From positions 1 to 37,137 of the forward strand of contig SOKL01000120.1 of NCBI GenBank assembly GCA_004376265.1: 37,137 nucleotides of DNA, given 5' to 3'. Position numbers and translations under genes: made by a program. Of the stretch, positions 1-37,137 are shown one piece after another. The notes under the pieces are model-generated. The model ran no database searches. It was not told the DNA's origin and saw only the letters and a program-made list of their open reading frames with translations. Source of the DNA: Candidatus Thorarchaeota archaeon. GTDB taxonomy: Archaea > Asgardarchaeota > Thorarchaeia > Thorarchaeales > Thorarchaeaceae. Numbering within the stretch: the first letter of the stretch is position 1; every line of letters begins with the position of its first letter.

Positions 1-126
1 GACAGTATTCACCATCTGAATCGGGGCAATGTTGTATGTTGGTTCAGGGCGTTCGAAAATCTGTTCTACATTGATTCTTTCAGCTAGAGCCTCTGCATAT
101 GTCAAAAGAGAGAAACGGCCGCACAT
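1..126 (-). CDS. SRAP-domain protein (HMCES/YedK-like, abasic-site DNA-protein crosslinking), partial, runs off the window start
   Basis: Read on the minus strand from ATG at 126: MCGRFSLLTYAEALAERINVEQIFERPEPTYNIAPIQMVNTV. It has the N-terminal MCGRF (catalytic Cys2) and YNIAP motifs of SRAP. Not in the ORF track because it is truncated. Confidence 0.88.
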   Translation of the reverse strand, partial: MCGRFSLLTYAEALAERINVEQIFERPEPTYNIAPIQMVNTV

Positions 127-221
127 CACAAAGGATTCTCATTCAAGTAGTATAAGAATTGAGGAATAGTCGTTGTTGTCACGGATGCATTTTCAGAGTC
201 CCCTTAAGGATCCCTGATTAT

Positions 222-764
222 TCAGAAATCACCCTCTTCTTCAACAGTCTTTCTTACTCCAGTGCAAATAGAACTGTACTCAGTAAGTTTCCACTGTCCA
301 CTAGAATTAGATCTGAGCTGAACTGGCGTGTTAAGATCCTTACCGCCGCTATCAATGAAGATTTTCAAACCCTTCCCATGCTCCTGCTTCTTGACTACGG
401 TCATAGTAAGGTTGCTTTTGCTAAACTTGTACTCGTTCTTGTAGGTTCCACCAACGTAAGAACGTGCAATGTTCTTGTTCTTCTTGAATTGACCAATGAA
501 GTACTTGGCACTTCTTCCAAGCTTGAGTCCTGATGGAGACCCTCCATCCTCCATACAATCTCTCTTCGAAACTAAAACTGTCATCATTGCATCAGCAAGT
601 TTTGGGTCCTTTTCGATATTGAGAGCGGCAATCACATAGTACATGATGGTGTTCTCAGGTTTACCAGCATCTTTCTCCCATGCAGATTTGAACTTGGAAA
701 AAGAAGTAATCATAGATTTGGTAATCTTAGTCATGTTGAACCACTGGAACAGGCATTGCGTCAC
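222..764 (-). CDS. Conserved hypothetical protein, resembles DUF6935-type proteins (start may be the internal Met at ~734)
   Basis: 180-aa ORF; pattern 'ARSYVGGTYKNEYKFSKSNLTMTV...LKIFIDSGGKDLNTPVQLR...GQWKL' recalls DUF6935 proteins; family assignment is from memory. Confidence 0.5.
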   Translation of the reverse strand: MTQCLFQWFNMTKITKSMITSFSKFKSAWEKDAGKPENTIMYYVIAALNIEKDPKLADAMMTVLVSKRDCMEDGGSPSGLKLGRSAKYFIGQFKKNKNIARSYVGGTYKNEYKFSKSNLTMTVVKKQEHGKGLKIFIDSGGKDLNTPVQLRSNSSGQWKLTEYSSICTGVRKTVEEEGDF

Positions 765-785
765 TGCACAAAAATGTTGGGGGGA

Positions 786-1361
786 CTAGACGATATCAAT
801 GAGAACACGGCCGCCTCGCACAAGTCCCCAATTCAACCATTTCAATTGACTCCAACGTTCAAATGCTATAGACTGGAAATTCTTTAATTTGCAGAAGTAA
901 GCTGTGAGTACAATCCCATGTGAAACCACTAGGATATTCTTGCGATGAAACATCATGTTGATCTTGTTTACTGCACTCTCGAAGCGTTTGAGGGCGGCAG
1001 CTCCAGACTCCCAACCAGGCGCATTTTCACTCATATTCACTAAGGTATCACGGACTCGCGTTCTGTATTCTTCATCCGAAAGACTTCCCTCATGCTCACG
1101 TTTTAGTTCGTCCAACCCTGACAACGCGTACTTTTGAATGTCCAGTCCCTCGGCAAAGGCATCTACAGTCTGACAAGCCTTCTTCTCATTTGAATGTACA
1201 ATTCCATGAATCACCTCGAATGCCTCTTTCGAAGCGAGTTCCTTCGTCTTCTCCAAACCGTCTGATGTTATGGACCACTCAGTTACTGGTGTTGACGGAT
1301 CAAATTTGGTTTCTGCATGTCTTAGAAAGTAGATGGAGTTTGACATTTCTTTTTGGTCCAT
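786..1361 (-). CDS. Histidine phosphatase (phosphoglycerate mutase-like) family protein
   Basis: N-terminal 'IYFLRHAETKFD' (RHG-like motif) and C-terminal 'ILVVSHGIVLTAYF'. Confidence 0.85.
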   Translation of the reverse strand: MDQKEMSNSIYFLRHAETKFDPSTPVTEWSITSDGLEKTKELASKEAFEVIHGIVHSNEKKACQTVDAFAEGLDIQKYALSGLDELKREHEGSLSDEEYRTRVRDTLVNMSENAPGWESGAAALKRFESAVNKINMMFHRKNILVVSHGIVLTAYFCKLKNFQSIAFERWSQLKWLNWGLVRGGRVLIDIV

Positions 1362-1493
1362 TCTATTTTTTCACGCGAATGATGCCTGTCAGATTCTCAT
1401 GGAATATAGTCATGGTACTAAAGGATTCGCATCTCCTCAAACGATACAGATGGTAAGATGAGAGACAGATGAAAGCCATCTCTACATCTTATA

Positions 1494-3557
1494 CTATGCC
1501 GCTTTACTACCTGGTGGAAGTTCATCGAGTTTCACAGGTACCCAAGCGCCTTCTTTGTCAGCTCTTTCAACAGCGAGGATCATACCATGACTCTCTATAC
1601 CGCCTATCTTCTTTGGCTCTAGATTTACAAGGAAGAGACCTGTGAGACCTTCAAGTTCCTCAGGTTTGTAGAGATGACCAAGTCCTGTCACCATAGTACG
1701 CTTCTCAGTACCGATGTCAACCTCAATCTTGAGGAGCCGGTCCTTACCTTTCACCTTTTCACACTTCAGAATCTTCCCGGCGCGGAGGTCAATTTTCTGA
1801 AAGTCGTCAAATGTTATTGTATCTTTTATTGGTGCCAATTTTAGTTCAACCTCTCCCGATTGTGCTGCAGACGCAGTAGTTACTCGGTCACTAATGATCT
1901 GCTTGAGTTCTGCTAGGAGCTCCTCATCAATCTTGGAAATAACTGGAGCTGGCTTGCTCAATTTTACTCCAATCGCAGGTGGAATAAGTGCATCCTTGAG
2001 TAAAGTCTCATGAACGCTTGTTGGATCATTACCAAGCTGACCCCATATCGTTTCAGCAGCTGATGGAAGGAATGGTTCGATGAAGATTGCTAGAGCCTTG
2101 GACAAGGCTAATGCATTGTAAAGAACCTCTCCTGTCTTCTTCTTATCTTCCTTTACAAGCTTCCACGGTTGCTGGGACTGGAAATACTCATTGCCAACTG
2201 CTGCTATTCTCAGAACTTCGTCTGCGACCTTTTTTAGTTCGTACTCGTTCACGGCGTCAGTTATTGTATCGATTGCAGTTTCTAGTTCTTTCTTGAGCTT
2301 AGAGTCGAACTTGCCCTTAGGCACTTCACCAAAGTGTTTGTGCGTGAAGTGAACTGCTCTATAGAGAAAGTTCCCCAATGTTGCTACGAGCTCGTTGTTA
2401 ACCTTTTCAGCGAATGTATCCCAACTGAAGTCCAGGTCTTTTGTCTGAGATGTGTATGCAGCGATGTAGTATCGAAGATAATCAGGATCAAGACCTCTAT
2501 CAAGGTAGTCTTCGATAACCCACACTACATAGCCCCTACCTCTGCTGAAATTGTGACCCTCAATCTTAACCATGCCTGATGCAACAATTGCGGAGGCAAG
2601 GTTGTAACCACTTGCCTTCAACATTGCAGGAAAGAAGATACAGTGATGATGTACTATGTCTAGGCCAATATAATTTACAATCCTGCCATTTCCTGGTTTC
2701 CAGTACTTCTCCCACTCCTTGGGTTTCTTAATCTTCTTAGCCCACTGCTCAGTGCTCGAAATGTAATGTATGGGCGCATCTACCCACACGTAGATTGTCA
2801 GATCTTCGTCGCCGGGATATGGGATACCCCACTCCAAGTCACGGGTAATACACCAATCATTCAGCCCTTCCTTGATCCAACCAAGTGCGAAGTTCTTTGC
2901 GTTCTTTGTTCCATCGACATTAGTCAGATAGTCCTTTAGGAAGCCCTCAAACTCACTGAGTTTGAAATAATAGTGAGTCCTTGTCACTGGTCTTGTTGGG
3001 GACCCGCATATTGCACAACGAGGATTCAGGATTTCCCCTGGCTCGAGGTAACGACCACAACCCTGGTCACACTCATCTCCTCGTGCATCTACACTACAGT
3101 GAGGGCAGGTTCCTCGGACGAATCGATCTGGCAGTGATCGACCACAGCTATCACAGTATGGTGTTTCTAAATCCTTGGCGTAGATGTAGTCATTCTTTTG
3201 CCACTCTTTCACAATTTGGAGGGTCCGGTCGACGTTCTCCTTGTCATCCGTGGTACCGTAGTTATCGAAGTTGATATTCAACTTTGGAAATGTTTCCAGA
3301 TAGTGATTGTGATACTTGGTATACAGTTCCTTCGGCGAAATCCCTAATGACTCAGATATTGTGAGGATTGGAGTACCATGAGTATCAGACCCGGAAACGA
3401 AAGTGACATCCACTTGTAACTTCTTCAGGAGTCGGACAAATACGTCTGCAGGCACGTAGGTCCTGAGGTGACCGATGTGCATCTGACCGCTTGCATATGG
3501 TAGTCCGCATGTTACAAGCACTGGATCTTTGGTCGGATAATTTCTCAGTTTAGTCAC
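1494..3557 (-). CDS. metG: Methionyl-tRNA synthetase with C-terminal EMAPII/Trbp111-like tRNA-binding domain
   Basis: 'PYASGQMHIGHLRTYVPADVFVR' (HIGH motif), zinc-knuckle Cys pairs, 'CITRDLEWGIPYPGD', C-terminal 'DFQKIDLRAGKILKCEKVKGKDRLLKIEVDIG'. Confidence 0.96.
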   Translation of the reverse strand: MTKLRNYPTKDPVLVTCGLPYASGQMHIGHLRTYVPADVFVRLLKKLQVDVTFVSGSDTHGTPILTISESLGISPKELYTKYHNHYLETFPKLNINFDNYGTTDDKENVDRTLQIVKEWQKNDYIYAKDLETPYCDSCGRSLPDRFVRGTCPHCSVDARGDECDQGCGRYLEPGEILNPRCAICGSPTRPVTRTHYYFKLSEFEGFLKDYLTNVDGTKNAKNFALGWIKEGLNDWCITRDLEWGIPYPGDEDLTIYVWVDAPIHYISSTEQWAKKIKKPKEWEKYWKPGNGRIVNYIGLDIVHHHCIFFPAMLKASGYNLASAIVASGMVKIEGHNFSRGRGYVVWVIEDYLDRGLDPDYLRYYIAAYTSQTKDLDFSWDTFAEKVNNELVATLGNFLYRAVHFTHKHFGEVPKGKFDSKLKKELETAIDTITDAVNEYELKKVADEVLRIAAVGNEYFQSQQPWKLVKEDKKKTGEVLYNALALSKALAIFIEPFLPSAAETIWGQLGNDPTSVHETLLKDALIPPAIGVKLSKPAPVISKIDEELLAELKQIISDRVTTASAAQSGEVELKLAPIKDTITFDDFQKIDLRAGKILKCEKVKGKDRLLKIEVDIGTEKRTMVTGLGHLYKPEELEGLTGLFLVNLEPKKIGGIESHGMILAVERADKEGAWVPVKLDELPPGSKAA

Positions 3558-3838
3558 ACTCCTGTTTCTGTTGATTGTAACCTACTCTGAACTGAAGAGG
3601 AAAGTCTGCAGAAAATGCAAGATAGACTAATCTAACGTATCTCGCATAGGCGACCTTTGAAATAAATGTTCTGACGTTTCTTTCGTTGAGTTTTATTCCC
3701 GCCTTCAATCAAGTAGGTTAAAGCTTCACCAGAGTCTAAGAATATAACTCTAACGATAATTCGAACTTGTAGAAATTTAGAACACGTGTTCCAAGATTTT
3801 CGAAAGAGAAACTCAGTGAAGAAAGAGAATCTGTAAAA

Positions 3839-3955
3839 CTACCTCCGATTCTTGAGACGCCGACGCATAGCTCTATCTGATTGGAGTCGATGCTTTCGGA
3901 GAACTGTGGATGTACCTTTTGAACGGGCCAGTTTTGTCTTTTCTGCATCAGCCAT
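3839..3955 (-). CDS. Putative small basic protein (38 aa), not in the ORF track
   Basis: Minus strand ATG 3955 to TAG 3839: MADAEKTKLARSKGTSTVLRKHRLQSDRAMRRRLKNRR. Strongly basic, with 'GGTTGATC' just upstream as a weak SD-like element. No family recognised. Confidence 0.35.
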   Translation of the reverse strand: MADAEKTKLARSKGTSTVLRKHRLQSDRAMRRRLKNRR

Positions 3956-3960
3956 TTTGA

Positions 3961-4470
3961 TCAACCAGGGTGAGTGGACCACAGTCAACGCAAGATGTTG
4001 TGGGGGGACAAACCCTAGGGCTCGTCGACCCCACTGTGTCTCAATGATGCCGGGAGGTGCACACGGAGACAGCGAAATGACCTCATTGGAAAATGAGGAT
4101 CATAAAGGAAGTCAGGAACTCGCGTAGAGGTAACGAAGACTCTGCGCATCTTGGTCCGTTGGTTCACGGTCACTATCCAACAGCCCATAGAGAGTATGGA
4201 GAACTTCCGCGTTCTTTTGGAGGGTTGATGTGGGTCGTGTTTCCTCGGTCATTGTTCGCTTCACCATATGTTTCGTTTTCTGTGGTACAACTCACCTCTA
4301 CTTCCACTGTATTTTCTAATAAGACTTGGCGTTACGTGGCACTATACTCAGGTGTTACCCACGTAATACGTAGAGCAGATTGGGACAATATACACACAGA
4401 GGCCCATCAGACGGCGCGAGGTCTCACTAAACAACACCCTACAAACCACGTTCCAATAGAAAGAAGGGGG
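3961..4470. ncRNA. Candidate structured non-coding RNA region, class unknown
   Basis: ~560-nt gap between CDSs with no credible ORF and several inverted repeats: 4077-4103 (11 bp, one bulge, GGAA loop), 4122-4147 (8 bp with one G-U on +), 4000-4034 (GTGGGG/CCCCAC), 4037-4071 (TGTCTC/GAGACA), 4185-4199, 4332-4366 (TTACGTGG/CCACGTAA). Confidence 0.35.
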
Positions 4471-4519
4471 GAGGGGGGGTCACATTTTCAGCATATTTCT
4501 AGAAAGAATCGAAGTAGGT

Positions 4520-7500
4520 CTATGGTGATTTACTTTCACTATTTCCATTTCGTTCTTCAAAGAACTCCGCGAAATCAAACTCAGGGATTGAAGTTTCATG
4601 TTCCTCACACTGAACAATCAATTCCTTCTCAATGGCTTCCGAAACGAGAGTACAACCTCGTGCCTCGGAAACTCCGAAAGTAGTTACTCCTCGTGCAAGA
4701 TAGATCGGTTTCGAGCAGTGTTTTGTTTCCTGAGTAAGAAGAAGTTCTTCGAGGTGACGATAACGTCTCGGGAAACCAGCAGGTGTAGCAATCTTGTAGA
4801 ATCGGTTCAATGATCCATCCATTGAAGTTTCGAAGATGTAATCCAGCATCTCTGAAACTTTCGCATCCAATATTGCGGATGGTTTACCACTGTCATATAG
4901 ATCATCGAGATATGTGCCGACTTGCATCCCGTATGATTCCATCTTCCTGTTATGCTCAATGGAAGCTGAACGTACAGTGATGAAAGCACAGATGAGATTG
5001 CGAGTCTGAACAGCGCGGATTATGTCAGATATGGGGATTACTCTCATTGCTTCCTCATCGAACATCTCAAACTCCTGCCGGAAGTGTGTGACTGCCGAAA
5101 TGAAAGCTGCAACAATACCCTCTTCGAATCCTCCTTTCACGATTCGAGAGTATATTGGAATTCCGCTGCTCTTATGCATTACAATAACTCCGATGATGTT
5201 GTCTACATCATCAAAGCGGCGTTTGTTCGCTAAATCGATAGCAAACTCAGTCTTCTTCTTGCGTACATAGAATACGCGTCCAAACAGAGAACCTATGGAA
5301 ATAGCTGCAATTGTTAGTATTGGAGGAAGGTAAGTTTCAAGCCAAATTAGAGGAATAAGTTCTGGAGGAGTGTATTGAGTGACCAGGAAATCATAAACTT
5401 GATCCAGCGCAAAATTCGTCTTATTAACAAAGATACGAATCGAATATCCTATACCATCATACCATGGCGGTTGAATGAAAATTGAATATACTCCCGGTGA
5501 TACTCCAGATGATACTTCAGTCAGGTATCCTTCCATCTCCACTTCAAATGATCTATAGAGTCTATAGTACACCTGGGCCCCAACAACAGGAATTCCAGTG
5601 TCAACCTCTATGAGCATTAGAGTGATATTTAGATCATGACGTTGATACCAAACAGGAGAATCCATTTCTATACGTATTGCTCTCTCTTGAACAATGAGTG
5701 AAAATAACACTACATCACTTTGGTATCCAGTTTTGTTTGCGGTTATAGTGAATTCGTATAATCCCGTCTGATTGGTATTGAAGAAAATCAAATATCCTTC
5801 TACTTGTGGAATCATATCATAGGAAAGAATCGAATAACTTGTGAAATCGACATTTATCGATGCATCACTTATGTTTGTAGGAACGCTGCTAGTCTGTTCA
5901 TAAAATAGTAGTATCTGAAATGGTTGGTTTACGCCGACTGATGAGACTGTTGAATCACCTGCAATTTGAATTTGGGTAGATATTGTTGTTGCAGTCAATG
6001 TGAAGGACATGAACTGAGTCCGGTGGTCAATAAGTGAAGCGTTAATTGTTAGAGTATATGTCCCGGTATCAGAGGGGGTCAAGTTGAATGAGAAGAACCC
6101 ACTTCCTTCATTCGTAGCGGCCGTATAGGAAATACCTGTTTCTGGCGATGAGTGTACTATGCTCACAGTTGCACCGTTTATGCCAAAACCAGACCCATTC
6201 GTATATCGTACAACCAATCGGTATTGTTCGCCAAAACTGATTTGAGCAGATGTTCCATTTTCAAGGGAGAGATTAGTTGTTTTTTCACCAACCAGAATGA
6301 AAAGGGCATCCTGGTCTTCTTCATAATATTGTTTTGAAGCGGAGATTGTGATTGCATAACTATCTGAGTGCACGGCAGTAAATTCGATTGAGTAATTACC
6401 GTCACCAAAATCATTCAATCCACCCCATGAGACCCCATCAGTTGTGCCTGAAAAATCAATACTCACATTTGCTCCAGGGATTCCTGCCCCATAGAAATCG
6501 GTATAACTAAAGGTCGCGAGAAAGTTGTCACCAATACCAATCTCTGCTGTTGGATTATCAATCAACAGGTCATTATCTGTTAAACTGATTGTCACTAGAA
6601 ACGTGCAAGATGCATCATCATAGAATGGTCTACTTGAATTAACTACAACAAGGTGGGAACCAGGTCCAACTAATGAGGTATCAAAAGTACCCACCCATCT
6701 ATTTTCAATTAGAACAGATACAAAATGGATAGTAGTAGCGGACCAATTTGCAGTTATGGATGCAGCAGGATCATTCAGAAATTCATTGTTCTCCGAATCT
6801 TGGTAATAAACGAAATTCGATCTGCTGAGTCCACTTTCTGTGTCTATAACTGTCTCATGGGGATAGAGAATTGTTCTATGATGAACCTCAAAATTGATAC
6901 TGCCAAATGCTAACTCAGTGCCGTTTGTCCACGAAACAATTACTTCCCAAATACCCGCAGTTGTATTAGCTGATCCAAATTCCAACTGAGAACCATTTAT
7001 CTCACCATTGACTCCTCCACTTATCATCTCCGAATACCATTCAGTACCATTTGGCATCAACCAAATGACTTCAACATTTTGTGGAGCACTTGTAAGGGGA
7101 GAATCTGATCCAATTTGGATTGATGGCTTTGTTATGTTTGTACTTCTAAATACAGTCTCAGGGAGCCAAGTAAGAGTGGGTTCGTTCAACATGAGGGTCT
7201 GTAAATTTCTAACATAGTTTGGTGATTCCAAGTGGACCTCCCACCATCCTAGATTATAGAGAATCGAATTCGGAATAATAATCCTACCTGATGAAATATT
7301 GCAAGATGAAGTCATTGGCGTCCCAGATGGATTAAAGACGGTAATATTCTCCCAATCACTAGGAGTTCTGATGATCAATGTAAAATCATCTATGTCAGGG
7401 ATTGCGCCAATGAATGTGAAGAATTCTATCTTTGGATTACCATTTAATTCTGAATTGAAAAGAACTCCATCATCTAACAGAGAAGTAGATTTTGTTGAAT

Positions 7501-8599
7501 TGATAAATCGACTGTTGAGCATTGTAGCAGAATAATCAAATGAGTAGGACAAATCAGCGGCAAGTTCAACGAGCACATTGTCAGATCTCCATAGAGATGA
7601 ATTGACAATACTTGCTTGTCCAACACTTGCACCTGTTATGATTGTTGAATTTTGACCAATCCTTAGTGTAATATTTGCTTCATCAAACGTGGGTCGAGTT
7701 TCACCAACGAAAAGTATGTTATCCAGTGTGAATTCAATCCATTGGTGAGTGTGAGACACATCTCCGTCAATATAAAGCCCAATTTTGAATTCAAACTCAC
7801 TACCGATACCAGTTAAGTCCACTAATATATCTCCAGTGTTATTCCAATAGGAAGTGAACATGGATTCCGTCGTATTAGTCCAAATTAAGGTGTCATCAAT
7901 ATATACTCGGAGAGTTACATTGGGATTACTGTCAGGACCCTTAATATAGACGTAATCAAAATTTAGAATGAAGTTGTCCAGATAGGGAGTATTGTTTACA
8001 ACCTGGGTCCAATATACAGTACTACCATTGGCATAGAGATAATCTCCTGGTGAACCATACCCCCTACCTATCAAAGTTACTTCTTGATTGCTGTATCCAG
8101 CAATCATGTCCACATTTGAATCAGGACGATAACTAGTTGCATCCCATCCATAGGGATTAAATGAAACAGACCCTGTTGGATTTGTTGTAGATCCAGGTAT
8201 ACCTTCAGCTAAGCTACCATTCTCGATATACAAACGATTAAGATTCCATAGATCAACTGTTACTCTACTTCCAGTCCAATTATTCAAGGTATCAATTGAC
8301 AGGTTTGTTTTGACATTTGATTTTGAATCGGTTTCGGCATGAAGTATTGATGTTGTCTTATTTCCCGTTTGCTCAATCACCGCAGGATCAAGTGTTCCCA
8401 GAAAATCAATATGGTCGGATACAAGACCTCCATCCAAAGGGGCAATTTTACCGGTGTCATCAGTAGTGTCACTCGTTAAATCAAAATCTGCATTACTTGG
8501 ATAATTATCAAATGATGAGAAACTTCCATAGACTAGAATTAGGACGACAAATGCAACTACAAGTTGTCCCTGTTTCATAACTGTAACCCCGGAACTCAA
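4520..8599 (-). CDS. Large cell-surface type I membrane protein: signal peptide, multidomain Ig-like ectodomain, TM helix, longin/roadblock-like cytoplasmic domain (paralogue 1; likely start Met at 8578)
   Basis: N-term 'MKQGQLVVAFVVLILVYGSF'; repeated Ig/Big-like beta segments; many N-x-S/T sequons; TM 'PPILTIAAISIGSLFGRVFYVRKKK'; cytosolic 'IIGVIVMHKSSGIPIYSRIVKGGFEEGIVAAFISAVTHFRQEF'. Confidence 0.85.
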   Translation of the reverse strand: MSSGVTVMKQGQLVVAFVVLILVYGSFSSFDNYPSNADFDLTSDTTDDTGKIAPLDGGLVSDHIDFLGTLDPAVIEQTGNKTTSILHAETDSKSNVKTNLSIDTLNNWTGSRVTVDLWNLNRLYIENGSLAEGIPGSTTNPTGSVSFNPYGWDATSYRPDSNVDMIAGYSNQEVTLIGRGYGSPGDYLYANGSTVYWTQVVNNTPYLDNFILNFDYVYIKGPDSNPNVTLRVYIDDTLIWTNTTESMFTSYWNNTGDILVDLTGIGSEFEFKIGLYIDGDVSHTHQWIEFTLDNILFVGETRPTFDEANITLRIGQNSTIITGASVGQASIVNSSLWRSDNVLVELAADLSYSFDYSATMLNSRFINSTKSTSLLDDGVLFNSELNGNPKIEFFTFIGAIPDIDDFTLIIRTPSDWENITVFNPSGTPMTSSCNISSGRIIIPNSILYNLGWWEVHLESPNYVRNLQTLMLNEPTLTWLPETVFRSTNITKPSIQIGSDSPLTSAPQNVEVIWLMPNGTEWYSEMISGGVNGEINGSQLEFGSANTTAGIWEVIVSWTNGTELAFGSINFEVHHRTILYPHETVIDTESGLSRSNFVYYQDSENNEFLNDPAASITANWSATTIHFVSVLIENRWVGTFDTSLVGPGSHLVVVNSSRPFYDDASCTFLVTISLTDNDLLIDNPTAEIGIGDNFLATFSYTDFYGAGIPGANVSIDFSGTTDGVSWGGLNDFGDGNYSIEFTAVHSDSYAITISASKQYYEEDQDALFILVGEKTTNLSLENGTSAQISFGEQYRLVVRYTNGSGFGINGATVSIVHSSPETGISYTAATNEGSGFFSFNLTPSDTGTYTLTINASLIDHRTQFMSFTLTATTISTQIQIAGDSTVSSVGVNQPFQILLFYEQTSSVPTNISDASINVDFTSYSILSYDMIPQVEGYLIFFNTNQTGLYEFTITANKTGYQSDVVLFSLIVQERAIRIEMDSPVWYQRHDLNITLMLIEVDTGIPVVGAQVYYRLYRSFEVEMEGYLTEVSSGVSPGVYSIFIQPPWYDGIGYSIRIFVNKTNFALDQVYDFLVTQYTPPELIPLIWLETYLPPILTIAAISIGSLFGRVFYVRKKKTEFAIDLANKRRFDDVDNIIGVIVMHKSSGIPIYSRIVKGGFEEGIVAAFISAVTHFRQEFEMFDEEAMRVIPISDIIRAVQTRNLICAFITVRSASIEHNRKMESYGMQVGTYLDDLYDSGKPSAILDAKVSEMLDYIFETSMDGSLNRFYKIATPAGFPRRYRHLEELLLTQETKHCSKPIYLARGVTTFGVSEARGCTLVSEAIEKELIVQCEEHETSIPEFDFAEFFEERNGNSESKSP

Positions 8600-8701
8600 A
8601 GAAAGAACTTCGAATTTAAGTTATAGCTATACTTCGTATCACGGCATAATAAGGAAGACAGGATTACACATAATTAACCGCAATTATGATAGCTCATAAA
8701 A

Positions 8702-11700
8702 TCAATCGGAGTCCAAATCGACATCATTGTCTAACGGATATACTGGAAGGATGTACTCGTCCTCAATTGCCTTCATAACCCGAATATAGACATCATCTCC
8801 TGATACTTCAGTGGAAGCCAATAAACGGATCAATCTAGCAAGATTGAATGTACCATCCTTTTCTTCCAATGGGATTGCCTTCTCAATGAACCTCAATGGT
8901 TTGGGAAACTTCTTCTCACCAATCTGATAGCTCCTGACAAGAATTCCGTCCATAAGGTCATCAAACAACCATTCGAGTGTCTTGCTTGTCTTAGCATCAA
9001 TAATCTGTGCACTAAGCAAAGCCAAAGAGTCGTCAAGCATCATTCCGATTGCACGAGCGTACGCAACCATTTTCATTTCCTGTTCGACAGACGGTGGTGT
9101 CATATTCATGAATGCACAGATAAGATTGTCAGTTGGTACAGTGCGAATCACTTCGGAAATCGGAATCAGAGTATAAGTGTCAGATTTTCCACTGGTTTCA
9201 AACTCTTTTCTGAAATGCATGATAGCTGTGATGAACGCAGAGAGTATTCCTTCCTCAAAACCACCTTTGAACACTTTTGAGTAAATGGGAACTCCACTCA
9301 GTTTGTGAAGGACAAGGAATCCAAGAATGTTATTCGCATCATTGAATCTATTTTTAATAGACACGGCGGTTGTATGTTTCTCTCGTCTTCTTCTTGAACG
9401 AACTCTTTGTCCTGTAACTGCGGCTATTGCTACAGTCGCGACGAGTCCAATTTGCCCCGAGAACGTAAGTAGAGTCTCCATCGTTCGTCTATTTACATCA
9501 ATCTGAGGATCGAGAGTTGAGCTGAAATCATGAACCATTTCGTGATTATCTTTCTCAATTGATATCCTGACAGTGTGTGTTTCACTATCAGCGCTAGGCA
9601 TTAGAAAAGTTGCTGAATAATTACCATCACGTGTTTCGTTCATCAAAGTATCAAAATAGAGAAAATTGCCAGGACGATAGATCGCAATAGTGACGTTAGC
9701 GCCAGACACATTTTTTCCCGTATCTGATTCAACTATCTGGACCTCGATTGTAAATGGTGCTAGCTCCAGACCACCAAGTGAAGAGATGGAACCCACTATT
9801 ACTTCAACGTCATTCACCAGGAATGAGAGGACATGAGTTTGATTCTCGTATCCTACTTTTGAGAATGTGATTCGAATACTGTAGTCCCTTGAAGCCAGCG
9901 GCTCTAATGTTAGATTGTAATGACCATTTCCAGTGTTCCTAACTGTTGCCCATTCTGATCCTTCTTCTGTTGTTTCTACTGTAGCTGCATCTATGCCTGA
10001 ACCATTGTAAGACATTGCATAGAAGTAATCAAAGCTGTACTGTCTACCATAAATTAGGGGGGTCAGTGGACCAGTTGGAGTTTCAAGAGTTGTTAGGAAA
10101 TGAGACTTGATTGTTATCACCAGAGGGACAGTCTCAAAGTAGGGAGCTGTGGAAACAACATATATTTTGAAATTTCCCGCTCCTACCAGAGCAGTGTCAA
10201 AATCAGCTTGCCACCAATTCTTCACAACATCTGGAGTGAATTCAATGTCAGTTCCAGACCAGTTACCAACAACTTGGGCTCCGTTATTCATTAGAAATTG
10301 ACCATTTTCTGCGTCCAAGAATCTTAAGTAAACTGTGACAGGTTGACCGACAACAGTCTCAAGAGTGTTTGAGAAGACTGACTCCAGAACTGCAGTGTGA
10401 TGCAATGCAAAGTCTTTGGAACCGAATGCGAGCTCAGTACCATTTGACCACATAAAACTCACACCCCATACTCCTGCTGTTGTGTTTGTGGGTCCAAAGA
10501 TAACAGGAGAGCTGCTCGCATTACCAACTCCTCCTGTTGTCAAGGTTTCTGCCCAGACTGTGCTGTTTGGTAAAGTCCATGTGAAATTAACCGGATTTGA
10601 TAGAATGGGTGTTTCAGTAGCTGTTCCAAGAGAAACATCAAGTCTCCCTGAATCAAAGCTATGAAAGATGCTCTCATTAACCCAATCCAATGAACCTGAA
10701 TCATAGCGTTCAACCTCAGCTGATGTTGCATAATTAGGTGCATCACCTGTCAGCTTCCACCAACCTAAGCGATCTAGGAGAAGAATCTCTGGAATGGTTA
10801 TTAATCCAGATTGGATTGTACTGCTAGATGTAACGTCACTCAAGAATGGGTCAAAAACTGTAATATTCTGCCAGTCACTTGCGTGGATGATCCTAAGTGT
10901 GAGATCTTCATATACTCCTAAAAATCCTAGATAGGTGTACATCTCTAAATTGCCGCTCTTACCAGATTCAATCGTGTAAGCTACTCCTTGTTCCAATATA
11001 TCAGTGGTCCAACTCGAATTGAGGAATCGATGATTCAAGAGTCGCGCATTATAATCGAAAGATACACTTGTATTGGAAGTTATTGAAAAGTCAAGGGAGC
11101 TTATGTCCCAGTAACTTTGATTCACTATCTGACCGAATCCAACACCATTAGAACCTATCATTGCTGTTGTTGAACCAATGACTGAGAACTCTAACGACAC
11201 CTCATCACAATCGGGAGGCGATTCTGCTACTAGTGAAATGTCATCAATATAGACCTTGATGTATTGAGTATTGGTTGCTTCATCCGGAAAACCATCCAAG
11301 TCATAGTCATTATCGCCATCGACTACCAGTGTGTTGTTAATGACTAGTCCAATCATGAACGTAGTCAAACCAGGAGAAACATTAACAGTGATCGGTATTT
11401 GTCCTGTTGAAAACCATGTACCTCTTTCAGATAAAGAAGGCAAATCAATGTTATAGACAGATTCGTCATCGATTAATACCTGAAGTGAAAAATCCCCACT
11501 GAAACTTGGATTCAGGAGACCCTGCAAGTAGAGATATTCGAAACTTAGAAGAAATTTGTCAGTGTGAGGAGTTATGTCAATCGTCTGATTCCAAAAAACA
11601 GTTGTATCAGCATAATGTGTGTATATGTGGTTAGGATTATTTGTCACCTCAGCTTGATTCTGAACAGAAATATAGTATCTACCGCTGTCCTCATATGAGA

Positions 11701-12247
11701 CCATTTGATTCTGGTCAAGATCTGAATTATAACTAATTGCAGACCATCCGAATGGATAACTCTCTAGGGTGCCATTTGGATTCAGAGTATAGCCAGCGAT
11801 GCCTCTATCAAATGTGCCATTCACAACATACATCTTTTCAAGATTCCAGACATCAACTTCTGCGCTACTTGCCACCCAATTGTGTTCAGTGTCAATTGTT
11901 AGAATCTGTTCCGTGTTTGTTGCTGTGTCAGTACGTGCAGAAACATTGCCGGTTTCGACGTATCCACTCTGTTCAACAATAACAGGATTCAGTGTACCTG
12001 ATGCTGGGACGGGTACAGGTGCATCAGATAGTGACCAAATTTCAGGGACTGATACAATGGGAGATTCAATTCTGTCTGTTTCCGGTAGAAATATAGGGTT
12101 ACTTGAGTCAAGCAAAAGAATATCTTCAAATGAATTAGATTCCGTCGAGAATTGCATCGAGAAGTGAGTAATCGGAAATACAATAAGAAGCAAAAGAAGA
12201 ATACTAATATTTTGGTATTTCCTTGTTTCCATCCTCATAACTTCCAA
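8702..12247 (-). CDS. Large cell-surface type I membrane protein with longin/roadblock-like cytoplasmic domain (paralogue 2)
   Basis: N-term 'ISILLLLLIVFPITHFS'; ectodomain co-linear with the neighbouring gene; TM 'QIGLVATVAIAAVTGQRVRSRRRR'; cytosolic 'ILGFLVLHKLSGVPIYSKVFKGGFEEGILSAFITAIMHFRKEFE'. Confidence 0.85.
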   Translation of the reverse strand: MEVMRMETRKYQNISILLLLLIVFPITHFSMQFSTESNSFEDILLLDSSNPIFLPETDRIESPIVSVPEIWSLSDAPVPVPASGTLNPVIVEQSGYVETGNVSARTDTATNTEQILTIDTEHNWVASSAEVDVWNLEKMYVVNGTFDRGIAGYTLNPNGTLESYPFGWSAISYNSDLDQNQMVSYEDSGRYYISVQNQAEVTNNPNHIYTHYADTTVFWNQTIDITPHTDKFLLSFEYLYLQGLLNPSFSGDFSLQVLIDDESVYNIDLPSLSERGTWFSTGQIPITVNVSPGLTTFMIGLVINNTLVVDGDNDYDLDGFPDEATNTQYIKVYIDDISLVAESPPDCDEVSLEFSVIGSTTAMIGSNGVGFGQIVNQSYWDISSLDFSITSNTSVSFDYNARLLNHRFLNSSWTTDILEQGVAYTIESGKSGNLEMYTYLGFLGVYEDLTLRIIHASDWQNITVFDPFLSDVTSSSTIQSGLITIPEILLLDRLGWWKLTGDAPNYATSAEVERYDSGSLDWVNESIFHSFDSGRLDVSLGTATETPILSNPVNFTWTLPNSTVWAETLTTGGVGNASSSPVIFGPTNTTAGVWGVSFMWSNGTELAFGSKDFALHHTAVLESVFSNTLETVVGQPVTVYLRFLDAENGQFLMNNGAQVVGNWSGTDIEFTPDVVKNWWQADFDTALVGAGNFKIYVVSTAPYFETVPLVITIKSHFLTTLETPTGPLTPLIYGRQYSFDYFYAMSYNGSGIDAATVETTEEGSEWATVRNTGNGHYNLTLEPLASRDYSIRITFSKVGYENQTHVLSFLVNDVEVIVGSISSLGGLELAPFTIEVQIVESDTGKNVSGANVTIAIYRPGNFLYFDTLMNETRDGNYSATFLMPSADSETHTVRISIEKDNHEMVHDFSSTLDPQIDVNRRTMETLLTFSGQIGLVATVAIAAVTGQRVRSRRRREKHTTAVSIKNRFNDANNILGFLVLHKLSGVPIYSKVFKGGFEEGILSAFITAIMHFRKEFETSGKSDTYTLIPISEVIRTVPTDNLICAFMNMTPPSVEQEMKMVAYARAIGMMLDDSLALLSAQIIDAKTSKTLEWLFDDLMDGILVRSYQIGEKKFPKPLRFIEKAIPLEEKDGTFNLARLIRLLASTEVSGDDVYIRVMKAIEDEYILPVYPLDNDVDLDSD

Positions 12248-12334
12248 GAGCTGTCAAGGATATGTCAAATGTAGATATGGGGCTTTGAATGGTGAATATA
12301 ATATTAGTTCAGATGTAGTGTGACAAACTAGACC

Positions 12335-13147
12335 TCAATCACCATTGGTAATAATTCTGCCTTGAGCAATGACATCATGCTTGTGGATACTCTCGAGTGA
12401 ACGTGCTTCTGCAAACATCTCAAGGTCTCGGTCCAGATACTTTTCTTTCGCACGTTGTAAGATGTTACGACAAACATCTTCGACAAGCAGTGGGTTGTCA
12501 TGCATAGCTTTTGTAACATGCACTTCATCCTCTAGTTTGAGAAGCGAGTATGTCTTGCTAGAGAATGAATTCTCAATGATCTCAATCATTGTTCCATAAG
12601 TTGGGATTTCATCAATCTCACCGACAACACGTAATCTTCCAATGGCTCGCTGAATGTGAGTGAGTCCCTTATTGTTCGCCATGCAATGAGGGCAGACTGT
12701 ATTCCCAATTACCTTCAGTTCCACTTCATGCATGAATGGTTTGTCTTTTTCCATTGTTGTTAATGCTGTGACATCACAGACTTCCCAAGTTCTTTTTCTG
12801 GATATAGGAGTATGACTCTCGTAACCAAACTCAAATTCAAACTTGACTTCACCCCGTTTGAAACTATGCTTCTTTGAAAGACCCTCTAGTATCCGCATCT
12901 GGATATGTTCAACTGACGAATGAACTCTGAACTGGTCACTGAGTTCCTCAGTCATGGATTCCACAAGTCGTGACATATGCACGCCTTTCAATTCCGCAGA
13001 GAGGTCAATGGTGATGTCAACCTTCGGAAGTATGTGATGCCTGACACCACTACGTTCAGTGATCACGAATGTCTTGAGATTCTTAACACCGACTTTACTA
13101 AGTTGAATTCTGTGTTTGGGCTGTTCATTCTGAGTGTCAAAGACCAA
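12335..13147 (-). CDS. mptA: GTP cyclohydrolase MptA/FolE2 family (TTG start)
   Basis: 'KVGVKNLKTFVI...', 'KGVHMSRLVESMTE', 'VIGNTVCPHCMANNKGLTHIQR' typical of MptA-type cyclohydrolases. Confidence 0.88.
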   Translation of the reverse strand: MVFDTQNEQPKHRIQLSKVGVKNLKTFVITERSGVRHHILPKVDITIDLSAELKGVHMSRLVESMTEELSDQFRVHSSVEHIQMRILEGLSKKHSFKRGEVKFEFEFGYESHTPISRKRTWEVCDVTALTTMEKDKPFMHEVELKVIGNTVCPHCMANNKGLTHIQRAIGRLRVVGEIDEIPTYGTMIEIIENSFSSKTYSLLKLEDEVHVTKAMHDNPLLVEDVCRNILQRAKEKYLDRDLEMFAEARSLESIHKHDVIAQGRIITNGD

Positions 13148-13179
13148 ATTATACGCCTCTCAGTTGTCAAGGGATGGCA

Positions 13180-13629
13180 CTATCGTTTGTAGCAACCCGT
13201 GTTACCTTCGCTCTCACTCACACAGACCTTTACACCAAAATCTTTGGGAAAGTCTAGATTTTTTAAGATATGTTGAGCGAGTAGTTCGGCTGTAGTGGCT
13301 TTTGTTGGAATTATCACACAGTCTTCCTCAGGGAAGACATACCTTTTCTCGCCAACATGCACTTCGATGAATTCATCTGATTTGGAAACTTTGATGGTTT
13401 CAGAATCTCTAGGAAGCAAGACCTGATGGTCCAAGGTTTTGCAAATCTTGATAGCTTTTGATTTCACCTCTCTGAAATCGTAAACCATACCATCATCATT
13501 CAACGGGCCTGTGAGCTTTATCCTTAGTGAATAGTTATGCCCATGAAGCTTCTCTACCTCGTCCTCACTCTTTAGAAAATGAGACGCGCTAAAGTGCATT
13601 CGTTGGTCCTGTACACGCACGCTATGCAT
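13180..13629 (-). CDS. 6-pyruvoyl-tetrahydropterin synthase (PTPS/QueD) family protein, EX2HGH variant
   Basis: 'MHFSASHFLKSEDEVEKLHGHNYSLRI', 'TLDHQVLLP', 'VCVSESEGNTGCYKR'. Confidence 0.9.
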   Translation of the reverse strand: MHSVRVQDQRMHFSASHFLKSEDEVEKLHGHNYSLRIKLTGPLNDDGMVYDFREVKSKAIKICKTLDHQVLLPRDSETIKVSKSDEFIEVHVGEKRYVFPEEDCVIIPTKATTAELLAQHILKNLDFPKDFGVKVCVSESEGNTGCYKR

Positions 13630-13692
13630 TTGAATGCCTCCAGGTACAGGCCAAGCTATGAAGAGGTTGCATGTAAAACTGTCGGAAGTGCA

Positions 13693-15483
13693 CTATTGAT
13701 TATTTCCTCTCTGATGTTCAAAGGCTTCAATCAGTTCATCGACCGATGTTGCTTGTGTGGGGTTCTTATCATCACGCCAGCGACCAGTAAATCTTGGAAA
13801 ACGTATTGCAAGTCCTTTATCCTTCAGGTACTGTTTTCCAGCTGGATGGGTAGGACTTTCTGTTATCTCATCACCAAGCACTTCGATCACCTCGATGGGC
13901 TCGAACCAAACGTCCGCCTTAATATCCGAGATAACTTTAGCATGTTTTGAGTCAATCTTGTGATGGTCAAGCCGCTCCTTGAACTCGACCAATATATCAT
14001 CAGTAAAACCAGTTCCGATCTTACATACTGTGGGGAATGTATCATCATTATGATCATAGACTGATGCAAGAAATGCACCGTAGAGCCCAGTTCTTTTTCC
14101 GCGACCGTGAATTGCACCAACTAATACCAAATCCATAGAATCTGCGAAACCCTCGGTATAAGATGCCTTCAATTTGATCCAGAGCCAGCTTCTAGAACCA
14201 GCTTGATAGGTCGATTCTTTGTGAACAGACTTAGCTATCACACCTTCATGACCGGTGCTGATAGCTTCTTCGAATATCTCTTGAAGCTGTTCCGGATCCT
14301 CTGTTAACTCAGCAACTGTGAGATGAACGTATTTAGTGACCTGAATAGTTTTCTCTATCAGTGCTCGTCGTTTTAACATAGGATGTGATGTGACGTCCTC
14401 ACCATTGAGAAACAGAATATCAAAGAAGTAGATGGCAACAGGAACTTCCTTTCTCGTAGCCTCGATGTCGGTCTTTCGTCTTCGCCGCATTAATTCTTGG
14501 AAAGGACGCATCTTGCCGGTAGCTGGGTCTATTGCAACACATTCACACTCCATAACACAAGTATCGGCTTTCACGTGTTCTAGGACCAAATCTACAACAT
14601 CAGGGTATTGTGATGTAATAACCTCTTGTCGCCGTGAGTAGAGAACAACCTCATCACCATTCTTGTGAACCTGAATCCGCTCCCCATCGTACTTATTCTC
14701 AACTAGTGCCTTCCCACCGGTTTTTTCAATTATCTCGGAAGCACTTGACAGCTTCTTTGCAGCCATCATTCGAATGGGAATTCCCACTTCAGTCTTTATC
14801 GACCTCACAGAATCGATTCCTTGGTTAGCGAGTACTGAAGCCACATGACTCAGATCACTACAGACATTGAACGCATTTTCAATCTCGCTTCTTGCATCCC
14901 GATTGCCGGTGAAAGCAGTTGACAATGCATCAATGATTCCCATGTTACCAAAACCAAGTCGGAGAGACCCCGTCACTGTCCTGAGAATGTATCGTGCTTC
15001 TACCGGCTCCGCATCAGTGAGAAGGCCGACTAGTCTGGAAACCTTGATCTTATTACTCCCGGGTCCTGATACTTTCGAAGTCTGGTTCAAGGTCTCGTAT
15101 ACCGTGAAGACTGTCAGGTCCTCCGCGAACAAAGTAGCTTGGGCGCTTTCCTGCAATAGTTGCTCTCCTGCGCTCCCAATATCTCCCGCTTTCTGCAACG
15201 TCTTCTGGACATCACTCTCGGAAACAGAAGCAGCTGAAGCCACTACTTGGACTGCCATTTTCTCCGCGATTCCTATCTCTGGTTGGCTCTTCCAGTCAGG
15301 ATGCAATTTACCCATGGTCAGAGATATTATACGTTCTATCTCTGACGGGTCGACCTTTTCTAGCAGCTCTGAGAATAATTGGATTTTATCAAGAGTGCCA
15401 CTCGTTGTCTCGATCGTGTCATAAGCTTGAGCTAACGTCGCGTATAGCAAGAATTCACGCTCAGAGTCAAAGGCGCACCACAT
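13693..15483 (-). CDS. lig: ATP-dependent DNA ligase (start may be TTG at 15450, '(M)LYATLAQAYDTIE')
   Basis: Nucleotidyltransferase motif 'ALVENKYDGERIQVHKNGDEVVLYSRR'; 'HEGVIAKSVHKESTYQAGSRSWLWIKLK'; OB-fold C-terminus. Confidence 0.95.
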   Translation of the reverse strand: MWCAFDSEREFLLYATLAQAYDTIETTSGTLDKIQLFSELLEKVDPSEIERIISLTMGKLHPDWKSQPEIGIAEKMAVQVVASAASVSESDVQKTLQKAGDIGSAGEQLLQESAQATLFAEDLTVFTVYETLNQTSKVSGPGSNKIKVSRLVGLLTDAEPVEARYILRTVTGSLRLGFGNMGIIDALSTAFTGNRDARSEIENAFNVCSDLSHVASVLANQGIDSVRSIKTEVGIPIRMMAAKKLSSASEIIEKTGGKALVENKYDGERIQVHKNGDEVVLYSRRQEVITSQYPDVVDLVLEHVKADTCVMECECVAIDPATGKMRPFQELMRRRRKTDIEATRKEVPVAIYFFDILFLNGEDVTSHPMLKRRALIEKTIQVTKYVHLTVAELTEDPEQLQEIFEEAISTGHEGVIAKSVHKESTYQAGSRSWLWIKLKASYTEGFADSMDLVLVGAIHGRGKRTGLYGAFLASVYDHNDDTFPTVCKIGTGFTDDILVEFKERLDHHKIDSKHAKVISDIKADVWFEPIEVIEVLGDEITESPTHPAGKQYLKDKGLAIRFPRFTGRWRDDKNPTQATSVDELIEAFEHQRGNNQ

Positions 15484-15484
15484 G

Positions 15485-15495
15485 CTTTATAAACT
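15485..15495 (+). promoter_or_regulatory. Probable TATA box for rps17e
   Basis: 'CTTTATAAACT' in the divergent lig/rps17e intergenic region, ~50 bp upstream of the TTG start at 15542. Confidence 0.5.
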
Positions 15496-15541
15496 CAGTC
15501 TGGAGCACACCGGCATTCACAGATAATTCGGTGAGTTAGAA

Positions 15542-15790
15542 TTGGGTAGTGTAAGACCTCGATACATTAAGAATGCGGCAAAGAACCTGCTGGCTCTTTA
15601 CCCGGACACATTTACAGATGATTTTGAAACCAACAAGAGATTGGTAGAACAACTCACTGACGTCATGACAAAGAAGGTCCGTAATCGCATTGCAGGTTAC
15701 GTGGTTGGACTAATTAAGATTGGAGTCGCCAGGGCAAAGGCTGAAGCTCAAGAGCCTGGGGAAGAAGTCACTGATGATATGGAGATGTAA
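15542..15790 (+). CDS. rps17e: 30S ribosomal protein S17e (TTG start)
   Basis: 'GSVRPRYIKNAAKNLLALYPDTFTDDFETNKRLVEQLTDVMTKKVRNRIAGYVVGLIK' matches the S17e pattern. Confidence 0.93.
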   Translation: MGSVRPRYIKNAAKNLLALYPDTFTDDFETNKRLVEQLTDVMTKKVRNRIAGYVVGLIKIGVARAKAEAQEPGEEVTDDMEM

Positions 15791-15864
15791 ATTTCCTAGT
15801 TCCAATCCTCTCATTCATTACTCCACAGTACCTCAAAGGTATCATAAGGAGGAGCACATAATCA

Positions 15865-16908
15865 TTGAATATGAAGGATTGGCAAAACCTGATCATGTAT
15901 GGTGATTGTCTTGATGCCATCAGGAGTTACCGAGAGATGCTCAGTGGACAGGTTCGTCTAATCTATATTGATCCACCTTTCTTCTCGGGAACTGATTATA
16001 CCCTAAAATCACGTTCAGGCGCAGATAGAAAATCAGCAGGAGTTCTGAGAGAAAAGGAAACATACAGCGATAAGTGGGAAGGAGGTCTCGAAGAATATCT
16101 CGAGTTCATGAGGGTCAGACTCGAGGCAATGAAACCATTACTCAAAGAAGATGGGTCTCTTTGGGTTCATGTTGACGGGCATGTTTCACACTATATCAAA
16201 GTAATTCTCGATGAGATATTCGGATATTCCAATTTCGTTAATGAGATAGTGTGGAAACGTACAAACAGTCCGAAAGCCCAGAGCAAGGGATTCGGTAGTC
16301 AACATGATGTCATCCTTCTCTTTGCTGCAAATGCATCAAAGTTCAGAACAAATCAAGTCTATAGAGATCATGACGAGAAATCTCGGAAACCATATAGCTA
16401 TGAAGACGACAAGGGTAAGTTCAGACTTATTGAAATTGAAGCGCAGGGTATCCAGAGAACGGAGGGGCGAAAGCAATTTGAGTGGAGAGGGAGGAGAGCT
16501 CCCTATCTCTACCGAAAGGAAACACTAGATGATTGGTGGAATATGAATCTCATCTACAAAAGCAAGAATGGAAGATACACAAAGAAACAGTATCTTTCAA
16601 ATGTACCAGGCATTGTGGTTTCTGATTTGTGGATTGATATTCCTCCGGTTCAAGGTCTGTCAAAGGAGAATACTGGGTTCCTAACTCAGAAACCAGAATC
16701 GTTACTAGAAAGGGTCATTGAATCAGCCACAGATCCAGGAGATCTTGTTGTGGATTTCTTTGCTGGGTCCGGAACAACAGCTGTAGCAGCAATGGCCACT
16801 AATCGACGCTGGATTCTTTGTGATTCATCTGAAGCTGCAATCACGGTCGCAAAAGAGAGGATTGAGAGAACCTATAGGTCTGTTTCTTATTCCCTAGTTA
16901 AAGTATGA
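15865..16908 (+). CDS. Site-specific DNA methyltransferase (beta-type N6-adenine/N4-cytosine)
   Basis: 'RLIYIDPPFFSGTDYTL' (motif IV DPPF) precedes 'PGDLVVDFFAGSGTTAVAA' (motif I); 'TQKPESLLERVI'. GGAGG upstream. Confidence 0.92.
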   Translation: MNMKDWQNLIMYGDCLDAIRSYREMLSGQVRLIYIDPPFFSGTDYTLKSRSGADRKSAGVLREKETYSDKWEGGLEEYLEFMRVRLEAMKPLLKEDGSLWVHVDGHVSHYIKVILDEIFGYSNFVNEIVWKRTNSPKAQSKGFGSQHDVILLFAANASKFRTNQVYRDHDEKSRKPYSYEDDKGKFRLIEIEAQGIQRTEGRKQFEWRGRRAPYLYRKETLDDWWNMNLIYKSKNGRYTKKQYLSNVPGIVVSDLWIDIPPVQGLSKENTGFLTQKPESLLERVIESATDPGDLVVDFFAGSGTTAVAAMATNRRWILCDSSEAAITVAKERIERTYRSVSYSLVKV

Positions 16909-16911
16909 TAC

Positions 16912-18021
16912 TCAGTCCATCCAAATCGGTTCGTGAGAATCAGTCGTTTCAACGAAGACATCTCCCATTGCATTATTGTCCCATCTTTTAATGACGAAAT
17001 AGATAATGACTCCTATAACAAACGCAGCGATGAAGGGAATATAGATTAACACATAGAAAAGGTAAGGAGAGTACGGAATGCTAACTGAAACTGTCACGAA
17101 CAACAAAGTAAGTCCGATCAGTATTGTAGCTATCATACTTATACCCAATCTACGAGCACCACGTCTTTTCTTCTCCCATTCTCGCAAGCCCCAGATGACA
17201 GACTGCATTTCTTCTTCATCTAGAGGAGAACCTCTTTCAACTTCCACCTTTGCTACCTGAGGATGCATACCATAGACTTCCGCGACTCGCAAAAATACTG
17301 ATTCATGTCGCCAAAATGCACCTTTAATCATAAAGGCAAGGAAGAATGGAATGAAGAAGTAAGGCATGAGGGAAGAAAGAAGGCTGATTATCATTAAGGG
17401 CCCATAATATTCTATCATTGAAATTGTGGATATTAAAAGCGGAACCAGAAACAATGCAGAGAGATTTGTGAGAATCAAGAGTAAAACAAGCGAGCCCATG
17501 TAATCACCGAACCAGCGATTTCGTGGAATCCTCGCCAGATGGAACGCAAGCAGAACCTCACCAGCCTCTGGGCGATCCAACATCAATTCCAACATGGGCT
17601 CTGAAAGTATGACCGCAACAAAAACCGGATTGAATGTGGATGTGATGAATGCGTCACTACTGTGACGAATCCATACTTGTGCGTTGGAGGGAATTAGGAT
17701 TTTTTGATGGACTCGACCGATTAGTTCGAGAAATGCAGGATTAGTTGACGGATTCTTGAACCGGAAATTTAGAATCAGTAAGAACACGAAATGAGTTATT
17801 GTTCCCACAAGGAGCATCAATAATAGTGAAATTAACCAGTTTGTGGATAGAATTGAAAAACCAAAGTAGAGGAAAAGGAATCCTGAGAGAGGCAGAGCTA
17901 CAAGCAATGTGGCAATCGCAAGGCCTCCTCTAGAGATCAAAGCAACTCTTGTGCCAAACAATCTAACTAAACGATTCGACCTCTGGCTCATCTCGCCACC
18001 TGTTTGCAACTCTTGTTCCAA
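16912..18021 (-). CDS. M48/HtpX-like polytopic membrane protein lacking the zinc-binding motif (putative pseudopeptidase)
   Basis: HtpX-like topology and 'SSDAFITSTFNPVFVAVILSEPMLELMLDRPEAGEVLLAFHLARIPRNRW', resembling '...NAFa...vvvtegLLelL...eaVLAHELaHI'. Confidence 0.6.
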   Translation of the reverse strand: MEQELQTGGEMSQRSNRLVRLFGTRVALISRGGLAIATLLVALPLSGFLFLYFGFSILSTNWLISLLLMLLVGTITHFVFLLILNFRFKNPSTNPAFLELIGRVHQKILIPSNAQVWIRHSSDAFITSTFNPVFVAVILSEPMLELMLDRPEAGEVLLAFHLARIPRNRWFGDYMGSLVLLLILTNLSALFLVPLLISTISMIEYYGPLMIISLLSSLMPYFFIPFFLAFMIKGAFWRHESVFLRVAEVYGMHPQVAKVEVERGSPLDEEEMQSVIWGLREWEKKRRGARRLGISMIATILIGLTLLFVTVSVSIPYSPYLFYVLIYIPFIAAFVIGVIIYFVIKRWDNNAMGDVFVETTDSHEPIWMD

Positions 18022-18080
18022 GCGTTATAACTTATCGGTCCAAGCAGAAACCTATTGAGATAGTGGAACGTCAACCCCGT

Positions 18081-18812
18081 TTATAGATTCTTGATTTTTC
18101 TGATTGCTCCTCCAGGTGCTACTCCCTTCGGACAAGCCTTCACACAGTTCATGATGAGGTCACACAGAGGTGCACCATCAGACTGTTTTGCTGTTTCCAG
18201 GAGTCTCTTCTGGTCGGAATTGCGAGAGTCCTCATGAAATCTCCAAACCTTGGCAAGTGCAGCTGGACCAACATACTCTTCTTTCACCGCATTAATTGGA
18301 CATGAACTATAACAGAGAGCACAGAGGATGCAGTTCACATATCGTTCTATCTTTTTTCGTTCCTCAGGACTCTGAACACGAGGTTTATCCTCATCCTCAG
18401 ATTCACTCCACAACTTCATCGACTCAAGAACATCATAGAACTTTGCCATGTCAACAACCAAGTCTTTCAGAATGGGCATATTAGGAATTGGCTCGATCAG
18501 TATCTCTATTTCAGGATTCCATCCAGTCGGACCTTCAGAGATTGCTGGGAAGGGTTTCAGTTTCATGTTATTACCTTTTACATCAGCCACTTGAGTCCTA
18601 CAGGCAAGTCGGGGTTCTTTATTGATCAACATTGAACAACTACCACATACCGCACCACGGCACGAGTATCTGAATGAGAGGGATGCATCCATTCGATCCT
18701 GAATCTGAAAGAGTGCATCGAGGACGGTCATTCCCTTTTTTACGTCCACTTTGTAAAGATCATAGTGGGTGATAGAATCACCATCTCTACTTCTAGCAAT
18801 TCTGAACATCAT
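18081..18812 (-). CDS. sdhB: Succinate dehydrogenase/fumarate reductase iron-sulfur subunit
   Basis: 'SCRGAVCGSCSMLINKEPRLAC' (2Fe-2S), 'CILCALCYSSCP' and 'CDLIMNCVKACPKGVAP' (4Fe-4S/3Fe-4S). Confidence 0.93.
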   Translation of the reverse strand: MMFRIARSRDGDSITHYDLYKVDVKKGMTVLDALFQIQDRMDASLSFRYSCRGAVCGSCSMLINKEPRLACRTQVADVKGNNMKLKPFPAISEGPTGWNPEIEILIEPIPNMPILKDLVVDMAKFYDVLESMKLWSESEDEDKPRVQSPEERKKIERYVNCILCALCYSSCPINAVKEEYVGPAALAKVWRFHEDSRNSDQKRLLETAKQSDGAPLCDLIMNCVKACPKGVAPGGAIRKIKNL

Positions 18813-20500
18813 CAGTAGGTCCTCTCCTTCACTTCAAACATTCCCAAATTCACATCTATCAATTCAGTTTTGACGTGGTCGTCAACCTTGGTAAACAACG
18901 AATGTTTCAAGAAATTTTCATCGTCACGAGCGGGGTAGTCTAATCTCCAATGAGCACCACGACTCTCCCGTCGCATAAGCGCGCCCATCGTGATGATTTC
19001 TGCTAAATCCAACATATTTTCTAATTCAAGAACTCGAATCAATGCGAAATTGTACTTTTCATCACTGCGACCAACACTCACATCATTGAATCGTTCCTTC
19101 AACTCGCGAATCAACTTAAGAGCAGCTTCAAGACCTTGGGAGTTCCGATATACTCCCACGAGGACATCCATTGTCTGACCCATAGTTTCGCGAATGTCTG
19201 CAGGCGAGTCTCCTCCCTCATGTAGAAACAGAGTTTGAAGTCTCTCACGTGTTTTGAAGGTTTCCTGTTCTACACAAGCTTTGTCTGGAGTCTTTGCAGT
19301 GCCAGCGTATTCAGCAACTTTTCCTCCTACAACTCTACCGAAAACCAGTGTTTCAAGTAGGGAGTTTCCGCCGAGCCTGTTTGCTCCATGTACACTCATG
19401 CACGCAGCTTCACCAACCGAGAAGAGTCCAGAAACTGGTGTGATTCCATGTTTATCCGTGTGAATACCACCCATCGAATAGTGATGTGCAGGTTGAATTG
19501 GTATTGGTTCATTAATTGGGTCAAGTCCTGCAAAGTGGATACAAATCTCTCTAATCCCTGGTAGACGTTCCATGATTTTCTTTTTCCCAAGGTGTCGCAA
19601 ATCAAGGTGAACATATTCATCCTCAAATCCCCGACCCTCTAGAACTTCAGTTCTAATAGCACGAGCAACGATATCCCTAGGTGCCAATTCCATCTTGTTT
19701 GGAGCATATATGTCCATGAACCGTTTTCCTTCAGAGTTGACAAGATATCCTCCTTCACCTCTTGCACCTTCTGTCATGAGTATGCTCGAACCAAACAGAC
19801 AAGTCGGATGAAATTGGATGAACTCCATATCTTTCAATGGAACTCCAACCCTGAGAGCGAGTGCACACCCGTCTCCTGTGTTGATGAGTGCGTTTGTGGA
19901 ATGTGCATATACTCGACCAAACCCACCAGTTGCGATGACCACCGCTTTAGCCGCAAAACCGTGTACTTCTCCAGATGCAATATCGATAGCTGTGAAACCA
20001 CAGACACTATCACTAGATTTCACGAGTGAAGTGACAAACCACTCAGTGTAAAACTTGATACCTCTTCTGAGAGCCTGTTCAAATGTAGTGTGTAAAAGAT
20101 TATGCCCGGTTCTATCAGCAGCATAGCAAGTGCGGGGAAATGCTGCACCACCGAAAGGTCTCTGAGCAATCCTACCATCATCTGTACGGGAGAATGCTGT
20201 TCCCCATCGTTCATTCTCGATGACAGCTCGTGGGGCTTCCTTTGCAAGAAGCTCAACCACATCCTGATCAGCTAAATAGTCAGATCCTTTTACAGTATCA
20301 AAGGCATGAGCCTCCCATGAATCATCAACACCTAGTGAAGCGTTGATTCCGCCTTGAGCGGCTACAGAATGAGACCTAAGTGGATGGACTTTTGTCACGA
20401 TTGCGACATCAAAATTGTCAGCCAATTCAATAGCAACTCTCAATCCAGATAGTCCTGCTCCCACAATGAGAACATCATGGTCATATGTAGAAATCGTCAC
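18812..20500 (-). CDS. sdhA: Succinate dehydrogenase/fumarate reductase flavoprotein subunit
   Basis: 'VLIVGAGLSGLRVAIELA', 'LRSHSVAAQGGINASLG', 'HPTCLFGSSILMTEGARGEGG'. Stop overlaps the sdhB start. Confidence 0.95.
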   Translation of the reverse strand: MTISTYDHDVLIVGAGLSGLRVAIELADNFDVAIVTKVHPLRSHSVAAQGGINASLGVDDSWEAHAFDTVKGSDYLADQDVVELLAKEAPRAVIENERWGTAFSRTDDGRIAQRPFGGAAFPRTCYAADRTGHNLLHTTFEQALRRGIKFYTEWFVTSLVKSSDSVCGFTAIDIASGEVHGFAAKAVVIATGGFGRVYAHSTNALINTGDGCALALRVGVPLKDMEFIQFHPTCLFGSSILMTEGARGEGGYLVNSEGKRFMDIYAPNKMELAPRDIVARAIRTEVLEGRGFEDEYVHLDLRHLGKKKIMERLPGIREICIHFAGLDPINEPIPIQPAHHYSMGGIHTDKHGITPVSGLFSVGEAACMSVHGANRLGGNSLLETLVFGRVVGGKVAEYAGTAKTPDKACVEQETFKTRERLQTLFLHEGGDSPADIRETMGQTMDVLVGVYRNSQGLEAALKLIRELKERFNDVSVGRSDEKYNFALIRVLELENMLDLAEIITMGALMRRESRGAHWRLDYPARDDENFLKHSLFTKVDDHVKTELIDVNLGMFEVKERTY

Positions 20501-20554
20501 TCACCTCAGGTGTATCTGATGACCTGCTCTGTTATTATGTGTACGGCTTTTCGA

Positions 20555-21955
20555 CTAGACCATCTTTGATGGATCCAGGATGTCATCCAAGTCACCCTCA
20601 ATCTCGATGCCAGATTCATTCACAACTTCACGAATTGTCTTCCCAGATTCATGAGCTTTCTTAGCAATCTCAGATGCACGGTCGTATCCGATGAGAGGGG
20701 ATAATCTAGTCACTATCATCAAGCTGTTATCCAACTGCTTCTGTATCTGCGTTTCATTGGCTTTGAGACCCTGGAGACAGTTCATTGTGAACGAATCAAT
20801 GCCTCCAGATAGAAGACGAATAGAGTCGAGGAGGTTTACAATCATGACTGGTTTGGAAACGTTTAGATCTAATATACTTCCAAATCCTTCTGCAGCAGCG
20901 ATTGTGGCATCATTTCCAATTACTTGCAAACAGACTTGAATCAACGCTTCAGATTGAGTAGGATTAATCTTCCCAGGCATGATTGATGAACCAGGTTCGT
21001 TAGAAGGCAGAATGAGTTCACCAAGACCGGCTCGTGGGCCACTTCCCATCCAGCGAATATCATTCGCCATCTTCATACATGTCAATGCAATACTTCTGAG
21101 GAAGGAACTTGCTCTCACAATGGCATTGTGAGACGAAATGCCTTCAGCTTTCACTGGATTTACTTTGAAGTTATTTCCTGTCATTATACTGAGTTCTTTC
21201 ACGGCATGTTTCGCAAAGTCCTTTGGTGCATTGAGACCTGTACCCAGAGCGGTTCCACCGATTGGTAGGAGGGACAGCGATTCAACAACTGAGGATAAGT
21301 CTAGATCGAGCGAGGTCACTATTTGTGATTTGTAGACTGAAAATTCAGTAGATAATAAAATAGGAACAGCATCCTGCAAATGTGTCCGACCAACCTTCAC
21401 GATTCCCTCGAACTCCTCTATCTTATCACCAAGGGTTTTCCTGAGTCTATCCATTGCTGGAAGTAGATTGGTTCGGATTGCCGAGAGGGCAGAAATATGC
21501 ATTGCAGTAGGAATCACGTCATTGCTAGACTGACTCATGTTCACTGTGTTGTTGGGATGGACAGGTGACTTCATACCTTTTGGTTGATCCAGAATCTCGT
21601 TTGCACGATTTGCCAGAACTTCATTCATGTTCATGTTGGTCTGCGTTCCAGAACCTGTTTGATACACGTCAATGGGAAACTGATCATCATGCTTGCTTTC
21701 GAGTACTTCATCAATCGAGGTCTCTAAAACAGTGAAAATTTCCTCTGGTATCAGCTTGGAGTTTCTATTTGCAATGAGACATGCCTTCTTCACTTGAGCA
21801 AGCGCATGAATGAATTCTGTGGAGAAGGTTTTACCACTAATCTGGAAGTTCATGATTGCACGCTGAGTGGTGATTCCCCAATACACATCGAGGGGTACTT
21901 TCAACTCACCAATAGCGTCTTTCTCGATTCGATATTCGGTCATAGGAAACACCAA
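20555..21955 (-). CDS. fumC: Class II fumarate hydratase
   Basis: 'YQTGSGTQTNMNMNEVLANRA', 'VHPNNTVNMSQSSNDVIPTAMH', signature 'GSSIMPGKINPTQSEA' (G-K-x-N-P-T-Q favours fumarase over aspartase). Confidence 0.92.
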   Translation of the reverse strand: MVFPMTEYRIEKDAIGELKVPLDVYWGITTQRAIMNFQISGKTFSTEFIHALAQVKKACLIANRNSKLIPEEIFTVLETSIDEVLESKHDDQFPIDVYQTGSGTQTNMNMNEVLANRANEILDQPKGMKSPVHPNNTVNMSQSSNDVIPTAMHISALSAIRTNLLPAMDRLRKTLGDKIEEFEGIVKVGRTHLQDAVPILLSTEFSVYKSQIVTSLDLDLSSVVESLSLLPIGGTALGTGLNAPKDFAKHAVKELSIMTGNNFKVNPVKAEGISSHNAIVRASSFLRSIALTCMKMANDIRWMGSGPRAGLGELILPSNEPGSSIMPGKINPTQSEALIQVCLQVIGNDATIAAAEGFGSILDLNVSKPVMIVNLLDSIRLLSGGIDSFTMNCLQGLKANETQIQKQLDNSLMIVTRLSPLIGYDRASEIAKKAHESGKTIREVVNESGIEIEGDLDDILDPSKMV

Positions 21956-21956
21956 T

Positions 21957-22826
21957 TCATGGAATCAGTAACCCGTCTATTATAGCTTGAACATCCTTTG
22001 GATTTGTTTTGTGTTCTTTCAACTGGCTATCTTGCGGAATGGCCAAGCTTTCAGACAGAACTGGGGCTTTTGTTTTGTAAAACACACCTGTCGGAATCTT
22101 CTCACCGTTGCTGAAAGCTTTCTCCAAAGCTAGTTGTTTGTTTGCAATGTCATGTCCAGACTCTTGTAATGAGTATGTATGCTCATTGTAGAATTTCCAG
22201 GTGAGTTCGCGATTCCAAGTCACACAAGGTTGTAAAATGTCAACGACTGCGAATCCCTTATGTTTCACGGCCTGAGTCATGAGTGAAATCAGTGATTTCC
22301 GGTTTCCAGAAAATCCTCTACCGACAAATGTGGCTCCACCTGTTAAAGCAAAAGCTACGGTGTTCACTGGATCCATGGGTGCTCCAGCTGCGGGAGGTGA
22401 TGTGGTTGAAACATAACCTCTCCGCGCAGATGGAGAGAATTGACCTTTTGTGAGTCCCATAACACCATTATTGTGGATAAAGACGGAGATATTGACATTC
22501 CGTCTTGCAGCATGCATGAGATGTCCCAAACCCTCCCCAAGTGTATCACCATCTCCAACATGGACGAGAACTTTCAGGTCCAAATTCACAAGATGAGCAC
22601 CCTGTGCAACTGCTATTGACCTGCCATGAAGGGTGTGGATAGTATTCAAGTTAATGTAATGTGGAATCTTAGACCCACAACCGATTCCAGACACTAGCAG
22701 ATATTCATGCTGAGGATAACGCAGTTTCATTACTGTGTCCCGGAGCGCAACAAGTATTCCATGATTTCCACATCCAGTACACCAAGTAATATCCTGAACA
22801 CCTTCAAGTTGTTCCTTTGAAATCAT
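21957..22826 (-). CDS. korB: 2-oxoacid:ferredoxin oxidoreductase beta subunit (probably 2-oxoglutarate type)
   Basis: 'ITWCTGCGNHGILVALRDTV', 'GIGCGSKIPHYIN', TPP motif 'HVGDGDTLGEGLGHLMHAARRNVNISVFIHNN'. Confidence 0.9.
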   Translation of the reverse strand: MISKEQLEGVQDITWCTGCGNHGILVALRDTVMKLRYPQHEYLLVSGIGCGSKIPHYINLNTIHTLHGRSIAVAQGAHLVNLDLKVLVHVGDGDTLGEGLGHLMHAARRNVNISVFIHNNGVMGLTKGQFSPSARRGYVSTTSPPAAGAPMDPVNTVAFALTGGATFVGRGFSGNRKSLISLMTQAVKHKGFAVVDILQPCVTWNRELTWKFYNEHTYSLQESGHDIANKQLALEKAFSNGEKIPTGVFYKTKAPVLSESLAIPQDSQLKEHKTNPKDVQAIIDGLLIP

Positions 22827-24547
22827 ACTATTCCAGCCTCCTTAAGATGGTCAATGATAAACGACGCCGTCATTTGTCGTCCATCATACTTGTTTACATG
22901 TTGATTTACTGTGAGCCCTGTTTCCATTCTCACTAGCCTTGCAAATTGCGACGTAGCGTTTTGTTCAACTGCTACAACCTTCTTCGCCTCATTAAACACT
23001 CCTCGAAGAAGCTCGGTTCGCAATGGATAGATGTCAGAGAAATGAATCTGGTTTATTGAAACTCCTTTGTCAGAGAGTCGAGTCATCGCCTCGTACGCGG
23101 CACCCCATATTGAACCCCATGTCAGCAAAGTTGTTTCAGCCCCTTGACCACCGTAGACAGTTGGAGGATTCAACGCTCTGAGAATGTTAGGTAATTTGTT
23201 GAGTGACTTCCGAACCATTGCGTTTCGAACAACCGGGTCCTCAGTTAGGTGACCATCTTCACTATGAACATTGCTAGAAGCAACAACAACTTTCCCCTCA
23301 TCACCTGGGAATGCTCTTGGGGAAATACTATCATCAGTCAATTTGTACCTCATGTAAGGTTCTGTCATTTTCTTAGGAGCAAGAGGTCCACGGTCAATTA
23401 CAACCTTAGAGGTTTCGATTCTTGGCACATTCATCACAGAATCTGCAAAATACTGGTCACCAAGAATCATGACAGGAACCTGAAAGCAATCTGCAAGATT
23501 GAACGCACGTGTAGTAACATCAAATGCTTCTATCGGATCTTTAGGTGCCAACATTATTCTTGGAAACTCGCCTTGACTGGAGTTCAACATAAACAACAAA
23601 TCAGCCTGCTCCGTTCTTGTAGGTAATCCAGTGCTTGGTCCAGGTCTCTGGGCGTTATAGATTACAATCGGAGTTTCCGTCATAGCAGCTAATCCTAGAG
23701 CTTCCACCATCAAGGCAAAACCGCCACCAGATGTAGTAACCATGCTTCTAGCACCCGCAATAGATGCACCAATGGCCATGTTGAGTGAAGCTATCTCATC
23801 CTCAGTCTGAATGACACCAATATTTAGCTTGGAAGCATTCGCAACAATATCTGAGAAGCACCCAGTTGAAGGACTCATTGGATAAGAAGAAATCCACTTG
23901 AGATTAGACGCCATCGCACCAAGAGCTATCCCACGATTACCTGTAAGGATGAGTCTATCTTTGCAAGGGCCTTGCTTCATTGCGCTCATATCGTGTGCAC
24001 AAGACCCACTCCATTTCTCAGAAGTGTAATTGTATGCAGCAGTCGCAACTGCAGTATTTCCAGCTACGATCTTCTCACCTTTTCGTTGAAAAATAGCCCT
24101 AAGAACTTCTTCAGCAAGGGAGAGTGGATACTTAATGATTGCAAGAACAGACCCAAGAGCTGCGGCATTCATCATCCTGATATTGCCACCTACCTCTTTT
24201 GCAGTCTTTAATAATGGTGCTGCATGATGACACACCTCGAGATCAGTGAATTCGATAGAGTCATCGAAGATAATAACACCCCCATCTATTAGCTGTGACC
24301 GTTTATTCACAACCGCATCCCGCGAAAGTGCAATTATCAAATCTATCTCGTTGACCGGTGCATAAACCGGGCTGTCTGATACTCGAATCTGACTGAAGTT
24401 GTATCCACCTCTAATCCTCGATTCGAAGTCCTTCAGTGTGAATGTGTAGAAACCAGATTTGACAAAAACTTGTGTCAAGAGATCTCCAATTGTGTCAATA
24501 CCTTGACCAGCCTCTCCGCCAATGTTGAATGTAATGTCCATGTTCAT
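22823..24547 (-). CDS. korA: 2-oxoacid:ferredoxin oxidoreductase gamma-alpha fusion subunit (probably 2-oxoglutarate type)
   Basis: 'NIGGEAGQGIDTIGDLLTQVFVKSGFYTFTLKDFESRIRGGYNFSQIR' (gamma domain) and 'GNRGIALGAMASNLKWISSYPMSPSTG...' (alpha domain). Overlaps korB by 4 nt. Confidence 0.9.
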   Translation of the reverse strand: MNMDITFNIGGEAGQGIDTIGDLLTQVFVKSGFYTFTLKDFESRIRGGYNFSQIRVSDSPVYAPVNEIDLIIALSRDAVVNKRSQLIDGGVIIFDDSIEFTDLEVCHHAAPLLKTAKEVGGNIRMMNAAALGSVLAIIKYPLSLAEEVLRAIFQRKGEKIVAGNTAVATAAYNYTSEKWSGSCAHDMSAMKQGPCKDRLILTGNRGIALGAMASNLKWISSYPMSPSTGCFSDIVANASKLNIGVIQTEDEIASLNMAIGASIAGARSMVTTSGGGFALMVEALGLAAMTETPIVIYNAQRPGPSTGLPTRTEQADLLFMLNSSQGEFPRIMLAPKDPIEAFDVTTRAFNLADCFQVPVMILGDQYFADSVMNVPRIETSKVVIDRGPLAPKKMTEPYMRYKLTDDSISPRAFPGDEGKVVVASSNVHSEDGHLTEDPVVRNAMVRKSLNKLPNILRALNPPTVYGGQGAETTLLTWGSIWGAAYEAMTRLSDKGVSINQIHFSDIYPLRTELLRGVFNEAKKVVAVEQNATSQFARLVRMETGLTVNQHVNKYDGRQMTASFIIDHLKEAGIV

Positions 24548-24611
24548 TCGACACTCCCGTATTATTCATTGAGAGGTCGCGTCATTCTTATGTCCTTTGC
24601 TAGAAGAGGAG

Positions 24612-25169
24612 TCATTCTGAATTAACCGAATCTTCATTCTCTAAGGCTTTCTTCTCTTCTTTAAAGGGATCCCAATCACTCTTTCTCTTAGGTCGCTCCC
24701 ACTTCCACCAGGACAGATCTAATCGCATTCCAGACCAAGGAGAAATGACTTCAGGAACTTCAATCCTCCATAGGATAATCAAACCTACTATGAACTGTAT
24801 TGGAATAGGATAGATGACTAGGAAGCTTCCAAACAAACCTGTGAGACTTAGAACAATAACTGTGGGCAACAGAATACTGAATAAACCGATCAAGATTGCA
24901 CCATCTTTCGAACTCTTGGCTTGGTAGTATTTCACAATCCAATAAGAATAGAGTAAATTCAGAAGACATAGTGGTAGAAAGATGTAGGGATTAGCAAATA
25001 TCCAAAAAAGCCCGTAAATCCCTGAATGAACGTTGTAGAAACCGAACATGCCCATATTCGGAATAAAGCTAAAGGGGGAAAAGATTGTAACGAAGAACAT
25101 AATCATTGCGATAATCCCAGGACTCACTCCATAGAGTTCTATCTCAGTGGAAATATTATCCTGATTCAT
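24612..25169 (-). CDS. Hypothetical multi-pass membrane protein
   Basis: 185-aa ORF with about four hydrophobic segments and a charged C-terminal tail. Confidence 0.6.
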   Translation of the reverse strand: MNQDNISTEIELYGVSPGIIAMIMFFVTIFSPFSFIPNMGMFGFYNVHSGIYGLFWIFANPYIFLPLCLLNLLYSYWIVKYYQAKSSKDGAILIGLFSILLPTVIVLSLTGLFGSFLVIYPIPIQFIVGLIILWRIEVPEVISPWSGMRLDLSWWKWERPKRKSDWDPFKEEKKALENEDSVNSE

Positions 25170-25303
25170 TACAGACCCCAGATGATTCTACGATAATGAA
25201 TTGATATGCCCTTTGAAATATTAATAACCGTCCGCAATACACAGGCCTGCTGGTACGTACGAAGATGCTATTCGTTCGCGAAATATTAGAGGCCTTTGGC
25301 AAG

Positions 25304-25312
25304 CTTTAAAAA
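25304..25312 (+). promoter_or_regulatory. Probable TATA box of the thermosome gene
   Basis: 'CTTTAAAAA' ~130 bp upstream of the thermosome ATG. Confidence 0.45.
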
Positions 25313-25337
25313 CGTAAATCCTGCAGAAATCTCAGGA

Positions 25338-25362
25338 TGTACAAACACGAAGTGCTTGTACA
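25338..25362 (+). promoter_or_regulatory. 25-bp imperfect dyad near the predicted thermosome transcription start (operator or 5'UTR hairpin)
   Basis: TGTACAA-A-CAC-GAA-GTG-C-TTGTACA: 7-bp plus 3-bp perfect arms, one internal mismatch, 3-nt centre; ~26 nt downstream of the TATA-like element. Confidence 0.5.
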
Positions 25363-25438
25363 CTTTTCATAATGGACAGCTCGTTACTCCATCCTAGGGA
25401 AAGAGTGACACTGTCGTAAACAAATTGGGGAAATAAAA

Positions 25439-27097
25439 ATGGCACAGTTATCAGGTACACCCATCCTAATTCTAAAGGAGGGTACTTCGAGAACACGCGG
25501 CAAGTCCGCACAGTCCAACAACATCATGGCTGGAATTGTCATATCTGACGCAGTGAAGTCCACTCTTGGTCCACGCGGCATGGATAAAATGCTCGTTGAT
25601 AGTCTAGGAGATGTCACCATCACTAACGATGGGGCTTCAATTCTGAAAGAGATTGATGTACAACACCCAGCTGCAAAGATGCTCGTTGAAGTGGCTAAGA
25701 GCCAAGATCAGGAGACCGGAGATGGAACTACAACATCCGTCGTTATTGCTGGAGAACTCCTGAAAAGAGCACAGGAATTGTTGGAAATGAAGATTCATCC
25801 GACTATTATTGTCGGAGGGTATCAGAAAGCAGCCGAGAAAGCTACTGACATACTCAATAGTATCTCAGTAACAATGGTTGGCATGGATAAGAAAGTCCTA
25901 ACCGGTATTGCAGCTACATCAATGAACAGTAAATCCGTAGTTGGTTCTAGAGACCACTTCGCGAAGATTGCTGTCGACTCTGTCCTTCAGATTGCAGAGA
26001 AGACTGATGGAGGAGCTAAAGCTGACATCGAGATGATTGAGATCATCAAGAAACAAGGCAAGAGTCTGAATGAAACCGAGCTTGTGACTGGAATGGTCAT
26101 TGACAAGGAAATTGTTCATGCATCAATGCCCAAGAAAGTCGAGAATGCGAAGATTGCACTTGTGAATGCAGCAATCGAGGTCGAGAAGACCGAGTTCGAT
26201 GCAGAGATCAAGATCGACCGACCGGAGCAGATCAAAGCATTCCTGGATGAAGAGCAGAGGATGCTCACAGACATGGTTGATAAAATTGTAGCCAGTGGTG
26301 CCAATGTTCTTGTCTGTCAGAAAGGAATTGATGATGTGGCGCAGCACTTTCTGGCTAAGAATGGCATTATGGCAATTCGCAGAGCAAAGAAGAGCACACT
26401 GGAGAAGCTTGGAAAGGCTACAGGTGGAAACATTGCCACGAGCCTAGACGAGTTAAATGCAGACTACCTCGGTGAGGCAGGAATTGTGGAAGAGGTCAAG
26501 ATTGGCGACGACAAGCTTGTATATGTCAAGAACTGCAAGGATCCTAAGGCAGTATCTATTGTGATACGTGGTGGAACCGAACATGTTGTTGATGAGGCAG
26601 ATCGAGCACTTCATGATGCACTCTCCGTTGTGAGAAACGTTGTTGAGGATACTACCTATGTTGCTGGTGGAGGTTCAATTGAAACCGAAATTGCTAGGCA
26701 ACTAGAAGCTTTTGCCAACAAAGTTGGTGGTCGTGAGCAACTGGCTATTGAAGCCTTTGCAGAATCAATGCTTATCATTCCTAAAACCTTGGCTGAGAAT
26801 GGAGGTCACGATCCAATCGATATCATCGCAGACCTGAACAAGGAGCACACCAAGGCGACTGGTACCTGGTTCGGTGTTGATGTTATCAAGGGTAAGACCA
26901 CTGACATGATGAAGGCAGGCGTAATCGAGCCCGCTCGAGTCAAGAGTCAAGCTATCCGTTCAGCAGCTGAAGCAGCTCAGATGATCCTCAGAATTGATGA
27001 TGTAATTGCTGCACGAGCCTCCTCAGGTCCACCACCAGGTGCTGGTGGCATGGGTGGAATGCCTGGCGGGATGGGCGGCATGCCCGGAATGATGTAA
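25439..27097 (+). CDS. thsA: Thermosome subunit (group II chaperonin)
   Basis: 'AGIVISDAVKSTLGPRGMDKMLVDSLGDVTITNDGASILKEIDVQHPAAKMLVEVAKSQDQETGDGTTT' and Gly/Met-rich C-terminal tail. Confidence 0.98.
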   Translation: MAQLSGTPILILKEGTSRTRGKSAQSNNIMAGIVISDAVKSTLGPRGMDKMLVDSLGDVTITNDGASILKEIDVQHPAAKMLVEVAKSQDQETGDGTTTSVVIAGELLKRAQELLEMKIHPTIIVGGYQKAAEKATDILNSISVTMVGMDKKVLTGIAATSMNSKSVVGSRDHFAKIAVDSVLQIAEKTDGGAKADIEMIEIIKKQGKSLNETELVTGMVIDKEIVHASMPKKVENAKIALVNAAIEVEKTEFDAEIKIDRPEQIKAFLDEEQRMLTDMVDKIVASGANVLVCQKGIDDVAQHFLAKNGIMAIRRAKKSTLEKLGKATGGNIATSLDELNADYLGEAGIVEEVKIGDDKLVYVKNCKDPKAVSIVIRGGTEHVVDEADRALHDALSVVRNVVEDTTYVAGGGSIETEIARQLEAFANKVGGREQLAIEAFAESMLIIPKTLAENGGHDPIDIIADLNKEHTKATGTWFGVDVIKGKTTDMMKAGVIEPARVKSQAIRSAAEAAQMILRIDDVIAARASSGPPPGAGGMGGMPGGMGGMPGMM

Positions 27098-27116
27098 TAG
27101 AAGAATACTGAATATT

Positions 27117-27150
27117 GGAGCCTTTTCGGCTCCACTTCTCTCTTTTTCAA
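27117..27150 (+). terminator. Stem-loop plus T-rich terminator after the thermosome gene
   Basis: GGAGCC-TTTTC-GGCTCC (27117-27133) followed by 'acttctctctttttc'. Confidence 0.55.
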
Positions 27151-27164
27151 CGAGGTTATTCAGG

Positions 27165-28037
27165 TTGACCAAGCGTATCTTACTAACTGGAATGAATAGC
27201 TTCGACAGTGGTAAGACACAGCTCGCAACAAGAGTGATCAAAGCTTTATCAGAAACAAGTCAAACAGTTGAATATTTCAAACCACTGAGTGGGCACAATT
27301 ATTGGTATGACTTTGAGCATACGAAAATGTGCATGAAAGAAGGTGTGTTATTTTCAAAAGATGCAAAGGCGGTTCGAGCGACTTCAAATCCTAAGAGTCC
27401 GATTGAACTGGCAAATCCAATTCATACTCTGTTCGTACCGATGAGGATTGAAAGACCTCTTCAAACACTCCCAAACACTCTAGGGTTAGCTGGATCAAGT
27501 TCAATTCTAGCGTTGAAACGATTTAGTCGACCAGTTAAGGAGGGGATAGATTCAACGATCCTCACAGCACAGAAACTGTTCGAAGAAGAACGGGTAATTA
27601 TCGGGCTTGAGGAAGTTGGGAAGCTAACTAGAAATGCGAGTATCTACGAAGTCAACAGTCTGGAAGCAGTACAAGAATTTGAACACCAGAATTTTGAGCA
27701 ACATGTTTCAGAGTCATTTGCTCATCTTGAAGGTCTTGCCGATATTGTAATCATTGAAGGTTTTAATAATTCTGCGTGGCCCTGGGATGGATTGGATTCA
27801 GTTGATGCAGTTTTGGTTGTAGGACCAGGACATGTTTTTAGTTATGATCCAGAGAGATTCAGAAAAGCAGTCTACCTCATGAATCACGGACAACTCCCAA
27901 TTAGGGAAGTAACCTTTCGGAGAATCTCAGATTTACTCAGACCAATCAAACGACTTGAGGTCATACCAGAAACGGACTTAACCTCATTTGAGATGAAGGA
28001 GCTCGGTCTAAATTTCCACACGAGAAAGAAAGATTAA
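27165..28037 (+). CDS. P-loop NTPase-like protein (dethiobiotin synthetase/SIMIBI-like fold suspected; TTG start)
   Basis: Walker A-like 'LLTGMNSFDSGKTQLATRVI' and 'LADIVIIEGFNNSAWPW'. Confidence 0.65.
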   Translation: MTKRILLTGMNSFDSGKTQLATRVIKALSETSQTVEYFKPLSGHNYWYDFEHTKMCMKEGVLFSKDAKAVRATSNPKSPIELANPIHTLFVPMRIERPLQTLPNTLGLAGSSSILALKRFSRPVKEGIDSTILTAQKLFEEERVIIGLEEVGKLTRNASIYEVNSLEAVQEFEHQNFEQHVSESFAHLEGLADIVIIEGFNNSAWPWDGLDSVDAVLVVGPGHVFSYDPERFRKAVYLMNHGQLPIREVTFRRISDLLRPIKRLEVIPETDLTSFEMKELGLNFHTRKKD

Positions 28038-28092
28038 GCCAAACTGAAAATCCTAAACACAACCCCTGGGACTAAACTACGGAGATAGTGAT

Positions 28093-29046
28093 TTGACAGA
28101 AGATTTGGACTGGGAATTGATAATTATTGGTGGAGGTCCTGCAGGGATGACTGCGGCAATGTATGGGGCACGATACGGGCTCAAAACGCTCCTGCTTGAA
28201 TCAAAGGTATTAGGAGGAGCTCAAGCCACTAGTCCAGGTATTGAAAATTATCCCGGGTACACATTCATCGTTGGTCTCGAACTCGCTACTAAAATGAAAG
28301 AGCAGGTCAAGAAGTGTGGAGCAATTATCAAGGAAATCACTGAAGTCAAAAGCATTGAACTTGAGGGAGAAGATGGAGATTTTCTCCTTGATACGCGACG
28401 CGGAGTCTATAGGGGGAAAGCCATTATATTTGCCACAGGAGGCGGTCACAAACATCTTGGGGTTCCAGGGGAGGATTTGCTCACTGGAAGGGGTGTGTCT
28501 TTCTGCGCAACCTGTGATGGACCGCTTTTCAGAAACAAGACAGTAGCAGTTGTAGGTGGAGGAAATACTGCAGTCACAGAGGCGCTATATCTCTCAGAGG
28601 TCGTTGAGAAGGTGTATTTGATACACAGAAGAGATGAGCTGAGGGCTGAGAAAATAATCCAAGATTATGTTTTCAAAGCAAGTGTCGAAATAATTTGGGA
28701 CACCATTGTCAAGGAGATCAAAGGAAATGACTTGGTGAATGAACTTGTTCTTGAGAATGTGAAGACTGGAGAAGTTCGCTCATTACCAGTTGAGGGAGTC
28801 TTCGTCGCACTTGGTTCCAACCCTGAGAGTACACTCGCAAGAAGCATCGGTGTTGTGACCAATGAACGTGGAGAGGTTATCGTCAATGCAAAGCAGGCTA
28901 CAAATATCCTTGGAGTCTTTGCGGCGGGAGATATCGTAGAATCGATGAAACAAATCGCTGTTGCTGTTGGGCATGGCGCAATATCAGCAGATTCAGCCTA
29001 TGCGCACATAAGAAAGATGCAAAGAGGTTCCATTGGGTATGCATAG
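28093..29046 (+). CDS. trxB: Thioredoxin-disulfide reductase-like flavoprotein (TTG start)
   Basis: 'IIIGGGPAGMTAAMYGARYG', 'GRGVSFCATCDGPLF' (CxxC), 'VAVVGGGNTAVTEALYLS', 'GVFAAGDI'. Confidence 0.93.
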   Translation: MTEDLDWELIIIGGGPAGMTAAMYGARYGLKTLLLESKVLGGAQATSPGIENYPGYTFIVGLELATKMKEQVKKCGAIIKEITEVKSIELEGEDGDFLLDTRRGVYRGKAIIFATGGGHKHLGVPGEDLLTGRGVSFCATCDGPLFRNKTVAVVGGGNTAVTEALYLSEVVEKVYLIHRRDELRAEKIIQDYVFKASVEIIWDTIVKEIKGNDLVNELVLENVKTGEVRSLPVEGVFVALGSNPESTLARSIGVVTNERGEVIVNAKQATNILGVFAAGDIVESMKQIAVAVGHGAISADSAYAHIRKMQRGSIGYA

Positions 29047-29116
29047 CCTCCTTTTGCTAGTACATCTGTTGTTATGGGGAAACGTTAATAACCACACCTC
29101 AGCCCGAACCTCAAAG

Positions 29117-29137
29117 CACTGAGCCAATACCTCAGTG
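29117..29137 (+). promoter_or_regulatory. Perfect 7-bp inverted repeat in the leader of the split surface-protein gene
   Basis: CACTGAG-ccaatac-CTCAGTG, 27 bp upstream of the ATG at 29164 and downstream of a TATA-like 'GTTAATAAC'. Confidence 0.4.
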
Positions 29138-29163
29138 ATATTGAAATTGACCGTGATGTATCC

Positions 29164-30360
29164 ATGAAAAAGGTCAAAGTCGTAGCAATCTCACTAGCAT
29201 TTGCTCTAGTTTTAATATCTGTCGCGGCCCCGCCCGTGGCTGCTGCGAGTCGATATGACTCCTTGACATCATATATGGCAGATAATTATGATGCAGTAAG
29301 AGGTGGCTATAAGCTCCCATTCGATGGTGTGACGCGTGTGAACCCCACTTATGGTGCTATCAGTATTATGGATGAAGTAGGTGTACTCGCACAGAGACCA
29401 CCGCCAATATCTGTACCTAATGCCTTGGAATTCTCGAGCAACATTCAGTGGCTGACCGGTGATGAAAATGAAGAGCCATACTATGGAGGATTCAGCGACT
29501 ACCTTCTAGGACCTGTCACAACTGCTACTAACTATCATGGTCTTCGGCTTTGGCAGATCTTGAAGAATGAGGGAGGTATTCCTGGTACAGATGAGTTTGA
29601 TATCAATCAAACAGCTAATGCCTTCTGGATTAACAAGACTTCAGACTCTGGAGGATTTGGTAGCGCAAGTGAAGTATACCCTGATCTGGTTTCAACCTAC
29701 TACGCTTTGGCATCACTGAGAATCATTGATCAATTGTACCCCCTTGAAAATGCTTGGGACACATATGTCAATGAATCTGCAACTATTGAGTGGATTGAGA
29801 GTTGTAGAGATGGTGATGCATACATGCTTAGTCCAATCTCAGATCGCGCGAGTGTAACTGCTACAACCGCAGCTGTATTAGCTTACTACGCTATTAATCC
29901 GGTCATTCTCGTACCTGGAGCATCAAGCGTTCAGACGTGGTTACTCAACCGCCAAGTTCTAGAATATCAATAACCCGAGTTTGTAGGGGTTATTGAAGAT
30001 GTCAATGCGACTAAGGATCCTAATCTTGTAAGTACATATTTTGCTCTCAGTGCATTAGATACTCTTAATGCAATACCAAGCGTAAATGCGACTGCTGCGG
30101 AGAGTTTCATTCTAAACACCCAGTCAACAGAAGGAAGCTGGGGCTTAGTCCCAGGAGTTAGCAAAGGTTCACTCCTTTATTCAGCCTATGCATGTCAAGC
30201 GCTGAATATGCTACCCTTCGAAGGTGCATTTAGTACTCTTTCATCGTCCGTTGATCCAAATTCACAAGGATCCTCATCATTCGATTGGAGAATCGCAGTG
30301 GTTCTTGGAATAATCGTTGTTGCTATGGTCATTTCAGCATATGCCTTGAGAATGGACTGA
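29164..30360 (+). pseudogene. Secreted, C-terminally anchored prenyltransferase/terpenoid-cyclase toroid-like protein, interrupted by an in-frame TAA (29971-29973)
   Basis: Upstream ORF 29164..29973 has a signal peptide and 'PDLVSTYYALASL'. The same frame after TAA reads PEFVGVIEDVNATKDPNLVSTYFALSALDTL...FDWRIAVVLGIIVVAMVISAYALRMD*, continuing the repeat and ending in a TM segment. Confidence 0.7.
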
Positions 30361-30409
30361 TACTGCAATAGCTTTATCTCGCCAGAGAAGTATAATGCCT
30401 TGAGGGTCA

Positions 30410-32017
30410 TTGTGTTTTGACACTCAGGTGTTTCGTATGCCCAATACGGAGATAGATGAAGAATCAATTCCAAGATACAAACGAGGTTATGAATGGTTTT
30501 CTCACCTTGCTAACAGCGAGATGTCTCAAAAACCATGGCGACGTTTGGGTATATTCTCTTTCTACGATGAACCATTTGCTGAAAGTGACCGTTTGTATCT
30601 GTCACCAAAACAAGTCATGTTAACACTGGCGAAGATAGCAAAATCCAAGGAGTCTGGATTAGTGTTTGTCGTTGATGCCATGGAAAAAGGTGAAATGGGT
30701 CTTAGCACTGAATCCGGTTTCAACCAATTTATGGAAATATTCGATGGTTTGTTCCCTGACTCATCAAAGTTCTACTTTGGATCCAAGGATTCTGAGAGAG
30801 CATGGATACAGGAGTATTCATCTCTGAAGATACCGTTGAAGTGGCTAGTAAAGAGACCCAATGTATTTGCGGAAGTTCTGTCTGATGCCTCGCCTGTTGG
30901 AGAACTTGTTAGTCCAGGAGAGGCAGCGTTTGAGGATTTTTCGGGGATGATTGAAGTACTTGTGGACAAACTTGGACCACCTTCACTAACCGAAGAAGTT
31001 ATGGGCAAGATACGGAGCACCGAAAAAAGCGAATACGCGGGGGAAGCTGTCGGGATGATGACTGTCTTTATCAGTCCAGCAACAGCTGTTACACGAGGCG
31101 TGAAGTATCTAAGTAAATTCATGGGTCTTGTGAAAGACCGAAGAAAGCAGGAAGTAAAAGACGTCTATAATGAATGGACACAGAGAGTGAAAGAAGGATA
31201 CTCAGAAGAAAAACTCAAGAGGTTCTTTGATGATTCTCTGGATTTTGAGTCTGGTCTTATACAGGCAGTTGGTTCTTTCAAACCCGTTCTAATAGTACTT
31301 GAAACTAGAGGAACTTTTTACGATCTATTCCTACCACTTGTGCTCCAACATCTGGTGGAAGAGATTGGATACATTCCACCACACAGACGTCCGAAGAAAC
31401 AGATCGACGAAGAGAAAAAGGGATCAAGAGAGGAGGATTGGGATAATGAATCTCTCTCTTACGAGTCAATCGAATCTATCGAAGATGCCGATCTTCCACC
31501 AGTAACTGACCAACTGATTCAATCTATTTTAGATAAAGAGAATCCGTACGATAAGGCGGAAATTGATATCTCAGAGGATGCCTTTGAGGGAAAACCTGAA
31601 ACCATACTCTTCCTTGATGCGGCATCACATCTTTCAAAATTCAGCAAATCATTCAAGTTCGCTTTGAATTTGCCAGAAAAATATCCGAATATGTCAGTAG
31701 CAGCGTCGTTCTTCACCGACCGAGAGAAAATCAGTCAAGCACTTCAAGAAGGAGTTTTAGACTATGTGAAGGAACATGCACTCATCTTTGACCTGCATCC
31801 AGCTTTGTTCGATATGGTGACAGCGCGGATGCCAGTTTCAAAGAAAGCTTGGCTAAATGGAAGATTACAGGAAATGGAGAAAATCCGGTCAGATGGGGAG
31901 GTTGCTTTCCTCGAGTTCTCCAGTTCTGGCAGTCCCCAATGGGCGCTTCGAATAGTAGACAAGCCCGAGAGTGAAGCTCTGACAAAAATTCGCAGTTGGT
32001 TTAAAAGAGGAAGTTGA
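30410..32017 (+). CDS. Hypothetical protein, no recognised family (likely start MPNTEID at 30437)
   Basis: Long ORF on the operon strand with an internal acidic/Ser-rich linker; no motif recognised. Confidence 0.75.
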   Translation: MCFDTQVFRMPNTEIDEESIPRYKRGYEWFSHLANSEMSQKPWRRLGIFSFYDEPFAESDRLYLSPKQVMLTLAKIAKSKESGLVFVVDAMEKGEMGLSTESGFNQFMEIFDGLFPDSSKFYFGSKDSERAWIQEYSSLKIPLKWLVKRPNVFAEVLSDASPVGELVSPGEAAFEDFSGMIEVLVDKLGPPSLTEEVMGKIRSTEKSEYAGEAVGMMTVFISPATAVTRGVKYLSKFMGLVKDRRKQEVKDVYNEWTQRVKEGYSEEKLKRFFDDSLDFESGLIQAVGSFKPVLIVLETRGTFYDLFLPLVLQHLVEEIGYIPPHRRPKKQIDEEKKGSREEDWDNESLSYESIESIEDADLPPVTDQLIQSILDKENPYDKAEIDISEDAFEGKPETILFLDAASHLSKFSKSFKFALNLPEKYPNMSVAASFFTDREKISQALQEGVLDYVKEHALIFDLHPALFDMVTARMPVSKKAWLNGRLQEMEKIRSDGEVAFLEFSSSGSPQWALRIVDKPESEALTKIRSWFKRGS

Positions 32018-32106
32018 TTTTCGACTCCTCCCACAAGAGATATAATCACCACCAACATCAATCGCAGGTGACTGTCCGGAGGCAGATACGATTGAGCAAA
32101 GGTAAC

Positions 32107-32505
32107 ATGACGAAGGCAAAAGTATTGAAGATTGAGAAGGGTGACTCTATCACTCTGCCATCTGAATTCGTTGACATGATCGGTCACACCTATGGACTGG
32201 TTATTCTCGTTGTCAAAGACGGCAACGTCAAACTCTATCCTGTTGACAGTGACAAAGTAATATATCTAAAGCTGGTTATCGATAAACTTAGCAAGAGCTT
32301 CTTAGAGGAGCTTACTGAGGCATTCATGGAAGTGGCACTTGAGGAAATTCTATTTACTAGCGGGATTTGTCAAGCTGCTGATGAGTGCTATTATGAATGT
32401 TACTTCACACCAAAACAGCTGAACGTTGAAGTAAGTAATCTTCAGGACCGATTGCAGGATATAACTGGTGTCAAGCAGGTTATACTAGAAGAAGTAACGA
32501 CTTGA
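32107..32505 (+). CDS. SpoVT/AbrB-like N-terminal domain protein with possible ACT-like C-terminal domain
   Basis: 'KVLKIEKGDSITLPSEFVDMIG...VKDGNVKLYPV' swapped-hairpin-like; C-term 'YLKLVIDKLSKSFLEELTEAFMEVALEEILFTSGIC' ACT-like. Track ORF 32014..32505; ATG at 32107 preferred. Confidence 0.55.
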   Translation: MTKAKVLKIEKGDSITLPSEFVDMIGHTYGLVILVVKDGNVKLYPVDSDKVIYLKLVIDKLSKSFLEELTEAFMEVALEEILFTSGICQAADECYYECYFTPKQLNVEVSNLQDRLQDITGVKQVILEEVTT

Positions 32506-34061
32506 GCATTATGGTAGGCGTTGTCGGTCTCTATTATGATTCTGAAGTTTCTGAAGAGGCTAAGTCATCACAAAACATTTTCTCGGAGATGGCAGAACGC
32601 CTTTCTCATCGAGGGACACTGAAAGAATTTCAATTTGAATTATCTCAAGGAAAGATACATCTCGGAATCATTAATGGAGATGATGATCAACATTATCTCG
32701 AAAATCACCAACAAATGAAACTACTATTGGTTGACAATTTTGCAGTCGATTTACAAAGCGAAGAAAGACTATCCAAACAAATAATCAGTTCTCTTCGAAA
32801 TCCAAAGGCCAAAACTACCCCAAGCTTAGCACATATGTTAGTTGCCGTAGGAGTAACGGATGAAAAGCAGATTCGGATTTTCAGGTCTCTAGACGGAGTA
32901 CGTACGCTGTACTTTGCAGAATTAGATAGTGGATTTGCTTTTTCTACTGAACGAAAAGCAATTTGGAAAATTTTTCCCACAGAACCTCAAGTTCTAAATC
33001 CTGGTTGGATTCTATCAATTTCGAAAAAGAGAGATTGGGAGCTTATTCAAGTTTATTCAAGAAGCCCTTCAAAGATATCAACCAAGATTGATGCTGAGAT
33101 TCAGCTCATAAAACTTCATGATGAGTTAGCTAGATCATTTAGAAATCTTAGTCTAACTAGTAAATGTGGAGTGTTATTCTCAGGGGGTGTTGATAGTTCT
33201 CTTGTTGCAATTCTAGCAAAGAGAGAGTGTGAAGATACGTTGTTGATTACTGCAGCCTCAGCTCATTCTAAAGATTTTAAGAAAACAAAAGAGATTGCTT
33301 CAACATTATCAATTGAACATAAGTTGATTCAGTTTGATTTTGAAACAGTATGGGAGATCCTACCAGAAGTCATCTACGCAATTGAAACAAGTAAACGCAT
33401 GGATGTTGAAATTGCTATCCCATTCTATCTTTCTGCAGAGGCCGCAAAAGAAGAGGATTGTAAAGTTCTTGTGTCAGGACAGGGGCCAGATGAACTCTTC
33501 GCGGGTTATGCAAGATATGAGAAATCATACGTGAAAAACGGAGCTGGAAAAGTAAGAGAAGAACTCTGGTCTGATTTTTCAGTTACACATGAAGTAAATA
33601 TCGCTCGTGATGAAAAAGCGATTGCATACCATGGATTGGAATCATTCTTTCCATATCTTGACCAAAAATTCAGTGATATCGCTCTTTCAACTCCAATTGA
33701 ATTCCTTCTAAATCCTAACCGTAATCCGAGTAGAAAGATTCTCTTTAGAGATTTGGCAAGGAAAATGGGTCTTCCAGATGATATCGCTAACGCTCAGAAA
33801 CATGCTACTCAATATAGTTCAGGTTCCTCGAAAGTTCTTCAAAAATCTGTAGCTAAGAATGTTCCAAATGCTCATAATCTCAGCAAGAAGAAAACATCAA
33901 TTCTTGTCCAAAATGTTCTGGATACTATTGCCCAAGAAATTGGGATTCCAATGGTGATTGGATTGAAAACTAACTTAGATATGGAACCAACTTACAGGTT
34001 GCTGGAAAGAGTCGGACCTCTTCCTACCCGCAATCGTCGTCGGCAAAGTCCAAAGCCTTAA
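32502..34061 (+). CDS. Asparagine synthetase (AsnB)-like protein lacking the N-terminal glutaminase Cys (likely ATG at 32511)
   Basis: PP-loop 'GVLFSGGVDSSLVAILAKR', 'VLVSGQGPDELFAGYARYEKSY'; N-terminus MVGVVGLYY instead of MCGIxG. Confidence 0.85.
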   Translation: MSIMVGVVGLYYDSEVSEEAKSSQNIFSEMAERLSHRGTLKEFQFELSQGKIHLGIINGDDDQHYLENHQQMKLLLVDNFAVDLQSEERLSKQIISSLRNPKAKTTPSLAHMLVAVGVTDEKQIRIFRSLDGVRTLYFAELDSGFAFSTERKAIWKIFPTEPQVLNPGWILSISKKRDWELIQVYSRSPSKISTKIDAEIQLIKLHDELARSFRNLSLTSKCGVLFSGGVDSSLVAILAKRECEDTLLITAASAHSKDFKKTKEIASTLSIEHKLIQFDFETVWEILPEVIYAIETSKRMDVEIAIPFYLSAEAAKEEDCKVLVSGQGPDELFAGYARYEKSYVKNGAGKVREELWSDFSVTHEVNIARDEKAIAYHGLESFFPYLDQKFSDIALSTPIEFLLNPNRNPSRKILFRDLARKMGLPDDIANAQKHATQYSSGSSKVLQKSVAKNVPNAHNLSKKKTSILVQNVLDTIAQEIGIPMVIGLKTNLDMEPTYRLLERVGPLPTRNRRRQSPKP

Positions 34062-34191
34062 GATTGCAATCGGTGAAAGCCGTGATTCTTTTGAGGTTCG
34101 ATAACAAGCTTCATATGGGGCTTGGGATACAAGCCGTAGATTAGCGACGTACTTAAGTTCGACAATTAACGTATTATTTGAGGAGATAACT

Positions 34192-35232
34192 ATGGTTGGA
34201 ATAATTGGTTACGGAGTATACGTTCCACGCTATCGAATTAAAACAACAGATATTGCAGAAGTCTGGGGAGATAGTAGTGGTAGAATCGGAAAGGGACTTG
34301 GTGTTTTTGAGAAATCAGTCCCTGGACCTGATGAGGATGTAGCTACCATATCTGTAGAAGCAGCGAGGAATGCTGTCAAGAGAGCGCAAATAGACCCAAC
34401 TGACATAGGAGCACTCTATGTTGGTTCTGAGTCGCATCCATATGCAGTCAAACCAACTGGTACGATTGTTGCTGAAGCGATAGGATGTTCACATGAAATG
34501 ACTTGTGCAGATTACGAATTTGCATGCAAAGCAGGAACTGCAGCCATTCAGACCACAATGGGACTCGTTATGTCCAAGATGATCAAGATTGGACTAGCAA
34601 TCGGTTCGGATACCGCACAAGGCAGACCTGGAGATGCACTGGAATATTCTGCAGCAGCTGGAGGTGCAGCGTTTCTGATTGGACTCAAAAAACCAATCGC
34701 TACCATTGAGGAAACTGTTTCGTTTACAACTGATACACCAGACTTTTGGAGACGAGAGGGAGAAGACTATCCAAGTCACGGAGCAAGATTCACAGGGGAA
34801 CCAGCATATTTCCGACATGTCGGTGAAGGAGCAAAGTTGCTATTCAAGAAGACTAAGACAACAGTTGATGATTATGATTATTTTGTCTTCCACAGCCCTA
34901 ATGGTAAGTTTCCAATTGCCATGGGTAGACAACTCAAGGTTCCTCCAGAGAAGCTGGAAGACAGTCTTGTTGTCAGACAGATTGGCAACACTTACTCAGG
35001 TTCCGCCATGATAGGACTTGCTAAGATTCTGGATATTGCCAAACCAGGTTCTAAGATTTTTGTGGTAGCCTATGGATCCGGAGCAGGGAGTGATGCGTTC
35101 TCAATCACTGTTGAGGACGCAATTGAGGAGCGAAGGGGAGAGGTCCCAACCGTTGATGACTACATTGAAAGAAAGACATACGTCGACTACGCAACCTATG
35201 CTAAGTATCGACGCAAGATCAAGGCGGTGTAA
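34192..35232 (+). CDS. Hydroxymethylglutaryl-CoA synthase (archaeal)
   Basis: '[24 protein letters not shown]', '[19 protein letters not shown]', '[19 protein letters not shown]'. Confidence 0.95.
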
Positions 35233-35244
35233 TAAGGAGGATTC

Positions 35245-36408
35245 ATGATGAAAGAAAAAGTAGCAATTATCGGTGTAGGAATGTGTAAGTTTGGTGAACT
35301 GTGGGAAAGGAATCTTATTGATATCTCACTAGAAGCCGGAATGTATGCAATTTTCGATGCAGGTGTTAGAGGAACTGATATCGATGGCATGGTTATTGGC
35401 AACATGAGTGCTGGACGATTTACTGGACAAGAGCATCTTGGAGCACAGGCTGCTGATATTGGTGGATTAGGTGATTTGGCAGCATATAGCGTTGAAGCGG
35501 CCTGCGCGAGTGGAGGAGCGGCAGTTCGACAAGCATACATGGCTATCAAATCAGGCGAGCATGACGTAATGCTAGTCATCGGTTCAGAGAAGATGAGTGA
35601 CGTGACCCAGAGTGAAGCGATGAATACTATATCAGTAGCCTCAGATTTTGAATGGGAAGGAATGTTCGGTGCAACTTTTCCCGCGCTCTATGCGTTCATG
35701 GCCCGACGTCATATGAAAGAATACGGAACAACCGAAGAACAACTTGCAAAGCCTACTGTCAAGAATCATGCAAACGCTGCGCATAATGAGTGGGCTCAGT
35801 TCCAGCGACCGGTTCCTATCGAGGTTGTGATGAATTCCGGATTGCTTGCAGATCCACTGAGAGTACTTCACTCTGCTCCCATAACCGATGGTGCAGCGGG
35901 TCTGGTGATTTGTCGAGAGGAACTTGCAAAGAAGTACACGGATACACCCGTCTATATTGAATCCTCAGAGCAACGCAGCGATACATTGGCATTACACGAT
36001 CGACAATCAATCACTACAATGAATGCTGTGGTTAGTTCTACAAAAGCCGCTCTCAATGAGGCAAAACTGGACCTCAAGGATATCGACGTTTTTGAACTGC
36101 ACGATAGTTTCTCAATTGGCGAGATCATCCTAACAGAGGATGTTGGCATTGCCAAGAAAGGAGAGGGCGGAAAAGCTTTGGATGAAGGAATTACAGAGAT
36201 TGGTGGCAAATTTCCTGTCAATACATCCGGTGGTCTCAAGGCGAGAGGTCATCCAATTGGTGCAACAGGAGTAGCACAAATCGTAGAGCTCGCTCTACAG
36301 CTCCGAGGAGAAGCAGATAAGCGACAAGTGGATGGAGCGGAGAAAGGACTTGCAGTCAATATTGGAGGAACCGGAGCAACAAGTGTGGTGCACATTATAG
36401 GGAGATGA
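35245..36408 (+). CDS. Thiolase family protein (acetyl-CoA C-acetyltransferase type)
   Basis: 'AAYSVEAACASGGAAVRQAYMAI', 'ELHDSFSIGEII', 'NTSGGLKARGHPIGATGVAQIVEL'. Confidence 0.94.
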   Translation: MMKEKVAIIGVGMCKFGELWERNLIDISLEAGMYAIFDAGVRGTDIDGMVIGNMSAGRFTGQEHLGAQAADIGGLGDLAAYSVEAACASGGAAVRQAYMAIKSGEHDVMLVIGSEKMSDVTQSEAMNTISVASDFEWEGMFGATFPALYAFMARRHMKEYGTTEEQLAKPTVKNHANAAHNEWAQFQRPVPIEVVMNSGLLADPLRVLHSAPITDGAAGLVICREELAKKYTDTPVYIESSEQRSDTLALHDRQSITTMNAVVSSTKAALNEAKLDLKDIDVFELHDSFSIGEIILTEDVGIAKKGEGGKALDEGITEIGGKFPVNTSGGLKARGHPIGATGVAQIVELALQLRGEADKRQVDGAEKGLAVNIGGTGATSVVHIIGR

Positions 36409-36839
36409 AAAATATGGCAGAACAAGGAGTAGCACAAGTCTGGCGAAGAATTAGATCAATCTACAACATTCAGGGTAACAAATGTGAAACATGTGAAACT
36501 TATTACTTCCCACCAAGACCAGTCTGTCCTACGTGCAGGAGAAAGGGAAAACTTGAGATGTATCAATTCAAGGGCTTGGGCGCAATCTACTCGTATGCAA
36601 TAGTACGTCAGGCACCAGACGACTTCAAACGTCAAATACCATATGTGATTGCTCAAGTCGAGCTTGATGAAGGTACACGCCTTACTGCACAGATCGTCAA
36701 CGTAGATCCCGAAAATGTTGAGATTGGTATGCGTGTCCGTTCATGTTTCCGAAAGATCAAGGAGTTCGGACCGGGCGGCGTTATAGTCTATGGTTACAAA
36801 TTTGAGCCGACTATGAAAGTTACAGGACACGAAGAATAG
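36405..36839 (+). CDS. DUF35 zinc-ribbon/OB-fold protein (thiolase/HMGCS partner)
   Basis: 'GNKCETCETYYFPPRPVCPTCRRKGKLEMYQFKGLGAIYSYAIVRQAP'; ATGA overlap with the thiolase stop. Confidence 0.93.
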   Translation: MKNMAEQGVAQVWRRIRSIYNIQGNKCETCETYYFPPRPVCPTCRRKGKLEMYQFKGLGAIYSYAIVRQAPDDFKRQIPYVIAQVELDEGTRLTAQIVNVDPENVEIGMRVRSCFRKIKEFGPGGVIVYGYKFEPTMKVTGHEE

Positions 36840-36841
36840 TT

Positions 36842-37137
36842 TCACAGGGTCAGTTCAGTAATTGAACCAACAGCTGGTAGGGCCACGTTGTATACACGCG
36901 TGGAGCCTATCACCACTTCAATGTTTGAAGAGACATGAACATGACCATGTACAATCAGTGCAGGTTGTACAATCTCAAGGGCTCTTGACACCCACCACGA
37001 GTATGAATGAGGAGCGGATTCCAACAGAGGACTGTAATGTAACAACAATATAGTATAGTCAGAACTTTTTGCCAACATCTGTAAATGTTGAGATATTCTT
37101 AACGCACGTTTCTCAAAGGCAGGTCTGATATCATCGT
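36842..37137 (-). CDS. Calcineurin-like metallophosphoesterase, C-terminal part, runs off the window end
   Basis: Frame stays open past the track ORF to the window edge (DDIRPAFEKRALRISQHLQMLAKSSDY...); 'ILLLHYSPLLES' and 'ALIVHGHVHVSS'. Confidence 0.8.
   Translation of the reverse strand, partial: DDIRPAFEKRALRISQHLQMLAKSSDYTILLLHYSPLLESAPHSYSWWVSRALEIVQPALIVHGHVHVSSNIEVVIGSTRVYNVALPAVGSITELTL

Follow-up and report, generated by a model that had tools for sequence, protein, structure and literature searches.

Asgard archaea encode dozens of small GTPases together with longin and roadblock domains. Longin, roadblock and profilin domains have a common core fold, and Asgard cells are thought to have only a cell membrane (PMC10933270). 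Fusions of Asgard GTPases to longin or roadblock domains have been described, Thor-Rab is without a lipid anchor, and longin homologues are listed in the introduction to the same study only for Loki- and Odinarchaeota (PMC10933270). In the longin SNAREs Sec22b, VAMP7 and Ykt6 the longin domain is tied to the membrane at the cytosolic face and is N-terminal in a C-terminally anchored protein with no ectodomain. MglB, Ragulator (LAMTOR), TRAPP and MON1-CCZ1 are soluble or lipid-anchored complexes, and the AP sigma/mu chains and COPI zeta are soluble coat subunits with neither a transmembrane (TM) helix nor an ectodomain. The Thorarchaeal proteins described here resemble each of these in part: Sec22b is among the best structural matches to their tails, the MglB group has the same superfamily fold by Foldseek and the dimeric GTPase platform that would be expected, the coat subunits are top structural matches with the longin helix order and two C-terminal helices, and the same genome encodes an Arf-like GTPase joined to a member of the tails' domain family. 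They differ in that the longin-type domain follows a giant ectodomain and is placed at the C-terminus, without a SNARE helix, so that the platform would be the tail of a cell-surface receptor, acting on a GTPase in trans, whereas the soluble Asgard fusions hold theirs in cis. The longin fold and Asgard longins are already known; the longin-tailed surface receptor is the new arrangement, and no description of such an Asgard receptor was found in the open-access literature searched, earlier notice in subscription papers being possible.

The stretch of DNA analysed (37,137 nucleotides, hereafter the window) is one entire contig of a 3.04-Mb Candidatus Thorarchaeota draft genome, 91% complete and with 8% contamination. 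The tail family is independently present in 28 of 39 related genomes, so contamination of a single draft is of no concern. The preliminary description had reported two adjacent genes on the same strand, each encoding a signal peptide, a large ectodomain, one TM helix, a basic stop-transfer sequence and a tail of approximately 200 residues, the two tails being alignable by eye. Both open reading frames exist exactly as it had placed them (Table 1), hydropathy confirms the order of elements in both proteins, with 217-234 residues following the TM helix and basic stretch, and the tails align with 42% identity (E 3.7e-41). The ectodomains are 31% identical over 835 columns (E 6e-116), and this similarity of tail and ectodomain along the full length indicates a real tandem duplication producing full-length paralogues. 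Chance resemblance of the two tails is excluded by E 4e-41 together with the full-length paralogy. The tandem receptor pair is conserved in Thorarchaeota. Both frames are listed from TTG codons with in-frame ATGs just inside, and an ATG near 8578 for receptor 1 and one near 12238 or 12232 for receptor 2 are judged from the sequence to be more likely starts.

Table 1. Positions in the window of the two receptor genes, their predicted domains and the conserved upstream genes.
Feature	Position	Strand	Basis or description
Receptor 1 (P0001), 1359 aa	4520-8599	-	Signal segment and ectodomain, then TM and longin-like tail
Receptor 1 N-terminal hydrophobic (signal) segment, aa 12-30	8510-8566	-	Hydropathy
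Receptor 1 TM helix, aa 1094-1112, then RKKK stop-transfer	5264-5320	-	Hydropathy
Receptor 1 longin-like domain, aa 1126 to ~1261	4817-5224	-	Alignment to modelled tail; domain profile match 4796-5224
Receptor 1 winged-helix-like C-terminal segment (approximate)	4595-4816	-	Alignment to P0002 tail model; weak
Receptor 2 (P0002), 1181 aa	8702-12247	-	Architecture as receptor 1
Receptor 2 N-terminal hydrophobic (signal) segment, aa 13-31	12155-12211	-	Hydropathy
Receptor 2 ectodomain, predicted beta-sandwich (Ig/macroglobulin-like) string, sequon-rich	9473-12151	-	AlphaFold2, Foldseek, sequons
Receptor 2 TM helix, aa 926-944, then RSRRRR	9416-9472	-	Hydropathy
Receptor 2 longin-like domain, tail residues 1-134	8954-9355	-	AlphaFold2 and Foldseek; domain profile match 8927-9355
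Receptor 2 winged-helix-like C-terminal segment, tail residues 137-204	8744-8947	-	Secondary-structure order in model only
GCHY-1, conserved upstream neighbour	12335-13147	-	Pfam
PTPS, conserved upstream neighbour	13180-13629	-	Pfam
DNA ligase, conserved upstream neighbour	13693-15483	-	Pfam

The gene order DNA ligase-PTPS-GCHY-1-receptor, often with a second receptor, is kept at approximately ten Thorarchaeal loci from different genera, indicating that the receptor locus is old and stable, and the three-gene block (12335-15483, minus strand) is a syntenic marker of it. No GTPase gene was found beside the receptors, either among 192 neighbouring ORFs at Thorarchaeal loci or in the window, and this counts against a simple operon model; a general lack of operons has likewise been reported for MK-D1 (PMC10933270). 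Upstream of the DNA ligase gene lies a solitary N6/N4 DNA methylase gene (15865-16908), and a methylase-like neighbour is also present at loci L040, L041, L047 and L048. Two window ORFs, at 24612-25169 (185 residues) and 30410-32017 (535 residues), gave no Pfam match. Between MetRS and receptor 1, approximately 960 bases (3558-4519) hold no convincing ORF, an overlapping 196-residue ORF on the plus strand (4093-4683) looking spurious; this gap is the place where some relatives have a DUF4332 gene. At nine loci a conserved 227-residue protein with two TM helices and an HhH/DUF4332 domain is encoded on the same strand directly downstream of receptor-1-type genes (L048:13994-14680, L049:11170-11853, L054:2158-2841, L055:3908-4603, L056:4730-5413, L069:4125-4823, L072:1416-2108, L076:3931-4611 and L078:2932-3612), and it is a possible functional partner of receptor-1-type proteins. 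A homologue of this membrane protein was searched for in the window and not found.

The AlphaFold2 model of the receptor 2 ectodomain is all-beta (pLDDT 86.6) with low inter-domain confidence (pTM 0.50), a combination that fits a flexible string of beta-sandwiches. Foldseek matched it to the macroglobulin strings of complement C3/A2M, a Nitrosopumilus S-layer protein, titin and contactin, and Pfam returned weak CarboxypepD_reg/Big_1 similarity. N-X-S/T sequons numbered 1094 in the ectodomains of 42 Thorarchaeal proteins versus 503 in shuffled sequences (z +34), and 8 in their tails versus 28 (z -4.2); these z values overstate the certainty, as the 42 proteins are related and not independent, and the direction is uniform. 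In TM-bearing relatives from other Asgard families, sequons mostly numbered 2-6 per 100 residues of ectodomain compared with 0-1.4 in the tail. The sequon asymmetry and the basic stop-transfer sequence place the tail in the cytosol, the side on which the conserved C-terminal domain had been put from the outset. The ectodomain is probably glycosylated, and both proteins have the predicted features of a type I single-pass surface receptor or adhesin, with an N-terminal signal, the N-terminus outside, one TM helix and a cytosolic C-terminus.

Pfam and NCBIfam searches of the tails gave nothing above noise, the single weak Pfam match being to MAPKK1_Int (LAMTOR3 family; E 0.044), and PDB sequence profiles provided no usable relative. 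Alignment of the tail profile with the roadblocks of the same genome placed b1-b2-a1 in register, but weakly (P 4.5e-4, probability 33%). The receptor 2 tail was modelled with AlphaFold2 from an alignment of 42 relatives (mean pLDDT 84, pTM 0.81). The order of elements obtained, H2-8 E10-17 E23-28 H35-54 E70-74 E78-84 H90-107 H121-134 followed by a winged-helix-like part, is the longin order b1 b2 a1 b3 b4 b5 a2 a3 with its extra C-terminal helix; b3 is short (63-64) and there is an additional short N-terminal helix. Having two helices after the sheet agrees with the published description of longins (PMC10933270). When the model was compared with the PDB by Foldseek, nearly all of the top 50 matches belonged to the longin/roadblock superfamily, and comprised COPI zeta (best E 9.6e-4), small and medium chains of AP-1/2/3/4, Gtr1/2 roadblock regions, Fuzzy-Inturned, MglB, MON1A-CCZ1, Sec22b, Ragulator, TRAPP and an MK-D1 roadblock; only a Mediator chain was clearly outside, with one doublet-microtubule chain of unassigned class. 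The best E-value is modest, yet the consistency of superfamily among the top 50 is not. Target-length TM-scores (criterion >0.5) were 0.62 for Sec22b, 0.53-0.56 for the best AP sigma/mu chains and 0.49-0.53 for COPI zeta, other chains of the same kinds scoring 0.37-0.5. The beta/alpha order read by eye in the preliminary description is thus that of the model, and the longin/roadblock fold it had anticipated is recovered in its longin form; the fold class of the tail, as established by computation on the predicted structure, is longin-type.

A roadblock domain proper was dropped on account of the longin helix order, the two C-terminal helices in the model and the lack of a Robl_LC7 (PF03259) match in the window, a search of the whole genome having located none on the receptors' contig; a roadblock would have its a1 helix N-terminal and a single helix at the C-terminus. 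A profilin-like tail was also dropped, there being no profilin among the top 50 Foldseek matches. Conservation within the tail is among the highest in central helix a1 and strand b5, and residues H17, G21, R49 and E51 (tail numbering) are invariant. In the model, residues 152-204 show a helix/strand order resembling a winged helix, and the last 70 or so residues are, by element order only, winged-helix-like.

A profile built from the Thorarchaeal tails matched 108 of 149 Asgard genomes and a broader one covering the longin part matched 146 of 149, including 46/46 high-quality ones, sequences used in building a profile matching by construction. When all GTDB species were scanned with short patterns, of a kind that could miss others, only Asgard records matched. 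A survey of Asgard genomes for the TM-plus-tail architecture, as had been suggested initially, found it to be widespread: a TM helix lies approximately 13-51 residues before the domain at 14 non-Thorarchaeal loci in one set and 11 in a second, and 12 of the 25 Asgard families sampled, the Thorarchaeal family included, have the receptor layout, these proportions not being those of random samples as loci were chosen mainly for long open frames. The domain also occurs outside the receptor layout, on Ski2-like helicase, HEAT-like, TPR and winged-helix proteins and a HerA-like ATPase, as well as on a polytopic membrane protein (L203) and Thorarchaeal proteins of approximately 300 residues. In a Helarchaeal Ski2-like helicase (L086:5733-8393) it is at the C-terminus, and in the HerA-like ATPase (L202 minus strand, G090:C74) it follows the ATPase region. 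Its presence on helicase, HerA-like ATPase, TPR and HEAT-like proteins may mark it as a generic protein-interaction module.

Within the receptors' own genome the domain profile matched at 13 places: three are TM receptors and one is a 664-residue protein (L149; G000:C101:1-3000) in which an Arf-like GTPase (PF00025, E 1.5e-18) is joined to a longin-like domain. Over a dozen Thorarchaeal genomes hold this fusion at full length, and misassembly was rejected on that ground. The domain was present in every one of six orthologues from outside the profile (iE 1e-12 to 7e-15), with no match in reversed sequences. The conserved fusion, which is consistent with the Asgard GTPase fusions already described (PMC10933270), provides independent but indirect support for a GTPase link. 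PF00071 matches 24 times in the genome. Among 19 Ras-like GTPases of the genome, a Cys was present in the last six residues of one and a CaaX/CC end in none. Judged by these sequences, the GTPases examined are without a prenylation-type C-terminus, in line with the report on Thor-Rab (PMC10933270), and the receptor tails could therefore be membrane platforms for unanchored GTPases.

We propose that the receptor tail is a putative small-GTPase platform, a reading whose chances we regard as even. A rod of beta-sandwich domains would extend outside the cell, a single helix would pass through the membrane, and the longin-type domain with its winged-helix-like segment would form a membrane-fixed platform inside. 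Tails would pair via the conserved central helix or the sheet edge, as longin/roadblock domains do, and would bring Ras/Arf-like GTPases to the inner membrane face or regulate them there. When the outer part bound a ligand or clustered, a GTPase on the inner side would be positioned or switched, and Asgard GTPases without lipid anchors would have in the tails a membrane anchor made of protein. Counting against this GTPase-platform reading are the weak match between the tail profile and the roadblocks of the same genome, the lack of a GTPase gene among the 192 neighbouring ORFs and in the window, the presence of the domain on helicase, HerA-like ATPase, TPR and HEAT-like proteins, and the occurrence of longin domains in non-GTPase roles, in SNAREs and coat subunits.

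The resemblance of the ectodomain to S-layer and adhesin strings would also suit an adhesin or a protein of the envelope in which the tail does no more than dimerise, or tethers the protein to a scaffold or the cytoskeleton, the longin fold being a clustering device. The conservation of a1 and b5 and the core fold common to longin, roadblock and profilin (PMC10933270) agree with such a role, which nevertheless appears rather unlikely given the Arf-like GTPase fusion of this domain family and the absence of profilins from the top 50 structural matches. The best of those matches, COPI zeta and AP sigma chains, suggest instead that the tail might mimic or join an adaptor- or coat-like assembly, sorting the protein at the surface into vesicles or buds and not regulating a GTPase. 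A sigma/zeta-type longin would then be partnered by adaptin-like or Vps28-C domains, and Asgard ESCRT-linked proteins do combine Vps28-C, adaptin appendage and longin domains (PMC10936438). The surroundings of the receptors, however, contain no recognised adaptin or ESCRT gene, and MglB, Ragulator and TRAPP score similarly in Foldseek, so the preference for sigma/zeta is slight; we consider this coat-type sorting role, and likewise those partners, unlikely. It is highly improbable that the winged-helix-like end makes the receptors membrane-tethered regulators of nucleic acids resembling one-component sensors. The element order of residues 152-204 and the presence of the domain on a helicase and a HerA-like ATPase point that way, but there is no Pfam HTH match above noise, and the winged helices of ESCRT-II and GTPase regulators bind proteins.

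The tail family puts longin-type domains in Thorarchaeota too, and the absence of Thorarchaeal longins from the introductory list in PMC10933270 is probably because Pfam models miss them. Extending the GTPase-platform reading to the whole phylum, Asgard TM receptors would pass outside contacts directly to Ras/Arf-family GTPases via a covalent longin platform, a prokaryotic system for signalling or trafficking from surface to GTPase that would predate lipid-anchored GTPases; we put this forward tentatively, as possible though somewhat doubtful. Receptors with longin tails offer a concrete, testable answer to how Asgard GTPases reach the membrane, and are a candidate precursor of eukaryotic receptor-to-GTPase and cargo-receptor coupling. 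Recurring across Asgard, they may represent an ancient wire from the cell surface to internal GTPase switches.
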